Source: an uncultured Cohaesibacter sp. (GTDB lineage Bacteria; Pseudomonadota; Alphaproteobacteria; Rhizobiales; Cohaesibacteraceae). From it: a stretch of 64,000 nt of DNA. The notes beneath the pieces were generated by a model, which had not been told where the DNA came from, did no database searches, and worked only from the letters and a program-made list of their open reading frames with translations. A program made the position numbers and the translations under genes. Below are positions 1-64,000 of this stretch, piece by piece; positions within the stretch are counted from its first letter, which is position 1; every line of letters begins with the position of its first letter. The stretch spans positions 1,532,109-1,596,108 of the forward strand of contig NZ_OY821667.1 in assembly GCF_963682185.1 (NCBI RefSeq), read 5' to 3'.

Positions 1-692
1 ATTGCGGCGATGCTGTCTGCCTTGACGTGCGCGTTGATCGCTGGAAACTGATCATGCCGGAAGATCTCGAAGCCGCCGTAGAACGCGCAGGCATGAAGCC
101 GGAAGATCTCGAAGGCATGGTCGTTTGCCTCAACACCGGTATGCATCGCAAATTCGACGACTCCAAAGATTATTATCACTATTCTCTGGGCACCGGCATC
201 GACGCAGGCAAATGGTTCGTCAAGCACAAGGTCAAAGTGGTCGCTCTTGACCAGCAGGCCCTCGATCATCCACTGCACACCTCCATGGGCAACAACGGCA
301 CCTGCATGAACCTGCCGGGCTATTCCGGCCGCACCATCGTGGAAGAGTTCATCGACGAGTTTGGCGAAGAAGCCTACGCAGAGTTCGACCGTGAAACCTA
401 CATCAAGTTGCATGGCAAGGAAAAATACGACGAGAAATTCGGTGAGCTGGAAGCAACCGGCAACTGCGGCACTTGGGAACCTTGCCACAAATATCTGCTG
501 GGCAACGGCATTGTAGGCGTTGAAAACCTCGGCGGCGACCTCGACAAGGTCAAAAACAAGAAATTCCGCTTCTTCGCCCTGCCAATCCGCTGGCATATGG
601 GTGACGGCTCCATGGTACGCTGCGTTGCAGAGATCGATGAAGATGAAGTCCTAGAAGCAGAACCACGCGTCTACAAATACGGCGCCATGTAA
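1..692 (+). CDS. Cyclase-family protein (kynurenine-formamidase-like), 5' partial
   Basis: The frame is open to the left edge (first whole codon at base 3), so the N-terminus lies outside the window; the GTG at 27 is only the first start codon visible inside. The 220+ residues look like the cyclase/arylformamidase-like metal hydrolase family: an HTSMGNNG segment follows a VVALDQQALD strand, as in family members that hydrolyse amides or lactones, but the N-terminal metal-binding HxGTHxD motif would be upstream and cannot be checked. Strongly acidic C-terminus. The gene ends 46 bases before a perfect inverted repeat. The substrate is unknown; the next gene is on the other strand. Confidence 0.7.
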   Translation, partial: CGDAVCLDVRVDRWKLIMPEDLEAAVERAGMKPEDLEGMVVCLNTGMHRKFDDSKDYYHYSLGTGIDAGKWFVKHKVKVVALDQQALDHPLHTSMGNNGTCMNLPGYSGRTIVEEFIDEFGEEAYAEFDRETYIKLHGKEKYDEKFGELEATGNCGTWEPCHKYLLGNGIVGVENLGGDLDKVKNKKFRFFALPIRWHMGDGSMVRCVAEIDEDEVLEAEPRVYKYGAM

Positions 693-737
693 TCCATAGA
701 CAGAATACGAGCACGCTCTTGCATTCAGCAAAGCATT

Positions 738-763
738 CTGATGACCACGAACGTGGTCATCAG
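738..763. repeat. Perfect 12-bp inverted repeat after the cyclase gene
   Basis: CTGATGACCACG and its exact complement are separated by only AA. A second, looser inverted repeat (TGATCAGG at 769-776, CCTGATCA at 800-807) follows. No T-run follows either, so this could be an mRNA-stabilising hairpin, a weak terminator or a protein-binding palindrome. Confidence 0.5.
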
Positions 764-1040
764 TCTCTTGATCAGGCCTTAAGCCGCCCAACGGGCTCCC
801 CTGATCATGAAAGACCAATGGGGCAGGTTCACTCTTCCCTTTTCATGACCATCCCCAAAGGCACTGCCATCCTCAATGTCCAGATCGTTGAAGGGTGATA
901 CATCACCCAATTCATGGTGATCACTATTTCGGTCCAATATAATAAACGACTTTCATGCAGCAATTCGCCTCCCTGCGATTGCTGCATTTCTTTTTAGCGC
1001 TCCAATCAATCAAGACAGTCGAGCCTGTTGGGGCATATGC
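764..1040. other. Intergenic region between convergent genes, with hairpins
   Basis: No credible gene. It holds the loose hairpin at 769-807, a small inverted repeat ATCACC/GGTGAT at 902-921, and a plus-strand terminator at 955-995. The terminator's distance from the cyclase gene (over 260 bases) leaves room for a short untranslated RNA, but I see no convincing promoter. Confidence 0.4.
955..995 (+). terminator. Rho-independent terminator (plus strand)
   Basis: Perfect 10-bp stem ATGCAGCAAT / ATTGCTGCAT (955-964, 978-987) followed by a T-rich tract TTTCTTTTT. It faces the end of the minus-strand Ldh-family gene and would stop plus-strand transcription entering it. Confidence 0.7.
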
Positions 1041-2105
1041 TCAACTATTCTGGGGCATTTGAAGGCCGAGCATCTCGGCCCATTCGGCAAGCCCGGCAAG
1101 AATGGCTTCCGAGAGCGGAATCCCCTGCAAGAGGCGATCTGCCCTTAAGGCCTGCGCACGCTCGCCGGCAACCCTTGGCGCGGGGCCATTGGCCGTAGCC
1201 GCCTTGCTGTGCCGAATAGCATCCCCCAAAAATCCGGCTTCCATGGCAAAGCTGTCGCCCCCGCCAAAGGCAGCCGGATCGATCACCTGAATGAAGACAT
1301 TATTTTGCCAGCCTTGCGGATTGCGGTGGCGCCCGTTGCCCGATAGGCCGTGCGTTAACGCTTCCACCGTCATACCAAGCCCCGTACCCTTGTGCCCAGC
1401 ATCAAAGCCGCCAAGCGGCATGATGGCACCGGGTGTTCTGGCGTAGCGAATGGCCGGATCACGGCTCGGATTTCCCTCCGCATCGATCAGCCAATCATGC
1501 GCAAACTGGGCTTTTTCATTGTAAAGACGTTTGACCATGCCATTGGTTGTCACAGAAGTGCTCATATCCAGCATCACCGCACCCCCGCAGGCCGGATAGC
1601 CAATGGCAAACGGGTTGGTGGAAAGCACCGGCTGACATCCTCCAAAAGGCGCGACACATTGCTCTGTGGGGTCAGATGCCATCACAAGCCCAACCAGCCC
1701 CCGATCTGTCACTGGCTTGAGGTAGGAGACCAGACCTGCGGTATGATGGCTATTCCTGATGGACAAGGTGAAGGTGCCGTAATATTCGGCTTTCTCCATG
1801 GCAACTCGCAGACCCTCGGTGATCAACCAAGGTCCAGGCAGCTTGCGTCCATCCCACAGCGCAGCAGCTGGCCGTTCATTCAGCATATCCGGCGCGCCAT
1901 CAAGCGTCATCTCTCCGTCACGCGCCGATGCCAGATAGCCCGGCAAAAGCGCCAGACCGTGGGTATCATGCCCCAGCAGATCTCCCTCGACCAGAACAGA
2001 CGCCACGGTCTTGCTCATGCGTCCTGAAAGCCCTACGGCCTCCAACGCCTGTTTGGCAAAAATGACAAGGGCTTCAACCTCATAGACCCGTGATATATCG
2101 AACAT
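1041..2105 (-). CDS. Ldh-family (malate/L-lactate/ureidoglycolate-type) NAD(P)-dependent oxidoreductase
   Basis: A 354-residue protein of the Ldh_2 family (type 2 malate/lactate dehydrogenases, unrelated to classical Rossmann LDH). Family members oxidise 2-hydroxy acids or reduce 2-keto acids and cyclic imines with NAD(P). Visible motifs are GHDTHG at residues 45-50 and NSHH at 118-121, both family hallmarks, with STNPFAIGYP and KGTGLGM-type segments later on. Length is normal. The start is supported by GGGAGGAG six bases upstream. It is transcribed alone, convergent with the upstream cyclase gene. Exact substrate cannot be told from sequence; 2-hydroxy/2-keto acid is the family-level expectation. 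Confidence 0.85.
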   Translation of the reverse strand: MFDISRVYEVEALVIFAKQALEAVGLSGRMSKTVASVLVEGDLLGHDTHGLALLPGYLASARDGEMTLDGAPDMLNERPAAALWDGRKLPGPWLITEGLRVAMEKAEYYGTFTLSIRNSHHTAGLVSYLKPVTDRGLVGLVMASDPTEQCVAPFGGCQPVLSTNPFAIGYPACGGAVMLDMSTSVTTNGMVKRLYNEKAQFAHDWLIDAEGNPSRDPAIRYARTPGAIMPLGGFDAGHKGTGLGMTVEALTHGLSGNGRHRNPQGWQNNVFIQVIDPAAFGGGDSFAMEAGFLGDAIRHSKAATANGPAPRVAGERAQALRADRLLQGIPLSEAILAGLAEWAEMLGLQMPQNS

Positions 2106-2815
2106 ATTTCTCCTCCCATCCCAATTCTTCTTTCAATGCTCCAGCCTCATTCCCCCAATGGCAAAACCGGAGCCTCTCTTCTATTTGCTGCGGTCTACAG
2201 CCCATGTGCCAGCATGAAGATCCATGACAGGACAGAGCGAGAGCCGAACCTCTTTTCGGGCGGAAAGCAAACGGATAAGCCGCTTATGATAGTCGGATCA
2301 CCCATGAATAACAAATACACACGCCCTCAACCAGCAAGCCCGTTTCCGCCATTCCTCCAATGGAGAACCAATGCTGCCTGGTCGCTTCACAGCACAGATT
2401 GCTCATTGAACGGGAAAAAAGAAAATAAATTCTGGACAAGAATTCACAAAATGAAACGATCCCGAAAAAAAGAAATCTATGCGCTTTCAAAGTCCTTCAC
2501 TTGGGCGTTTAATAGGGGGCTGGAAACACAGCCAGGCAATAGCGGCCAATGCCTTGTGAAGGAGCATTCCACGCATGTGATCCAATAAGCACCGAGCTTT
2601 ACCAATGCTATGCCGGGAACCCAAATCAGTCAGGCAACCATTTCCCTCTTTCATCGAGCCACATAAGAGAGAAGCACATCGCCATCAACAGACTGATCAG
2701 CAACGAGACGCAATAGACCGCACTTGGCAAGCATAAACTATCAAGCCCAAGACCAGAGCCCTTGGCCTCTGGTGAAAGAGCGAAAAACCAGAACAAACCA
2801 CAATAGAGAGACAAG
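2106..2815. other. 710-base intergenic region, no supported gene
   Basis: Short open frames occur on both strands (for example 2136-2588 plus), but their predicted peptides are low-complexity, lack ribosome sites and resemble no family. The region separates two divergently transcribed genes and presumably carries both promoters; no palindrome stands out. Confidence 0.5.
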
Positions 2816-4087
2816 ATGACTAATCAGGACAGCACCGCAGATAAAGACAGATCTTTTAAACCCCACCAGCTTCCTGAGAGGATCGATGCCGCTACCGCGC
2901 TGCTGGCGCGACAATTGGCTCCCATTTTGCTGTGTGACAAGTTTGAGCCCTTTGAACCAGCGGTCGTTGGCATCTCTCACCTCAAGCGCGGGGAAACGTC
3001 TCCCAGTTTCAATCACATGAACCCCTTTACGCGGGCCCCCAACCGAACGTTCAGCATTCTGGAATATGCCATCTGGTGGAATGGCGACATTCAGCATTTG
3101 TATGAGCTGGACCATGTTTGGATCTATCTCAATGAGAACAATACACCGATCCATATCACCGCCAGCGCCCATGGTGAGATGATCGACATCAGCCAGAGCA
3201 ACTGGCAGGATCGCCAGATCAGGCTTTTCTGCGAGCCGGGCAAGCATGCATTGGCCCCGACATCCGCAGAAATCATTGCAAAGCAGGACTGGCTAAATGA
3301 TGTCTGCAACAATCGCGACAAGATCATCGGCTTCGAAATTCCGGCCGAATTCACCGACCATATGAGTTTCCTCTCCCCTTATGACGACTTTCTGGCCCAC
3401 GACTTTTTGCGTAAGAAATGCTTCACACCAAGCTACAGCTTCGAAAAGAGCTTTGACCTTTCAAAGGTTCCCTTTATGAGCTGGGGGGAACTGGAGATTC
3501 TCATTCCGCGCCTGTTGCGCGATCAAACCGAAGAATTGCGCAAAAACAAGAAAGGCCTCAAGGCAGTTCTCCTCGATAGCGGCGATACGCTGATTGATGA
3601 AGGCACCCGGATATACAGTGAAGACAGGGAAAATCTGGTTCTCTCTGCCAAATCCATTGAAACCAGTCGCCAACTGCTTGAAGGTCTGAAGGAGAGAGGC
3701 TATCTGATCGCCCTGGTGGCCGACGGGCTAGAACAGAGCTTTCAGAATGTGCTCAAGAAAAACGGCTTTTGGGATCAATTCGACGCAATTTCCATTTCCG
3801 AGAATTGCGGCATTACCAAGCCAAGCCCACGTATTTTCATCGAAGCGCTGATGCAGTTGGGCCTAAGGCGCGAGGACACCGAACATATCATCATGCTGGG
3901 GGACAATCTTTCCCGCGATATCCGCGGCGCCAATGCGCTGGGCATCAAGACCGTTTGGCTGGACTGGGCTCCGCGCCACGACAAGACGCCTAAGGATGAT
4001 CTGGAAAAGCCGGATTACCGGATCACACGCCCGATTGACCTGTTGGATATTATTGATCAACTGGAAGGCGAGGAAAGTGTAGACTGA
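2816..4087 (+). CDS. Two-domain protein: uncharacterised N-terminal domain plus HAD-superfamily hydrolase
   Basis: 423 residues. Residues about 45-160 form a domain with a conserved-looking DIQHLYELDHVWIYL stretch followed by ASAHG (116-120) and a PGKHALAP loop; I recognise this arrangement from HAD-linked proteins of other bacteria but know no function. Residues about 248-410 are a HAD hydrolase: motif I is DSGDT (254-258), motif III lysine in ITKPSP (about 335), motif IV GDNLSRDIRGA (362-372). The usual second aspartate of DxDxT is Gly, with Asp one place later, so catalysis may be altered. Single gene, no operon partner. Phosphatase activity is plausible but unproven; substrate unknown. 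Confidence 0.7.
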   Translation: MTNQDSTADKDRSFKPHQLPERIDAATALLARQLAPILLCDKFEPFEPAVVGISHLKRGETSPSFNHMNPFTRAPNRTFSILEYAIWWNGDIQHLYELDHVWIYLNENNTPIHITASAHGEMIDISQSNWQDRQIRLFCEPGKHALAPTSAEIIAKQDWLNDVCNNRDKIIGFEIPAEFTDHMSFLSPYDDFLAHDFLRKKCFTPSYSFEKSFDLSKVPFMSWGELEILIPRLLRDQTEELRKNKKGLKAVLLDSGDTLIDEGTRIYSEDRENLVLSAKSIETSRQLLEGLKERGYLIALVADGLEQSFQNVLKKNGFWDQFDAISISENCGITKPSPRIFIEALMQLGLRREDTEHIIMLGDNLSRDIRGANALGIKTVWLDWAPRHDKTPKDDLEKPDYRITRPIDLLDIIDQLEGEESVD

Positions 4088-4266
4088 GATCGCATTTATC
4101 CTTTAGAATGGCCTGAGTGTAAAAGAGTCGTTTCTCGCCCTCCTATCACCATGACATGTAGGATTTTGGGAGGCATGCACCCATATGGGCGATGAAATAT
4201 CCGTACAACTTCGTACAAACCTCAGTATTTCACCCAAATCCCCCTAGATTCAACAGAATGATACAG

Positions 4267-4284
4267 CCCGTATCGCATTACGGG
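4267..4284. promoter_or_regulatory. Inverted repeat upstream of the IclR gene (possible autoregulatory operator)
   Basis: CCCGTA and TACGGG are separated by six bases (TCGCAT), 64 bases before the proposed IclR start. The right half reads CATTACGG, which recurs upstream of the CoA-transferase operon (15691) and, as TATTACGG, upstream of the cupin operon (13926). Binding by the IclR protein is inferred. Confidence 0.45.
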
Positions 4285-4347
4285 TTGATATTTTCCGCAT
4301 CTTGCTATTCACTTATAATCGAACACAACGAGTCTAACGGAAACGTC

Positions 4348-5118
4348 ATGTCCAACAATGAAAAAGAAAAGAATTCACGTGGCGGAATTCAGGTCATAGC
4401 AAGAGCGGCGGACATTCTCCGAGCCCTTAAAACAAGTCAGTCAGGCATGAGCCTTGGGCAAATTGCCCAGCGTGTCGACTTGCCTCGCTCCACGGTACAG
4501 CGCATTGTGAATGCCTTGCAGCAAGAGAGTTTCATCATAACGGATTCCCAAGGCGGCGGCTTGCGCCTCGGGCCGGAACTCAACGCACTGGCAGAAGCAA
4601 CCCGCTACAATATCGTTGAATATTGTCGCCTGCTGCTCACCGAGCTCACCCAGTCCACCGGCGAAACATCTGATCTGTCAGTCTTTCGGCGAGACGCCAT
4701 GATCTTTCTTGATCAGGTGCCAGGCACCCATCGTTTGCGTACGGTGTCAGCGGTGGGTGAAGCCTTTCCGCTCTCCAGCACAGCCAACGGTCGCGCCTGT
4801 CTGAGCCTGATGGAAGAATACAAGGCCCAGCAGCTGGTTCAGAATGAATGGGACCGCTGGGGTGTCAAAGGCGACATGGATGCCGTACTGGCGGATCTGC
4901 GAAAAATCAGGGCCGTTGGCATGGCATTTGACGAAGATCATCATACACCGGGCATTTCGGCGATCGGCTTTGCCTTCAAAGACTGGTTCGGCGATCTGCA
5001 CGCCATTTCGGTTCCGGTTCCCTCGAGCCGCTATGCGGATAAAAAAGAAGAGATAGAAGAAGCCCTTAAAAAGACGGCAGCTCATGTCAAAAAGCGCATG
5101 ACACGCCGCAGCAGCTAA
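4348..5118 (+). CDS. IclR-family transcriptional regulator
   Basis: About 256 residues from the chosen ATG, the usual IclR length; the frame is open further upstream to 4192, but that extension is not family-like and would cover the palindrome at 4267-4284. An N-terminal winged helix-turn-helix (SLGQIAQRVDLPRSTVQRIV, residues about 35-54) is followed by the effector-binding domain, with TGETSDLSVFR and ISAIGFAFKD segments typical of the family. IclR proteins respond to small organic or aromatic acids. It lies directly before the acetyl-CoA acetyltransferase gene and probably controls the acyl-CoA catabolic genes at 5.4-15.6 kb. A strong terminator follows. Confidence 0.88.
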   Translation: MSNNEKEKNSRGGIQVIARAADILRALKTSQSGMSLGQIAQRVDLPRSTVQRIVNALQQESFIITDSQGGGLRLGPELNALAEATRYNIVEYCRLLLTELTQSTGETSDLSVFRRDAMIFLDQVPGTHRLRTVSAVGEAFPLSSTANGRACLSLMEEYKAQQLVQNEWDRWGVKGDMDAVLADLRKIRAVGMAFDEDHHTPGISAIGFAFKDWFGDLHAISVPVPSSRYADKKEEIEEALKKTAAHVKKRMTRRSS

Positions 5119-5154
5119 GCCGCCGCGCTCACCTTACATCAATCAGCCTTCTTG

Positions 5155-5181
5155 AAAGCCCTCCCCAGCGAGGGCTTTTTT
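5155..5181 (+). terminator. Rho-independent terminator after the IclR gene
   Basis: Stem AAAGCCCTC / GAGGGCTTT with a six-base loop and six Ts (5176-5181), 37 bases after the stop codon. Confidence 0.9.
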
Positions 5182-5318
5182 AATGCCTAAGTCTATGCCA
5201 ACGAACGCCTAATACCAAAAGGCCTAATATCAGAATTCCTAATACAAACACTTTTCAAGTCCCACTACACTCCCCGTTCAACGTGCAAACACGTATGTGA
5301 AAGGACAATTTGGCCGTG

Positions 5319-5368
5319 GAATTGAGCCAATTCACATTGACCGCAATGCGGTTCTAATGTACCGTTAT
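5319..5368. promoter_or_regulatory. Cluster of inverted repeats upstream of the thiolase gene
   Basis: Within the 321-base gap 5119-5439 there are GAATTG-N3-CAATTC (5319-5333) and ACCGCA-N1-TGCGGT (5340-5352). ATGTACCGTTAT (5357-5368) is close to the reverse complement of the ATTACGGTACAA motif found at 13927 and 15692. These are candidate regulator sites 70-120 bases before the start codon; which protein binds is not shown. Confidence 0.4.
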
Positions 5369-5439
5369 TTGGTGCAATATCAAACGCTGCGACAGGTCCT
5401 GTGACGCCGCAGTCGTAATAAGTCGGAGGAGCTTCAATC

Positions 5440-6615
5440 ATGACCAATGTCGTCATTGCGTCTGCAGCGCGCACCGCTGTGGGCAGTTTTCTAGGATCTT
5501 TTGCCAATGTTCCGGCCCATGAGCTGGGCGCTGCCGTACTGAAGGCCGTTGTCGAGCGCGCAGGTGTTGATCCCTCAGAAGTGTCTGAAACCATTCTGGG
5601 TCAAGTGCTCAGTGCAGGCCAGGGACAGAATCCTGCCCGTCAAGCCCATCTCACTGCTGGCTTTCCGATTGAAAGCGCCGCCTGGGGCATCAACCAGGTT
5701 TGTGGTTCCGGTTTGCGCGCCGTTGCCCTTGCAGCACAGCATGTGATGCTCGGCGACGCCAAGATCGTCGTTGCTGGCGGTCAGGAAAGCATGTCTCAGG
5801 CTCCTCATGTCGCCTATATCCGTCAGGGCCAGAAAATGGGTGACCTGAAGATGATCGACACCATGATCAAGGACGGTCTTTGGGAGGCATTCAACGGCTA
5901 TCACATGGGCCAGACCGCCGAGAATGTGGCAGATCAGTGGGAAATTACCCGCGAGATGCAGGATGCAATGGCGCTGCGCTCGCAGAATAATGCGGAAGCC
6001 GCTCAGAAAGCCGGTCGCTTTGATGACGAGATCGTTCCTTTCACAGTCAAGAACCGCAAAGGCGACATCACTGTCGACAAGGATGAATTCATTCGCCCCG
6101 GCACCACCATCGAAAACCTGCAGAAATTGCGCCCTGCTTTCATCAAGGAAGGCACTGTTACCGCTGGCAACGCATCAGGCATCAATGATGGCGCCGCTGT
6201 CACCCTATGCATGACTGCAGAAGACGCCGAAAAACGAGGCATCGAGCCTCTGGCACGCATCGTCTCTTACGCAACTGCCGGACTTGATCCGAAGATCATG
6301 GGAGTAGGCCCGGTCTATGCTTCTCGTCTGGCTCTGGAAAAAGCGGGCTGGAAGGCAGAAGATCTGGATTTGGTGGAAGCCAACGAAGCCTTCGCAGCTC
6401 AGGCTTGCGCCGTAAACAAGGAAATGGGCTGGGATCCGGAAATCGTCAACGTCAATGGCGGCGCGATTGCCATCGGCCACCCAATTGGCGCATCCGGCTG
6501 CCGCATCCTCAACACCCTGCTGTTTGAAATGAAACGCCGCGACGCCAAAAAGGGCCTTGCAACTCTTTGCATTGGCGGCGGAATGGGCGTTGCCCTTTGC
6601 CTGGAGCGCCCGTAA
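5440..6615 (+). CDS. Acetyl-CoA C-acetyltransferase (thiolase II)
   Basis: 391 residues, standard for biosynthetic/degradative thiolases (AtoB/PhaA type), which interconvert two acetyl-CoA and acetoacetyl-CoA plus CoA. The acyl-accepting cysteine is C88 in [11 protein letters not shown]; the [14 protein letters not shown] loop carries the catalytic histidine and the C-terminal CIGGGMG the second cysteine. Start supported by GGAGG eleven bases upstream. Followed, after a terminator, by the MaoC-phosphate acetyltransferase gene on the same strand. Given the nearby CoA-transferase and BKACE genes, cleavage of acetoacetyl-CoA to acetyl-CoA is the likely direction. No phaB or phaC is present to suggest polyhydroxybutyrate synthesis. 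Confidence 0.95.
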
Positions 6616-6658
6616 TCGGTTCATTCTGCAATCTCGTTTCTTTTACGGTATAAATAGC

Positions 6659-6698
6659 AAAAAGGCGGATTTGAATTCTCGTTCAGATCCGCCTTTTT
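6659..6698 (+). terminator. Rho-independent terminator after the thiolase gene
   Basis: AAAAAGGCGGAT pairs with ATCCGCCTTTTT; the inner bases TGAA/TTCA extend the stem. Ends in a run of Ts. It lies 44 bases after the thiolase stop and before the next gene, so the two may be only partly co-transcribed. Confidence 0.85.
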
Positions 6699-6774
6699 CA
6701 AAATACCAAGGCACCTTTGTCTTGCGACCATGGATCTAAATACAAGAAACAGCTCAGCCCAGACGGAGCCGCCG

Positions 6775-8172
6775 ATGTCCGATCGTTTCATATCCGAGAA
6801 CAAGACCTACGACGAAATTGAAATAGGCGACAGCGCCAGCCTGACCCGCCTCGCTCGGGAACAGGATTTTCTGATATTTGCCAATGTCTCCGGCAATCTG
6901 AATCATTATCATCTCGCCACTTATGCCCAGGAACAGGAAGGGTTGCCGGAAACCTTTGCTCCCGGTCTCTGGATCGGCTCTCTGATCTCTGCGGTGATGG
7001 GCAACCAGATCCCGGGCCCCGGCTCGGTCTATAAAAAGCAGACACTGGATTTCCATGAGGTCTGCTACGCCGGAGATGAACTTCTTGTCGAGGTCAAGGT
7101 CATCGCAAAACTGCCAGACAATGTCATCCGCTTTGAAAACAGGGTAACGCGAACCGCCGACAACAGGCTTCTGGTCTCCGGCGAGGCCGATCTCTATGCG
7201 CCGAAAACGAAAATGCGTTTCAACGCCCTTCCAGCACCGGAATTGATCCTTGATCACCACCCCCATTTCGAAGCCATCATAGAACGGGCACAGGCGCTTG
7301 ATCCCGTGGTAACGGCGGTTGTTGCCCCCGAAGAAGAGCGCTCTCTTGGTGGCGCCCTGCTTGCCCGTAAAAAGGGCATCATCGAACCGATCCTGTTTGG
7401 CAGCAAGGAGCGCATTCAAGCGACCGCCAAAGAGCTGGATCAGTCTCTTGAGGGCATCGAAATCATAGACGAAATGGACCATGCCCGCGCCGCCAGCAAG
7501 GCAGTCGATTACATTGCCGACGGCACCGCCGGTGCCCTGATGAAGGGACATCTGCATACCGACGACTTGTTGCGAGCTGCCTTGCGCAAGGAACGGGGTC
7601 TCAGAGCCGGCCGCCGCTTCACCCATGTCTTTGTGTTGGATGTCCCCGGCCTTTCCCACCCTTTGCTGGTCACAGACGCCGCCATCAACATCCAACCGGA
7701 CTTGAAAACCAAGGCCGATATTGTCCGCAACGCCATAGAAGTGGCCATTTCCATCGGCATCAAAGTACCCAAGGCCGGGGTACTCTCTGCCGTTGAAACG
7801 GTCAATCCGGATATCCCTTCCTCGATGGATGCCGCCCTTCTTTCCAAGATGGCAGAAAGAGGCCAGATCACCGGTGGCATCGTTGATGGACCGCTGGCCA
7901 TGGACAATGCCATCGATCTGGCTGCAGCGCGCACCAAGGGCATTACCTCCGAGGTTGCGGGACAAGCCGATATTCTCGTCGTTCCCAATCTTGATGCAGG
8001 CAATATGCTCGCCAAGCAGTTGGCCTATATTTCCCATGCGGAGCCCGCAGGGCTCGTTCTGGGCGCGAAGGTGCCCATCGTGCTCAATTCCCGCTCAGAT
8101 GGCGATCTGGCCCGCCTGGCATCCTGTGCCATCGCATCCCTGCATCACGCCCGCATCGGCAAAATTTCATAA
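6775..8172 (+). CDS. Bifunctional MaoC-type enoyl-CoA hydratase / phosphate acetyltransferase
   Basis: A fusion of about 465 residues: an N-terminal hot-dog MaoC-like domain (roughly 10-145, with LIFANVSGNLNHYH, APGLWIGSLIS and GSVYKKQTLDFHEV) and a C-terminal PTA/PTB domain (roughly 165-460). The latter carries GTAGALMKGHLHTDDLLRA, and its DILVVPNLDAGNMLAK loop is typical of phosphate acetyl/butyryltransferases. The fused family converts short acyl-CoA to acyl-phosphate and is common in alphaproteobacteria. The ATG at 6775 is preferred over 6730 because GGAG lies six bases before it. Context suggests disposal of acetyl-CoA or butyryl-CoA from the island; no acetate kinase is seen nearby. Confidence 0.88.
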   Translation: MSDRFISENKTYDEIEIGDSASLTRLAREQDFLIFANVSGNLNHYHLATYAQEQEGLPETFAPGLWIGSLISAVMGNQIPGPGSVYKKQTLDFHEVCYAGDELLVEVKVIAKLPDNVIRFENRVTRTADNRLLVSGEADLYAPKTKMRFNALPAPELILDHHPHFEAIIERAQALDPVVTAVVAPEEERSLGGALLARKKGIIEPILFGSKERIQATAKELDQSLEGIEIIDEMDHARAASKAVDYIADGTAGALMKGHLHTDDLLRAALRKERGLRAGRRFTHVFVLDVPGLSHPLLVTDAAINIQPDLKTKADIVRNAIEVAISIGIKVPKAGVLSAVETVNPDIPSSMDAALLSKMAERGQITGGIVDGPLAMDNAIDLAAARTKGITSEVAGQADILVVPNLDAGNMLAKQLAYISHAEPAGLVLGAKVPIVLNSRSDGDLARLASCAIASLHHARIGKIS

Positions 8173-8208
8173 GCGATCAGCCACAACGCCCCCCCAGAGA
8201 CAGAGACA

Positions 8209-8256
8209 GGAATAGGGATAGGGATAGGGATAGGGATAGGGATAGGGATAGGGATA
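8209..8256. repeat. Hexanucleotide tandem repeat (GGGATA) x7 plus one degenerate unit
   Basis: Seven perfect GGGATA units (8215-8256) preceded by one GGAATA and a short CAGAGA duplication. It lies 36 bases after a stop codon and just before a bidirectional terminator, outside any gene. Four or more GGG runs spaced by three bases could form a G-quadruplex in the plus strand or its transcript. Unit number is expected to vary by slippage. Confidence 0.95.
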
Positions 8257-8266
8257 GACGCATGCA

Positions 8267-8300
8267 AAAACCCTCCCGCCAACCATGGCAGGAGGGTTTT
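8267..8300. terminator. Bidirectional terminator between convergent genes
   Basis: AAAACCCTCC (8267-8276) pairs exactly with GGAGGGTTTT (8291-8300), giving an A-flanked and T-flanked hairpin that can end both the MaoC-PTA gene (plus) and the BKACE gene (minus). Confidence 0.88.
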
Positions 8301-8406
8301 CAATTGGCGCGTGGTAAACATCCCGTCGTGGGGAGACCGATCAAATGGACACTCGATCTCCCCAACGCTCCCTTCCGCTCACCACGCAGAAATCGGAGAT
8401 CGGCTT

Positions 8407-9339
8407 CTAGAAGCCGACCTGATCGCCACCTTTGAGATCCAGCATTTCGCGCGCTTCATCCGGTGTCGCCACTTCGCAGCCCAGATCCTCGATGATGCGG
8501 CGGATCTTGGCGACCTGCTGGGCGTTGTTTTCTGCCAGCTTGCCACGGGAAATAAACAGGCTGTCTTCCAGTCCGACACGAACGTTACCCCCCATCTGGG
8601 TTGCTGTCGTGCCAAGAGACATCTGCGCATTGCCAGCCCCCAGCACCGACCAGCGATAATCATCGCCAAACAGGCGATCAGCAGTGCGCTTCATGAAGAT
8701 CAGGTTGTCTACATCAGAGCCAATCCCCCCAAGAATACCGAAGATGAACTGAATGAAGATCGGGGCTTTGAACAGGCCGATATCCATGCAGAATTTCAGA
8801 TTATACAGATGACCGACGTCATAGCATTCATGCTCGAACTTGATCTTGTGCGGCGCCAGCTGGGTAGCCGCATTCTCAATATCGGCAAAGGTATTGCGGA
8901 AGATATAGCCGTCTGAATTCTTGATATAGTCTTTTTCCCAGTCGAACTTGAACTCGTCGTAACGCTTGGCCAGCGGATGGAAAGAGAAGTTCATTGAGCC
9001 CATATTCATCGAGCACATTTCAGGCGAATGGGCCAGAGCAGGCGCGATGCGTTCGTCAATCGTATTGAGGACACTGCCGCCAGTGGAAATGTTGATCACA
9101 GCATCCGTGGCCTGCTTGATGCGAGGCAGATAGGTGGAAAAATCTTTTGGATCAATAGAGATAAAGCCATTTTCAGCCTTGCGAGCGTGACAATGCAGAA
9201 TAGCGGCACCAGCTTCGGAGGCTGCAATCGCTTGGGTAGCCAGATCATCTGGCGTATACGGCAAAGCATCGGACATGGTTGGCGTGTGAATGCCGCCGGT
9301 GATCGCGCAGGTAATCACAGTTTTCTTTTGACGTGCCAT
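8407..9339 (-). CDS. BKACE family beta-keto acid cleavage enzyme (DUF849)
   Basis: 310 residues, the standard size. BKACE enzymes are zinc-dependent condensing lyases: a beta-keto acid plus acetyl-CoA gives acetoacetate plus a new acyl-CoA. Visible hallmarks are the zinc-binding HCHAR motif (residues about 49-53), INISTGG, the SMNMGSMNF strand and the C-terminal RVGLEDSLFISRGKLA segment. Start chosen at ATG 9339 with GGGAG upstream. The reaction product (acetoacetate or its CoA ester) fits the CoA-transferase and thiolase genes nearby. The family includes 3-keto-5-aminohexanoate and dehydrocarnitine cleavage enzymes; specificity cannot be read here. Confidence 0.92.
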   Translation of the reverse strand: MARQKKTVITCAITGGIHTPTMSDALPYTPDDLATQAIAASEAGAAILHCHARKAENGFISIDPKDFSTYLPRIKQATDAVINISTGGSVLNTIDERIAPALAHSPEMCSMNMGSMNFSFHPLAKRYDEFKFDWEKDYIKNSDGYIFRNTFADIENAATQLAPHKIKFEHECYDVGHLYNLKFCMDIGLFKAPIFIQFIFGILGGIGSDVDNLIFMKRTADRLFGDDYRWSVLGAGNAQMSLGTTATQMGGNVRVGLEDSLFISRGKLAENNAQQVAKIRRIIEDLGCEVATPDEAREMLDLKGGDQVGF

Positions 9340-9474
9340 TATCGGGCTCCCTTACTTTCAGTTTCCGTTCTTTGTGAAAAGCAGCTCGGAAACAGTTCGG
9401 ATTTTCATTTCTTCAAGAGAACCGGCGCGACAAGCGTTGCGCTTTGATCGCCGCGCCAGCTCTCCAATTTGTGC

Positions 9475-9531
9475 TCCCCCGAAGCAAGAGCCTCGGGGGA
9501 AAGAGACCTTACAGCCACTTATGAGGTAAGG
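9475..9531. repeat. Tandem hairpins between the small membrane protein gene and the BKACE gene
   Basis: TCCCCCGA/TCGGGGGA (9475-9500) and CCTTAC/GTAAGG (9507-9531). No clear T-run follows on either strand. In a 276-base gap within a minus-strand gene series, these could attenuate or stabilise the message between the symporter genes and the BKACE gene. Confidence 0.45.
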
Positions 9532-9615
9532 AGGGGGGCTGCAAAGCCGGGGAAGACGTAGCCTTCCAAAATACTGCAGCTCCGGGACATGGTCTTGAGC
9601 CGCAGCGGCTGTCTG

Positions 9616-9729
9616 CTAGCGCTTACGGGCATCCCGCTGCGCCTTGAAGATCAAACCGACAATCATCGCGATGCCATAAGCCCCCATGACACCCATGACC
9701 ATATACATCCATCCAGCTTCAACACCCAT
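9616..9729 (-). CDS. Small membrane protein, 37 residues, probable symporter accessory peptide
   Basis: A short open frame beginning MGVEAGWMYMVMGVMGAYG and ending in a basic tail (KAQRDARKR). Residues about 6-28 form one hydrophobic membrane segment. Its start codon overlaps the stop codon of the preceding small gene by one base (TGATG), a strong sign of translational coupling, and both follow the sodium:solute symporter gene directly. I do not recognise a named family. By analogy with small subunits of other symporters it may assemble with or stabilise the transporter; this is inference from position and topology. Confidence 0.65.
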   Translation of the reverse strand: MGVEAGWMYMVMGVMGAYGIAMIVGLIFKAQRDARKR

Positions 9730-9860
9730 CAGACCTCTCCCTCATTGGCTGCCACTTGTTCCCTTTTATTTCTGCGCGACAGCCAGGACAGGCCGAGGCC
9801 GATAAACATCACCGCATAGACAATGCATGCTGCTTGAATGAACAGATTCCAGAACAACAT
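9729..9860 (-). CDS. Small membrane protein, 43 residues, probable symporter accessory peptide
   Basis: Starts MLFWNLFIQAACIVYAVMF with a GGGGAGG ribosome site eight bases upstream, only 17 bases after the symporter stop codon. One membrane segment (about residues 4-27) is followed by a charged tail (RRNKREQ) ending in EGEV. The gene overlaps the next small gene by one base. The strong ribosome site, tight spacing and membrane topology argue that it is real. Function unknown; an accessory role for the SSS transporter is the simplest reading. Confidence 0.7.
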   Translation of the reverse strand: MLFWNLFIQAACIVYAVMFIGLGLSWLSRRNKREQVAANEGEV

Positions 9861-9877
9861 ATTGATTCCTCCCCAGA

Positions 9878-11359
9878 TTAAGCGGTTGCGACTTCAGCCG
9901 TGGCCAAGCCCTGAATATCCCGACCACCGCGAAACAGACCCGGTTTCCCTGGCAGAATTGCATGCAGACCAACACCGAGAATGAGGCCGACGATCAGGCT
10001 TGGATAGACATTGGGCATGCCTGCAAAACCGACCATCTCGGGCAGCGAAGAGAAGCTCCACAAGGAGTTCACAACCCAGGTGACAGCCATGGTAATCATC
10101 GCAGCAGCAGAATTCCGTTTCCAGAACAGCCCGATAATGACCAGCCAGAATACAGGCGTCAGCCAGGCGAATACCCAGTTGATGGCCGAAACGATCGCTG
10201 GCAGATAACCGGCAACAAGGAAAGCGGCAACCCCCAGCACCACGATCAGGATACGGGTGACTTTGCGCATCTGCTCTTCGGTTGCATCCGGATTGAAGAA
10301 ATTCTTGTAGACGTCATTGGCAAAGATGGTTGCAGGAGCCATCGACGACATTGCAAAGGTCGAAAGCATTGCAGCCAGCAGCGAGGCGACAAGCCACGCG
10401 ACGAGCCAGCCCGGCAGAATATTCACCAGCATGGCAGGAGCCGCCATCTTCGGACCCAGTTCGAAAAATTCCGGATTGGCCTTTGCCGCGAGACCGATGG
10501 CTGCCATGAAGACGCAGAACAGACCGTTCAGAGGCACTGCCAGCCAGATGGTCCGTCGAATGGTTTTCTCATTCTTTGCGGCCATGGCGGGCTGCAGAAG
10601 CTGCTGGTTGATCGACTGACAGAATGTGGTCGACAGAACAGTTGCCAGACCGAAGGTGATGAGCAGATCAGGCGTACCGAAGATGGACAGCATCTCGGCC
10701 TTGTCCTGATTGACATAATAGTCGGCAACGGTCTGCCACCCACCCTCGGGCATGCCTGCAGTCATATAGAACATGGTCACGACCAGACCAACATACATGA
10801 TGATGCAGTTGACCAGATTGACCCAGCCGATTTCCTTCATACCGGCAAAGACAACATAGAGAATACCAAGAATACCGCCGACGACAGCGCCTTCCTTGAT
10901 GGAAAGGTTGGTCATGGTGGCAAAGACGATGCCCATGCCCTGCCCCTCAAGGGTCAGCAACCCCCAGATCAACCCGGCCATGATCGCGGCAACCATCAGG
11001 CGAGGTCCTTCGCCAAAAATGAGAGCCACAAACTCAGGCATGGACGTCACGTTCGTGCGGCGTGCCCAAAGAGCCGTTGTCGTGATAGTCACAACAAGCA
11101 GCACAGCATGAGCAAGACCGAACCAGATGCTGGTGGCACCGATGAACCAACTCATCTCGAAAATGCCAAAAATATGAGGCGTCCCGAGCACGGTCAAAGC
11201 CATCGTCACAGCTACGACAGCGACCGGCAAATCGCGGTTGGAAAGGATGAAACTCCCCTCACCTTCCTTGCGCTTCATCTGCATATTAAAATAGAGACCC
11301 AGGCCAAAGATCAATATGATCTCATAGGCCAAAACGGCAACAATGATTCCCCAGTTCAC
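9878..11359 (-). CDS. Sodium:solute symporter (SSS family) permease
   Basis: 493 residues from a GTG start with GGAGG seven bases upstream; a longer frame from 11413 would start without a ribosome site. About 13 hydrophobic segments are visible, with sodium-symporter features such as the glycine-rich LIWGLLTLEGQGMG loop and the STFAMSSMAPATIFANDVYK stretch, where family members bind sodium. SSS proteins import organic acids, amino acids, sugars or quaternary amines with sodium. Located with a hydroxyacyl-CoA-dehydrogenase-like gene, an SDR, a cupin and a BKACE gene, it probably imports the acid that this island degrades. Two tiny membrane protein genes follow it directly. Confidence 0.88.
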   Translation of the reverse strand: MNWGIIVAVLAYEIILIFGLGLYFNMQMKRKEGEGSFILSNRDLPVAVVAVTMALTVLGTPHIFGIFEMSWFIGATSIWFGLAHAVLLVVTITTTALWARRTNVTSMPEFVALIFGEGPRLMVAAIMAGLIWGLLTLEGQGMGIVFATMTNLSIKEGAVVGGILGILYVVFAGMKEIGWVNLVNCIIMYVGLVVTMFYMTAGMPEGGWQTVADYYVNQDKAEMLSIFGTPDLLITFGLATVLSTTFCQSINQQLLQPAMAAKNEKTIRRTIWLAVPLNGLFCVFMAAIGLAAKANPEFFELGPKMAAPAMLVNILPGWLVAWLVASLLAAMLSTFAMSSMAPATIFANDVYKNFFNPDATEEQMRKVTRILIVVLGVAAFLVAGYLPAIVSAINWVFAWLTPVFWLVIIGLFWKRNSAAAMITMAVTWVVNSLWSFSSLPEMVGFAGMPNVYPSLIVGLILGVGLHAILPGKPGLFRGGRDIQGLATAEVATA

Positions 11360-11438
11360 TTTACATCCTCCTGTTCCCTGAAGTCTTGCCTGTAGACATA
11401 CCGCACGAGACAAACCCGCTCAGCATCGGCACTTGACT

Positions 11439-11468
11439 TGAAGCAAGGTGGCGAACCATCTCGCTTCA
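11439..11468. repeat. Intercistronic hairpin between the dehydrogenase and symporter genes
   Basis: TGAAGC-AA-GGTGG pairs with CCATC-TC-GCTTCA around CGAA. No T-run follows. It sits in the 160-base gap before the symporter and may protect or attenuate the minus-strand message. Confidence 0.4.
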
Positions 11469-11519
11469 GTTTGTGTGGCAAGAGACAGCACCTCCTGCCC
11501 GAGGTCTTGTCTGGACCCC

Positions 11520-12452
11520 TTATTCCTCCAAAATTCCTTCCAGTTTGCGTAGATGGGTCGCAACCCGATTGCGTACAGCGTCCGCTTCCTCAGGCGTCCA
11601 CTTGCGGAATCCCTCTCCCGATTTCATACCCAACTTACCATCGGCTACGAGCTTTTCGAGATAAGGCGACGGCCCTTTGCGATCCTCCAGATCGGCCAGA
11701 ACCGTGTTGTGAATATCAAGCGTCAGATCGGTGCCGACCAGATCGGCATTCTCCAGTGGTCCCAACACTGAAAGGCGGCGCCCGAAACAGGATTTGATGA
11801 CCGTATCCACGCCTTCCGCATCGCAAATGCCCTTCTCCACAAGGCTGATCGCCTCGCGCCAAAGCGCATGCTGCAACCGGTTGCCAATAAAGCCCGGCAC
11901 GTCTCTTTCGACAAGAACCGGCGTCTTTCTGGCATTTTGCAAGATATCCATCATGGCCTGAGCATTCGCATGCTCGGTCCATTCGGTCTTGATCACCTCG
12001 ACCAAAGGGATCATGTGTGGCGGATTCCACCAGTGGGTGCCCAGCGCACGTCCCTTCAGCTTGAGATTTTGCATGATATCGGTGATGGGAATGACAGACG
12101 TGTTTGATGCCAGAATGCAATGCTCCGGCGCATTGGCTTCCACCTCGGCAAAGATTGATTGCTTGAGGGGGAGTTTTTCCGGCGCCGCTTCAAACACGGC
12201 ATCGGCATTGCCCACGGCCTCGGCCATGGTTTCTGCAACAGATACACGCGCTGCAGCCGCATCGATTTCGACCTCGGCAACGCCCATGGCCTTCATGCTC
12301 TGTCTGATCCGTTCGATGACTGAAGCACGTGCTTCAGCCACCGGATCCGTGATCGTCACATCATAACCTGCACGCGCCATGGTAAGGGCAATGCCATGCC
12401 CCATCAGTCCGGCACCAATAACGGCGATAGTACGGATATTGCTGCTCATCAT
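11520..12452 (-). CDS. 3-hydroxyacyl-CoA dehydrogenase-like NAD-dependent enzyme
   Basis: 310 residues: an N-terminal NAD-binding Rossmann domain (VIGAGLMGHGIA near residue 12; aspartate of TITDP binding NAD ribose) and a C-terminal all-helical 3HCDH domain. The SNTSV and HWWNPPHMIPLVEVI segments are typical of the family, which also contains L-carnitine and L-gulonate 3-dehydrogenases. It therefore probably oxidises a 3-hydroxy acid or its CoA ester to the 3-keto form, which the nearby BKACE enzyme could then cleave. The start codon abuts the stop of the upstream SDR gene, so the two are an operon. Whether the substrate is CoA-linked is undetermined. Confidence 0.85.
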   Translation of the reverse strand: MMSSNIRTIAVIGAGLMGHGIALTMARAGYDVTITDPVAEARASVIERIRQSMKAMGVAEVEIDAAAARVSVAETMAEAVGNADAVFEAAPEKLPLKQSIFAEVEANAPEHCILASNTSVIPITDIMQNLKLKGRALGTHWWNPPHMIPLVEVIKTEWTEHANAQAMMDILQNARKTPVLVERDVPGFIGNRLQHALWREAISLVEKGICDAEGVDTVIKSCFGRRLSVLGPLENADLVGTDLTLDIHNTVLADLEDRKGPSPYLEKLVADGKLGMKSGEGFRKWTPEEADAVRNRVATHLRKLEGILEE

Positions 12453-13250
12453 TTAGCCCGCCGTGTAGCCGCCGTCAGCATACAAGATGTGACCGGTGTA
12501 GAAGTCGCAGGCCTTCGAGGACAGAAACAGCAAGGGACCGGCCAGATCTTCCGGTTCTCCCAGACGCCCTATTGGCACACGAGACAGGAAGCCAGCGCGC
12601 ACGGCATTGGCATTGTCGTTGTCTTCAAACATCCATGCGGTCAGCGGAGAGCGGAATACGGTCGGCGCAATCGCATTGACGGTGATACCATCCTTGCCAA
12701 GTTCACAGCCAAGCGCCTTGACGATGCCATCAACCGCAGATTTGGAAGCGCAATAGGCAGAATAGCCAGCCGGATGACCAAGAAGACCACGGGCTGAAGA
12801 CATCAGCACGATCTTGCCACCGTCGCCCTGTTTCTTCATCTGTTCAGCAGCTGCACGCGAGAGCAGCCAGCTCTGGTTGACGTTGGCATCCATCACCGCT
12901 TCAAAGGTGGCTGGCTCCATTTCGGTAATCGGAGCAACCTTGTTCATGCCGGACGCCACAACAAGAATGTCCAGACGGCCATAGGCGTCCACCGCTTTTG
13001 CCACCAGATCGTTGCAGACCTCTTCCGTTGTCGGGCGCGAATTTATGCAGGTAACATCGGCCCCCATATCGGAGCATTCCTTGGAAATCTCATCCAGAGC
13101 AGACTGGTTGCCAGCAACCAGAACCAGCTTGCAGCCAGCGCCGGCCAAAATACGCGCAGCCACCATGCCAAAGGCACCGGAAGCGCCGGTAATCAAAGCC
13201 ACATTGTCTTTCACATCAAACATGGAAAGGGGATTAGCCATTACATTCAT
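12453..13250 (-). CDS. Short-chain dehydrogenase/reductase (SDR)
   Basis: 265 residues. Classical SDR features: NAD(P)-binding TGASGAFG near residue 22, VVASGMN in place of the usual NNAG strand motif, catalytic serine in MSSARG and the Tyr/Lys pair in YSAYCASK, then a C-terminal ADGGYTAG end. A GGAGG site lies eight bases upstream of the ATG. It sits three bases after the cupin gene and abuts the dehydrogenase gene. It probably reduces or oxidises a hydroxyl/keto group on the same substrate; the family alone gives no specificity. The VVASG variant of the NNAG motif is a mild oddity. Confidence 0.87.
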   Translation of the reverse strand: MNVMANPLSMFDVKDNVALITGASGAFGMVAARILAGAGCKLVLVAGNQSALDEISKECSDMGADVTCINSRPTTEEVCNDLVAKAVDAYGRLDILVVASGMNKVAPITEMEPATFEAVMDANVNQSWLLSRAAAEQMKKQGDGGKIVLMSSARGLLGHPAGYSAYCASKSAVDGIVKALGCELGKDGITVNAIAPTVFRSPLTAWMFEDNDNANAVRAGFLSRVPIGRLGEPEDLAGPLLFLSSKACDFYTGHILYADGGYTAG

Positions 13251-13253
13251 TTT

Positions 13254-13598
13254 TCAAGCCTCCGGAGGATAAGGAATGACGACCATCAACTTTGCGGTCA
13301 TGTTGGTACGGTTCTCGAGTACCCGAACCTCACCGGGCTGAATGACGCACGAGTCGAAAGGTTTGAGGACTGTCTCCTCTCCATCGATGACAAGGGTCAT
13401 TTCCCCTTCAATCATGATGTAGACTTTCTCAAACGGCGTAGAGTCAGGCCCGGCGCCACCACCTGGGAAAAACTGGCTAAAGCCAATCCATTGATTTTTG
13501 GGACCGTTTTCCTCAAAGCCCTGAAGTCGCAAACCATAACAACCGAAATGGTTGGGCGCTTCATAGGCAGAAGCATCTGCAAAACGTTTTAGATGCAT
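13254..13598 (-). CDS. Small cupin-domain protein
   Basis: About 114 residues from the ATG with GGAGG seven bases upstream; the frame is open 13 codons further without a ribosome site. One cupin barrel: PFEKVYIMIEGEMTLVIDG and a later FDSCVIQPGEVRVLENRT strand. The metal-binding histidines of motif 1 are mostly replaced (EKVY) and motif 2 lacks the usual His, so it may be a non-metal binding or isomerase-type cupin. It is the second or first gene of the cupin-SDR-dehydrogenase-symporter series. Specific role unknown. Confidence 0.78.
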   Translation of the reverse strand: MHLKRFADASAYEAPNHFGCYGLRLQGFEENGPKNQWIGFSQFFPGGGAGPDSTPFEKVYIMIEGEMTLVIDGEETVLKPFDSCVIQPGEVRVLENRTNMTAKLMVVIPYPPEA

Positions 13599-13627
13599 TA
13601 CCTTCCTCCATTGGTTTATTCTGCGGG

Positions 13628-13849
13628 TCAAAGCCATTCACGGGCTCGCCCGATGCCTTGCGAAGCCCTCCTCTGCATCAGGAAAAAAGCTTCCAATAGT
13701 CCGGTCGCAGCGATCCATACGATGCAGCCCACAGCGACCCAAACCTGGCGAAAGAAACCATCAAAAGAGGGAATGAAATGTGAGAAATCTATTTTCTTCA
13801 ATGCGTTGAAGAGATCCGACTTCCTCCTTAGACACCAGATCGAACGCAC
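13628..13849 (-). CDS. Possible 73-residue membrane protein upstream of the cupin gene
   Basis: A GTG-start frame with GGGAGGAG five bases upstream; it ends 30 bases before the cupin start. It has a basic N-terminal part, one long hydrophobic stretch (QVWVAVGCIVWIAATGLLEA, about residues 35-54) and a basic C-terminus, consistent with a single-span membrane protein. No recognised family. Another frame overlaps it on the same strand, so the assignment is tentative; the good ribosome site and position at the head of the operon favour it. Confidence 0.4.
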   Translation of the reverse strand: MRSIWCLRRKSDLFNALKKIDFSHFIPSFDGFFRQVWVAVGCIVWIAATGLLEAFFLMQRRASQGIGRAREWL

Positions 13850-14160
13850 AAACTCCTCCCGTCATCGGCAATACCGACGCGTCAATTCCCTCAATTTTAT
13901 CAGGATAGCTCCTCCTCCTGTTCCATATTACGGTACAAGCGACCTCTGAAAAACACAAGCAAATGTCCCGTATATCGATACACTAATACTGCATTATAGG
14001 AGAAAAATTCACTATAATTATTCATCCTCCCTACATATGATCGTGTCTCAATACAAGATAACTGTTTTTACTTATGGTATTGCATGTATAGATGATGTAT
14101 CGCAATGTGATACTTCAGTAAGGCGCCGTGCGGCCTCATAAAATCTCATGCTCTGAATGC
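13850..14160. other. Upstream region of the cupin operon
   Basis: AT-rich and without a credible gene. It contains the TATTACGGTACAAGCGA element at 13926, a CCCGTATATCGATAC element at 13967, and GTATC-N7-GATAC at 14097-14113. It probably carries the promoter and control sites for the minus-strand cupin-SDR-symporter genes. Confidence 0.5.
13924..13944. promoter_or_regulatory. Candidate operator, copy A
   Basis: CATATTACGGTACAAGCGA matches 17 of 19 bases with the element at 15689. Both lie upstream of minus-strand operons of the same catabolic island. A single-base-variant relative lies inverted upstream of the thiolase gene (5357). The nearby IclR protein is the likely binder, by inference. 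Confidence 0.5.
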
Positions 14161-14192
14161 AAAAAATCCCGGATCTTTCAAGATCCGGGATT
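14161..14192 (-). terminator. Rho-independent terminator of the CoA-transferase operon
   Basis: AATCCCGGATCT pairs perfectly with AGATCCGGGATT around TTCA; read on the minus strand it ends in six Ts. It lies about 60 bases after the stop codon of subunit B. Confidence 0.9.
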
Positions 14193-14250
14193 CCATCTTC
14201 ACATCCATAATGGCCAAACAAGCCTGCAAATCCTGCGCAGAACCCGCCCC

Positions 14251-14901
14251 TTACAGGGCCATATGAGGGACCGTTTCCGGTATAATCAATCTCGCTGTCG
14301 TGGCCTCGACGACCTGCTCAACCGTTGCATCCGGACCAAGTTCGCGCAGAACCAGTCCTTCATCGGTCGGCTCGATAACCGCCATCTCGGTAACGATCAA
14401 TGAAACGCGGCGTACAGCGGTCAGAGGCAATGTGCATTCCGGCACAATCTTGGGGCTTCCCTTGGCGGTGTGCACCATGGAAACGATAACCTGTTTCGCC
14501 CCAGCCACCAGATCCATTGCGCCGCCCATACCCGGTACCATCTTGCCCGGCACCATCCAGTTGGCCAGATAGCCGCGCTCATCAACCTGCAGACCACCCA
14601 ACACAGTCATGTCCAGATGACCACCCCGGATGAGACCAAAGGAAACAGCAGAATCAATGGACGCAGCACCCGGCACAGCCGTCACCAATCCACCGCCAGC
14701 ATCCGTCAGATCCTTGTTTTCAAAGCCCGGCATCGCGCTGCCACCAAGACCGACGACACCATTCTCGGCCTGAAACATCACTTCAACATCTTCGGGCAGA
14801 TAGTTGGTAACCATACTGGGCAATCCGATACCCAGATTGACAAGCATACCGTCTTTCACTTCCATAGCCACACGGCGGGCAATGATCTCTTTGGCGTTCA
14901 T
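14251..14901 (-). CDS. atoA: 3-oxoacid CoA-transferase, subunit B
   Basis: 216 residues. Family features: NLGIGLPSMVTNYL near residue 21 and the catalytic glutamate in QAENGVVGLGG (about residue 46), which forms the enzyme-CoA thioester. The GGHLDMTVLGGLQVD and NWMVPGKMVPGMGGAMDLV segments are also diagnostic. With subunit A it transfers CoA between acetoacetate and a donor such as acetyl-CoA or succinyl-CoA. The start codon lies one base from the subunit A stop, so expression is coupled. Donor specificity (AtoDA versus SCOT type) cannot be decided from sequence by eye; the symbol is given for the E. coli-like split architecture. Confidence 0.9.
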   Translation of the reverse strand: MNAKEIIARRVAMEVKDGMLVNLGIGLPSMVTNYLPEDVEVMFQAENGVVGLGGSAMPGFENKDLTDAGGGLVTAVPGAASIDSAVSFGLIRGGHLDMTVLGGLQVDERGYLANWMVPGKMVPGMGGAMDLVAGAKQVIVSMVHTAKGSPKIVPECTLPLTAVRRVSLIVTEMAVIEPTDEGLVLRELGPDATVEQVVEATTARLIIPETVPHMAL

Positions 14902-14902
14902 A

Positions 14903-15556
14903 TCAAAGCTCCACTTCCAGAATGTGATCGACCAGGATACCGGGTGTTTTCACGGCATCAGGCTGAATGCCACCGATCGGCACAATCGTCTCGGCTTCGG
15001 CGATGACCGTTTCTGCAGCCATAGCGATAATCGGATTGAAATTGTGCGCCGTCAGAGCGTAATCAAGATTGCCCATATAGTCGGCCTGTTTGGCCTTGAC
15101 TAGCGCGAAGTCGCCCCGGATCGGCTCCTCCAATAGATATTTCTCGCCCTTTACTTCAACAATCTGCTTGCCTTCTTCCACGGGCGTGCCCAGACCGGTC
15201 TGGGTCAGAACGCCGCCCAGGCCAACACCACCGGCGCGAATGCGCTCGATCAGCGTCCCCTGAGGCGTGAGTTCCACCTCTATTTCCCCAGCAATCATCT
15301 TCTGCTGGGTTTCTGCATTAAGGCCGATGTGACTGGCAATCACCTTCTTGACCAGACCAGCAGTAATCAATTTGCCGATGCCTTTTCCCACTAACGCCGT
15401 ATCATTCGCCACAATGGTAAAGCCGCCTACCCCCCGCTCAACCAATGCATCGATCATGCGCTCGGGCGTTCCAACCGCCATGAATCCACCGATGAGCAAA
15501 ACCGCTCCCTCGGGGATCAGCGCAGCAGCGTCTTCCAATTTTGTTGCTGTCTTCAT
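14903..15556 (-). CDS. atoD: 3-oxoacid CoA-transferase, subunit A
   Basis: 217 residues. It carries the GGFMAVGTPERMIDAL loop near the N-terminus, the SHIGLNAETQQ segment, and the glycine-rich RAGGVGLGGVLTQTGLGT stretch that contacts CoA in subunit A proteins. First gene of a two-gene operon with subunit B, one base apart. A palindrome TAAATCGA/TCGATTTA and a repeated ATTACGG element lie upstream. The enzyme would activate acetoacetate released by the BKACE enzyme to acetoacetyl-CoA for the thiolase at 5440. This pathway link is inference from gene content. Confidence 0.9.
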   Translation of the reverse strand: MKTATKLEDAAALIPEGAVLLIGGFMAVGTPERMIDALVERGVGGFTIVANDTALVGKGIGKLITAGLVKKVIASHIGLNAETQQKMIAGEIEVELTPQGTLIERIRAGGVGLGGVLTQTGLGTPVEEGKQIVEVKGEKYLLEEPIRGDFALVKAKQADYMGNLDYALTAHNFNPIIAMAAETVIAEAETIVPIGGIQPDAVKTPGILVDHILEVEL

Positions 15557-15688
15557 CGGCTACTCCTGTTTCCTCCGCTGTAGCACCTCAGGCCCCATAA
15601 AGTCCTATTCCAAAAGGATATCGGACGGGCCAACATTCTGACTGCACACAGTCGACCTATTATTCTCAATGTATCGGCAATCAAAATC

Positions 15689-15707
15689 CACATTACGGTA
15701 CAAACGA
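15689..15707. promoter_or_regulatory. Candidate operator, copy B
   Basis: CACATTACGGTACAAACGA, 17 of 19 bases identical to the element at 13924. It lies 133 bases before the CoA-transferase subunit A start. Probably bound by the island's IclR regulator (inference). Confidence 0.5.
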
Positions 15708-15760
15708 ACCGCCATTCGGTCAACCTGTAATAATGGCAACCCACACAACAAATTGAACTA

Positions 15761-15776
15761 TAAATCGATCGATTTA
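15761..15776. promoter_or_regulatory. Perfect 16-base palindrome
   Basis: TAAATCGA followed directly by its complement TCGATTTA, between the CoA-transferase operon start and the end of the CYTH gene. The symmetry and upstream position suggest a regulator site; the binder is unknown. Confidence 0.45.
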
Positions 15777-15996
15777 CCGATTTCTACTGAGACAAACACA
15801 GCAAGAATCGAAATAGCATGCGCCACACCTCAGCCCGGCGGGGCATTACTATTCAGATTGAAAGAATAGATAAAAACTTAAACTTACGCACTTATGCGTA
15901 AATTCAATCAAAAAACCGCCAGATGCGCCTCGCGCACCAAGCGGTTCTCACATTCTAATGTCTCACAGCCGGAAACAAGAAATACTCCGAAGAGCA

Positions 15997-16509
15997 TTAA
16001 GACAGCGGCATCCCCTTCACAGCCAGCGCCTTGTTCTTGTATCCCTTGTTGCTGGTCACATCTGCGCCAAACCAGTCCGGAGCCATAAACCCATTGGCAG
16101 CCTCAACGGACGAAAATTCCACTTCCACCAGCAGAAGCCCTTTCAGGCCACCATGGAAGACATCCAGCTCATAGTGAAGGCCATCCTCCAGCGCGCCAAC
16201 ATAGCGCGTTTTCTCGACCTGACGCCCCATCGTTGCCGGCCAGAAGCTTTCAAACTGCTCCGCACTTACGGTAACTTCGATCTCCTTGCGCTTTAGGGCT
16301 CCGTCAGATTTCAACGTCATGAAATAGTTCGCAGTTCCACCGGCAACCTTCTTGCGCAGCCTGATTTCAACGGAATCGTCTGAATGCGTCAGATACCCTT
16401 GCGCAACATCCACAGCCTCAAGACCAGCCAGATCGGGCAGCTCGGCCACCAGAAACTTACGCTCGATCTCCACAGCCGTGGGGGCCTCTTCAGCGACAGC
16501 CTTGTTCAT
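15997..16509 (-). CDS. CYTH-domain protein (triphosphate tunnel enzyme)
   Basis: 170 residues, one CYTH domain. The signature EIERKF (residues about 14-19) supplies the acidic ExExK triphosphate-binding residues. Further tunnel strands are visible: DSVEIRLRKK, YFMTLKSDGALKRKEIEV and LLVEVEF. Family members hydrolyse inorganic tripolyphosphate or nucleoside triphosphates, and some are adenylate cyclases or thiamine triphosphatases. Its ATG shares one base with the ParA-like gene's stop codon (TAATG). Being in one operon with a CHAD protein points to polyphosphate or triphosphate chemistry. Confidence 0.9.
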   Translation of the reverse strand: MNKAVAEEAPTAVEIERKFLVAELPDLAGLEAVDVAQGYLTHSDDSVEIRLRKKVAGGTANYFMTLKSDGALKRKEIEVTVSAEQFESFWPATMGRQVEKTRYVGALEDGLHYELDVFHGGLKGLLLVEVEFSSVEAANGFMAPDWFGADVTSNKGYKNKALAVKGMPLS

Positions 16510-17258
16510 TACAAATCCACCTTCTTTTTCACATCGCGATAGAGAGCCTTATAGGCCTTGGACGCAGAACTCTTGGGCGCGCTCGCCAGAACTGGAGCCC
16601 GATGAATACCCATGCGCTCGATATCCGAAGCAAAGGGCACCTGAGCCGAGAGAAACTGCTTCTTATACTGACCGGACAATTCGTCCATCAGATCTCCGTG
16701 CAGCGATTTGACTGACTGCACCATGGAAAAGAAGGCAGAGAGCTTCTTGAGCGGAATCTTGTTGACCTGGAAGAAGTCGACCAGCTGCTCAAAGGTCCTT
16801 TGAGACAAGGTCGTAGGAATGACCGGCACCAGAATGACATCGGAAGCCTTGAACACGCTTTCTGAAAGCGTCGAGATATTGGGCGGGCAATCGAGCAGAA
16901 TGACGTCATAGTCTTTTTTGACCGTCTTTAGCGCCTTCTTCAATCGCGACCGGCTGTTTCTCATGCGTGCCAAAAACACATCGAAATTCCGAAAGGTCAT
17001 ATTCGCTGGCAAAATATCGAGATTGTCGTAGTTGCTGCCCCGAATGGACTTGGTGAACCGTTCCACATCCTTGAAAAAGCGTTCGTCCGTCAGCTTCTTG
17101 GAAGGTTTGACGCGAAAATAAAAGCTCGAGGCCCCCTGAGGGTCCAGATCACAAAGCAGCACCTTCTTGCCTGCATCAGCCAAAGCATAAGCCAGATTGA
17201 CCGATGTTGCCGTTTTGCCAACCCCGCCCTTGTTTGAATAGCAGGCAATGATCTTCAT
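16509..17258 (-). CDS. ParA/MinD-type ATPase
   Basis: 249 residues. Deviant Walker A motif SNKGGVGKTATS (residues 8-19) with the ParA signature lysine, switch region DLDPQGASS, and Walker B-like VILLDCPP near residue 118. No N-terminal helix-turn-helix, so it is of the small type used for cargo positioning as well as plasmid partition. No parB or replication gene is nearby. It overlaps the CHAD gene by four bases (ATGA) and the CYTH gene by one, so the three are one translationally coupled unit. A GGGAGGGGG ribosome site precedes the ATG. A role in positioning a polyphosphate-linked cargo is a hypothesis from this context. Confidence 0.88.
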   Translation of the reverse strand: MKIIACYSNKGGVGKTATSVNLAYALADAGKKVLLCDLDPQGASSFYFRVKPSKKLTDERFFKDVERFTKSIRGSNYDNLDILPANMTFRNFDVFLARMRNSRSRLKKALKTVKKDYDVILLDCPPNISTLSESVFKASDVILVPVIPTTLSQRTFEQLVDFFQVNKIPLKKLSAFFSMVQSVKSLHGDLMDELSGQYKKQFLSAQVPFASDIERMGIHRAPVLASAPKSSASKAYKALYRDVKKKVDL

Positions 17259-18784
17259 TCTTCCCCCTCCCGCATTTTGAACAGCGCCCTGAAGGTCTGT
17301 TGGGTCACTTCGCTGTCAAATCGTGCAAAATTCTCAACCACATGCGCTCTTTCTTCGTCCTGCCGCTGATGCAGAATGGCAATCAGAGCCCCCACGCTCT
17401 TGGCCACTTTCATCTGCGTTGCCTTATTGCGGAACTTGTGGCTTTCAAGAAATCCGGATAAGGACACGATCTGCACGGAACAGTCGTTAAACGCCCCCAG
17501 ATTGTCCTGCAAGCGTTTCATCGGCTTGATCAACTGCTTGATATCCTTGCGTGGAAACAAGGGAGCGAAAAACTCCATCAGATACCGTAGCTTCTTGCAA
17601 TGAATGCGCAGCTCATGCACATCTTCATCGTCACTCTGGGCAGTTATGCCCTTGGCAATCTTGCAAATCTTGCGATAACGCTTCCAAATGAGCTGACAGG
17701 CATACTCATGAGCACCCAAATTGCTGTTGGGCCCTCTTTCCAATCGCTCAGGCGTAGCAAGCAAATCCGAAAGCACCTGCATTTCCGCCTGATAGGCCTC
17801 GCTGATCAGGTGGTCAGCCAGCTCGACAGCGGCCTCTTCCCGATCCCGCAGAAACAGCGCAAACATCTCCTTGAGGCCACCATGCAAGGCTTCAGGAATG
17901 AGCGCAAAGAAATCCTGTTTTTCCAGCAGATAGACATCCAGATCCCTGAGTGTGCCGGTCTTTGCCATAAGAGCAGAAAAACGCCTTTTCAGATCCTGTG
18001 TCTGCTCTTCAGAATAGACACCCTTGAACAGACTGAGCACGGAGCGAATCTTGCGCAGGGCGATGCGGTAATCATGCAGAAATTCCGTATCGATATCGTT
18101 GACGATACCCTTCTCGTTCACCCGGGCCGCAGGCAGATAAGCGGCCATGATGTCGGTCGCCACGTCAAAAGCGGGTTCATCCTCGCCAATCGTGATCTCC
18201 GGTTTGAGCACACCGGTGGGAAAGCCCATACAGAGGCCCGAGAGGAACGTTTCCAATCCCTCTTCACCGCCCCCAAGATCAATGAGCTTTTCGCGCAGCC
18301 GCACAAGGGCCTTTTCATAGCCCCGCACCGGACGCAAAAAGGCGATCAGTCCATTGGCTCCACCGACCATACGCGTCTCGATAAACTGCACCTTGATGTG
18401 GATTTTGCCCTCGTCATCCATCAGCGCCATTTGCGAGAAGCAACATTGCAGACGACAGATGGGCATGAGCGCACGCAGACGTGGCAACCCCTTCAGGGCC
18501 GTGCGCACCGGTCCCTTGCGCAAATCGCGCAGGAAGCCCCCGTCTGCCGAGCCCTTTTGCGTTATCAGAGCTCCGTCCCTGTCGAGCAATCGCAAGCGTC
18601 CTTCGCTCGCAAGCAGCAGGCGCCCCGAGCGCGTCAGCGGCAGGGGAAACATATCAAGTAAAGTGGCATCCACCGGATCCGTCTGCTCTGACAAGACCGG
18701 GCGCAATTTGCCAAAATCTTCGTCAATCAAACAATCCAGAGAACGGTTCGGAATAAGGAGTAAATGATCATCTGTCTCAGCCAT
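17255..18784 (-). CDS. CHAD-domain protein (polyphosphate-binding helical domain)
   Basis: About 509 residues from the preferred ATG. The C-terminal half is a CHAD domain with its two conserved histidine helices, FLHDYRIALRKIRS (about residue 237) and VHELRIHCKKLRYLMEFF (about 390). CHAD domains bind polyphosphate and locate to polyphosphate granules. The N-terminal 190 residues are not clearly assignable; an ASEGRLRLLDRDGALITQKG stretch resembles a worn CYTH domain. The frame stays open to 18922, but that extension would run through the galK terminator and an inverted repeat at 18865-18886, so the 18784 start is preferred despite a weak ribosome site. First gene of the CHAD-ParA-CYTH operon. 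Confidence 0.85.
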   Translation of the reverse strand: MAETDDHLLLIPNRSLDCLIDEDFGKLRPVLSEQTDPVDATLLDMFPLPLTRSGRLLLASEGRLRLLDRDGALITQKGSADGGFLRDLRKGPVRTALKGLPRLRALMPICRLQCCFSQMALMDDEGKIHIKVQFIETRMVGGANGLIAFLRPVRGYEKALVRLREKLIDLGGGEEGLETFLSGLCMGFPTGVLKPEITIGEDEPAFDVATDIMAAYLPAARVNEKGIVNDIDTEFLHDYRIALRKIRSVLSLFKGVYSEEQTQDLKRRFSALMAKTGTLRDLDVYLLEKQDFFALIPEALHGGLKEMFALFLRDREEAAVELADHLISEAYQAEMQVLSDLLATPERLERGPNSNLGAHEYACQLIWKRYRKICKIAKGITAQSDDEDVHELRIHCKKLRYLMEFFAPLFPRKDIKQLIKPMKRLQDNLGAFNDCSVQIVSLSGFLESHKFRNKATQMKVAKSVGALIAILHQRQDEERAHVVENFARFDSEVTQQTFRALFKMREGEE

Positions 18785-18864
18785 GGCATATATAGTTTCA
18801 CGGAACAACAATTGGCGCAAGGCGACAGACAAGCGCACAATGTGCAGTTCATTGAAAACCAACA

Positions 18865-18886
18865 GGTGTACACAAAATAGTACACC
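18865..18886. promoter_or_regulatory. Inverted repeat upstream of the CHAD operon
   Basis: GGTGTAC and GTACACC separated by eight bases, 81 bases before the proposed CHAD start and after the gal operon terminator. A candidate operator or promoter-proximal site; binder unknown. Confidence 0.4.
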
Positions 18887-18914
18887 CACCCCGTCGACCT
18901 CCATCGACAGATAC

Positions 18915-18941
18915 AAAAACACCCGACAAGATCGCCGGGTG
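18915..18941 (-). terminator. Terminator of the galETK operon
   Basis: CACCCG / CGGGTG stem; on the minus strand it is followed by TTTTTG. It lies 68 bases after the galK stop and before the CHAD gene, separating the two operons. Confidence 0.8.
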
Positions 18942-19008
18942 CCATCATTGTTCAGATGGTGAACCGTTGCCCACCAGAATCACTTGCGCGACGAGAGATC
19001 CAACCCGC

Positions 19009-20118
19009 TCAAGTCACTGCAAGAATGGAGGTCTTTTCGAAACGATCCAGAATGCGCTGATTGAAGGCATCAACCTGATCCTTCTCCACAAGAGCCACCA
19101 CAGAGCCGCCCCAACCACCGCCGGTCTGCCGCGCACCAAGCGAACCGAAAGAAAGAGCCGCTTCCACAATTGCATCGGTCTCATCAACCGTGATCTGGTA
19201 ATCATCTTTCTGGGAGAGGTGGCTTGCCACCATCAGCTTGCCAAAGAAAGCCATATCGTGATTGCGCAACGCCACAACGCCATCCAGCACATGCTTGTTA
19301 TCATTGATAATATGCCGCGCCCTGCGGTTGAGGGGCTCTGAAATCCCGTTGATGCGGTCCAGATCACCAACGCCGAGATCGCTGAGCATTTCCACATTGA
19401 GCGCCTTGCACGCCGCCTGACATTCCGCCACGCGGGTTGCATATCCGTCTTCCCCGCCATCAACCAGCTGATGGCTGACGCCGGATGCAATGATGACGAA
19501 GGCAAAGTCCGGCGATGTTTCCACCAGCTCATAATCAAGCGTGCGGGTATTGAGGAACATCGCCACACCCGGATCACCGACGGAAGAGGCGAACTGGTCC
19601 ATGATGCCACATGGCATGCCGACAAACTCATTCTCCACCGCCCGCGCCTTGACGGCCACATCGACAGAACTCATGGTGCGCCCAAAGAGCGCAAGGGCTG
19701 CCTTGATCGACACCACCTCAAGTGCGGCCGAGCTGGAAAGCCCTGCGCCCATGGGAAGGGTGGTTTCAAGCGCGACACGCAGCCCCGTTGCGGCCACATC
19801 CTCATAGGCCACAGCCTTCAGGCACCCCAACAGATAGTCAGACCAGCGCCCTTCGCGGCCATCCTCTATGGTCCGCACCTCGGTTTGATCGAACGTATCC
19901 GAATAGGCCTCGATCAAACCGGGTTTGTCACCCTTGCCAAGAGCGATGGACACACCCAGACCACGCAAGGCCATGGGCAATACAAAACCACCATTATAAT
20001 CGGTATGTTCCCCAAGCAGATTGACCCGACCGGGCGAATAGGCCACCACGCCGGGCGCTTGTCCGAAATGCTTTTCAAACGCCGCCTTGACCGATGCCGT
20101 CTCTTTTTCTTCCGTCAT
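19009..20118 (-). CDS. galK: Galactokinase
   Basis: 369 residues, GHMP kinase family: ATP plus D-galactose gives galactose-1-phosphate, first phosphorylation step of the Leloir pathway. The galactokinase signature GRVNLLGEHTDYNGG is at residues about 30-44, the GHMP ATP loop LPMGAGLSSSAALEV at about 121-135, and the C-terminal GARQTGGGWGG at about 332. Length and motifs are complete. Last gene of galE-galT-galK, nine bases after galT, followed by a terminator. Confidence 0.96.
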   Translation of the reverse strand: MTEEKETASVKAAFEKHFGQAPGVVAYSPGRVNLLGEHTDYNGGFVLPMALRGLGVSIALGKGDKPGLIEAYSDTFDQTEVRTIEDGREGRWSDYLLGCLKAVAYEDVAATGLRVALETTLPMGAGLSSSAALEVVSIKAALALFGRTMSSVDVAVKARAVENEFVGMPCGIMDQFASSVGDPGVAMFLNTRTLDYELVETSPDFAFVIIASGVSHQLVDGGEDGYATRVAECQAACKALNVEMLSDLGVGDLDRINGISEPLNRRARHIINDNKHVLDGVVALRNHDMAFFGKLMVASHLSQKDDYQITVDETDAIVEAALSFGSLGARQTGGGWGGSVVALVEKDQVDAFNQRILDRFEKTSILAVT

Positions 20119-20127
20119 GCATCCCCC

Positions 20128-21174
20128 CTACTTTACTGACTTATAATGAATATCGGACAAGGACCGCAAACGCTCCGCCGCACTTTCAGCGGTCAAATCG
20201 CGCTGGGCTTCGGCAAGCATTTCATAGCCAACCATAAATTTGCGCACTGTGGCCGAACGCAGCAGTGGCGGATAGAAATGCGCATGCAATTGCCAGTGAT
20301 CGAACGTACCCTGTCGCGTCGGCGCCCCATGCCACCCCATCGTATAGGGGAATTCGGTCTCAAACAGATTGTCATATCTGGTGCATAGACCCTTGAGCGC
20401 ATCGGCCAAGCTGTTCCGTTCCGAGTCTGTCAGATCCGGCAGGCGCAATATGTGGCGCTTTGGCATGAGCAACGTCTCGAAAGGCCATGTCGCCCACCAG
20501 GGCACCACGGCGATCCAGTCATCATTCTCGACAACCACCCGCTCGCCTTTGCACGCCTCATCCGCCGCATAGCGGACCAGAAGAACCTCACCATTCTCGG
20601 CCAGAAACCGCGCTTGATTGCTGTCCTCGACGGCAACTTCGTTGGGCAGGAAATCCGAGGCCCAGATCTGGCCATGAGGATGGGGCTGCGAACAGCCCAT
20701 AACGGCACCCTTATTTTCAAAAACGGCGACCCAGTCATACTGCGCCCCCAGATCAACGATCTGGTCGGCCCATGTATCCACCACCTTGCGGATGTCGGCG
20801 ACTTCAAGCTCGGGCAAGGTAAGATCATGCCGCTCGGAAAAGCACATCACGCGCGCCGTGCCACGCACAGTTTCCGCGCGAAACAGCGGATCGCCTGAGG
20901 TTCCTCCCGCTGGCGTATCTTCCAGCAAAGCAGGAAAGTCGTTTGGAAAGACGAACGGCCCCTTATAATCGGGATTCACCGCTCCCGAGTTCCGCTCATT
21001 GCCCGCGCAGAGGTAGCAATTGGGGTCGTGTCGCAGCTTCTCCACGATCACGACCTTTTCCTGCTGCCCCTGCCAAGGGCGTTTGTTGCGATGAGGTGAA
21101 ACAAGCACCCACTCTCCCTTGAGCGGGTTATATCGGCGATGCGGAGCATCTGTGGGCACAGTTTCTTCAGCCAT
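20128..21174 (-). CDS. galT: Galactose-1-phosphate uridylyltransferase
   Basis: About 348 residues from the ATG with GAGGAGG six bases upstream; a GTG at 21189 in the same frame overlaps that ribosome site and is unlikely. It exchanges UMP between UDP-glucose and galactose-1-phosphate. Visible features: [18 protein letters not shown] at the N-terminus, the zinc-type YLCAGN loop, and the active-site HPHGQIW motif whose second histidine is uridylylated. The C-terminal GWHGAPTR and HFYPPLLRS segments are also typical. Middle gene of the gal operon. Confidence 0.96.
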
Positions 21175-21188
21175 CAAGGGCCTCCTCA

Positions 21189-22187
21189 CTATTTGCCGGC
21201 AAAGGGACCATATTTGGGCTCATGGTGCCAACGCCAGGCCGTTTCAATGATTGTTTCGAGCGCGTCAAATTTCGGCTTCCAGCCCAGCTCGGTTTTGGCG
21301 CGTGTGCTGTCGGCCACCAAGGTCGCAGAATCCCCGGCTCTGCGCGGCGCCATGTCATAAGGAATGGGGCGATTGGTCAGCCGCTTGGCGGTCTGGATGA
21401 CCTCAAGGTTTGTAAAGCCGTTGCCGTTGCCAAGATTGAAGCGATGGGCACCCTCATGGGTATCCATATAATCGAGCGCCAACAGATGGGCCGAGGCAAG
21501 ATCAAGCACATGGATATAGTCTCGGATGCAGGTCCCGTCTCGGGTTTCATAATCGCTGCCAAAGACAGAAAGCTTCTCGCGAATACCAAGTGCTGTAAGC
21601 AGAACCAGCGGCACCAGATGCGTTTCCGGACTATGCGCTTCTCCGATCAAGCCATTGGGATGCGCACCAGCAGCATTGAAATAGCGCAAGGCAACCGAGC
21701 GAACACCGTAAGCGGTCGCCATATCGGAGAGCACCTGCTCAACCATGCGCTTGGACCAGCCATAAGGGTTGATCGGACCCAGCGGGTGGGTTTCGTCGAT
21801 CAAGTCACGCTGCGGATTGCCAAACACGGCAGCAGTAGAGGAAAAGACAATGCGATCGACACCCGCCTTGCGCATGGCGTCGAGCAGATTGAGCGTACCA
21901 GTAACGTTGTTGCGGTAGTAAAGATCAGGCATTTCGACCGATTCCCCCACGGCAATCAGTGCTGCAAAATGGATAACAGCATCCACCTTATGCTTTTTGA
22001 AAACAGCATCGAGATCCTGAGGGTTCAGAAGATCACCGCGCTCCAAAGGAACGCCAGGAATAGCCTCGACATGACCTGAGGACAAATTATCAAAAACAAC
22101 GACATCATGCCCGGCTTCCAGCAAAAGCTGAACCATATGGGAGCCAATATAACCTGCTCCACCGCACACCAAAATATTACGCTTCAT
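21189..22187 (-). CDS. galE: UDP-glucose 4-epimerase
   Basis: About 332 residues from the ATG preceded by GGGGAG; the frame is open 13 codons upstream without a ribosome site. Extended SDR: NAD-binding GGAGYIGSH near residue 8, SSTAAVFG with the catalytic serine/threonine, and YGWSK with the Tyr-Lys pair. Interconverts UDP-galactose and UDP-glucose, closing the Leloir cycle. First gene of galE-galT-galK, divergent from a LacI-family regulator; the spacer contains two palindromes. Confidence 0.96.
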
Positions 22188-22240
22188 ATTTTTACTCCCC
22201 GCAGCAAACAACCGCATCGGCTGCATAGCAATTCAATGGA

Positions 22241-22261
22241 ATTTAACACTGAGGGTTAAAT
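22241..22261. promoter_or_regulatory. Inverted repeat in the galE-regulator spacer
   Basis: ATTTAAC and GTTAAAT separated by seven bases, 54 bases before the galE start. A candidate operator for the galE-galT-galK operon, likely for the LacI-family protein next door (inference). Confidence 0.45.
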
Positions 22262-22297
22262 CACATTTTCGGCAGTTACTGAAGTGTAGCCGAAAAA

Positions 22298-22326
22298 TTG
22301 ACACAGGTAAATATTTACTAGATAAT
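22298..22326 (+). promoter_or_regulatory. Sigma-70 promoter of the LacI-family gene, with an operator palindrome in its spacer
   Basis: TTGACA (22298-22303) and GATAAT (22321-22326) are exactly 17 bases apart. The spacer contains the perfect palindrome GTAAATATTTAC (22307-22318). A repressor bound there would block this promoter, implying autoregulation. Confidence 0.65.
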
Positions 22327-22432
22327 TATCTTCAGCAAAGTTCAATCACAAATGGATGCTTGATCCATCCTTCCAATGAGAGCCATAGTGTGTTTGAAAG
22401 TTGCTATTGCAATGACACTGAGGAGCCAAGGC

Positions 22433-23443
22433 ATGGCAACCATCAAGGATATCGCTAAACGGGTGGGTGTATCGCCAACGACAGTTTCTCGCGTCCTCAA
22501 TTATGACACCAGCCTTTCGGTCTCAGAAGAAAAGCGACGCCAGATCATCGAGACGGCGCAAGATCTCGACTATGCCACACCGCGCATGCGGGCAAAGAAG
22601 AAGCAGATGAGCGGAACTGCCAACAGCGCACGGGTCACACTGCTCCATACCCTTGATGCCACAGAAGAACTGGCTGATCCCTATTTCATCACCATCCGCC
22701 ACAGCATCGAAAAGCATCTCTCACAAGCTGATCTCAAAATTGATCACCGCAGCAACCAGCTTGACGATCTGCCCAAAGGCTTCCCAAAGAAAAGCGATGC
22801 CATTCTGGTGGTCGGTCCCCACGGACACAACACAATCGATCATCTGGCGGAAACGGGCGTTCCGCTTGTCTGCGTCGATTTTCCGCCAGACAGGGCAGAT
22901 GTCGATTGCGTATTCCCGGATCTGGAACAGGCCACCGCCAATCTGCTCGACGCACTGTGGCAAAAAGGCTTTCGCAAATATGGCTTCATTGGTGCTCTCT
23001 CTGGCGAAGAGAACCCGCGCCGCCCCTATCCGGATTTGCGCAGCCGCACCTTTATGGAGTGGTTCAAGGCACGCGGGTTGGAAGCTCCGGCGAATGTGCG
23101 CTTTGAACGCCTCACCCCGATGAGCGGCTTCGAACTCGCGCGCCAATTGCTAGACACTGAAGACCGCCCGGAAATCATCATCGCAGCCAACGATACCATG
23201 GCCATTGGCGCTCTTCAGGCCGCCAGCAGCCTTAACCTGCATGTGCCCAACGATGTGCGCATCGTCGGGTTCAACGACATCCCCGCCGCCGGACTTATTT
23301 CTCCAGGCCTAACGACCGTTGCCATTCCCGCAGAAGACATCGGAAAGGCAGCTGTTGACCTTTTGCTTGAGCGCCTTTCAGGCCGCAGCTTTTCCAAGAA
23401 GATCATTCTGGGCACAAAGATCCGCTGGCGCGAAAGCTGCTGA
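22433..23443 (+). CDS. LacI-family transcriptional regulator, probable galactose regulator
   Basis: About 336 residues from the ATG with GGAG seven bases upstream. The helix-turn-helix and hinge are complete at the N-terminus: MATIKDIAKRVGVSPTTVSR, followed by LNYDTSLSVSEEKRRQI. The rest is a periplasmic-binding-protein-like effector domain ending in the AVDLLLERLSG helix and GTKIRWRESC. Divergent from galE-galT-galK, whose operon it probably represses in the absence of galactose or a related inducer. Its own promoter carries a palindrome in the spacer. Inducer identity is inferred from context only. Confidence 0.88.
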   Translation: MATIKDIAKRVGVSPTTVSRVLNYDTSLSVSEEKRRQIIETAQDLDYATPRMRAKKKQMSGTANSARVTLLHTLDATEELADPYFITIRHSIEKHLSQADLKIDHRSNQLDDLPKGFPKKSDAILVVGPHGHNTIDHLAETGVPLVCVDFPPDRADVDCVFPDLEQATANLLDALWQKGFRKYGFIGALSGEENPRRPYPDLRSRTFMEWFKARGLEAPANVRFERLTPMSGFELARQLLDTEDRPEIIIAANDTMAIGALQAASSLNLHVPNDVRIVGFNDIPAAGLISPGLTTVAIPAEDIGKAAVDLLLERLSGRSFSKKIILGTKIRWRESC

Positions 23444-23469
23444 TCCGACACGGCCTGTCTCTTGCGCAT

Positions 23470-23497
23470 AAAAAAGCAGGAGCAAACCGAAGCCTGC
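23470..23497 (-). terminator. Terminator after pyrE
   Basis: GCAGG / CCTGC stem; on the minus strand it is followed by six Ts. It lies 35 bases after the pyrE stop, at the convergent end of the LacI-family gene. Confidence 0.7.
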
Positions 23498-23531
23498 CCC
23501 TGCCCTTGAAATCGAAATATATTAGCGCGCC

Positions 23532-24242
23532 TTAGCTTTTTTCAGGCACTGCCGTAATCTCGGTAGCGCCACCATGTTCACCAGACCATTTCAGAGGCTC
23601 ATTCAGGAAGCTCTCAACACTGTCCAGTGTCTTGGTGTCGAAATAATTCTGCTTCTTGGCGACCGCCAGAACGTCGTGCCAAGTGGCCAGATAATGCAGA
23701 TTGAGATCGATTTTCTTCATATTTTCCAGCGCTTCGGGGAAGATGTCGTAATAGAAGAGAACGATCGTGTCGTGCACCTCGGCCTCGGCCTTACGCATGG
23801 CTTCCACAAAGTTGATCTTGCTGCCGCCATCCGTGGTCAGATCTTCCACCAAAAGAGCGCGCTTGCCAGCAATCGGAGCGCCTTCGATCTGTGCGTCGCG
23901 ACCATATCCTTTTGGTTTCTTGCGCACATAGTTCATTGGCAGAGCCAGCTTGTCCGCAATCCATGCAGCGAAAGGGATACCGGCCGTTTCACCACCAACA
24001 ACCGCATCAATCTTCTCAAAGCCGATATCGCGCATAATCGTCGCGGCGCAAAATTCCATCAGCGCATTGCGAATGCGCGGGTAGGAGATCAGCTTGCGGC
24101 AATCGATATAGGTGGCGCTCGCCAAACCGGACGCCAGCATGAAGGGCTCTTCGGGACGGAAGTGCACCGCATTGACCTCCAGCAACATCTGTGCGGTCAA
24201 CTCGGCCATTAGCGCGCGATCAGGAAAAGAAGAAGTAATCAT
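23532..24242 (-). CDS. pyrE: Orotate phosphoribosyltransferase
   Basis: About 236 residues from ATG 24242, chosen because AGGA lies eight bases upstream; a longer frame from 24284 overlaps pyrC. Converts orotate and PRPP to orotidine-5'-phosphate in pyrimidine synthesis. The PRPP-binding motif appears as [13 protein letters not shown]; the [16 protein letters not shown] loop provides the catalytic lysines and flexible hood; [12 protein letters not shown] is the orotate side. Pairs with pyrC upstream, giving two steps of the same pathway. A housekeeping gene among sugar operons. Confidence 0.94.
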
Positions 24243-24280
24243 CAGGGCATCCTTTGGAAGGTGCGAGCCGAATAAACGGC

Positions 24281-25348
24281 TCAAGCGTTAGCGGTTTCGT
24301 ATCGCCAGAACAACGGGAAACCGGGATCAAAAACAACGACTTCATCACCATCAACGGTGATCTTGTCTTCCAGAACCAGCGGCGCATCGGTCTTGAACAG
24401 GCGAATGCGCTCTTCGTTGGCCGGAAGACCGTAGAAGGCAGGACCATTAAGAGACATGAAGGCTTCAAGCTTATCCAGCGCGCCTTCTTGCTCAAACACA
24501 TGGGCCAGACAGTTGATCGTATTGGGGGCATTGAACACACCGGCACAGCCGCAGGCGCATTCCTTGGCAGACTTGGAATGCGGTGCTGAGTCCGTTCCAA
24601 GGAAGAAGCGGCCATCACCGGATGTGGCTGCTGCGCGCAGGGCAAGACGATGCTTCTCGCGCTTGGCAACCGGCAGGCAGTAATAATGCGGCTTGATGCC
24701 GCCGACCAGAATAGCGTTGCGGTTGATGATCAAATGATGAGTCGTGATGGTCGCAGCGGTTTTATCCCCTGCGCTCTTGACGAAATTCACCCCATCTTCT
24801 GTGGTCACATGCTCCATGACAATGCGCAAGGAAGGAAACCGTTCGCGGATCGGCGTCAGCACGCGGTCAATGAAAACGGCCTCACGGTCGAAAATATCGA
24901 CATCGGCGTCAGTCACTTCCCCATGCACCAGAAGCGGCACTCCAATCTCTGCCATTTTCTCAAGCACCGGATAAACAGCCTCGATATTGCGCACGCCGCT
25001 ATCAGAATTGGTCGTTGCGCCCGCAGGATAAAGCTTCAGCGCCTTGATAAGCCCGGATTTTACCCCCAGCTCGACATCGGCGGGATCAGTGCACTCTGTC
25101 AGATATAGCGTCATCAGCGGCTCGAAGTGATGGTCTGCCGGAAGAGCTGCCTGAATACGGGCTAGATACGCCTCTGCATCAGAGGTCTTGATAACAGGGG
25201 GCACCAGATTGGGCATAATGATCGCCCGCCCGAAATGTGCACTGGTATGAAGCAAAACCGCCTTGAGCATTTCACCATCGCGCAAATGCAAATGCCAGTC
25301 ATCGGGACGGCGAACAATAAAATCGGCTTGATTATCGGCTAGGCTCAT
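24281..25348 (-). CDS. pyrC: Dihydroorotase
   Basis: About 355 residues from the ATG with AGGAG upstream. Class II dihydroorotase: zinc ligands in WHLHLRDG near the N-terminus, carboxylated-lysine region [16 protein letters not shown], zinc histidines in VHGEVTD and MEHVTTED, catalytic aspartate in [12 protein letters not shown]. Closes carbamoyl-aspartate to dihydroorotate. In an operon with pyrE, 38 bases apart. Length normal. Confidence 0.95.
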
Positions 25349-25498
25349 GGGGCATCTCCTAAAGGCATCTCGCGGGGACATCGCTCCGCTAATGCAAATT
25401 GCGCTATCTTTAACAGCATTTTACCGGAAATGCCTAGCCCTTCGTTTGATCTGTGGAAGTCTGACCAGCTTTCCCCTGCCAATACCCACCCAGAATAG

Positions 25499-25527
25499 AA
25501 AAAGCCCGGACAGCAAGCTGCCCGGGC
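25499..25527 (-). terminator. Terminator after araB
   Basis: GCCCGG-A-CAGC pairs with GCTG-CCGGGC around AA; the minus strand ends in TTTTT. It lies 33 bases after the araB stop. Confidence 0.85.
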
Positions 25528-25559
25528 CTAGTCTAGTCCACTTTGCGTGGAGATGCGCT

Positions 25560-27188
25560 TTAGCTCTTGGCCAGATCTCCGGCAAAGGCGCCGACGCGCT
25601 TATAATCTTCATAGATTGCGTTATAGAGCTTATGCATTTCGGGATTCGGCTCGAAGCTTTTCTCGATCGGGCTCAGCATCGCATCCTTGGCTTTATAGAT
25701 ATCCTCATAGGCCCCGGCGGCAGTCGCTGCAAAAATGGCAGCCCCCCGTGCGCAGGCCTGATCAGACAGAGCCACATCCACCTTGCGGTTCATCACATCG
25801 GCGCAAACCTGAGAGATGAAGTCAGACTTGCGGGCAATACCGCCAATGGCAACAATGCTGTTGACCTTGACACCCTGCTCTTCAAAGCGCTCCACGATTG
25901 CGCGCGATCCATAAGCCGTTGCTTCAATCAGGGCACGATAGATGGACGGCGCCGTCGATCCAAGATGCAGCCCGGCAATGATGGACTTCACTGTCTGGTC
26001 AGCATCAGGCGTACGACGTCCATTGAGCCAGTCCAAGGCGCGCTCACCATAACCACCCGGCGGCAACTCGGCAGCTTCCTTTTCAAGCTCTGGCAACAGA
26101 GAACCAGCCTTACCACGCCCATTCCGGCCCCACTGCAGCAAACGCTCGAACCATGCAAAAACATCACCGAAGGAAGACTGGCCGGCTTCAAAACCAACCA
26201 GATCAGGCAGAACGCTCCCCGGAACCTGACCGCAAATACCGCTGACCAACGTGTCGCTCACCTCTTCAGGCGGCGCAACAAGGATGTCGCAAGTGGAGGT
26301 ACCCATGGCACGAACCAGAGAATATGGCTCGATACCGGCCCCAACAGCGCCCATATGACAATCAAAGGCTCCAACCGCAATCGGAATACCGGCCTTGAGG
26401 CCAAAGCGCCCGGCCCAGTCTGAAGACAGATTGCCAGCGACCTGATCGCTGGTCTTGGTTTCCCCGAACAGCGGCGTGGTCAGATTGCCCAGCAGCGGAT
26501 CAAGCGCCTGTAGCCATTCCCGGCTCGGCAAGCCGCCAAATTCCGGATGCCACAAAGCCTTGTGTCCGGCTGCGCAACGAGAGCGCACGATCTTGGACGC
26601 ATCGGTCACACCAGCCAGCACAGCAGGAATCCAGTCGCACAGCTCAACCCAGTTGGCAGCGGCCCGGAAAACGGTTGGATTACGACGACCGACATTCAGG
26701 ATCTTGGCCCAGTACCATTCCGAAGAATAAATGCCGCCGACATATTTTGTATAATCAGGAAACTGGCCCGAATGGCACAGATCATTGATCTCCTGCGCTT
26801 CGGCAACAGAGGTGTGGTCCTTCCAGAGAATGCACATGGCATCCGGATCAGACGAGAAACCATCCTTGAGCGCCAACGCGGTGCCGTCGGCCGTGACAGG
26901 CATGGGAGACGACCCGGTGGTGTCTACGCCAATACCGATAATGTCTGGATGCGCTTCGAGCCCGGCGATCGCTTCGCGCACGGCTGAGCCCATCGCTTCG
27001 AGATAGTCTGACGGATGCTGGCGAAACTGCTGACGCGCCGCATCACAGAATTTCCCCTCGGCCCAGCGGGGATAGTTCGCAACTGCCGAGGAAAGCTCCT
27101 CCCCGTCTGCTACCCGGACAACAACGGCCCGCACACTATCCGATCCGAAGTCGAGACCGAGAGCACAGCTGTCATTGGTTGAACTCAT
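25560..27188 (-). CDS. araB: L-ribulokinase
   Basis: 542 residues, FGGY kinase of the AraB subfamily: ATP plus L-ribulose gives L-ribulose-5-phosphate. Hallmarks closely match the E. coli enzyme by memory: LGLDFGSDSVRAVVV at the N-terminus, CILWKDHT, YVGGIYSSEWYWAKIL, GAFDCHMGAVGAG, GTSTCDIL and the C-terminal ALGGIARK-like AIGGIARKSDF. Start supported by GGGAGG upstream. Divergent from araC, with a possible AraC site between them. It is separated from araA by the regulator gene, an arrangement different from the araBAD operon of enterics. Confidence 0.96.
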   Translation of the reverse strand: MSSTNDSCALGLDFGSDSVRAVVVRVADGEELSSAVANYPRWAEGKFCDAARQQFRQHPSDYLEAMGSAVREAIAGLEAHPDIIGIGVDTTGSSPMPVTADGTALALKDGFSSDPDAMCILWKDHTSVAEAQEINDLCHSGQFPDYTKYVGGIYSSEWYWAKILNVGRRNPTVFRAAANWVELCDWIPAVLAGVTDASKIVRSRCAAGHKALWHPEFGGLPSREWLQALDPLLGNLTTPLFGETKTSDQVAGNLSSDWAGRFGLKAGIPIAVGAFDCHMGAVGAGIEPYSLVRAMGTSTCDILVAPPEEVSDTLVSGICGQVPGSVLPDLVGFEAGQSSFGDVFAWFERLLQWGRNGRGKAGSLLPELEKEAAELPPGGYGERALDWLNGRRTPDADQTVKSIIAGLHLGSTAPSIYRALIEATAYGSRAIVERFEEQGVKVNSIVAIGGIARKSDFISQVCADVMNRKVDVALSDQACARGAAIFAATAAGAYEDIYKAKDAMLSPIEKSFEPNPEMHKLYNAIYEDYKRVGAFAGDLAKS

Positions 27189-27240
27189 TCGATATTCCTC
27201 CCTACCGTTGAAACGCCAACAGGTTTTCTTTCGCCGCTTC

Positions 27241-27270
27241 TATGGATAATTCTCCTCAAACTCATCCATA
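27241..27270. promoter_or_regulatory. Candidate AraC-binding inverted half-sites
   Basis: TATGGAT (27241-27247) and its complement ATCCATA (27264-27270) flank 16 bases in the araB-araC spacer. The enteric AraC half-site contains TATGGATAA, and 27241-27249 reads exactly that. Binding is inferred from this match and the AraC-like regulator. Confidence 0.5.
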
Positions 27271-27329
27271 ACGCGGCTTTCAATTTCGATAGACTTAGTT
27301 TACAATATGGACGATCCTGATATTCCACA

Positions 27330-28391
27330 ATGCAGCATCAGGCTAGAGACATGGACGATCATTCTTATTTCGATCCTGCCCAAGATCCGCAGGTACAGAG
27401 AATCTTTAACAAGCTTTCCTATCGCAGTTCACCCAAGAACTACGACAAGGAAGTGGCTGCTCTTTTTCCGGGATTCGAGTTTGGAATCCGGCTTGTCGCC
27501 GGCATCACACCCATCGAAAAAGGCGGACCACTCGATTTCCATATCGACCGTCCCAACGGCATGCATGGATGGATCATCAACCTGACCGTGGATGGCCAGG
27601 GGAAGCTCTTCGATGGCAAGAATACAACGATTGTGAAGCCAGGAGACCTCGTCCTCTTCCCACCTGATGCCCAACATTTCTATGGCCGCGACCCAGATGC
27701 CGACAAATGGTGGCACCGCTGGATCTATTTCCAGCCGCGCGCTTTCTGGAAGCCGTGGTTGCAATGGGATGAAGAGGTCAACGGCGTCTATATCATGCGC
27801 CACCGGGAAGAAAGCCGCTTTAGCGAGTTGTTCCGTCTGTTTGTGGAAGTGGAAAAATGGGCAGGGCTTTCCGACAGTCTTTCTGCTGACCTTGCCTTCA
27901 ACCGACTGGAACATATCCTGCTATTTTGCGCAAGAATGAACAGAGCGGAGAAGAAGTCCAATATCGAAATAGACGAGCGCGTTCTGGCCGCCTGCACGCT
28001 GATTTCCAACAATCTGGACAAGCCCCTTTCAGTCAACGAAATCGCCAGCCACGTCTGCCTGTCTCCCTCACGCCTTTCCCACCTGTTCCGGAAATATATC
28101 GGCACCGGCATCGTACAATGGCGTGATGGCCAACGCATTCAATATGCCATGCAGGTGCTGCGCGTTTCCAACGTCCCCATCAAGGCGCTTTCACAGATGG
28201 TTGGTTATGAAGATCCTCTTTATTTCTCACGCGTCTTTCGTCGCCATACCAACATGAGTCCGCGCACATTCAGAGAGCGCAGCCTCTCCATGATTGTCCG
28301 CTCCGAAGGCGAGCAGATTGATAACGCATTGGATAAAGCCACGGCCGTCTTTGCGGCCGAAGTCCCATTGCCCAAGCCTGCAGGGCAATAA
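27330..28391 (+). CDS. araC: AraC-type arabinose regulator
   Basis: 353 residues (or 346 from the ATG at 27351, which has AGG nine bases upstream). The N-terminal cupin arm and arabinose pocket follow E. coli AraC closely: LVAGITPIE, LDFHIDRPNGMHGWI, PGDLVLFPPDAQHFYGR and WHRWIYFQPRAFW. The C-terminal double helix-turn-helix includes HVCLSPSRLSHLFRK and the second helix pair LYFSRVFRRHTNMSP. It has an N-terminal extension of about 35 residues compared with E. coli. Placed between araB and araA, it should activate the ara genes in response to L-arabinose; this function is inferred from similarity and context. Confidence 0.92.
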   Translation: MQHQARDMDDHSYFDPAQDPQVQRIFNKLSYRSSPKNYDKEVAALFPGFEFGIRLVAGITPIEKGGPLDFHIDRPNGMHGWIINLTVDGQGKLFDGKNTTIVKPGDLVLFPPDAQHFYGRDPDADKWWHRWIYFQPRAFWKPWLQWDEEVNGVYIMRHREESRFSELFRLFVEVEKWAGLSDSLSADLAFNRLEHILLFCARMNRAEKKSNIEIDERVLAACTLISNNLDKPLSVNEIASHVCLSPSRLSHLFRKYIGTGIVQWRDGQRIQYAMQVLRVSNVPIKALSQMVGYEDPLYFSRVFRRHTNMSPRTFRERSLSMIVRSEGEQIDNALDKATAVFAAEVPLPKPAGQ

Positions 28392-28450
28392 TTACGCCCT
28401 TTTGTCACGACTTCCTTTTGGGGCAAAAGACTGCCCAATCAGAGAAATAC

Positions 28451-28480
28451 AAAAGCCCGACCAATCACTTGGCCGGGCTT
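28451..28480. terminator. Bidirectional terminator between araC and araA
   Basis: AAGCCCG-A-CCAA pairs with TTGG-C-CGGGCTT around TCAC, flanked by As and Ts, at the convergent ends of araC (plus) and araA (minus). Confidence 0.8.
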
Positions 28481-28506
28481 GTTGTTTAAGCACAGAACGC
28501 GCGTGA

Positions 28507-30024
28507 TTAAACGCGGATCCCTTTGGCAAGATGCCAATAGATTTCATTCGTCCGTAAAGACTGCTTGAAATCGGAGATCTTGGTGTCGTCATCAATCAGG
28601 GCCAGCTCGATGCCGGCAATGGTTGCGAAATCTTCGAGCATCTCGGCAGTCACATCATAGCTGTAAGCGGTGTGATGGGCGCCACCAGCCAAAATCCAGG
28701 CTTCACAAGCAGTTTTAAAGTCAGGCTTGCACTGCCACACGGCACGCGCCACAGGCAGCTTTGGCAGGTCCGGGTGTTCTACCGAGGTAACCTCATTTGC
28801 AATCAGACGGAAGCGGTTGCCCATGTCGATCAGACAGACATTCACTGCATTGCCCTTGACCGCATCGAAGACCATGCGCACAGGATCCGGCTTGCCGCCA
28901 ATCCCAAGCTCATGAATTTCAAGGCGTGGTTTGCTCTGTGCAATTGTCGGGCAGACCTCGAGCATATGCGCCCCAAGTACCAGCTCATCGCCCGGCTTGG
29001 AAACATCATAGGTGTAGTCTTCCATGAAGGAGCAAGCACCACTTTTGCCATACCCCATGACCTTCATTGCGCGCACAAGCGCAGGGGTCTTCCAGTCGCC
29101 TTCACCAGCAAAGCCGAAGCCTTGTTCCATCATGCGCTGAGGCGCAAGACCGGGCAGCTGATTAAGGCCGTGCAAATCTTCAAATGTATGGGTAAAGCCC
29201 TTGTAATTTCCCTCTTTCAGGAAGTGGAATATGGCCAGTTCCTGCCTTGCTGCATCGAGCAGAGATGCCCGTTTTGCACCACCAGCTTGCAGTTCAGGAA
29301 CAAGCTCATAGGTCTTGTCATATTCAGCAACCAGCGCTTCTACATCCGCATCGGAGAAATCTGCCATTTTGGCAACCAGATCACCAACCGGCCAGTAGTC
29401 CACTTTGAAGCCGAAGGCCATCTCTGCGGACACCTTGTCGCCATCGGTCACGGCAACATTGCGCATATTGTCGCCAAAGCGGCAAACACCAGAGCCCTGC
29501 CAATCATCCCAGGCGCGCGCAGCGCGCATCCAGCTGTCAATCCGGTCCTGAACCGCAGGATCACTCCAGTGACCAACGACCACCTTGCGACCAATACGCA
29601 TGCGCGTATGCAAGAAACCCGCTTCCCGGTCGCCATGGGCAGACTGGTGCAGGTTCATGTAATCCATGTCGATGGTATCCCAAGGCAGCGCAGCATTGAG
29701 CTGCGTATGCAGATGCAGCATTGGCTTGGTCAGAGCGTTAAGGCCGCGAATCCACATTTTGGAAGGCGAAAAAGTATGCATCCACAAGATGATACCGCCA
29801 CATTCAGGATCAGCCGACGCCCGACGGCACACATCCGCAATTTCCTCCCCGGTGGTCGCCACGGTCGCAAATTCAAGCGGCAGAACCAGACGCCCGTCCT
29901 TGGACAGCCCCTCAACAACCTTACGGGCACCATCGGCCACTTCGGCCAATGTTTCCGGACCATAAAGATGCTGCGAGCCACACACAAACCAGAATTTCAA
30001 AGGTTTCAAACCAAACATTTCCAT
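28507..30024 (-). CDS. araA: L-arabinose isomerase
   Basis: 505 residues, full length. Interconverts L-arabinose and L-ribulose with a divalent metal. Characteristic segments: [12 protein letters not shown] at the N-terminus, [15 protein letters not shown], the [20 protein letters not shown] stretch, and [16 protein letters not shown] with the metal-binding glutamate. The SFMEDYTY and [13 protein letters not shown] segments contribute metal and substrate ligands. The ATG at 30018 fits the AAGG ribosome site better than 30024. Transcribed after araD on the minus strand but behind a terminator. Confidence 0.97.
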
Positions 30025-30114
30025 GCCCTTTCAATTTTCGACCGGCGTCAGTTGCGCGATGGTCTGGATATGTTTGCGCGAAGGATGCAAAGCCTTAATC
30101 CCTCCCCTTTGCGC

Positions 30115-30161
30115 AAAAAAGCGGTTCCGAGATGCTCAAGCATTTCCCCCCTCGGAACCGC
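30115..30161 (-). terminator. Terminator between araD and araA
   Basis: Perfect 11-bp stem GCGGTTCCGAG / CTCGGAACCGC with an inner ATGCT/AGCAT; on the minus strand it ends in six Ts. It sits 10 bases after the araD stop, so araA is likely either read through or has its own promoter. Confidence 0.88.
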
Positions 30162-30171
30162 AAGACGGTAC

Positions 30172-30861
30172 CTATTTCTGCCCATACCAGGCGTTCTTGC
30201 CATGTTTGCGCTCATAGTGATAATCGAGCACATATTGCTCCAGAGGCGGTATGGGATTGGTAATCGTTGCAGTGATTGTTGCCATATGGGCAACCTCTTC
30301 GAGCACAACAGCATTGTGCACGGCATCATCGGCATTCTTGCCCCAGGCAAAAGGTCCATGACCGGCCACCAGAACCATTGGAACGGCAGCGGGATCTAGC
30401 CCTTCAAAGCGTTCGACAATAGCCTCGCCGGTCGTTGTTTCGTAATCGCGATTGACCTGTTCTTCAGTGAGAGGCTTCGTGCAAGGCACTGGACCTGCAC
30501 AATAATCGGCCTGCGTCGTACCCAAGCACGGAATTTCTCGGCGCGCCTGAGCCCAGGCGACAGCATGACGGGAATGGGTATGCACAACACCGCCAATCTG
30601 CGGGAAGGCCTTGTAAAGCGTGGTATGGGTTTTGGTGTCAGAAGACGGCTTCTTGCTGCCCCAGACGACATTATTGTCGAGATCGACCACCACCATGTCG
30701 TCAGCGGTCATCGTTTCGTAAGGGACGCCCGAAGGCTTGATGACAACCAGCCCTTTCTCCCGATCAATCGCACTGACATTGCCCCATGTGTAAATCACGA
30801 CACCACGGTCATTCAGTTCGATATTCGCGCGAAAAACGTCTTCCCTCAGTTCTTTCAGCAT
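30172..30861 (-). CDS. araD: L-ribulose-5-phosphate 4-epimerase
   Basis: 229 residues, class II aldolase/epimerase family: converts L-ribulose-5-phosphate to D-xylulose-5-phosphate. Seen: YTWGNVSAIDR, IKPSGVPYE, the zinc-binding HTHSRHAVAWAQ, AGHGPFAWG with another zinc histidine, and the C-terminal YVLDYHYERKHGKNAWYGQ typical of the sugar-phosphate epimerase. A GGAGG site lies eight bases upstream. Its product joins the pentose phosphate pathway together with that of xylB. Confidence 0.95.
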   Translation of the reverse strand: MLKELREDVFRANIELNDRGVVIYTWGNVSAIDREKGLVVIKPSGVPYETMTADDMVVVDLDNNVVWGSKKPSSDTKTHTTLYKAFPQIGGVVHTHSRHAVAWAQARREIPCLGTTQADYCAGPVPCTKPLTEEQVNRDYETTTGEAIVERFEGLDPAAVPMVLVAGHGPFAWGKNADDAVHNAVVLEEVAHMATITATITNPIPPLEQYVLDYHYERKHGKNAWYGQK

Positions 30862-31210
30862 TTGAATGTCCTCCTCAAACCGCCCATTCGCAAAGTGGCT
30901 TCAAACGAGCCAGGGCTTTATTCTCAAGACGTCGAAGCAACCGAAGCTCCATGGCGACACATCTCAGGCCGCACCCCTTGATCGATACACCTTGAAAATA
31001 TGGACAGATCCCCGCCAGGCGGTTAGAGGTTATAAGGTTATACTTATGGATTATCTTGCTATCCGCATCAGTGAGGTAATCGCTATAGAACAAGCATTTT
31101 TCGACTGCATACCGGACTTGGCCAAAATGCTTGCGAAAAGGGCCAGCCCAGAAACGTCGCATAGAGGATCCGGGCAACTATCCCGAATGGTTAGATATTC
31201 GGGAAAAGAG
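30862..31210. other. Upstream region of araD, no gene seen
   Basis: About 350 bases between araD and the transporter terminator. Short open frames occur but lack ribosome sites. It should carry the araD promoter; no clear palindrome stands out to me. Confidence 0.4.
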
Positions 31211-31231
31211 GTGGGCTGCAGATCAGCCCAC
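31211..31231 (-). terminator. Probable terminator after the sugar ABC permease gene
   Basis: GTGGGCTG / CAGCCCAC stem (8 bp) 20 bases after the permease stop; the minus strand continues CTCTTTTCC, a weak T-tract. Confidence 0.6.
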
Positions 31232-31251
31232 CCATTGGTTCACAACAAGAC

Positions 31252-32463
31252 TTAACCAGCCTTTTTCTTGTTGTAGACGTCGAAGATAACGGCGGCGAGC
31301 AGAACAACACCCTTAATAACCTGCTGCCAATCGATGCCGATGGACAGAATGGACATGCCGTTGTTCATCACACCCATCAGGAAGGCGCCGATGATGGCGC
31401 CAGTAACCGTACCGACACCACCCGTCGTGGATGCACCACCGATGAAGACAGCCGCGATAACGTCAAGCTCATAGCCATACCCGGCCTTGGGGGTTGCCGT
31501 GTTGAGGCGTGCGGCAAACACCATGCCAGCAAAGGCGGCCAGAAGCCCCATGTTGGCGAAGGTCAGGAAAGTAAGTCTTTCGGTATTCACACCGGAGAGC
31601 TTGGCAGCTTTCACGTTGCCACCCAGAGCATAGATCCGACGACCAACCGTAGAGGACGAGGTCAGGAAGCCATAAGCAGCAACCAGCACAGCGATAACGA
31701 TCAGAACGTTTGGATAGCCTCTGTAGCCAGCCATGACGTAGGAGAGATAGTTGATGGCGAAGACGATAAGAAGATTCTTCAGCACAAAGAAGGCAAATGG
31801 CTCTTCCAGGTTACCGAACTTGGCGCGTTCCTTACGATCTTTCCAAGCGGAATAAATCAGGAAGATACTCAGGATGATCCCGAGAACAACCGTCAGCATG
31901 TGCGGACGACCAACACCGAACAGGTCAGGAATGAAGCCAGAGCTCAGTTTCTGAAAGCCGGTCGGGAACGGGCCGATGGACTGACCATTGAGCAACGCCA
32001 GCGTGAGGCCACGGAAGCTAAGCATGCCAGCCAATGTCACGATGAAGGCCGGGATCTTGTAATAAGCCACCCAGAAGCCCTGCAGCGCGCCAATCGCGGT
32101 ACCAACAATCAGGCACACGATGATCGTGACCACATAATTGATCTCGTAATTGACGATCATCACGGCAGCGAGAGCACCAATAAAGCCCATGACCGAGCCG
32201 ACCGACAGGTCGATATGGCCAGCCACAATGATGAGCAACATACCAATCGCCATGATGACGATGTAGCTGTTCTGGAGAATGAGGTTGGTCAGGTTGAGCG
32301 GCTTCATGAGAATACCGTTGGTAACAACCTGGAAGAAGATCATAACAGCGATCAGGGCAATCAAAAGGCCGTATTCGCGTACGTTTGACTTCAGATAACT
32401 GGCGACGCTGACAGTTGCACCTGCGTCAGAGTTTGCCGGAGACGGGTTTTCCACCTGTGACAT
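31252..32463 (-). CDS. gguB: Monosaccharide ABC transporter permease (GguB type)
   Basis: 403 residues, BPD_transp_2 family of sugar permeases (relatives of XylH and AraH). Around ten hydrophobic segments; the family motif appears as GHIDLSVGSVMGFIGALAA, followed by PAFIVTLAGMLSFRGL and GGASTTGGVGTVTGAIIGA. Start ATG with AAAGG upstream, four bases after the ATPase stop. Forms the membrane channel for the ChvE-bound sugar with the ATPase upstream. Likely imports L-arabinose, D-galactose or D-xylose given the neighbouring pathways and ChvE specificity in related bacteria. Confidence 0.92.
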   Translation of the reverse strand: MSQVENPSPANSDAGATVSVASYLKSNVREYGLLIALIAVMIFFQVVTNGILMKPLNLTNLILQNSYIVIMAIGMLLIIVAGHIDLSVGSVMGFIGALAAVMIVNYEINYVVTIIVCLIVGTAIGALQGFWVAYYKIPAFIVTLAGMLSFRGLTLALLNGQSIGPFPTGFQKLSSGFIPDLFGVGRPHMLTVVLGIILSIFLIYSAWKDRKERAKFGNLEEPFAFFVLKNLLIVFAINYLSYVMAGYRGYPNVLIVIAVLVAAYGFLTSSSTVGRRIYALGGNVKAAKLSGVNTERLTFLTFANMGLLAAFAGMVFAARLNTATPKAGYGYELDVIAAVFIGGASTTGGVGTVTGAIIGAFLMGVMNNGMSILSIGIDWQQVIKGVVLLAAVIFDVYNKKKAG

Positions 32464-32467
32464 TGTT

Positions 32468-33994
32468 TCAGCCTTTGTCCTTGATGATCATCCGCATGAT
32501 TTTTTCTTGCGAAGCTTCCTTCGTGGGCATTTCGCCTACCATTCTGCCCTCGTTCATGACGTAGATCCTGTCTGTCATGCCAAGCAGTTCTGGCAATTCC
32601 GAAGAAATGAAAATGATACCCTTGCCCTCATGAGCGAGCTGGTTGATGATCGAATAAATTTCGTATTTCGCGTTTACGTCGATACCGCGTGTCGGCTCAT
32701 CCAGAATGAGCACATCCGGGTTGGCAAACAGCCATTTACTCAAAACGACCTTCTGCTGGTTTCCGCCAGACAAGTTGACCACCTGCTGCATCAAACTGGA
32801 GCATTTGGTGTTCAGCTTCTTCTTATATTCAAGGCCAACGCGGGTTTCCGCATTGTCATCGATGACGATGCCCTTGGATACACCTTCCAGATTGGAGAGA
32901 GTCGTGTTGACTTTGATGCTGTTCTCAAGAACCAGACCATATTCCTTGCGGTCCTCGGTCACATAAGCCAAACCGTTCGCAACAGCCTTGTTGATCGTAC
33001 TGACGTCGATCGGTTCGCCACGCAACTCGACTTGCCCTGAAATTTTCTGGCCATAGGCACGACCAAAAAGGCTCATCGCAAGTTCCGTTCGCCCAGCGCC
33101 CATCAAGCCGGAAATACCAACGATCTCGCCTGCACGGACATTGAAATTGACGTCACGGATCAAGTGACGGTCGGCATGCACCTGATGATAGACATTCCAG
33201 CCCTTCACCTCGAGCAGCATGTCGCCGATTTCCGGAGTCCGCTGGGGGAAGCGGTTGGTCAGCTCACGCCCGACCATATCCTTGATGATTTTATTTTCCA
33301 TTTCCTCGGATTTGTCACAGTCCAGCGTGCTGACGGTCTGTCCGTCGCGCAGCACAGTGATCTTGTCCGCGACCTTCACAACCTCATTGAGCTTGTGAGA
33401 AATCAGGATTGAGGAAATGCCTTTGCTTTTGAATTCGAGCAGAAGCTGCAACAGCGCTTCACTATCCCGCTCGTTCAGAGAAGATGTTGGCTCGTCGAGA
33501 ATAAGCAGCTTCACTTCCTTGGAAAGAGCCTTGGCGATCTCGACCAGCTGTTGCTGTCCCGTTCCCAGGTTTGTTACCAGCGTACCGGTTGGTTTATCCA
33601 GCCCGACAATCTTGAGCAGCATTTCTGCTTCGGAGTGCGCCACAGGCCAGTTGATGACCCCTTTGGTGGCTCGCTCATTGCCCAGGAAGATATTCTCGGC
33701 GATTGACAGAAGAGGAACCAGAGCCAGTTCCTGGTGAATGATGATAATGCCCTTTTCTTCACTGTCGGAAATCGTGGCAAATTGCTGGGTTTCCCCGTTA
33801 TAGACGATATCCCCTTCATATGTACCGTAAGGATACACACCAGAGAGAACCTTCATCAGGGTTGACTTTCCCGCGCCATTCTCACCGACCAAGGCATGAA
33901 TTTCACCTTCGCCGACCGTCAGGTTCACATCACTCAAGGCCTTTACACCCGGAAAGGTCTTGGTGATTCCTCGCATTTCTAAGATGGTGTTCAT
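32468..33994 (-). CDS. gguA: Monosaccharide ABC transporter ATPase (GguA type), duplicated domains
   Basis: About 508 residues from the ATG with GAGG upstream. Two ABC domains in tandem as in sugar importers: the first has Walker [10 protein letters not shown] and Walker [12 protein letters not shown], with [12 protein letters not shown] as a signature-like stretch. The second has the signature [15 protein letters not shown] and [12 protein letters not shown], with a degenerate Walker A (GLMGAGRTE) as is usual in this family. Energises import through the GguB permease. Part of chvE-gguA-gguB. Confidence 0.94.
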
Positions 33995-34040
33995 GTCAGC
34001 CTCAAGCAAACAGTCTCTTTATTGTTCTTGAAGAACGGAT

Positions 34041-34069
34041 GGAGGGAGCGGCACTTTCCACTTCCCTCC
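34041..34069 (-). repeat. Intercistronic hairpin between chvE and gguA
   Basis: GGAGGGA pairs with TCCCTCC across a 15-base loop just after the chvE stop. Such hairpins often stabilise the binding-protein message so that it exceeds the membrane components; no T-run follows, so transcription can continue. Confidence 0.5.
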
Positions 34070-34082
34070 CCCGGGAGGACCC

Positions 34083-35171
34083 TTACTTGATCTGATCCAT
34101 GGTGTAGTAACCGCTGTCGATCACGATTTTTTCCCAGTTGGAAGAATCGACAGGAACTGGTTTCAGAAGGTAGGAAGGAACCACTTTGACGCCGTTGTCA
34201 TAGGTTTCGGTGTCATTGATTTCTGGTTCGCCACCTTCGAGCAGAGCATTCACCATGCCGACAGTCACGCGAGCCAGCTCACGGGTGTCTTTAAAGATGG
34301 TGGAATACTGTTCGCCAGCCAAAATGGATTTGATTGACTGAACTTCTGCGTCCTGACCGGTTACGATCGGCATTTTCATGTCGCCAGAGCCGTAGCCAAC
34401 GCCTTTGAGCGAGGACAGGATACCAATGGACAGACCATCATACGGAGCCAATACGCCGTGAACGGTTTTGTCAGTGTAGAAGGCGGAAAGCAGGTTATCC
34501 ATGCGAGCCTGTGCAACAGCACCGTCCCAACGCAGAGTACCAACCTTGTCCATGCCGAACTGTTCGGAAGGAACAGCAATGCTGCCATCGTCGATCAGTG
34601 GCTGCAGCACAGACATTGCGCCGTCATAGAAGAAGTAAGCATTGTTGTCGTCCGGAGACCCACCAAAGAGCTCTACGTTCCAAGGTTTTGCATCCGGGAA
34701 GCGTTCTTTAAGACCTTTCACCAGGCTGGAAGCCTGCTGCACGCCAACCTGGAAGTTATCGAAGGTTGCGTAATAGTCAACGTTGCCAGAGTCACGGATC
34801 AGGCGGTCATAAGCGATCACTTTGATGCCGGAGTCAGCTGCCAGCTCAAGAGCGCCCGACAGGGTCGTACCATCGATAGAGGCGATAACGAGAACGTTGA
34901 CGCCCTTCAGAATCATGGTTTCGATCTGACGCAGCTGGTTGGCGATGTCGTCTTCTGCATATTGCAGGTCCGTCTCATAGCCAGCATCTTCAAATTGCTG
35001 TTTCATGCTGTTGCCGTCAGTAATCCAGCGTGCGGATGACTGCGTAGGCATAGCGATACCAACAAATCCCTTATCTGCAGCCACAGATGGGGAAGAGGCG
35101 AATGAAGCGCCCAGAGCCAACGCCATGGCCCCCATCGTCACTGTGTTGAAGAGTTTTCCAAGTCCAAGCAT
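34083..35171 (-). CDS. chvE: Periplasmic sugar-binding protein ChvE
   Basis: About 362 residues from the ATG with GGGAGG six bases upstream. It begins with a Sec signal peptide (hydrophobic [19 protein letters not shown], cut likely after VAA). The mature part is a type I periplasmic sugar-binding protein: [33 protein letters not shown]-like and [20 protein letters not shown] segments as in ChvE and its multiple-monosaccharide relatives. ChvE of Agrobacterium binds arabinose, galactose, xylose, glucose and uronates, fitting the pathways here. Adjacent to gguA-gguB; located after a long AT-rich upstream region. Confidence 0.94.
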
Positions 35172-35968
35172 GTTGTCCTCCCTTGCTTGAAAACACGTAA
35201 GGTGCAAATCCGCGCCACACGGCGTGAGGCGCAAATCGAGCGGATCGAGGGAAGCAAAGCGTATACGGATAGTACTGGGAAAAGCAGCCTAGGGTTGTTT
35301 AAGCAAATTTGGGGCATAAAAACCCGCATCCAGCACAAGCGCGCCAGATCACCTCCCAATTCAGGCACCATTCCGGCAACCTAAAATCCTTCAATCCTCC
35401 GAGAGGTATATTTCAATGAAAAGACAACTTTGGAAAGGAGGCATTTGGTCAAAAATATGGACGATTTAGCTTTTTTCTCTCACAATTGGCCCGTAGCATC
35501 ATTTTACAATGTTTCAGCCTTGCCCTCATCATAAAGTCAAGCAGCCTATAGTATAATTGTAGAGAGAATGACTAAGGGGAAGAAATTCAGATAAAATCAA
35601 AAAATATCAGAAAAATCGTGAATTTCTCAAATTAATCCAACCATAAGACTAGAATCCAAGCATCCAAAGGACGATATAACCATCACTATAATTTTGAATA
35701 AAGGAGACAATATCAGATCATCACTCTATTATGACCAATATAATCATAACAGAACATCATATTACTCGTGGCAGAAACATCGCTTTTTGTGTCACCAAGA
35801 GAGTCAAAATGCCGTTTGGCGATAAGAAAGCCCGCCCAATATATGCACAAAAATGGCGCACATAGCAGGCATGCACAATAGATAGCCCTAACAATCAGAT
35901 CGATTTTTTCGTAACATGAATTAAATATCGAGACAAGTTGCAGACCCGGCGATGTTACAAAATGCAAC
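35172..35968. other. AT-rich intergenic region upstream of chvE, no supported gene
   Basis: About 800 bases, clearly more AT-rich than its surroundings. It contains several stop-dense short frames and a 17-codon frame at 35416 with a plausible GAGAGG upstream, too short to call. Presumably the chvE promoter and unknown regulatory sequence; nothing else is recognisable. Confidence 0.4.
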
Positions 35969-36004
35969 AAAAAAGCCACCCGGAATAATTGCATCCGAGT
36001 GGCT
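35969..36004 (-). terminator. Terminator after eda
   Basis: AGCCACCCGGA pairs with TCCGAGTGGCT (one mismatch); on the minus strand it is followed by six Ts. It lies 30 bases after the eda stop. Confidence 0.85.
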
Positions 36005-36034
36005 AAAATGAATTTGCTGAAATGTGAGAGGCTA

Positions 36035-36667
36035 CTAGGCCTGACCAAGCTTGCTTGCAGCTTTAGCACGCTCAGCAATGGCATCCCAGTTCTTGGCATT
36101 GACATCGGCCAGAGGCGCAATCCAGGTACCGCCCACAGCGAAGCAGTTTTTCTGAGCGAGATATTCTTCAGCATTTTCAGGCTTCACACCACCGGTTGGG
36201 CAGAAGCTGATATCGGCCACAGGACCGGAAACAGCCTTGATCATGCCAACGCCACCAACGATGCTGGCAGGGAACATTTTCAGTTCCTTGAAGCCCGCTT
36301 CACGCAGCGTCATCATTTCGCTGACGGTGCCGGAGCCAGGCAGGAATGGCCAGTCAGTTGCCTTGAGAGCCTTGAGCAGGGTTTCTGACGTACCTGGAGA
36401 CACACCAAAATGCGCACCAGCATCGATGGAAGCCTTAAGCTGCTCTTCAGACAGAATGGAGCCAACACCAACGACGCAATCCTTCACTTCTTTGACGACT
36501 GCCTTGATGGCATCAAGAGCTGCCGGCGTGCGCAGGGTCACTTCAACGGCAGGCAGGCCATTGTCGACAAGGCAACGGGCCAGAGGAACAGCGTCCTCGA
36601 CATTCTCGATGACAACAACAGGGATGACTTTGGCACCTTTACAGATGCTGGAAACCAGATCACGCAT
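36035..36667 (-). CDS. eda: 2-dehydro-3-deoxy-phosphogluconate (KDPG) aldolase
   Basis: About 210 residues from the ATG with AAAGGA upstream; a longer frame to 36817 overlaps kdgK and is rejected. Splits KDPG to pyruvate and glyceraldehyde-3-phosphate. Class I aldolase: VIPVVVIENVEDAVPLARCL, the VEVTLRTPAALDAI strand, LPGSGTVSEMM and the Schiff-base region FKELKMFPASIVGG; FCPTGGVKPENAEEYL follows. Last step of the hexuronate route, ten bases after kdgK. Confidence 0.94.
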   Translation of the reverse strand: MRDLVSSICKGAKVIPVVVIENVEDAVPLARCLVDNGLPAVEVTLRTPAALDAIKAVVKEVKDCVVGVGSILSEEQLKASIDAGAHFGVSPGTSETLLKALKATDWPFLPGSGTVSEMMTLREAGFKELKMFPASIVGGVGMIKAVSGPVADISFCPTGGVKPENAEEYLAQKNCFAVGGTWIAPLADVNAKNWDAIAERAKAASKLGQA

Positions 36668-36677
36668 GATCGATCCT

Positions 36678-37607
36678 TTACTTAACGCGGGTCCAAACTG
36701 ATTTATCGATGATGGCGCCCGGGTGCATAATGACCTGCCCCGCAACACCGTGAGCCGTTTTTGCGGCTTCTTCTTGAGATCCACCCAGAGCACGCTGGCC
36801 CAGATACCCCGCGGCAAAGGAATCCCCTGCGCCCGTTGTATCCTTCGGCTTCAGCTTTGCAGCTGGTGGAACATTCTTAACCTCGTCACCGGTGAACAGA
36901 AGGCAGCTCGAAGCGCCTTCCTTGACCACCACTTCACCAGCGCCGTAGCCCTTCCACTGCTTGGCAATGTCCAGACCGTCAGCTTCGCCCCAAAGTGCGA
37001 CATGATCGTCAGCCGTCACCAGAGCGAAATCGCTAACCGATGCAGCGCGCTCGAAAGCGGCGCAACATACAGCCGAATCCGGCCACAGTTTCGGGCGATA
37101 GTTGGGGTCAAAGCCCACTTTGACCTTATCTTTGACCTTGCTGATCGCATCGAACAGAGCGGACCGCTGCGCTTCATCAAGAATGGCCAGAGTGATACCA
37201 GAGAAATAGATGACATCAAACTGCTCCAGCAGTGCTGCAATCTTGTCGACAGACCAACCGGCAAACATCTTCTTGGCAGCAGCATCATTGCGCCAATAGG
37301 TAAAGAAGCGTTCGCCCGTGTCATCATTCTCGATCATGTAGAGACCGGGATTCTTGTCTTCCACCACGGTGACCGAATCCGTCAGGATGCTCTCTGCTTC
37401 CAGCGCCTTGCGGATGCCATCGCTCATCGGGTCAACACCAAGACCAGTGATATAGGAAACCTCGATCTCGGGTGCAAATTGCCGGGTCAGGTAGGCGGCG
37501 GTATTGAAGGTGTCACCAGCAAAACCCTGTTTGAACAGACCATCACCGGCGGGAGCCAATTCAATCATACATTCGCCGATACAGGCGATTCTGACAGCTT
37601 TCGTCAT
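36678..37607 (-). CDS. kdgK: 2-dehydro-3-deoxygluconate kinase (PfkB family)
   Basis: About 309 residues from the internal ATG; a longer frame reaches 37676 but its first 23 residues are not family-like. PfkB kinase: IACIGECMIELAPAGDGL at the N-terminus, GFAGDTFNTAAYLTRQ, YITGLGVDPMSDGI and the catalytic DTTGAGDSFAAGYLG near the C-terminus. Phosphorylates KDG to KDPG. The ribosome site is weak. It precedes eda by ten bases; upstream lie several hairpins after kduD. Confidence 0.92.
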   Translation of the reverse strand: MTKAVRIACIGECMIELAPAGDGLFKQGFAGDTFNTAAYLTRQFAPEIEVSYITGLGVDPMSDGIRKALEAESILTDSVTVVEDKNPGLYMIENDDTGERFFTYWRNDAAAKKMFAGWSVDKIAALLEQFDVIYFSGITLAILDEAQRSALFDAISKVKDKVKVGFDPNYRPKLWPDSAVCCAAFERAASVSDFALVTADDHVALWGEADGLDIAKQWKGYGAGEVVVKEGASSCLLFTGDEVKNVPPAAKLKPKDTTGAGDSFAAGYLGQRALGGSQEEAAKTAHGVAGQVIMHPGAIIDKSVWTRVK

Positions 37608-37742
37608 ATACAAGCGCCGGAGGAACTCCGGGCCTCCTCGAGCGTGTCCTTCGCCTCTCATCAAGCAGGCGGGCACGCCTTGTTTCAGTGATTATACCAT
37701 CTTGCGCAATGCCAGCATCCCGCAAAATGTCCAAGCCAAACA

Positions 37743-37765
37743 AGGCCGCGCTGAACGCGCGGCCT
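37743..37765 (-). terminator. Terminator-like hairpin between kduD and kdgK
   Basis: Perfect 9-bp stem AGGCCGCGC / GCGCGGCCT around TGAAC; the minus strand continues TGTTTGGC. A second hairpin (37775-37786 with 37794-37805) precedes it. Together they probably end or attenuate the uxuA-uxaA-uxaB-kduD message before kdgK-eda. Confidence 0.7.
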
Positions 37766-37867
37766 CCAAGACCAAGTCCAGTTCTTGCAAAAGAAGAACT
37801 AGACTAAAGTTTACTCAATCGCGACTCTTTTCTTCAGAAAAGTCGATAACTTTTCATCAAAAGGGCC

Positions 37868-38629
37868 TTAGCGCGCCAGCCAGCCGCCATCAACCGCAAT
37901 GGTATAGCCATTGATATAGGAAGAAGCGGGCGAAGACAGGAACACGACCGGACCGGCCAGATCGGACGGCAGACCCCAGCGACCGGCCGGGATACGATCA
38001 AGAATTTCCTTGCTGCGTGCAGCATCTTCGCGCAGAGCCTGCGTGTTGTTGGTGGCCATGTAGCCTGGAGCAATGGCATTCACATTGATATCGTACTTGG
38101 CCCATTCGTTGGCCAGCAGACGGGTGACGCCCATAACGCCGGATTTGGATGCCGTATAAGAAGGCACGCGGATACCGCCCTGGAAGGACAGCATGGAAGC
38201 GACATTGACGATGTTGCCGCCTTCACCCTGAGCCACAAACTGCTTGGCAACTGCCTGTGACAGGAAGAACACGGACTTGATGTTGATATTCATCACATCA
38301 TCCCAGTCCTTCTCGGTGAATTCGATTGCGTCTTCACGGCGAATGATGCCTGCATTGTTGACCAGAATGTCGATACGGCCATATTCGGCAACCGTTTTGG
38401 CGACGATGTCGGGAATATCGTCCATTTTCATAAGGTTGGCACGGATATCGAGGAACTTGCGGCCAAGGCCTTCAATCATGTCCTTGGTATCGGATGGCTC
38501 AACGATATTGACGCCAGCAATGTCACAGCCCGCTTTGGCAAGACCAACAGCCATGCCCTGACCCAGGCCAGTATCACAGCCGGTTACAATGGCAATTTTA
38601 CCAGAGAGATCGAATTGTTCTTTCATCAT
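37868..38629 (-). CDS. kduD: 2-dehydro-3-deoxy-D-gluconate 5-dehydrogenase
   Basis: 253 residues, SDR. The N-terminal VTGCDTGLGQGMAVGLAKAG is diagnostic for KduD; NNAGIIRR, NVASMLSFQGG and the YTASKSG catalytic pair follow, with the TNNTQALR segment. It reduces 3-deoxy-D-glycero-2,5-hexodiulosonate (from KduI) to KDG. Ribosome site AAGGAG six bases upstream. Operon with uxaB 21 bases upstream. Joins the pectin-derived unsaturated uronate branch to the hexuronate branch. Confidence 0.94.
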   Translation of the reverse strand: MMKEQFDLSGKIAIVTGCDTGLGQGMAVGLAKAGCDIAGVNIVEPSDTKDMIEGLGRKFLDIRANLMKMDDIPDIVAKTVAEYGRIDILVNNAGIIRREDAIEFTEKDWDDVMNINIKSVFFLSQAVAKQFVAQGEGGNIVNVASMLSFQGGIRVPSYTASKSGVMGVTRLLANEWAKYDINVNAIAPGYMATNNTQALREDAARSKEILDRIPAGRWGLPSDLAGPVVFLSSPASSYINGYTIAVDGGWLAR

Positions 38630-38650
38630 ATTGACTCCTTTTAATATTCG

Positions 38651-40111
38651 TTATGCCTCAATCCACTGCACCAGACGATCCAGTGTGAATGGCTCGTTGG
38701 TCAGGAAAGCATAAGCTTCAGAGACGGCAGCGACGAGGGTGTCACTTGCCAGAGATTTCCCCCAGATGCTTTCTTCGCTGAGGTAAGCCTTGACCATTGC
38801 CTCAACCCCTTGCGCCTCTTTCAGCGCACCGATTTCAGCCATCTTGGCGATCACATCTTCTGCATCGCGTGGTGGAAGCTCGGCACTGCCTTCAAAGGCA
38901 CCGGTATAGAAAGCAAGCCAGGCGGCCAGCGACAGGCTCATGCAACGCGGCGCCTTGCCGGTTGCTGCCATGGCGCTTTCAAAGCGTGGCAGGTTGCGGG
39001 TGTGGAACTTGGCCAGACCATTCAGCGAGATATCGTACCAGCGATGCACGATGAACGGGTTGGCAAAACGACGCAGGACCTCGGCACTGAATTCATTCAG
39101 CTCTTCGCGGGGCAGCGACAGATATGGGATGATTTCCTGCTCAAGCATGGCATTGAGGAAGCCGCGGGCGGCCTCATTGTCCATGGCTTCCTTCACCGAA
39201 TTGGTGCCAGACAGCAGCGCCAGCGGGCAAAGACCGGTATGGGCACCATTGAGGATCGCCACCTTGCGTTCCTTGTAACCATCAGCATTTGGCACGATCA
39301 CCGTGCCGGCATCCTTTTCCGCCATCGGCAGGCAAAGATCAGGCTTGCCTTCGCGCTGTTCGATCACAAGGAAGTGGAACAGCTCGCCCGTTACCATCAG
39401 CGGATCAAGATAGCCCAGTTCCTTCTCGATATCGGCGGCTTCATCACGCGGATAGCCCGGCACAATGCGGTCAACCAGCGTGTTGTAGAAAGCATTCTTG
39501 CTTTCCAGCCAGTTCATGAAGTCTGCGCCCAGATCCCAGTCCTTGGCATGCTGATGCACGCATTTTTCCAGCTCATCGGCATTATGGTCGATCAGCTCAC
39601 ACGGCAGGAAGTGGAAGCCCGGCGCATCAACGCCGCCACATGTGTTGAAGCGTTCCAGCAGCAGCCGGGTCACCTTGGCCGGATAGGAGGCCGGTGGCGT
39701 GTCCGTTGCCTTGCAGTCGGCATTGTAAACGATGCCAGCTTCGGTGGTGTTGGAGATAAAGGCGACAAAGTCGGTGTTGCGGGCCAGCGCCAGAACCTCG
39801 TCCCACTGTTTGACAGCATTCAGCTCACGACGGACGGCTGAGATGAGGCGGGCATCGGACACAGCCTCTCCATCCGGGCCAACGCCACGGGAGAGAACGG
39901 TATAGACACCGTCGCTGTCATTGAGCGAAATCGGCACACCGCCATCAATCGGGCGGACAATGACGACGCCATAGTCGCTGCCGCAATCTTCATTCATGCG
40001 ATCGATTTTCCAATCCATGAAGGCTCTCAGGAAGTTGCCCTCACCAAACTGGATGATCCGTTCTGTCGGACGGGCCCGGCCTGCAAGATTGCTCTCATTC
40101 ACGCGTTGCAT
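38651..40111 (-). CDS. uxaB: Tagaturonate reductase (altronate oxidoreductase)
   Basis: About 486 residues from the ATG with AAGGAT upstream. Mannitol/hexonate dehydrogenase family; the N-terminal IIQFGEGNFLRAFMDWKI motif is of UxaB type rather than UxuB. Other segments: VVIVRPIDGG, ISNTTEAGI, and FHFLPCELIDHNADEL. Catalytic lysine region KERKVAILNGAHTGL. Reduces tagaturonate to altronate with NADH. No separate fructuronate reductase is seen, so it may also have to serve, or uxuB lies elsewhere. Confidence 0.92.
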   Translation of the reverse strand: MQRVNESNLAGRARPTERIIQFGEGNFLRAFMDWKIDRMNEDCGSDYGVVIVRPIDGGVPISLNDSDGVYTVLSRGVGPDGEAVSDARLISAVRRELNAVKQWDEVLALARNTDFVAFISNTTEAGIVYNADCKATDTPPASYPAKVTRLLLERFNTCGGVDAPGFHFLPCELIDHNADELEKCVHQHAKDWDLGADFMNWLESKNAFYNTLVDRIVPGYPRDEAADIEKELGYLDPLMVTGELFHFLVIEQREGKPDLCLPMAEKDAGTVIVPNADGYKERKVAILNGAHTGLCPLALLSGTNSVKEAMDNEAARGFLNAMLEQEIIPYLSLPREELNEFSAEVLRRFANPFIVHRWYDISLNGLAKFHTRNLPRFESAMAATGKAPRCMSLSLAAWLAFYTGAFEGSAELPPRDAEDVIAKMAEIGALKEAQGVEAMVKAYLSEESIWGKSLASDTLVAAVSEAYAFLTNEPFTLDRLVQWIEA

Positions 40112-40182
40112 ATTCAGTATCCTTCTGAATTCTTCTACTTGATAGGCCTTCGGTGCCGCAGGGGGCACCGAAGAGGCGGTGC

Positions 40183-41721
40183 TTACATCACCGCGCCGAT
40201 ATGCCAGGGAATAAACTCGTTATCGCCAAGGCCGAGGGCTTCCGATTTGGTCGGCGCGCCAGAGGCAACCTTGAGGATCTCTTCCACGATCTCCGCCCCC
40301 TTCTGTTCCAATGTCACCCCTTCAGAGAGGATGTCACCGCAGTTGATGTCCATGTCATCGGGCATGGAAGCAAACAGATGATCGTTGGATGCCACCTTGA
40401 TGGTCGGGGCGGGCTTGGAACCATAGGCAGAGCCGCGCCCGGTGGTGAAGATGACCATGTGCGCACCACCTGCAATCTGGCCGGTACCGCAAACAGGATC
40501 ATAGCCCGGCGTATCCATGAAGACGAAGCCATGCTCGGTTACCCGTTCGGCATAATCATAGACAGCGGTCAGCGGAGCGGAGCCGGACTTTGCCGTTGCA
40601 CCAAGGGACTTTTCCAGAATGGTGGTCAAGCCGCCAGCCTTGTTGCCCGGGCTCGGGTTATTGTCGAGGCTCCCCTTGTGCATGGCCACATAGTCTTCCC
40701 ACCAGTGGATCTGGGAGACCAGCTTGTCGCCCACTTCCTTGCTGGCAGCACGACGCAGAAGAAGCTGCTCGGCGCCATAGATCTCGGAGGTTTCCGACAG
40801 GATCGAGGTTGCACCAAGACCAACCATCATATCGGAGGCCACGCCAAGGGCCGGGTTGGCGGTGATGCCCGAGAAGCCATCGGATGCACCACACTGCAGG
40901 GCAATCTTCAGCTCCGAAGCCGGGCACTCTTCGCGCTTGGCCTTGTTCAGCTCAGGCAACAGTTCGCGCACCTTGGCCTTGACAGCATCAATGGTTTTGC
41001 GGGTGCCGCCCTCTTCCTGAATGGTCATGGAGATGAAACGATCCATCAGGCTCTGGTCCGGATCGTCGAAATTCTCGCGCATCTTGGAAATCTGCATGAC
41101 TTCACAGCCAAGGCCGATGAACAGGGCCATGCCCACATTCGGATGGGTCGCATGGCCCCAGAGAACCTTGTCGAGAATCTCGAAGCCAAGGCCCTTGTTG
41201 TTCATGCCGCAGCCGCTCTCATGGGTGAAGATCGCCACGCCGTCGACATTCTCATAGGCGTCGAACGCGCCTTCGATCTGCAGTTCCTGAGCGGCGCGAT
41301 GCACAACTGTTGAAGAGCAGTTCACCGTGGAGCACAAGGCAACATAGTTGCGCGTGCCGATCGTGCCGTTGGCACGTTTGTAGCCCATGAAGGTGCGGGC
41401 TTCCAGCTTCGGCACAGCCGCCTTGGCCGCTTCATAATCGCAACCGATCTCGTAATTCTGGCCATGGTCCGAGAAGGCACAATTGTGAGAATGCACATGC
41501 TCACCAGCCGCAATCGGCTGCGTGGCGCGGCCAATGATCTGGCCGAATTTGATGATTGCTTCGCCCTGTTCATGCGCCTTGCGGGCAATCTTGTGACCCG
41601 CCATGATGTTTCCTTCAAGCGGTGCACCAAGCTCAAGGGGATCTTCCCCCTTCTTCGCTCCATGAGGCAATACCGCTATCGTGTCAATTGGGTTCAAAAC
41701 AATCGGTGGTCTCTTTGTCAT
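40183..41721 (-). CDS. uxaA: Altronate dehydratase
   Basis: 512 residues, full-length UxaA: N-terminal SAF domain (about 1-100, with GAPLEGNIMAGHKIARKA and EHVHSHNCAF) and a C-terminal catalytic domain with MGYKRANGTIGTRNYVAL, the metal-site THESGCGMNN and CGASDGFSGITANPALG. Dehydrates D-altronate to KDG, iron-dependent. Starts inside uxuA's last codons (four-base ATGA overlap) and precedes uxaB by 71 bases. Confidence 0.95.
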   Translation of the reverse strand: MTKRPPIVLNPIDTIAVLPHGAKKGEDPLELGAPLEGNIMAGHKIARKAHEQGEAIIKFGQIIGRATQPIAAGEHVHSHNCAFSDHGQNYEIGCDYEAAKAAVPKLEARTFMGYKRANGTIGTRNYVALCSTVNCSSTVVHRAAQELQIEGAFDAYENVDGVAIFTHESGCGMNNKGLGFEILDKVLWGHATHPNVGMALFIGLGCEVMQISKMRENFDDPDQSLMDRFISMTIQEEGGTRKTIDAVKAKVRELLPELNKAKREECPASELKIALQCGASDGFSGITANPALGVASDMMVGLGATSILSETSEIYGAEQLLLRRAASKEVGDKLVSQIHWWEDYVAMHKGSLDNNPSPGNKAGGLTTILEKSLGATAKSGSAPLTAVYDYAERVTEHGFVFMDTPGYDPVCGTGQIAGGAHMVIFTTGRGSAYGSKPAPTIKVASNDHLFASMPDDMDINCGDILSEGVTLEQKGAEIVEEILKVASGAPTKSEALGLGDNEFIPWHIGAVM

Positions 41722-42905
41722 TCTCCCGCAGCCCTTTCATGAATTATACCGGCCATCAGTCCTCGGAGTTCAGCCAAGCCACGCATGCGCCCTATCAGGG
41801 GATAGCCTGGATGTGTGTCCCGATGATGATCATCAAGCAGCTCGTGTCCGTGATCTGGCCGGAAAACAATATCAGCGTCGGCTCTACCTTCTTCCCGGCG
41901 TCGATTTTCTTCATCTAGGAGATGGGCAACAAGCAGAGCCATGTCGGTGTCTCCTCCCAGATGTGTGGCTTCCTCGAAGGAACCGTCGGCAAATTTTCTG
42001 ACATTGCGCAAATGGGCAAAATGGATCTTGTCGGCGAAGCGCTTTGCAATGGCCGGAATATCATTATCCGGATGCGCGCCAAGAGATCCCGAGCAAAGCG
42101 TCAGGCCGTTGGCCCGGCTTTCATGCGCAGAGAGAACCCATGCAATGTCCTCTTGAGTGGAAACAATACGTGGCAAGCCCAGAATATCCCGGGGCGGGTC
42201 ATCCGGATGCACGGCGAAACTGAGACCCAGATCCTCAGCCGCTGGAATAATTTCATCAAGAAAGCGCTTGTAGTTGGCCCGCAAGCCATCCCGATCAATG
42301 CCCGCATAACCCTTCAAGGCCTCCTTGAGCTGCTTGATGGAGTAGCGATCATACGCCCCTGGCAATCCGGCCATAACGGACGTCATCAAGCGCTCCCGCT
42401 TGGTCTCATCAGACAAGGAAAACCACACGCGCCCGCGCTCCAACGCATCTTCGCAATAGTCTGCCTCAGCACCTTCGCGCTCAAGCATATAGACCTCCAG
42501 CGCAGCCATGCGTGCCGCATCAAAGCGCAAACAGCTTCCGCCCCCGTCGACAGGGGCCTTGAGGTCGGTGCGCGTCCAGTCCAGAAGCGGCATGAAATTG
42601 TAACAGATGACCTTCACGCCCTCGGCGGCCAGATTGGCCATCGACTGGCGATAGTTGGCAAAGAGTTGGGAGAGATCCCCCTCTCCTTTCTTGATCCGCT
42701 CATGGATCGGCAAGCTTTCCACCACCGGCCAACGAAAGCCCGCCAGCTCGATACTCCGGCGCATCTTCGCGATGCTTTCCCGTGGCCAGACCTCACCATA
42801 AGGGACTTCATAGAGGGCGGATACGATCTCAGAGGCTCCGGTCTGCGCAATCTCGGATAAGGAGATGCGATCAAACGAGCCATACCAGCGCCAACCTTCT
42901 TTCAT
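41718..42905 (-). CDS. uxuA: Mannonate dehydratase
   Basis: 395 residues. TIM-barrel UxuA family: MKEGWRWYGSFDRISL start, VPYGEVW, VCYNF-like VICYNFMPLLDWTRTD, metal/substrate residues in FAVHPDDPPRDILGLPRIVS and the C-terminal DHGHELLDD. Converts D-mannonate to KDG. First gene of uxuA-uxaA-uxaB-kduD. Its usual partner uxuB (fructuronate reductase) is not in the window. Confidence 0.94.
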   Translation of the reverse strand: MKEGWRWYGSFDRISLSEIAQTGASEIVSALYEVPYGEVWPRESIAKMRRSIELAGFRWPVVESLPIHERIKKGEGDLSQLFANYRQSMANLAAEGVKVICYNFMPLLDWTRTDLKAPVDGGGSCLRFDAARMAALEVYMLEREGAEADYCEDALERGRVWFSLSDETKRERLMTSVMAGLPGAYDRYSIKQLKEALKGYAGIDRDGLRANYKRFLDEIIPAAEDLGLSFAVHPDDPPRDILGLPRIVSTQEDIAWVLSAHESRANGLTLCSGSLGAHPDNDIPAIAKRFADKIHFAHLRNVRKFADGSFEEATHLGGDTDMALLVAHLLDEENRRREEGRADADIVFRPDHGHELLDDHHRDTHPGYPLIGRMRGLAELRGLMAGIIHERAAGE

Positions 42906-43262
42906 TTCAAGTTCCTGACGTAACCAAGGCCACGGCCGCCATCAGACGGCTTGAAGGGTTGAAAGAGCGCACCAAACGCTTCCTGTCGCCACGAAGCGGA
43001 CAAGAACGCGCACTTAAAAACGCTCTCGATTACTGTATCGGCACCATCACTTCCATGAGCAAACTGGCACCAGAACAATTTGATGGATATAGATTTTCCT
43101 TCCCGAACGGCGGTGCAGAAGCACCCACAAGCATTGTTCAGGAAAGAAAAGTCTGCTCACATAAAAAGCCTGACATAAGCGTCCACCCAAATGGCCGACT
43201 TTTCATCTGCATGAGCTGGCCAGCGTACCGGCCAACTCCATTTCTTGTAAGCCTATGGCCCT
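42906..43262. other. Upstream region of uxuA, with a coding-like plus-strand stretch
   Basis: 357 bases between kduI and uxuA. It should carry the uxuA promoter. The plus strand reads open here with codon use that looks gene-like (for example ALKNALDYCIGTITSMSK), but without a convincing start or ribosome site; it might be a gene remnant. An imperfect hairpin GAGCTGGCC / GGCCAACTC at 43213-43238 may end kduI transcription. Confidence 0.35.
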
Positions 43263-44087
43263 CTATCGAAGGTCTTCCATGGCAATGAAATCCATGTCGG
43301 TATAGTCGACATTGTCACCAGCCATCGCCCAGATGAAGGTATAGCTGCCAACACCCGCACCGGCATGAATGGACCATGGCGGAGACACGACCACATCTTC
43401 ATTTTTCAGAACCAGATGGCGTGTTTCATTCGGTTCACCCATGAAATGCATCACGCGGGTGCTGGCTTCCATGCCGAAATAGCAATAGGCTTCCATACGA
43501 CGGTCATGCACATGGGCAGGCATGGTGTTCCAGACGGAGCCCTGATGCAGCTTGGTGTAACCAAGGATCAGCTGGCAGGATTCCATAACCAGCGGGTGGA
43601 TGAACTGATAGATCGTGCGCTCGTTGGAAGTTTCCGGTGCACCCATATGCACGCTTTTGGCATCCTCGATCTTGATCAGTTTGGCTTCCAGCTCTTTGTG
43701 CGCCGGAGCAGAGGTGATGTAGAAACGGCCCTGACCGGCAAAGGTCACCGCGCCCGCCCCTTTGGGCAGATAGAGCACATCGCCATGATCGAGCATATAA
43801 TCAACACCAGCGCAGGAAACACTGCCGCTATCCCCGATATTGACGATGCCCATTTCGCGGCGATCGAGAATACTCGGTGTGCCGCATTCCTTGACCTCAT
43901 CGAGCAGCAAAGACCCACCATTGGGCACAGCGCCCCCCACGATCATACGATCATAATGAGTATAGGTGAGGCGGATTTCGCCTTCGGAGAAAAGCCCTTC
44001 AGACAGAAAATTGTCTCTTAGAGCCTGAGTGTCCATACCCTTTGCATGCTCTGCATTGACGGCATGAACGGTTTTCACTGTAAGCAT
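43263..44087 (-). CDS. kduI: 5-dehydro-4-deoxy-D-glucuronate isomerase
   Basis: About 274 residues from the ATG with AAGGAA upstream. KduI double-cupin: GLFSEGEIRLTYTHYDRMIVG near the N-terminus split over residues 28-48, NIGDSGSV, and the zinc-binding MPAHVHDRRMEAYCYF followed by the downstream histidine of WSIHAGAG. Isomerises 4-deoxy-L-threo-5-hexosulose uronate, the product of pectin lyase action, to the substrate of KduD. Downstream of kdgF in the uxaC operon. Confidence 0.95.
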   Translation of the reverse strand: MLTVKTVHAVNAEHAKGMDTQALRDNFLSEGLFSEGEIRLTYTHYDRMIVGGAVPNGGSLLLDEVKECGTPSILDRREMGIVNIGDSGSVSCAGVDYMLDHGDVLYLPKGAGAVTFAGQGRFYITSAPAHKELEAKLIKIEDAKSVHMGAPETSNERTIYQFIHPLVMESCQLILGYTKLHQGSVWNTMPAHVHDRRMEAYCYFGMEASTRVMHFMGEPNETRHLVLKNEDVVVSPPWSIHAGAGVGSYTFIWAMAGDNVDYTDMDFIAMEDLR

Positions 44088-44202
44088 CAGATTATTCCTT
44101 GTTGTCTGGGCAAGACGCCGCAAGGCGCAAAGCCCGGTCGTTCAAAGGGAAGCCTCTCCGGCAAACCTGGTCATGAAAAGCATGCTGGAGAAGCGATCTT
44201 GG

Positions 44203-44520
44203 TCAGAGAAAGTCGTCCCGGCGCGGGGTGAAGCAATCAATAAGCGTACCCGGCTCGAGGCAGACACATCCATGTGTTGCTCCGGAAGGGATGACAAAAC
44301 TGTCACCCGGCCCGACTTCAAAACTGTCCTCACCGATCGTGAAACGAAAGCGTCCCTCTTTCACAAAGGTGGATTGGACATGGGGATGATTGTGGAGGGC
44401 ACCTTCGGCGCCCACCTCTTTGAATTGGAAAGCCACCACCATCAGTTCCGGACTATCCGCAAGCACCTGTCTCGGGGTCGCAGTGTCTTCACCAACAATG
44501 GGAAATGACTTTACATGCAT
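44203..44520 (-). CDS. kdgF: Pectin-degradation cupin KdgF
   Basis: 105 residues, one cupin. Metal-binding motif LHNHPHVQSTFVKEGRF (His, His, Gln, His pattern) and a conserved end HGCVCLEPGTLIDCFTPRR, which matches KdgF. KdgF speeds opening of 4,5-unsaturated galacturonate to the linear ketouronate before KduI. Ribosome site GGAG six bases upstream. Between the TRAP large permease and kduI. Confidence 0.92.
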   Translation of the reverse strand: MHVKSFPIVGEDTATPRQVLADSPELMVVAFQFKEVGAEGALHNHPHVQSTFVKEGRFRFTIGEDSFEVGPGDSFVIPSGATHGCVCLEPGTLIDCFTPRRDDFL

Positions 44521-44529
44521 TTTGCACTC

Positions 44530-45810
44530 CTAATGGAACAGGCTTGGCAGCCAGAGAGAAAGGAATGGGACATAGGTCACCAGCATCAACACGCCAAAGG
44601 CTGCGCCATAGAATGGCCAGATGGTGCGAATGACTTCCCAGACCGGTATCTTACCCACCGCACAGCCGACAAACAGCACCGTGCCAACCGGAGGTGTACA
44701 CAGGCCGATACCAAGGTTGAGGATCAGGATCACACCGAAATGGATTGGATCAACTCCAAAGGCCGTGGCAACCGGAAGGAAGATCGGCGTCGTGATGACG
44801 ATCAGCGGAGACATGTCCATGAAGGTACCCAGCATCAGCAGCAGCAGGTTGATCAGCAGCAGAATGACAAGCGGGTTGTCAGAAATATGCTTGAGGGTTT
44901 CAACCAAATGGGCAGGAATGCGCAGATAGGCAAGCAGCCAGCCGAAGGAGGCCGCACAGCCAATGACCAACAGCACCATTGCCGTGGTCCGCACAGCGGA
45001 TTTGCAAGTTTCGACAAATTCGCGGAACCCCATGGTGCGATAGGCAAACACGGTAACCAGCACAGCATAAACCGCAGCAATACACGAGCTTTCTGAAGCG
45101 GTGAAGATGCCGGAGCGGACACCACCGAAGATGATCGCGATCAGCAGAATGCCCGGGAAGGCATTGATGAACATGCGACCAAGCGCAGCCCAGCCGGCGA
45201 ACGGCTCAGTGGGGTACCCTTTTTTCTTGGCGACGAAATAGGCGGTAATCATCAGACCAAGCGCCAGCAGCAAGCCGGGCAGAATGCCTGCGGTGAACAG
45301 GTCTGCGATGGACAGTTTACCACCGGCGGAAATGGAATAGATGATGAGGTTATGGGACGGCGGCAACATCAGAGCGATCAAGGCCGCAAGCACGGTCACA
45401 TTCACGCCGTAAGAAACGTCATAGCCGCGTTTTTTCATCTGTGGCACCATGATGCCACCAATCGCGGTCGCATCAGCTGCAGCTGACCCGGAGATACCAC
45501 CAAACATCACGGATGCCAGAATATTCACCTGACCAAGGCCGCCGCGTATGTGCCCCACCATGCCGCCGGCCAAATCGACCAGCCTTCGCGCAATATCGCC
45601 GCGCACCATGATTTCACCGGCAAAGATAAAGAAGGGAATTGCCATCAGCGCGAGAACGGAGACACCGGCAGTCAAACGCTGAAAAACCACGACGGGGGGA
45701 ATGCCGAGATAGATGATGGTCGCAAAAGAGGCGACACCAAGACAAAAAGCAACGGGGGTGCCAATAAGCAGCAACACCACGAAAGAGCCGAAAAGAATCC
45801 AGGTTTCCAT
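44530..45810 (-). CDS. TRAP transporter large permease (DctM)
   Basis: About 426 residues from the ATG with GAGGAG upstream. Twelve or so hydrophobic segments; DctM motifs LLIGTPVAFCLGVASF, SVLALMAIPFFIFAGEIM, GGISGSAAADATAIGG and LMLPPSHNLIIYS are visible, as is GLCTPPVGTVLFV. Forms the sodium-driven channel with the small permease for the solute delivered by the DctP protein. Given uxaC, kdgF and kduI in the same operon, hexuronates or unsaturated oligouronides are the likely cargo. Confidence 0.93.
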   Translation of the reverse strand: METWILFGSFVVLLLIGTPVAFCLGVASFATIIYLGIPPVVVFQRLTAGVSVLALMAIPFFIFAGEIMVRGDIARRLVDLAGGMVGHIRGGLGQVNILASVMFGGISGSAAADATAIGGIMVPQMKKRGYDVSYGVNVTVLAALIALMLPPSHNLIIYSISAGGKLSIADLFTAGILPGLLLALGLMITAYFVAKKKGYPTEPFAGWAALGRMFINAFPGILLIAIIFGGVRSGIFTASESSCIAAVYAVLVTVFAYRTMGFREFVETCKSAVRTTAMVLLVIGCAASFGWLLAYLRIPAHLVETLKHISDNPLVILLLINLLLLMLGTFMDMSPLIVITTPIFLPVATAFGVDPIHFGVILILNLGIGLCTPPVGTVLFVGCAVGKIPVWEVIRTIWPFYGAAFGVLMLVTYVPFLSLWLPSLFH

Positions 45811-45814
45811 CCAA

Positions 45815-46336
45815 CTACTCCTCAATTTCCGTTTCGCCGAAGCGAGCAGTCGGAAGACCGGCAGCGCGGCGCGCAAGGCGCTCTAGCGAGAAAAGGACCA
45901 CCAGAAGACCACCAACAACAAGCGGCATATAATCGATCGCACGAGGCAAGCCCAACGTCGGAATCTTGATATGCCAGCCTGAATTCATCAATTCTCCACC
46001 ATACCAGACCATACCGGCACCAAACCCGATCACAACAAGATCGGAGAGCGTAAAGAAAACGGTTTTAACCTTGTCGGGGACAAAAATAAGCAGCACGTCA
46101 AAGCTCAGATGGTTACCCTCGCGAATACCGACCGCCGCACCAAGAAAGATGAACCATGCCATCAACACGATGGACACCGGCTCGCTCCAGACGATGGAAT
46201 CATTCAGCACGTAGCGCACGAAAACCTGGGCAGCAGTGAAGGCAGTCATCATGACCAGCCCCAGGCTCGCCAACCAAAGTGCTCCAGTGGACAAACTGCC
46301 CATAATGCTGGCTATTGTTTTAAGTTGATTTTGCAC
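45815..46336 (-). CDS. TRAP transporter small permease (DctQ)
   Basis: About 173 residues from a GTG start with GGAG six bases upstream; a start further up (46375) would run through the hairpin at 46355-46379. Four membrane segments with the DctQ pattern TAAQVFVRYVLNDSIVWSEP and a WFIFLGAAVGIREGNHLSFD loop. Precedes the large permease by four bases. Required partner of DctM in TRAP importers. Confidence 0.88.
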   Translation of the reverse strand: MQNQLKTIASIMGSLSTGALWLASLGLVMMTAFTAAQVFVRYVLNDSIVWSEPVSIVLMAWFIFLGAAVGIREGNHLSFDVLLIFVPDKVKTVFFTLSDLVVIGFGAGMVWYGGELMNSGWHIKIPTLGLPRAIDYMPLVVGGLLVVLFSLERLARRAAGLPTARFGETEIEE

Positions 46337-46354
46337 TTTATTCTCCGCGAAACA

Positions 46355-46379
46355 GCTCATGGCGCAAAGCGCCATGAGC
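46355..46379 (-). repeat. Perfect intercistronic hairpin between dctP and dctQ
   Basis: GCTCATGGCGC and GCGCCATGAGC (11 bp, loop AAA), 12 bases after the dctP stop. No T-run on the minus strand, so it probably protects the binding-protein message or reduces downstream transcription rather than stopping it. Confidence 0.7.
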
Positions 46380-46391
46380 CGTCATCAAGAG

Positions 46392-47366
46392 TTAGTCGGT
46401 TGCGCGAATGCGTTTTACGAGGTCTTTGAGTTTGTCAGAGGTGACATGTTTTTCGTAAACAGAATCCATGGCATCCATGAATGGCTTCTTGTCGATTTCG
46501 GTCACGACATTCACACCAGCTGCACGGACTTTTTCTTCGGAAACCTTTTCACGAGCAGCCCAGAGTTCACGCATTTTCGGCGTAGAATCTTTAGCGGCCT
46601 GTTTCACCAGAGCCTGATCTTCAGGGCTCAGTTTTTCCCAAGAGATCTTGGACATCACCAGAACTTCCGGCACGATCAAATGTTGATCGAGGGTATAGTT
46701 CGGAGCCACCTCGAAATGGCCTGAAGATTCGTAGGATGGCCAGTTATTTTCAGCGCCATCAATCACACCGGTCTGGATGGAAGAATAGACTTCGCCATAA
46801 GCCAGAGGCGTTGCGTTTGCGCCAAGAGCAGACATCATGTCAACAAAGATGTCAGACTGCATAACGCGGATCTTCATGCCCTTCAGATCATCAATACTCT
46901 TGATCGGCTTGACACTGTTATAGAAACTGCGTGCGCCACCATCATAATAGGTCAGACCGATAAAGCCTTCCGGTTCGAAGCCCTTGAGAATGTCTTCACC
47001 GATCGGACCATCAACAACGCGATGCATGTGATCAACGCTCTTGAAGATATAAGGCAGGGAAACCACTTTGGTTTCCTCAACGATGTTGTTGAAAGGACCG
47101 GTCGACACGCGGTTCAGGTCAATCACACCGAATTTGGTCTGCTCAATTGAATCTTTTTCCTCCCCCAGCTGAGCAGAATGGAAAACTTCAACGCAGATGC
47201 GGCCGTCAGAACGCTCTTTGAGCAATTCGCCCATGTATTTTACAGCTTCAACAGTCGGATATCCATCAGGATGGGTATCAGAAGACTTGAGGGTAATTTC
47301 ACAGGCAGATGCTGTTGCGATCATTGCAACGCTGGCAACCAGTGCAGTGGTCAAAGTCTTAAGCAT
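46392..47366 (-). CDS. TRAP transporter substrate-binding protein (DctP)
   Basis: 324 residues. Sec signal peptide [20 protein letters not shown] with a cut near ASA-CE. The mature DctP fold shows [15 protein letters not shown], the [17 protein letters not shown] hinge, [14 protein letters not shown] with the conserved arginine that binds the substrate carboxylate, and [19 protein letters not shown] nine bases upstream of the start. Cotranscribed after uxaC; cargo probably galacturonate, glucuronate or an unsaturated uronate. Confidence 0.93.
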
Positions 47367-47395
47367 TAGTTTGTTCCTCCATGAAGTAGCTCAAT

Positions 47396-48796
47396 TCAGA
47401 GCTGATAGGCTTGCCTCACAAGCCGATAGGTAAGGTCAGCAGCGACCTCAGTAGCCTCGTCCTCACCAAGCCGCCCAGTTGCAACCAGTGTGGCGAGGAA
47501 TGCACAGTCCACCCGACGCGCCACATCGTGCCGTGCCGGGATTGAGCAGAATGCTCTTGTGTCATCATTGAAACCGACGGTGTTGTAGAAACCGGCCGTT
47601 TCTGTCGTCATCTCCCTAAACCGGCGCATCCCTTCGGGGCTGTCATGGAACCACCATGCAGGCCCGAGGCGAAGAGCCGGGTAGACGCCAGCAAGAGGCG
47701 CCAATTCACGTGCATAGCTCGTTTCATCAAGCGTGAAGAGAATGATCTTGAGATCTCTCTCCATGCCGACAGCATCAAGCAAAGGCTTGAGCGCCTGCAC
47801 ATAATCGGTCCGGGTCGGAATATCGAATCCCTTATCCAGACCAAACGTTTCGAAAACAGGATTGGAATGGTTGCGGTTACTTCCTGGATGTATCTGCAAC
47901 ACCAAGCCGTCTTCCAGGCTCATGCGAGCCATTTCGGTCAGCATGTGACCACGGAAAGCATCAGCTTCCTCGGCTGAGCACTCTCCCTTCAAAGCCTTCT
48001 GGAAAAGGGCTGCCGCTTCCTCTTGCGGCAGATTTTCCGTGCGGGCAGTCAAGTGACCATGGTCAGATGACGTCGCCCCGAAGTCTTTGAAATAGGCGCG
48101 ACGGATGCGGTGGGCTTCAAGATAGCCCTCCCAGCTCGTCGCATCGACACCGGCGATGGCGCCGAATTTCTCGATATTCTCTATAAAGCCCTTATAATGC
48201 GGATCCACGACAGGATCCGGACGATAAGCGGTTACAACGCGGCCCTTCCAGCCGCTTTCCTTGATCGCGCGATGCCATTTCAGGTCATCCAGCGGCGATT
48301 CCGTCGTTGCAAGAGCCTCGATATTGAAGCGCTCATACAGGGCGCGAGGCAGAAACTCCGGTTTTTCAAGGCATTCGGCAATATGATCATAAGCGCGATC
48401 GGCATTGTCTTCATTAAGCCATTCGGTCCACCCGAACACATCCTCGAAGGCATGGCCAAGCCACATGCGCGATGGCGTTGCACGGAAGAGGTATGAATGC
48501 TTGGCAAAAATCCGCCAGATCTTGCGCCCATCGGTTTCGGTCCAGCCGCCATCGATGCGCGGCACCCCGACATCCTCAAGCTTCACACCCTGCGAACAAA
48601 GCATCCTGAACACATAATGATCAGGGGTGATGAACAATTGGGCTGGGTTTGGAAAACGTTCATTCTTGGCAAACCAGCTCGGATCCGTATGCCCATGCGG
48701 GCTAATAATCGGCAGGGACCGCACTCCCTCATAGAGAGAGCGGGCAATCGAACGGGCTTTATCTTCAATGGGAAAGAGTCTATCTGGATCCAACAT
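47396..48796 (-). CDS. uxaC: Glucuronate/galacturonate (uronate) isomerase
   Basis: 466 residues, amidohydrolase-like barrel. Seen: LPIISPHGHTDPSWFAKN, the SRMWLGHAFEDVFGW segment, FNIEALATTESPLDDL, QIHPGSNRNH and the C-terminal SIPARHDVARRVDCAFLA, all standard for UxaC. Converts D-galacturonate to tagaturonate and D-glucuronate to fructuronate. First gene of uxaC-dctP-dctQ-dctM-kdgF-kduI; start with GGGAGG six bases upstream; divergent from a GntR-type regulator whose probable operators lie in the spacer. Confidence 0.96.
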   Translation of the reverse strand: MLDPDRLFPIEDKARSIARSLYEGVRSLPIISPHGHTDPSWFAKNERFPNPAQLFITPDHYVFRMLCSQGVKLEDVGVPRIDGGWTETDGRKIWRIFAKHSYLFRATPSRMWLGHAFEDVFGWTEWLNEDNADRAYDHIAECLEKPEFLPRALYERFNIEALATTESPLDDLKWHRAIKESGWKGRVVTAYRPDPVVDPHYKGFIENIEKFGAIAGVDATSWEGYLEAHRIRRAYFKDFGATSSDHGHLTARTENLPQEEAAALFQKALKGECSAEEADAFRGHMLTEMARMSLEDGLVLQIHPGSNRNHSNPVFETFGLDKGFDIPTRTDYVQALKPLLDAVGMERDLKIILFTLDETSYARELAPLAGVYPALRLGPAWWFHDSPEGMRRFREMTTETAGFYNTVGFNDDTRAFCSIPARHDVARRVDCAFLATLVATGRLGEDEATEVAADLTYRLVRQAYQL

Positions 48797-48843
48797 GGTG
48801 AGCCTCCCTATTGTCGGCTTTAGGGGAAATCTCTAATCTGGTC

Positions 48844-48859
48844 AACTAATATACCAGTT
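48844..48859. promoter_or_regulatory. Probable GntR operator, site 1
   Basis: AACTAATATACCAGTT, an imperfect palindrome in the spacer between uxaC and the GntR-type gene. It shares the AACT-N8-AGTT frame with sites 2 and 3. Centre-to-centre distance to site 2 is 29 bases. Confidence 0.65.
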
Positions 48860-48872
48860 CTTCTTGCTTGTA

Positions 48873-48888
48873 AACTGATATGCCAGTA
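48873..48888. promoter_or_regulatory. Probable GntR operator, site 2
   Basis: AACTGATATGCCAGTA, 23 bases before the GntR-type start codon. Nearly identical (15 of 16) to the reverse complement of site 3 downstream of the gene. Confidence 0.7.
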
Positions 48889-48910
48889 ATATCCGGTCAC
48901 GGAGCATAAA

Positions 48911-49612
48911 ATGACAAAAACAAATATCAACTCAGTCCTGTCCCCCTTGAATCGATTGTCGGTCGCCGATTCAGTTTTCGACGAACTGCATAGGCAGATT
49001 TTGACTCTTGAACTCCAGCCAGGAGCTAAAATTTCCGAAGCGGATGTGGCAAAGGCCCTTGGCGTTTCTCGCCAACCAGTGCGCGACGCCTTCTATCGTT
49101 TATCCAAACTCGGCTTTCTATCCATGCGCCCGCAAGTCGCAACGACAGTCTCGCTGATTTCAAAAAAATCGGTCCAGCAAGCCCGCTTCATTCGCTGTGC
49201 CCTGGAGACCAAAACAGTCGCCACAGCGTGCCAAAAGCTCACTGAAGAAGATCTGGAAGCATTGCGTGATCTTATTGAACAACAAAGGAAAACTGTTGTA
49301 GCCCGCGACGCAGAACTGTTTCATGCGCTCGATGATCAATTCCATAAAGAGATATGTGACCGATGCGGCGTAGACTTTGCCTGGCAGCTCATCAAGGATA
49401 ACAAGGCCCATATGGACCGAGTGCGGTTTCTCTCGCTAACCTTCGCCATTGACACCGCTTTCGCCGCTCACAAGCGCATATTGACCGCTATTGAATCCAA
49501 CGATCCCGCAGCAGCCTCCGAGGAAGTCAATAAACATCTGGGAGAAATCTTGCTCATCATGCCGCGCATTCGCGAAGAGCATCCGGATTATTTCGCTACA
49601 GATGAGGAATGA
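48911..49612 (+). CDS. GntR/FadR-type transcriptional regulator of uronate genes
   Basis: 233 residues. N-terminal winged helix: VFDELHRQILTLELQPGAKI, ISEADVAKALGVSRQPVRDAFYRL (about residues 41-64, given here in two parts: ISEADVAKAL and GVSRQPVRDAFYRL). The C-terminal FCD domain has metal-type residues in LDDQFHKEI and AAHKRILTAIESND. Divergent from uxaC; repeated AACTGATATRCCAGTT-like sites lie in the shared spacer and just after its stop codon. It probably represses the uronate operons until an intermediate such as tagaturonate, fructuronate or KDG binds; the effector is inferred. Confidence 0.88.
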   Translation: MTKTNINSVLSPLNRLSVADSVFDELHRQILTLELQPGAKISEADVAKALGVSRQPVRDAFYRLSKLGFLSMRPQVATTVSLISKKSVQQARFIRCALETKTVATACQKLTEEDLEALRDLIEQQRKTVVARDAELFHALDDQFHKEICDRCGVDFAWQLIKDNKAHMDRVRFLSLTFAIDTAFAAHKRILTAIESNDPAAASEEVNKHLGEILLIMPRIREEHPDYFATDEE

Positions 49613-49653
49613 CGCGCAATTCCTACATCTTTTGTAGGACGCAGTTTCCCATA

Positions 49654-49669
49654 CACTGGCATATCAGTT
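49654..49669. promoter_or_regulatory. Probable GntR operator, site 3 (downstream copy)
   Basis: CACTGGCATATCAGTT, the reverse complement of site 2 with one change, 41 bases after the regulator's stop codon. No plus-strand gene starts just beyond it, so its role is unclear (looping with sites 1-2 or a roadblock). Confidence 0.6.
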
Positions 49670-49905
49670 ACCCCACCCAACGATCAAAAGTAGCCATTCA
49701 GTCGAGCCAAAGCCATCCCACACCGCGACAATAAGTCATACTTATTCAACAATCTATCCACCGACTATTGCACCCCACATCAATATTTTGTGGAAAGTCT
49801 GACCGGGCTCGGTGATCTGTCGCGGGTTCGGTCACCATGAGCAAACGCACAATGCACTACCAACGCCTTCTGCTGACCGCCTAAATAGTATGCATAAACA
49901 AACAA

Positions 49906-49926
49906 GGCAGAGCCAATGGCCCTGCC
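49906..49926 (-). terminator. Terminator after pxpA
   Basis: GGCAG-A-GCC pairs with GGC-C-CTGCC around AAT; the minus strand continues TTGTTTGTTT. It lies 28 bases after the pxpA stop. Confidence 0.7.
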
Positions 49927-49954
49927 CTACTCGTTTCGATGCTCAGCCCGAGCA

Positions 49955-50734
49955 TCAGCGCACCTTTAGCGTCTCGGCCATAGGCTTGATGTCGACACCG
50001 GCAGCCGTCAAAGCCGCACGTACCTTACTGGCCATCGCAACCGCCTTGGGGCTGTCGCCATGCACGCAGATCGTATCAATAGCAACGGGAATGCGCTTGC
50101 CACTCACGCTTTCAATCTCTCCGGATGTTACAAAGTCCACCATGCGTTTTGCAGCTTCATCGGCATCCTCGATCATTGCTCCGGCCTTCTTGCGGGAGAC
50201 CAACATACCGTCATCTTCATAAGCCCGATCAGCAAAAATCTCGCGAGCCACGCAGAGACCGAGACTTTCGGCAGCCTTTTCCATGGCGCTGCCCGGCAGC
50301 GCCACATAGATCAACTGCGGATCGACAGCCTTCACGGCCCGCGCCGTTGCCAGAGCAAGATCATAATCCACGGCAGCCATATTATTGAGGGCCCCATGCG
50401 CCTTGAAGTGACCAACGCGAATACCAAGCGCGGTGGCCATACCCTGAATGGCACCGATCTGATAGATCATCTGCTTTTCGATATCCTCGGGGCGATCCCC
50501 CTGTATCGGGCGACGGCCGAACCCCCAGAGATCATTGAACCCCGGATGAGCCCCCGCGCCGACACCATTCTCCTTTGCCAGCCGCAGGGTTTCGTGCATC
50601 ACCAACGCATCGCCCCCATGAAACCCGCAAGCCACATTCGCTGAACTGACGATGGACAGCATTGATGCGTCATCGCCAATTTCGTAAGCCCCGAAGCTTT
50701 CTCCCATATCGGAGTTCAGATCAACAACAGCCAT
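49955..50734 (-). CDS. pxpA: 5-oxoprolinase subunit A (LamB/YcsF family)
   Basis: 259 residues. DLNSDMGESFGAYEIGDDA at the N-terminus, SSANVACGFHGGD, GAGAHPGFNDLWGFGRR, VGHFKAHGALNN and REIFADRAYEDDG are the standard PxpA blocks with histidines and aspartates lining the active site. With PxpB and PxpC it splits 5-oxoproline to glutamate using ATP. No pxpB or pxpC is near; the gene stands alone with its own terminator, so its partners must be elsewhere or it has another lactam substrate. Start with GAGGG upstream. Confidence 0.9.
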   Translation of the reverse strand: MAVVDLNSDMGESFGAYEIGDDASMLSIVSSANVACGFHGGDALVMHETLRLAKENGVGAGAHPGFNDLWGFGRRPIQGDRPEDIEKQMIYQIGAIQGMATALGIRVGHFKAHGALNNMAAVDYDLALATARAVKAVDPQLIYVALPGSAMEKAAESLGLCVAREIFADRAYEDDGMLVSRKKAGAMIEDADEAAKRMVDFVTSGEIESVSGKRIPVAIDTICVHGDSPKAVAMASKVRAALTAAGVDIKPMAETLKVR

Positions 50735-51188
50735 ATAAGCACCCTCAATTGGTTGGTTCTGTTCATTGAGGGCAAAATAGCCCTGACACGAACCGTCGTC
50801 GATGGCTTATTTGTGAATATGGCCTGCATGGTGGGGATGCAGCTACAAGAATAGGGTCTTACAAGGAAAAGAGCCGACTATAGAAATACTTACAATCCAA
50901 AAGTGATTGCAATTACTTAATAACACAACTCAATCTCGAATCCAAAAAAAACCATTACATCTTTTAAAAATAGATTTCCGACCACAACCATCCAAATTCT
51001 AAACATCAATAATATCATAAACTATAGTATTAATAATTTTATCCATAATAGAACAAATCACTAGATATCCATTTCATTCAATTAATGTAATATTATATTT
51101 TAATGCCTTAAATGATAAATAAACCATCACAGGTGACAATTCTCATAATATACAAGCAAGAACACAAAATATCTGAAGGACAGGTTAA
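50735..51188. other. AT-rich upstream region of the chemoreceptor gene
   Basis: About 450 bases, strongly AT-rich from 50880 onward, without credible genes. It should hold the promoters of both divergent genes; I see no clear palindrome. Confidence 0.4.
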
Positions 51189-53249
51189 ATGTTTAACCAT
51201 ATGAAATCACTGAGCGCAAAAATTGTCGCCTCTGTTTTTACTCTGGTTGCTTTAACCTTTGTCGCAGATACTATTCTAACACGATCGATCAGCAGCCGTG
51301 TTTATGACAAGACGGAGCAACTGACCGACCAGATGCATGCCGTTGTCGACCAGAAAGACACCCAGATCGAGCAATTGCTTAATGGACTTCTGGATTCCAA
51401 AGAACACACACAGGCATTGAGCCACACTTTGGCCAAAAGCGAACTTTCAGCGCAAAACCAACAGAAGCAGGCCTATCTGGAAGGCACCAGACAAGGCATA
51501 TCGCTTTCCGTCGCCTCGCTTGTCAGCAACGCCATGATGGCCGGAGAAGCGTCCCTTGCAGAGGAACGCATTGAAGCGATGCTGGAAGACAAGCAGATCG
51601 CGGCAATCAATCTCTGGCGCACCGACGGCAATCTTGCCTTCAGGGACAATGTCACCATTGAAGCGGTGAATAGCTATGTCGATGCAGATGTGTTTGAGTC
51701 CCGAAAGCCGGACCCTGCGGTGTCAATTCCCGCAGAGCGCCGGGCGACTTTCGACAAGGCGCTGGAAACGCTCTCCAACAAGGAAAGTTTTGACTCCACT
51801 TTAAAGGATGACGACGGCAACGAGATTCCGGTCACCTATTCCTACTTCATCCTCAAAAACAACGAAGACTGCCAGAGCTGCCATGACGCGGCCATCCCCA
51901 ACCGTGGTGTTCTGGAGGTCGCGGTCGATAGCAGCGAACTCATCGCCCTGTTTGAAAAGTCCGATGCGCTCATCAAAGAGATGGATGCGCAAGCAACCGA
52001 AGAAAAGACAGCGCTGATTAAGGCAAGCGAGAGCGAAAAGGCAAAGGTCGCCCAGCAAACTGTACGCTACACCGCCGAACTCAACGAATCCAAACAGGCA
52101 ATCGAGGATACCCGCAAGGAAGCCTCCATGATGAGCATGGGCTCGAAGGTCTTCTTCTTTTTCGTCACGATTCTTCTGCTGATCCTTGCCTTGCGCAAAC
52201 TGCTGACCACGCCTCTACGCCGCCTGACCTCGGCAATGCTGCGCCTCGCCCAGAATGATCTCAGCGTGGAGGCAACCGATGCTCACCGCACCGACGAAAT
52301 CGGCGCCATGAGCAAGGCCATCGGAACGTTCAAGGAAAATGCCATTGAGCGGCAGAAGTTGGAGCGGGAAGCGCAGAACCATATGCTCGCGCAGAAAGAA
52401 CGCCAGCAACAGATCGACGCCCTGTTCAACGCCTTCCGCACCCGCATTCAGGAGGCTCTGCACACCGTTTCCAACAGCGCCGAACGCATGCAGCAATCTG
52501 CCTCTTCTCTCAATCATATTTCCTCGGCCACATCGGATCGCGCCCATTCGGTCAATCAGGCCTCAAGCCATTCCTCCGAGAATGTGCAGATGATGGCAGC
52601 CGCAAGCACCGAGATGACCTCTTCGATTGAGGAAATCGGACAGCAGGTAATCCGCACCAATGATCTGGTGATGACAGCCTCTGATGAAGCCAGAGCGACA
52701 GACAAAAAAGTCGCAAGCCTCGCCTCAGCCGCCGAAGAGATCGGCGAAGTGGTTTCTCTGATCAAGGATATCTCGGAACAAACCAACCTGCTGGCCCTCA
52801 ACGCGACCATCGAAGCTGCCCGCGCTGGCGAAGCTGGGCGCGGCTTTGCAGTCGTTGCAGCAGAGGTCAAGGAACTGGCCTCCCAAACAGGCAAGGCCAC
52901 CGAAGACATCGCCAACAGGGTTCAGACGATCCAATCCTCAACCGGCGATTCTGTCGAGGCCATCCGCTCCATTGCTGCCAAAATGAGCGAGATCAGCCAA
53001 TATACCACGGCCATCAGCGCCGCCGTTCAGGAGCAGAATGCCTCGACAAACGAGATTTCCCTGAATATTCAGCAGGCTGCTGAGGGGACCAAGGAAATCG
53101 TACAGAATATCTCCGAGGTTGCCTCTTCCACCGAAGAAACCAGAAGCTCTGCCGACGAAGTGCAAGCCGCATCGGCCACCGTTGCCAGTGTCGCCACCGA
53201 CATGCGCACCATCATCGACGATTTCCTCGAAAAGGTCGCAGCAGCCTAA
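51189..53249 (+). CDS. Methyl-accepting chemotaxis protein with a heme-c motif in its sensor domain
   Basis: 686 residues. Membrane helix about 10-30; periplasmic region about 31-317; second helix about 320-337; HAMP about 338-392; cytoplasmic signalling domain about 430-686 with the MCP tip [20 protein letters not shown] and [16 protein letters not shown]. The periplasmic part contains CQSCH (C228, C231, H232), the covalent heme-c attachment motif, in an arrangement like Tll0287/DUF3365-type sensors, followed by GVLEVAVD and a coiled-coil stalk. Likely senses redox state, oxygen, NO or a heme ligand. No other chemotaxis genes are nearby. Terminator follows. Confidence 0.9.
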
Positions 53250-53278
53250 GCGCTTAAGACCAAATCAGAAGACAAAAG

Positions 53279-53313
53279 AAAACCGTGCAGGCGATATGTC
53301 CTGCACGGTTTTT
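53279..53313 (+). terminator. Terminator after the chemoreceptor gene
   Basis: AACCGTGCAGG (53281-53291) pairs with CCTGCACGGTT (53300-53310), followed by further Ts. Confidence 0.9.
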
Positions 53314-53375
53314 CTATGTCTCACCTTGCTGAAGGCCCCGCAAATCAGCATGCATCAATGCGGGGGTGTCTGCAC

Positions 53376-54380
53376 TCAGCTTTTCTTGAAGATATATTGT
53401 GTATGCTGGGAATAGGTCTCGCCCGGTTTGAGAACCGCAGACGGAAAGTCCGGATTATGGATGGCGTCTGGCCAGATCTGCGGCTCAAGGCAGAAACCGC
53501 CATGCTTGCCCATGGTGATGCCTTCAAGCCCCGGCATGCCCTCTTTCATATTCACGCCATCATAGGCCTGCACGCCCGGCTCCGTGGTCGTCACATCCAT
53601 GCTGACACCGGATTTGGGGCTGGAAAGGGTCGCAACCCGACGCAGAGCACCGCCAGCATCTGCGAGACAATAATTATTGTCGATCGCGGCAATGCTGGTT
53701 GCTTCGCCCACCCGCTTGGTGGCGCGGAAATCAAGGCTTGAACCCTCCACTGGCAAAAGCTTGCCCGTCGGGATGAGCTCGTCATTGACCTCCAGATACT
53801 GCTCGGCATCCACCTGCAGCATATGATCCATGACGGTTGGATCGCCATCAAGATTGAAATAGCTGTGATGGGCCAGATTGCAGAGCGTTGTGGCGTCCGT
53901 CGTCGCTGACATGGCCATATCCAGAACACCCCCTTCTAGAAGGGAATAGACAATCTTGATGGTCAGATTGCCCGGAAAGCCCATTTCACCGTCAGGCAAG
54001 GTGATGGACATATGCACGGCATTCTCTTCCACCTTATCAAAGGTCCAGACCTGAACACCCATGCCCTTTTTGCCACCATGCAGGGTATGCTTGCCAAGGA
54101 AGTTGGTATCCAGCTGATAGGTCTTGCTGTCCAGTTCCAGATGCCCATCGCGAATGCGGTTACCCACGCGACCGGCAGTCGCGCCAAAATGTGACCCATA
54201 GGCGAGATAATCTTCCAACTTTTCGAAGCCACACACCAGCGGCTTGTCATGCCCATCAAGACGCAGATCCTGAATGACCGTTCCATAAGACAGGATCTTG
54301 GCGGTCAGACCACCACCATGAATAGTCGCACGCTGCACCGGCGTACCATCCGGCATGACACCAAATTGTTCAACAGACAT
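53376..54380 (-). CDS. galM: Aldose 1-epimerase (mutarotase)
   Basis: 334 residues. Interconverts alpha and beta anomers of galactose and other aldoses. Seen: LSYGTVIQDLRLDGHDKP, GATAGRVGNRI, the HTLHGGKKGMGVQVW catalytic histidine region, NLAHHSYFNLDG with the second histidine, and the C-terminal CLEPQIWPDAIHNPDFP containing the catalytic glutamate. GAGG upstream of the start. Not in the gal operon 30 kb away but probably serves galactose, arabinose and xylose use generally. Confidence 0.94.
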   Translation of the reverse strand: MSVEQFGVMPDGTPVQRATIHGGGLTAKILSYGTVIQDLRLDGHDKPLVCGFEKLEDYLAYGSHFGATAGRVGNRIRDGHLELDSKTYQLDTNFLGKHTLHGGKKGMGVQVWTFDKVEENAVHMSITLPDGEMGFPGNLTIKIVYSLLEGGVLDMAMSATTDATTLCNLAHHSYFNLDGDPTVMDHMLQVDAEQYLEVNDELIPTGKLLPVEGSSLDFRATKRVGEATSIAAIDNNYCLADAGGALRRVATLSSPKSGVSMDVTTTEPGVQAYDGVNMKEGMPGLEGITMGKHGGFCLEPQIWPDAIHNPDFPSAVLKPGETYSQHTQYIFKKS

Positions 54381-54581
54381 AAGTGAGTTCCTCTAACCAG
54401 TAAAAACGGCGCAACAACTGTTGGCAATCGCCAGACAGCGCGCCTTTTGAAAATTCAGCGAAAGCCTATCAGACTTCGCGTTTGGAAAATTGCTTCAGAG
54501 CAAAGACCGGTAAAATTGCATCCCGCATCCCCACCACTTTAAGCCGCCATATCAATCAAGATGACGCAAGCCCTCTCCGGG

Positions 54582-57500
54582 CTAGTGACATTTCACCCCT
54601 TTGATCTCTTCCACCCGCTTCTGCACAGAAGCCAGATCGACCTTGCCGGTTGCCAGAACCGGCACCTCATCAATAATCAGCTCGGCTGGCACCAAAATGT
54701 CTGCCGCCCCATTGGCCTTGGCATGACGGGAGAATTCAAACAGATCAGCATCAGGTTTGTTGGTCACCAAAATGATTTTTTCGCCCTTCTTGGCATCGGG
54801 CAAGCGCGCCGCAGCCGATAGATAGTCTGGCCAGAGGTCAAAGGCCAACACTTCAACAGCTGCCAGCGACACCTTCTCTCCGGCGATGTCGGCAAAGCGT
54901 TTGGCGCGCCCGATAATCTTGATATAGCCCTCTTCATCGATGGTGACGATATCGCCGGTATCATGCCATCCATCCGGCGGCGGGATCACCTCTCCGGGTT
55001 TATCGGCACTCAAATAACCAACCATGACATTGTCGCCTTTGATGAGTAGCCGCCCGCCTTCCTTAAGGCCCGGCACAGGGCTGAGCTTGGTCTGAATGCC
55101 GGGCAAGGCCTTGCCCACGGTACCAACCTTGTTGAAGATCGGCGTATTGACAGCAATCACCGGCGCGGTTTCTGTCACACCATAGCCTTCCAGAAGCCGC
55201 ACCCCGAAGCGCTGCATGAATAGCTCCCGCGTCGGCGCCTTGACCGCTTCTGCGCCCGAAATGCAATAGCGCACGCTGCGGAAGTCAAACGGATGAGCGG
55301 TACGTGCATAGCCATTAAGGAACGTATCCGTGCCGAAGAACAACGTCGCATTGGTGCCGTAAACAAGCTCGGGAATGATCCGATAATGCAGCGGCGAGGG
55401 ATAGAGATAAACTGGTATCGCATGAATGAGCGGCAGGATCGTGCCCACTGTCAGACCGAAGCAATGGAACATCGGCAAGACGTTGAAGGCCACATCTCCC
55501 ATATTAAAGTCGATGGCTGCCGCCGCTTGCGCAATATTGGCCAGGAGATTCCGATGGGTCAGAATAACGCCCTTGGGCAAACCTTCCGAGCCGGAAGTGA
55601 AGAGAATGACCGCTGGATCATCGGCCTTGCGTGCAACCAGAGGCTTGGAACGATGCAGCAAACCGGAGAGTTTGTCCTTGGTGCCAGTCTTACCCCGGAG
55701 ATCATCCACCCAGACGATCTCCACATGCTCGGACAGCTTGGCGATCATATCCTCCAGTTTTCCCTGCTCTACGAATGTGCGCGATGTGAGCACGGATTTG
55801 AGCTGCGCCGTTTTACAAGACGAAATCATGTTGGCCACGCCCGTCGAGAAATTGAGCATCGCCGGAATCTTGCCTGCCGACATCAGCCCAAGGATCACGG
55901 CCGCCGTTCCCGTTGCGTTGGGCAGCAGCACCCCAATCCTTTCCTCATCCGCGAAATCGCGCTGGAAATGGGTTCCCAACACGCGGGCAGCCGTCAACAG
56001 GCGCCCGTAGCTCATCTGCCCCGCAAAAGGATCTTCAAGCGTCACACGCCGCATCCCCACGCCGTGTGCCACCTTGATGACATTTTCAAGCACCGTCATA
56101 TCCACGTCGGTGGTGCGCAACACAAGTTCAGACATCACCCGCTGCAGAGAAGCCCCCGCCGCCATGCGACGTCTGCGCCCCTTGAAACTGGGCGGCACCT
56201 GCAGCTTGACCGGTTCAAGGATCGTCACCTTGACCTTGGGGAAGAATTGGCGACGCACATTGCCCGGCTCGATGGCCGTTGAATAGCTGCGCTCCAACCC
56301 TTCAATGCGAATAGGCACAACCTTGGAGCCCGTCATCTCTGCGGCCATGGCAGCCACGTCATAAACCTTCATCAAGCCGCCGGTCGCTGAAACGCGCCCT
56401 TCAGGAAAGATCACAAGGGAATTGCCACTCTGCAAGGCATCAACCACGGCTTCTGTCGCGACAGGCTGGGAAGGTTCCAGCACAAGATATTTAAAGAAGC
56501 GCATGAAGGGATGCATCCACCAAGTCTTGGCCGTTTTCGCATCAATGGCGAAAATCGGCTCTTCCTCGGTGATGGCCATGGCCAGCGGCCCATCCAGAAA
56601 GCTCACATGATTGAAGGCAAGAATGGGTGACTTGCCTGCTTTCTCCAGATTTTCGCGCCCCTCCACTTCAAGACGCGAGAAAGTGCGAAACAGAATATTG
56701 ACCAGATCCCACAAGGGGTTGGTCGGCATATAGCGCACCATCAACCAGGCAACCACGATATTGGCGACGGCCAGAGTGGTAAAGACATGCGACGCGCTAA
56801 GCCCCACCGCCTGAAACGCGGCAACAGCAACGCCAGAAAAAACGATGAAACCGGCATTGAGAATATTGGCTCCGGCTACGACCCGCGCCCTGTGATCGCG
56901 CCGCGCCCAGCTTTGCAGGGCCGTAAAGCTGGGCACCACAAGCAAGGCACCGGAAATGGCAAGCCCCCCCAAATCAATCGCCACCCGAATGGCCGCAGTA
57001 TGGGTGAAGAAATCAAGAACGCTATCGGCAACAAGCGGCTCGCTAATCTGCGAAAGATTCCACGCCAGCTGCATGCAGAAAAAAGCCAGCAATGCGGCAC
57101 CAAATGGCGCTGGCAGCAGAACCACGCGTCCGGCACAGAGCCAAGCGGCGATGGCCGACCCAATGGCGACAGACACAGCAAAGACCACCGAATAGATGGT
57201 CACCACCAGCGGGCTACCGCCCATGACCTGATCAACGAAGCTGGGAACCAGCGCAGTGAGCACCGCCCCCATCAGCCAGAACCATGATATGAAAAGCGCT
57301 GTCGTCCAAAGCCTTTTGTCTTCACGCAGCTCCCTGACCAGACGAATTGTGGACCCCACAATATTGACAGACACCCGCAGATCAGGGTTGCTGAACCCCG
57401 TCTTGGGAATATGCCGGCTGATTAGCCAGCAGGCCAGAGCCAGTATCAGCATCACCGGCGCAAAGACCCGGGCATCAAGGCCATCATCAGCCACAAAACC

Positions 57501-57977
57501 GGCTGCGATTGTGCCTGCCAATATGGCAATGAAGGTTGCCCCCTCCACCCACGCATTGGCACCGGGCAGCTCCCGCCGCCCCATCAGATCAGGCAAGATG
57601 CCGTATTTGATGGGCCCGAACAGGGCTGAAATCACCCCGAAAAGAAACAGCGCCAGCATGGACACAGGCACCGAAGCCAGAATGATGCCCGCAACCGCCA
57701 CAAAAGCTGCCCCGATCTCGAATAGCTTCAACCGCTCGGCAAGCCACCCCTTATCATATTTATCGGCCAGTTCCCCTCCAAGGGCAGACAAGATGAGGAA
57801 AGGCAGCATGAAAATGGCACTCGCCAGCGTAATGAGCGAAGCGGCCTCGTCTCCCTGCAATTGCACAAGAATAAGGAAAACAAGGGAATAGCGCAGGAAA
57901 TTATCATTAAACGCAGAAAGAAATTGCGTCCAGAACAGAGGCGCAAACCGTTTCGATATCATCAGATGACGACGCAT
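54582..57977 (-). CDS. aas: Aas-type fusion: MFS lysophospholipid flippase, acyltransferase and acyl-ACP synthetase
   Basis: About 1130 residues. N-terminal MFS domain (about 5-390; FWTQFLSAFNDNFLRYSLVF start as in LplT). PlsC-type acyltransferase (about 415-620; HX4D motif in FNHVSFLDGPLAMA and FPEGRVSATGG). C-terminal AMP-forming acyl-ACP synthetase (about 650-1125; P-loop ILFTSGSEGLPKGV, later GYGVTETAPV and WHDTGDIVTIDEEGYI). It would flip lyso-phospholipids inward and reacylate them. The three-part fusion is known in proteobacteria. The start is uncertain: 57962, 57977 and 58025 are possible, none with a strong ribosome site. Confidence 0.9.
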   Translation of the reverse strand: MRRHLMISKRFAPLFWTQFLSAFNDNFLRYSLVFLILVQLQGDEAASLITLASAIFMLPFLILSALGGELADKYDKGWLAERLKLFEIGAAFVAVAGIILASVPVSMLALFLFGVISALFGPIKYGILPDLMGRRELPGANAWVEGATFIAILAGTIAAGFVADDGLDARVFAPVMLILALACWLISRHIPKTGFSNPDLRVSVNIVGSTIRLVRELREDKRLWTTALFISWFWLMGAVLTALVPSFVDQVMGGSPLVVTIYSVVFAVSVAIGSAIAAWLCAGRVVLLPAPFGAALLAFFCMQLAWNLSQISEPLVADSVLDFFTHTAAIRVAIDLGGLAISGALLVVPSFTALQSWARRDHRARVVAGANILNAGFIVFSGVAVAAFQAVGLSASHVFTTLAVANIVVAWLMVRYMPTNPLWDLVNILFRTFSRLEVEGRENLEKAGKSPILAFNHVSFLDGPLAMAITEEEPIFAIDAKTAKTWWMHPFMRFFKYLVLEPSQPVATEAVVDALQSGNSLVIFPEGRVSATGGLMKVYDVAAMAAEMTGSKVVPIRIEGLERSYSTAIEPGNVRRQFFPKVKVTILEPVKLQVPPSFKGRRRRMAAGASLQRVMSELVLRTTDVDMTVLENVIKVAHGVGMRRVTLEDPFAGQMSYGRLLTAARVLGTHFQRDFADEERIGVLLPNATGTAAVILGLMSAGKIPAMLNFSTGVANMISSCKTAQLKSVLTSRTFVEQGKLEDMIAKLSEHVEIVWVDDLRGKTGTKDKLSGLLHRSKPLVARKADDPAVILFTSGSEGLPKGVILTHRNLLANIAQAAAAIDFNMGDVAFNVLPMFHCFGLTVGTILPLIHAIPVYLYPSPLHYRIIPELVYGTNATLFFGTDTFLNGYARTAHPFDFRSVRYCISGAEAVKAPTRELFMQRFGVRLLEGYGVTETAPVIAVNTPIFNKVGTVGKALPGIQTKLSPVPGLKEGGRLLIKGDNVMVGYLSADKPGEVIPPPDGWHDTGDIVTIDEEGYIKIIGRAKRFADIAGEKVSLAAVEVLAFDLWPDYLSAAARLPDAKKGEKIILVTNKPDADLFEFSRHAKANGAADILVPAELIIDEVPVLATGKVDLASVQKRVEEIKGVKCH

Positions 57978-58133
57978 ACAGGCGAGCTTTCTTTTTGTAT
58001 TTTTGCCAAGCGAACGAATTATCATCGATGCCTGTTTGCCCAGACAGGCAAAGAGGCGATCAGAAGAAAAAGGGTAGCCCAAACTTTGAGCTACGCAAAC
58101 CGGCTCACGAGCGTTCTGGCCCGAAGCTTGCAC

Positions 58134-58567
58134 AAATCCACATCACAATATGGAGAAAAACTCGATTTGCAAAACAGTAATCGCACAATTCGCAAGCATA
58201 ACGAGCAGGTTGCACAATCTCGCGCAAGCATCTCCAGCGCTTTGCTAGATAAGCGCACGCCATCCATAGCCACAAAATATTGCAGACTGAGTCCAAAGGT
58301 CGGTTTTCCACCGTATTTCTGGATATCATGCATAATTATGCATAGAACGGATATCACCTCAGGGCTCTCCAGAGTATTGTTTTATCCCAAGACAAAGAAA
58401 CACCGATGGAAAGCAATCAGTCACAATCTGAGCCATTCATTTGGACTTCAATTTTCAATAGCTTATGATCGATTGCAAAGGCCAATTCAAACGCGACTTC
58501 TGGCATCATCAAAAAAGAGACCAAACCCGGACGCAACTGCCGATATAAACCAGCAAAGTAATCAGCA
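58134..58567. other. Divergent upstream region of aas and the ROK gene, no gene seen
   Basis: About 430 bases with only stop-interrupted or unrecognisable frames. It presumably carries the promoters of both divergent genes. Confidence 0.4.
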
Positions 58568-59806
58568 ATGAGAAATTCCATCAAAAAGACGTCACAGATC
58601 ACCGAACAAAGGAGTCAGGGGCGGAATCTGGTTTTTTCTCATATACGCAATAACTTTCAGGTTGCTCGCATCGATATCGCCAATGCCACAGGCATGAGCC
58701 CAGCCACCGTCACCTCCATCACGGCAGAGCTGATCGCAGCAGGCCTGATTGAAGAGGTGCAAAGAGAGGTCGAACCTGGGCAGTCCAAGCGCGGACGCCC
58801 CAGAGTGGACCTCAAGCTGCGTGGAGAATCCCACTTAGTGGCTGGCATGAAGCTGACCGGCCGCAGCATCAGCGCCGTTGTGCTTGATCTGGAAGGCAAG
58901 CAGTTGGGCAAGGCAAAAGTCCCCATGCCACGCCCGCCCATCGATCGCGCGGCCTTGTGCAAGCTTATTCCTCAAGTGGTGGAAACCGTGTCCACGGCTG
59001 CGGGTGTAAAGCCCGAAGATCTCTCCGCTGTCGGCATCGGCCTGCCGGGCACCATTCAGGCCACAGAAGGCTTCGTCGACTGGTGCCCCCTGTTTCAGGA
59101 ACAGGAATTCAATCTCAAGCAAATGATGGAAGAGATCATGCCGATGCCGGTGTTCGTTGAAAACGACGCCAACGCAGTCGCCATCGCCGAACTCTGGTTC
59201 GGATTTGGTCGGGATGTACCTGATTTTCTGGTTGTCACCATTGAGCAGGGTGTTGGTCTGGGCATTGTTCTGAATGGGGAAATTTTCCGCGGCACGCAAG
59301 GATTCGGTGCAGAATTTGGTCACACCAAAGTGCAATCCGAAGGAGCGCTCTGCCGTTGCGGACAGCGCGGCTGTCTGGAGGCCTATGTCGCCGATTATGC
59401 CCTCCTGCGTGAGGCCAATCTCTTCAAGCATTGGGAAGAAGGCACCAGCGAAGAGGAACGCCTCGTCCAGCTATTCGCCGCAGCAAAGGAAGGCGACCGG
59501 ATGGCCAAATCCATCTTCGATCGGGCCAGCCGCATGTTCTCCATGGGCCTTGCCAATCTGGTCAATTTGTTCGACCCCGCGATGGTCATCCTGTCTGGCG
59601 AACAGATGCAGTTTGACTATCTCTATGCACAGGCGGTGTTCGACAATGTCCGCTCCTCTACTATCCTCAAAGGGCACCACGAACCGGAAATCCGAATTCA
59701 TAAATGGGGTGACATGATGTGGGCGAAAGGCGCAGCAGCCTTTGCTCTGGAAGAGGTTGTCCGCATTTCTCTTGATCAGCTAGGAAGCTCTGAAGCGAGC
59801 ACCTAA
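58568..59806 (+). CDS. ROK-family transcriptional repressor, probable xylose regulator
   Basis: 412 residues. An N-terminal winged helix-turn-helix (VARIDIANATGMSPATVTSI, about residues 32-51) precedes a ROK sugar-kinase-like domain. This has IGLPGTIQATEGFV, FVENDANAVAIAELWFG, an EFGHTKVQSEG segment and the zinc motif CRCGQRGCLEAY (about residues 260-271). XylR/NagC-type proteins bind a sugar and release operator DNA. Placed directly before xylB-xylA, with a 24-bp perfect palindrome between them, it is probably the xylose repressor; sugar and operator are inferred. The ribosome site is weak. Confidence 0.88.
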   Translation: MRNSIKKTSQITEQRSQGRNLVFSHIRNNFQVARIDIANATGMSPATVTSITAELIAAGLIEEVQREVEPGQSKRGRPRVDLKLRGESHLVAGMKLTGRSISAVVLDLEGKQLGKAKVPMPRPPIDRAALCKLIPQVVETVSTAAGVKPEDLSAVGIGLPGTIQATEGFVDWCPLFQEQEFNLKQMMEEIMPMPVFVENDANAVAIAELWFGFGRDVPDFLVVTIEQGVGLGIVLNGEIFRGTQGFGAEFGHTKVQSEGALCRCGQRGCLEAYVADYALLREANLFKHWEEGTSEEERLVQLFAAAKEGDRMAKSIFDRASRMFSMGLANLVNLFDPAMVILSGEQMQFDYLYAQAVFDNVRSSTILKGHHEPEIRIHKWGDMMWAKGAAAFALEEVVRISLDQLGSSEAST

Positions 59807-59842
59807 ACAGACTTTATCCCTCTCTACAAATTAGCTCACGTT

Positions 59843-59866
59843 ACCGGTAATGATATCATTACCGGT
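59843..59866. promoter_or_regulatory. Perfect 24-bp palindrome upstream of xylB
   Basis: ACCGGTAATGAT followed directly by its exact complement, 20 bases upstream of the xylB -35 box and 36 bases after the ROK gene stop. The length and symmetry make it the best operator candidate in the window. The ROK protein is the likely binder, though a LacI-family regulator from elsewhere is possible. Confidence 0.7.
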
Positions 59867-59885
59867 GGATTTGAACGCACTCATC

Positions 59886-59914
59886 TTGATTTATTTTACA
59901 TACTAAAATAATAT
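59886..59914 (+). promoter_or_regulatory. Probable xylB promoter
   Basis: TTGATT (59886-59891) and TAATAT (59909-59914) are 17 bases apart, about 70 bases before the xylB ATG and 20 bases after the palindrome. Confidence 0.5.
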
Positions 59915-59985
59915 CTCCCGTAACGAACAACCCCTCAGATCCAGTCGTATAATCATAAATACGAGTCTCAAGGCGGGAGGAAAAA

Positions 59986-61434
59986 ATGTATTTGGGAATT
60001 GACCTGGGCACGTCCGGGGTCAAGGTGGTGGTCATGTCTGAAAATCAGCAGATCATCGCTTCGACAAACCAATCTCTTTCGGTGTCACGCCCTTCTTCAG
60101 GCTGGAGTGAACAGGACCCGCAGAGCTGGATTCTGGCCACTGCTGCAGCCTTTGACGATCTGGTTGCTTCCCATCCGGAAGCTGTCAAACAGGTACGCGC
60201 CATCGGCCTTTCCGGCCAGATGCATGGGGCTACCATGCTGGACGCAACGGACACGCCAATCGCGCCTTGCATCCTGTGGAATGACACCCGCAGCCATGAA
60301 GAAGCCGCAAGGCTTGATGCGACCCCCGGCTTTCGCGAGCTAACCGGCAACATTGTTTTCCCCGGCTTCACCGCCCCGAAACTGGCCTGGATGCAGGCCA
60401 ACAAGCCCGAGCTTTTTGACAAGATCAAAAAGGTGCTGTTGCCCAAGGATTATCTCCGCCTTTGGCTGACCGGCGACTATGTCTCTGACTATTCCGACAG
60501 CGCCGGCACATCCTGGCTGGATGTGGGTAAACGGGAATGGTCTTCCGATCTGCTGGCAGCCACCGGTCTGGACAAGTCCCACATGCCTGCCCTTGCCGAA
60601 AGCACCGAGAGCACCGGCACCATTCGCAAGGAACTCGTCGAGCGCTGGGGCTTTTCTGCTGATACCATCGTGGCGGGCGGAGCTGGCGACAATGCGGCTT
60701 CCGCGATCGCCACCGGTATTGTCGGCGAAGGCGATGCCTTTATCTCTCTGGGCACCAGTGGCGTGATCTATGCCGCCATTGACAGCTACCGGCCACTGCC
60801 TGAAAGCGCCGTGCACACCTTCTGCCATTCCACCGCCAATCACTGGTGTCATATGGCGGTCATTCTGGCTGCAACCGACGCGCTCAACTGGTACGCCAAA
60901 CTGGTCGGCTCTGGCGCAGCGGACCTCACCAAGGCCCTTGGCAATGAGGTGACCGCGCCCGGATCAGCATTGTTCTTCCCCTATCTCGGCGGCGAGCGCA
61001 CACCCCACAATGACGCCAATATTCGTGGCGGCTTCATCGGCCTATCCCATCCGGATGACCGGGTTGCCCTCACCCGAGCAGTCCTTGAAGGCATCTCCTA
61101 TGCATTCAAGGATGGCATCAAGGCACTGGAAGCGGCTGGCACCAGCCTGAGCCGCCTCATAGCCGTGGGTGGCGGATCATCCTCTGACTATTGGCTGTCA
61201 CTGCTGGCGACCATTCTGGACAAACAGATCGACCGGCCAACCGCCGGAGATTTTGGCGGGGCTTTTGGCGCCGCTCGTATGGGGCTTGTTGCAGACCAGA
61301 AGGGCGACCCTTCGGTTTTGTGCAAGATGCCCACCATTGAAAAAAGCTTTTATCCAAACAAGGCCCTGCAAGACAGCTTTGAAAATGTCTATGCCCGTTA
61401 CGCAGCCGCCTATTCATCCCTGAAGGATCTCTGA
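59986..61434 (+). CDS. xylB: Xylulokinase
   Basis: 482 residues, FGGY kinase: ATP plus D-xylulose gives D-xylulose-5-phosphate. Seen: [66 protein letters not shown] with the catalytic aspartate, [13 protein letters not shown] and GTSGVIYA. Strong ribosome site GGGAGG before the ATG. Two bases before xylA, so one operon. Complete length. Confidence 0.96.
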
Positions 61435-61436
61435 TC

Positions 61437-62741
61437 ATGACAGACTTTTTCGGTTCCCTGTCCAAAATCAAATATGAAGGCCCGGAAAGCGATAATCCGC
61501 TTGCCTTCCACCATTACAATCCCGATGAGATCGTGATGGGCAAGAGCCTCAAAGAGCATCTGCGTTTTGCAGTTGCTTACTGGCACAGCTTTGCATGGGA
61601 AGGTGGCGACCCATTTGGTGGACGCACCTTTGATCGTCCATGGTTCGGCGATGAAATGTCCAAGGCGAAACTGAAAGCCGATGTTGCTTTCGAACTGTTT
61701 GACTTGCTGGGCGCTCCCTTCTTCTGCTTCCATGATGCAGACGTTCGTCCAGAAGGCAAGAACTTCGCTGAAAGCCTTTCCAATCTCAACGAAATCGTCG
61801 ACTATTTCGAAGAAAAAATGGCAACCTCCGAAACCAAGCTGCTTTGGGGTACTGCCAACATGTTCTCCAACCGTCGCTTCATGTCCGGTGCATCCACCAA
61901 CCCTGATCCGGATGTATATGCCTATGCCGCAGCAACGGTCAAAAGCTGTATGGATGCGACCCATCGTCTAGGCGGAGAGAACTATGTGCTCTGGGGCGGC
62001 CGTGAAGGCTATGAAACCCTGCTGAACACCAACATTGGCCAGGAACTGGACCATATGGGCCGTTTCCTCAACATGGTCGTGGACTACAAGCATAAGATCG
62101 GCTTCAAGGGCACCATTCTTGTTGAGCCGAAACCTCAGGAACCAAGCAAGCATCAGTATGACTTCGATGCAGCAACCTGCATCGGCTTCCTGCGCAAATA
62201 TGGTCTGGAAGGTGAGGTCAAACTGAACCTCGAACAGGGCCATGCCATTCTTGCCGGCCACAGCTTCGAACACGAAATCGCCGTTGCAGCTGCCGACAAT
62301 ATGCTCGGTTCCATCGACATGAACCGCAACGACTATCAGTCTGGCTGGGATACCGACCAGTTCCCGAACAACACCCCTGAAGTGGCTCTGGCTTACTTCC
62401 ACATCCTCAAATCAGGTGGCTTCACGACAGGCGGCACCAACTTTGACGCCAAACTGCGCCGTCAGTCGCTGGATGCAGAAGATCTGGTTGCCGGTCATAT
62501 CGGTGGCATGGATATCTGCGCCCGCGGCCTCAAGGCTGCTGCTGCCATGCTCGAAGATGGCGGTATGGAAGCGGCTCTCAAAGAGCGCTATGCCGACTGG
62601 GACAAAGACGTCAACAAGGACATGCTGGCAAACGGTACGCTGGAAAGCATTTTCGAGCGCGTTCTCAAAGACGACATCAATCCAGAGCCTCGCTCCGGTA
62701 AACAAGAAAAACTGGAAAACCTGGTCAACCGGTTCGTTTGA
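61437..62741 (+). CDS. xylA: Xylose isomerase
   Basis: 434 residues, the long (class II) form. Interconverts D-xylose and D-xylulose with Mg or Mn. Seen: [14 protein letters not shown], the catalytic histidine in [52 protein letters not shown] with metal glutamate, [12 protein letters not shown] and [17 protein letters not shown] with metal aspartates. Followed by a terminator. Its product flows to xylB. Confidence 0.97.
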
Positions 62742-62770
62742 TAGAAATCCAGTCCTCCTCCCGAAAACTG

Positions 62771-62803
62771 AAAACGGAGCGGCCACGCCGCCCCGTTTTT
62801 TTT
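62771..62803 (+). terminator. Terminator after xylA
   Basis: ACGG-A-GCGGC pairs with GCCGC-C-CCGT around CAC, followed by eight Ts (62796-62803). Confidence 0.9.
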
Positions 62804-62918
62804 CTTGCCCCATTTGCTCATCTGGCAGTTTGGTTTCTTCGGCTCTTTCGCATCAGAAGGAAAAGAAGACCGAATGAGCAACACGGCGCCTCCTGCAAAC
62901 AGCAGAGTGATTGCTTCA

Positions 62919-63974
62919 TCATTCACGCGGCAAAGCCAGCCCTGCCTCATCAAAGAAATGCAGCTTGTCAGGATTGAAAATCAGCCCGACCTCATCGCCC
63001 GGTTCCACAGCGGCATCACCATCAAGGCGCACACCAATAGCACCGAGCCCGCCACAATCGACCAGCAGATGGGTATCCGAGCCGAGATATTCGACAATAT
63101 CAACCACGCCGTCGCACTGGCCCTCGCCCTTCTCGCCTATCGAAATGGCTTCAGGCCGCACACCGATATGGCTGGCCACGCCGGGCTGGGTTTGCGAGCC
63201 GCCGCGCGCGCCTTCCAGCAGGTAATTATCTCCTTGGGTCGTGCAAGGCATGATATTCATCTTCGGCGAGCCGATAAACTGAGCCACAAACAGGTTCCCC
63301 GGCCGTTCATAGAGCGTGCGCGGTGAGCCGACCTGCTCGATAATACCATCGCGCAACACCACGATACGGTCAGCCAGCGTCATGGCTTCCACCTGATCGT
63401 GGGTCACATAGATCATGGTCGCCTTCAGCTCCCGATGCAGCTTGGCCAGCTCGTAACGCATTTCCACCCGCAGCGCAGCATCAAGGTTCGATAGAGGTTC
63501 GTCAAACATGAAGGCCGTCGGATTACGCACGATGGATCGGCCAATGGCAACGCGCTGGCGCTGCCCGCCGGAAAGCTCCTTGGGCTTGCGATCGAGATAA
63601 GTCTCCAGCTTCAGCGCACGCGCCGCTTCATTGACCTTTTCCTCGATCTCAGCCTTGGGCGTTCCCGCCGTTTTCAGGCCGAAGCCCATATTGTCGCGCA
63701 CATTCATATGCGGATAAAGCGCATAGGACTGGAACACCATGGCCAGCCCGCGAGAGGCTGGTGGGTCGGCGGTGACATTGCGCCCCTCAATCAGTATCTC
63801 ACCGCGAGAGCACTCCTCCAGTCCCGCGATGGTTCTGAGCAAGGTGGATTTGCCACAGCCCGATGGTCCGACAAAAATGATGAACTCCCCCTCCTCGATG
63901 GCCAGATCAACGCCTTTGATGACTTGCAGTTCACCAAACCATTTCTCTACCGCCTTGAGTTCAATCGATGCCAT
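62919..63974 (-). CDS. Sugar ABC transporter ATP-binding protein (UgpC/MsmK type)
   Basis: About 351 residues from the ATG with GGGGAGG eight bases upstream. One ABC domain with Walker [10 protein letters not shown] (about 38-46), Q-loop [12 protein letters not shown], signature [12 protein letters not shown], Walker [12 protein letters not shown] and switch [14 protein letters not shown]-terminal regulatory TOBE/OB domain (about 240-350, with [10 protein letters not shown] and GSDTHLLV) follows. It energises carbohydrate importers of the CUT1 type. The permeases and binding protein expected upstream on the minus strand are outside the window, so the sugar is unknown; a xylose, xyloside or related carbohydrate is possible from the neighbours. 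Confidence 0.93.
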
Positions 63975-64000
63975 GCTAGAACCTCCCCTTTGCATGCGGG

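Follow-up and report, generated by a model that had tools for sequence, protein, structure and literature searches.

A CHAD gene and a gene for a ParA/MinD-family ATPase constitute a conserved unit and adjoin each other in genomes of three phyla, with a CYTH gene as a frequent but optional third member. Such genomic linkage points to participation of the products in a shared process, without saying which process. The CHAD–ParA pair, with or without CYTH, is probably a dedicated system for the positioning and inheritance of polyphosphate granules similar to McdAB, in which the granules would be positioned by the ATPase and CHAD would serve as its adapter.

Organization of the locus in Cohaesibacter

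The host genome is represented by one contig of 5.39 Mb; among named organisms, Cohaesibacter marisflavi is the closest, its ParA being 99% identical. The window (the whole stretch of 64,000 nucleotides that was analysed, contig positions 1532109–1596108) includes the following features, numbered from its first letter:

15878–15907, minus strand: terminator-like hairpin 3' of the CYTH gene (consensus match only)
15997–16509, minus strand: CYTH/TTM protein gene (170 aa; predicted NeuTTM-like tripolyphosphatase)
16509–17258, minus strand: ParA/MinD-family (A/D) ATPase gene (249 aa; Pfam AAA_31, 9.7e-43; deviant Walker A motif KGGVGKT)
17255–18784, minus strand: CHAD protein gene (509 aa; Pfam CHAD, 1.1e-56, residues 212–439)
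18918–18943, minus strand: terminator-like hairpin behind galK, 5' of the CHAD gene (consensus match only)

Read along the minus strand, the order is CHAD (18784–17255), ParA (17258–16509) and CYTH (16509–15997). The coordinates given for this trio by the original prediction, and its overlaps of 4 bases between CHAD and ParA (17255–17258) and 1 base between ParA and CYTH (16509), were reproduced exactly. Galactose genes precede the unit, galK ending at 19009. Since terminator-like hairpins stand before and behind the three genes, CHAD–ParA–CYTH may perhaps be a transcription unit of its own; six such sites are found in the 64-kb stretch against 4.0 (sd 2.2) in shuffles, which is a weak signal. 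An Rfam scan of positions 15500–19200 gave no match. Loose matches to the Pho box consensus number 12 in the window (6.06 expected; 4 of 100 shuffles reach 12), and none of these 12 falls upstream of CHAD (18785–19010).

Elsewhere in the genome, one PPK1 and two PPK2 genes are present, all of them outside the window. The genome contains one convincing CHAD gene; its second CHAD match (452341) is a GGDEF protein (26.0 bits, cut-off 25.6), which is doubtful and was set aside. The expected absence of parB nearby was confirmed: ParB_N has only two matches in the genome, at 2553928 and 5194503, and neither falls within the window.

Conservation, gene context and possible joint transfer of the pair

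The first set of loci was collected by a contig scan seeded with the window ParA, and the best 80 of 91 were kept, which biases the set towards near relatives (ParAs 55–99% identical to the window ParA among the best 80 of 91). The hosts are mostly Alpha-, Beta- and Gammaproteobacteria and bacteria of the Desulfobulbales type, with one representative of Kiritimatiellota (Pontiella); named hosts of the pair include Ruegeria, Phaeobacter, Paracoccus and Cohaesibacter. CHAD, recognized with our own profile, is located upstream of ParA and codirectional with it in 79 of the best 80 of 91 loci, and the only one without CHAD is L072, which belongs to a metagenome-assembled genome. The distance between the two genes, with start codons picked by script, is a 4-base overlap in 43 of these best 80 of 91 loci and lies between −29 and +27 bases in 77; the outliers are L061, where CHAD is 176 bases off, and L080, where CHAD is in pieces. 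Pfam finds CHAD in all eight CHAD genes tested, i.e., that of the window and those of seven further loci.

Two phylum samples were searched from the ParA side. The 398 Pseudomonadota genomes, one of which is the host genome itself, yielded 69 ParA matches with E of at most 1e-50 in 68 genomes, and CHAD is adjacent in only seven of the 69 matches (the window, L087–L090, L096 and L098); L087 and L058, the latter from the first set, are one and the same gene. The other 62 have no CHAD in flanks of about 1.5–4 kb, some of them ended by contig borders, and these ParAs fall mostly outside the CHAD-linked clade described below. In 297 genomes of Thermodesulfobacteriota, the phylum of the Desulfopila locus, CHAD is directly upstream in 12 of 14 ParA matches at the cut-off of 1e-72 or better (not in L167 and L168), or in 11 of 12 once the centre genome, selected because it has the pair, is left out.

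The reverse test, performed from the CHAD side on the same two samples (CHAD profile, cut-off 1e-40), revealed an adjacent ParA for 7 of 9 CHAD relatives in the 398 Pseudomonadota genomes and for 12 of 16 in the 297 Thermodesulfobacteriota genomes, centre genomes included; minus both centre genomes, the numbers are 6 of 8 and 11 of 15. At an assumed chance rate of 1%, the 19 linked relatives among 25 correspond to a binomial p of 1.7e-33, a value that means "not chance" only, given the assumed rate, the counted centre genomes and the relatedness of the loci. Pooled over both samples, six of the 25 CHAD relatives have no adjoining ParA. CYTH is present in L263 and L280, where ParA is not next to CHAD, and the L263 genome carries an orphan ParA (L097) elsewhere; in L270, L274 and L281, no ParA occurs in the flanks of CHAD (about 1.5 kb). 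By eye, Ppx-like and SixA-like reading frames are visible beside CHAD in L280, and the CHAD protein of L265 starts like a CYTH-CHAD fusion. Conservation of all three genes together, as originally predicted, held for CHAD and ParA (79 of the best 80 of 91 loci; 19 of 25 CHAD relatives, centre genomes included) and was partial for CYTH, which is found 3' of ParA on the same strand in 42 of the best 80 of 91 loci.

In the ParA tree of 147 rows, 82 rows form a clade with SH-aLRT support of 99 (one gene, L058 = L087, is counted twice in it), and 81 of these rows are CHAD-linked. The CHAD-linkage label changes four times on this tree against 47 changes in shuffles. L072 lies inside the CHAD-linked clade, yet has no CHAD; CHAD-linked L096 and L098 are placed outside the main clade among unlinked rows, and a further group (support 84) unites L089, L090 and the main clade with four rows that lack the link. 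The deep order of the tree is unsure owing to long branches. Seven Alcaligenaceae loci nest in an otherwise alphaproteobacterial ParA group, and in the ParA tree as well as the CHAD tree a single branch separates these seven from the other rows; the distances of the two proteins correlate (r 0.79, n 72), and 43 of 69 splits are shared. The agreement in the placement of Alcaligenaceae and the correlation of distances suggest that CHAD and ParA were transferred together as a pair.

Genes of polyphosphate metabolism adjoin some of the pairs. A PPK1 gene in divergent orientation to CHAD is present, according to our own profile (by Pfam for the PPK1 of L065), in 7 loci out of the best 80 of 91; the flanks of the remaining 73 show no PPK1. 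The order PPK1-CHAD-ParA-CYTH-Nudix on one strand is observed in L177 and L184, and PPK1-Ppx-Nudix-CHAD-ParA, also on one strand, in L182. Pfam confirms PPK1, Ppx-GppA and NUDIX in L182; PPK1, CHAD and CYTH in L184; and CHAD, NUDIX and a histidine phosphatase domain in L177. Our own profiles are the only basis for PPK1 and CYTH in L177, for the Nudix frame in L184 and for ParA in all three loci. A histidine phosphatase gene is situated 3' of ParA in L169 and L176, and the annotation of a Paracoccus aestuarii plasmid reads CHAD-ATPase-CYTH-NUDIX. In Thermodesulfobacteriota, PPK1 is near 4 of 12 CHAD–ParA loci, centre genome included, while several other loci are ended by contig borders. Among 40 host genomes searched (from the best-80 loci), 33 possess PPK1 and the other seven all have PPK2; this is a weak count, because PPK1 was also signalled in 7 of 14 control genomes and its base rate is high.

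Properties of the encoded proteins

The CHAD domain matches the CHAD structures of Chlorobium tepidum (Foldseek 2.6e-17 to 6qva). Mutation of His253, Arg256, Arg260, Arg296, Arg418 and Tyr419 in CtCHAD lowers polyphosphate binding (PMC6537752). In an alignment read by eye, these residues correspond to H237, R240, R244, R280, R400 and Y401 of the window protein, and none of the six varies among the 73 full-length CHAD proteins. The original prediction of a link with polyphosphate is supported by these invariant binding residues and by the occurrence of PPK1, Ppx and Nudix in part of the clusters, and at the level of sequence this supports polyphosphate as the putative cargo of the pair.

Pfam recognizes nothing in residues 1–200 of the CHAD protein. 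The AlphaFold2 model of this N-terminal domain is beta-rich (pLDDT 88.6 alone; 93.3, full protein), and its best eight Foldseek matches are TTM/CYTH proteins with E of 2.9e-5 to 3.1e-4 and modest TM-scores of 0.28–0.50; the top match is thiamine triphosphatase (2.9e-5), and Mediator Med18/20 chains are next at 3.1e-4. For the model of the whole protein, a match to ygiF at 1.4e-7 has a low TM-score. No ExExK metal site was visible N-terminally in the 29 rows aligned; D44, R104 and G155 of this domain are invariant in 73 of 73 proteins. The N-terminal part (approximately residues 1–200) is predicted from the models to be a TTM-like domain without ExExK. The protein resembles CtCHAD and ygiF (phosins) in the CHAD fold and in the polyphosphate-binding residues. 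In ygiF, the CHAD domain raises the tripolyphosphatase activity (PMC6537752); unlike ygiF, the window protein has an N-terminal TTM-like domain predicted to lack ExExK, and a ParA gene adjoins its gene.

Known ParA partners are described as bearing a positively charged disordered N-terminus (PMC10241942). No basic N-terminus of this kind was found on CHAD, where residues 1–20 carry a net charge of −0.7 on average (n = 73) and −3 in the window protein; the value is at least +2 in 11 of 73. Contact with ParA would therefore need another surface, perhaps the TTM-like domain.

In the ATPase, K10 (the deviant Walker lysine), K15 and the Walker aspartates D39 and D123 are present in all of the best 80 of 91 loci. 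The net charge of the window ParA is +17; CHAD-linked ParAs have a mean of +12 (85 rows), compared with +9 for their unlinked relatives (62) and −4 for viral proteins (51). A positive charge is thus shared by the unlinked sister ParAs and is not specific to pairing with CHAD.

The CYTH protein barely exceeds the Pfam cut-off (23.3 bits versus 23.2) and matches the solved chains 3typ and 2fbl with E of 7.4e-49 and 1e-48, respectively. The 2fbl entry, NE1496, is presumably the NeuTTM of Nitrosomonas europaea. NeuTTM is a specific tripolyphosphatase with a Tyr-28/Lys-52 pair (PMC3440374). E14, E16 and K18 (ExExK), together with Y39 and K67, which are the counterparts of Tyr-28/Lys-52 in our own alignment, are found in 42 of 42 CYTH proteins. 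Judged by its sequence, the CYTH protein is predicted to be a NeuTTM-like tripolyphosphatase that has kept both ExExK and the Tyr28-Lys52 counterpart; unlike that of NeuTTM, its gene stands behind CHAD and ParA.

Putative granule positioning and alternative roles of the ATPase

CHAD would coat the granule surface, and ATP-bound ParA dimers would sit non-specifically on the nucleoid DNA. ATP hydrolysis by ParA could be triggered by CHAD, leading to local clearance of ParA, and the granule would track the remaining ParA by a diffusion ratchet, as in McdAB. Granules would thereby be spaced along the nucleoid and distributed at division. CYTH, and in relatives Nudix, SixA-like proteins or Ppx, could act at the granule by trimming short chains and end products. 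The TTM-like domain of CHAD without ExExK may be the part that binds ParA or has a regulatory role.

Common with McdAB are the ParA-type ATPase, a putative partner on the cargo surface, the absence of ParB and the predicted nucleoid-based spacing; the gene of the partner adjoins that of the ATPase (79 of the best 80 of 91 loci here, with CHAD as the putative cargo marker). Unlike McdAB, the adapter would be a folded TTM-like and CHAD protein with no basic N-terminal peptide, and the cargo would be polyphosphate granules, not carboxysomes. AlgP of Pseudomonas aeruginosa shares the proposed cargo and the nucleoid link; it differs in resembling histone H1, and the available text of PMC9239181 and PMC13052382 mentions no ATPase partner for it. 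The chances are about even that the locus belongs to a horizontally spread granule-partition cassette comprising a clade of polyphosphate-moving ParAs, a TTM-like pseudoenzyme-CHAD protein that serves as adapter and activates the ATPase, and interchangeable phosphohydrolases for processing of the cargo.

The main rival of granule positioning is a metabolic role of the ATPase, in which ParA would be an ATP-driven switch recruiting or regulating PPK, Ppx and CYTH via CHAD, with the granules unmoved. The occurrence of PPK1, Ppx, Nudix, CYTH and histidine-phosphatase genes in some clusters, the existence of CHAD with CYTH without ParA (L263, L280) and the stimulation of ygiF tripolyphosphatase by the CHAD domain (PMC6537752) fit this scheme. 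However, the ATPase retains the deviant Walker lysine and is basic, and characterised relatives in its family position cargo (PMC10241942); metabolic control is considered unlikely. Still less likely is a static tether, by which ParA–CHAD would anchor polyphosphate to the nucleoid, as AlgP may do, with no dynamic ratchet. AlgP affects granule spacing in Pseudomonas aeruginosa via a DNA-binding tail, and the available text of PMC13052382 knows of no need for ATP, but for a mere tether the fully conserved ATPase site would be superfluous.

The least probable and disfavoured explanation is that a plasmid or chromosome partition ParA stands next to CHAD by accident. The term "chromosome segregation" does appear in the annotation of a plasmid record, papers on Acidithiobacillus label ParA a plasmid/chromosome partition protein (PMC10892726, PMC6416229), and a close relative is carried by six Paracoccus plasmids. 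Nevertheless, no ParB match occurs in the window, only 8 of 72,556 plasmid records match at 1e-40, and the CHAD linkage holds across phyla, while none of the 67 ParA loci on control viral contigs has CHAD or CYTH by our own profiles. A Pontibacter plasmid match (42%) is without CHAD on the downstream side, and its upstream side ends at the record border.

According to the original prediction, no described system of this composition was known. A folD-ppk-parA-CHAD neighbourhood is in print for Acidithiobacillus (PMC10892726, PMC6416229), which qualifies this statement; PPK1, ParA and CYTH-CHAD genes are found together there. In the available text of these papers, the neighbourhood is treated under cAMP signalling and copper resistance, ParA is called a partition protein, and granule positioning is not proposed as its function. 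Within the literature searched, outside which lay preprints and most subscription papers, no proposal that CHAD–ParA positions polyphosphate was found. The main text of PMC10241942, which deals with many ParA/MinD cargos, contains no word starting with "polyphosph". In a 2025 review (PMC13052382), AlgP is named for the spacing of polyphosphate granules; granule positioning is described there as open, with the responsible proteins of Caulobacter not identified and energy use unknown.

The CHAD–ParA pair is a concrete genetic handle on the question of granule positioning in named strains. If true, the granule-partition cassette would be the first ATP-driven system for polyphosphate positioning, as far as the literature searched shows, and CHAD–ParA would give the ParA family a novel cargo together with a novel type of adapter.

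ParA relatives with and without CHAD

Among the loci L099-L145, ParA relatives without CHAD form a clade of 37 rows in the ParA tree (SH-aLRT 100). At 16 loci of this set the other strand encodes, close by, a protein whose tail is an Ala/Lys-rich repeat; by eye, it recalls the histone H1-like AlgP.

Example from this set:
L107, 1739-2353, plus strand

The ParA of L072, a locus from a metagenome-assembled genome, lies inside the CHAD-linked clade, yet no CHAD stands beside it.

Other features of the window and its genome

Window 18890-18861, minus strand: 11-pair hairpin, preceded by the terminator-like site of galK and followed by the start of CHAD
G000:C1:5194503-5194817: second ParB_N match of the genome, within a 738-aa open frame

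The hairpin had no Rfam match (15500-19200 scanned). The ParB_N match lies far from the CHAD-ParA-CYTH trio.

Variation in gene content

In two loci the position of CYTH, directly behind ParA, is held by a histidine phosphatase gene.

L169, 7424-7933: histidine phosphatase gene, SixA-like by eye
L176, 5827-6327: histidine phosphatase gene, SixA-like by eye

CHAD is paired with CYTH in L280 and L263, with no ParA adjoining; L280 additionally carries reading frames that appear Ppx-like and SixA-like by eye. Because of these pairs and frames, a polyphosphate gene set may exist without the motor.
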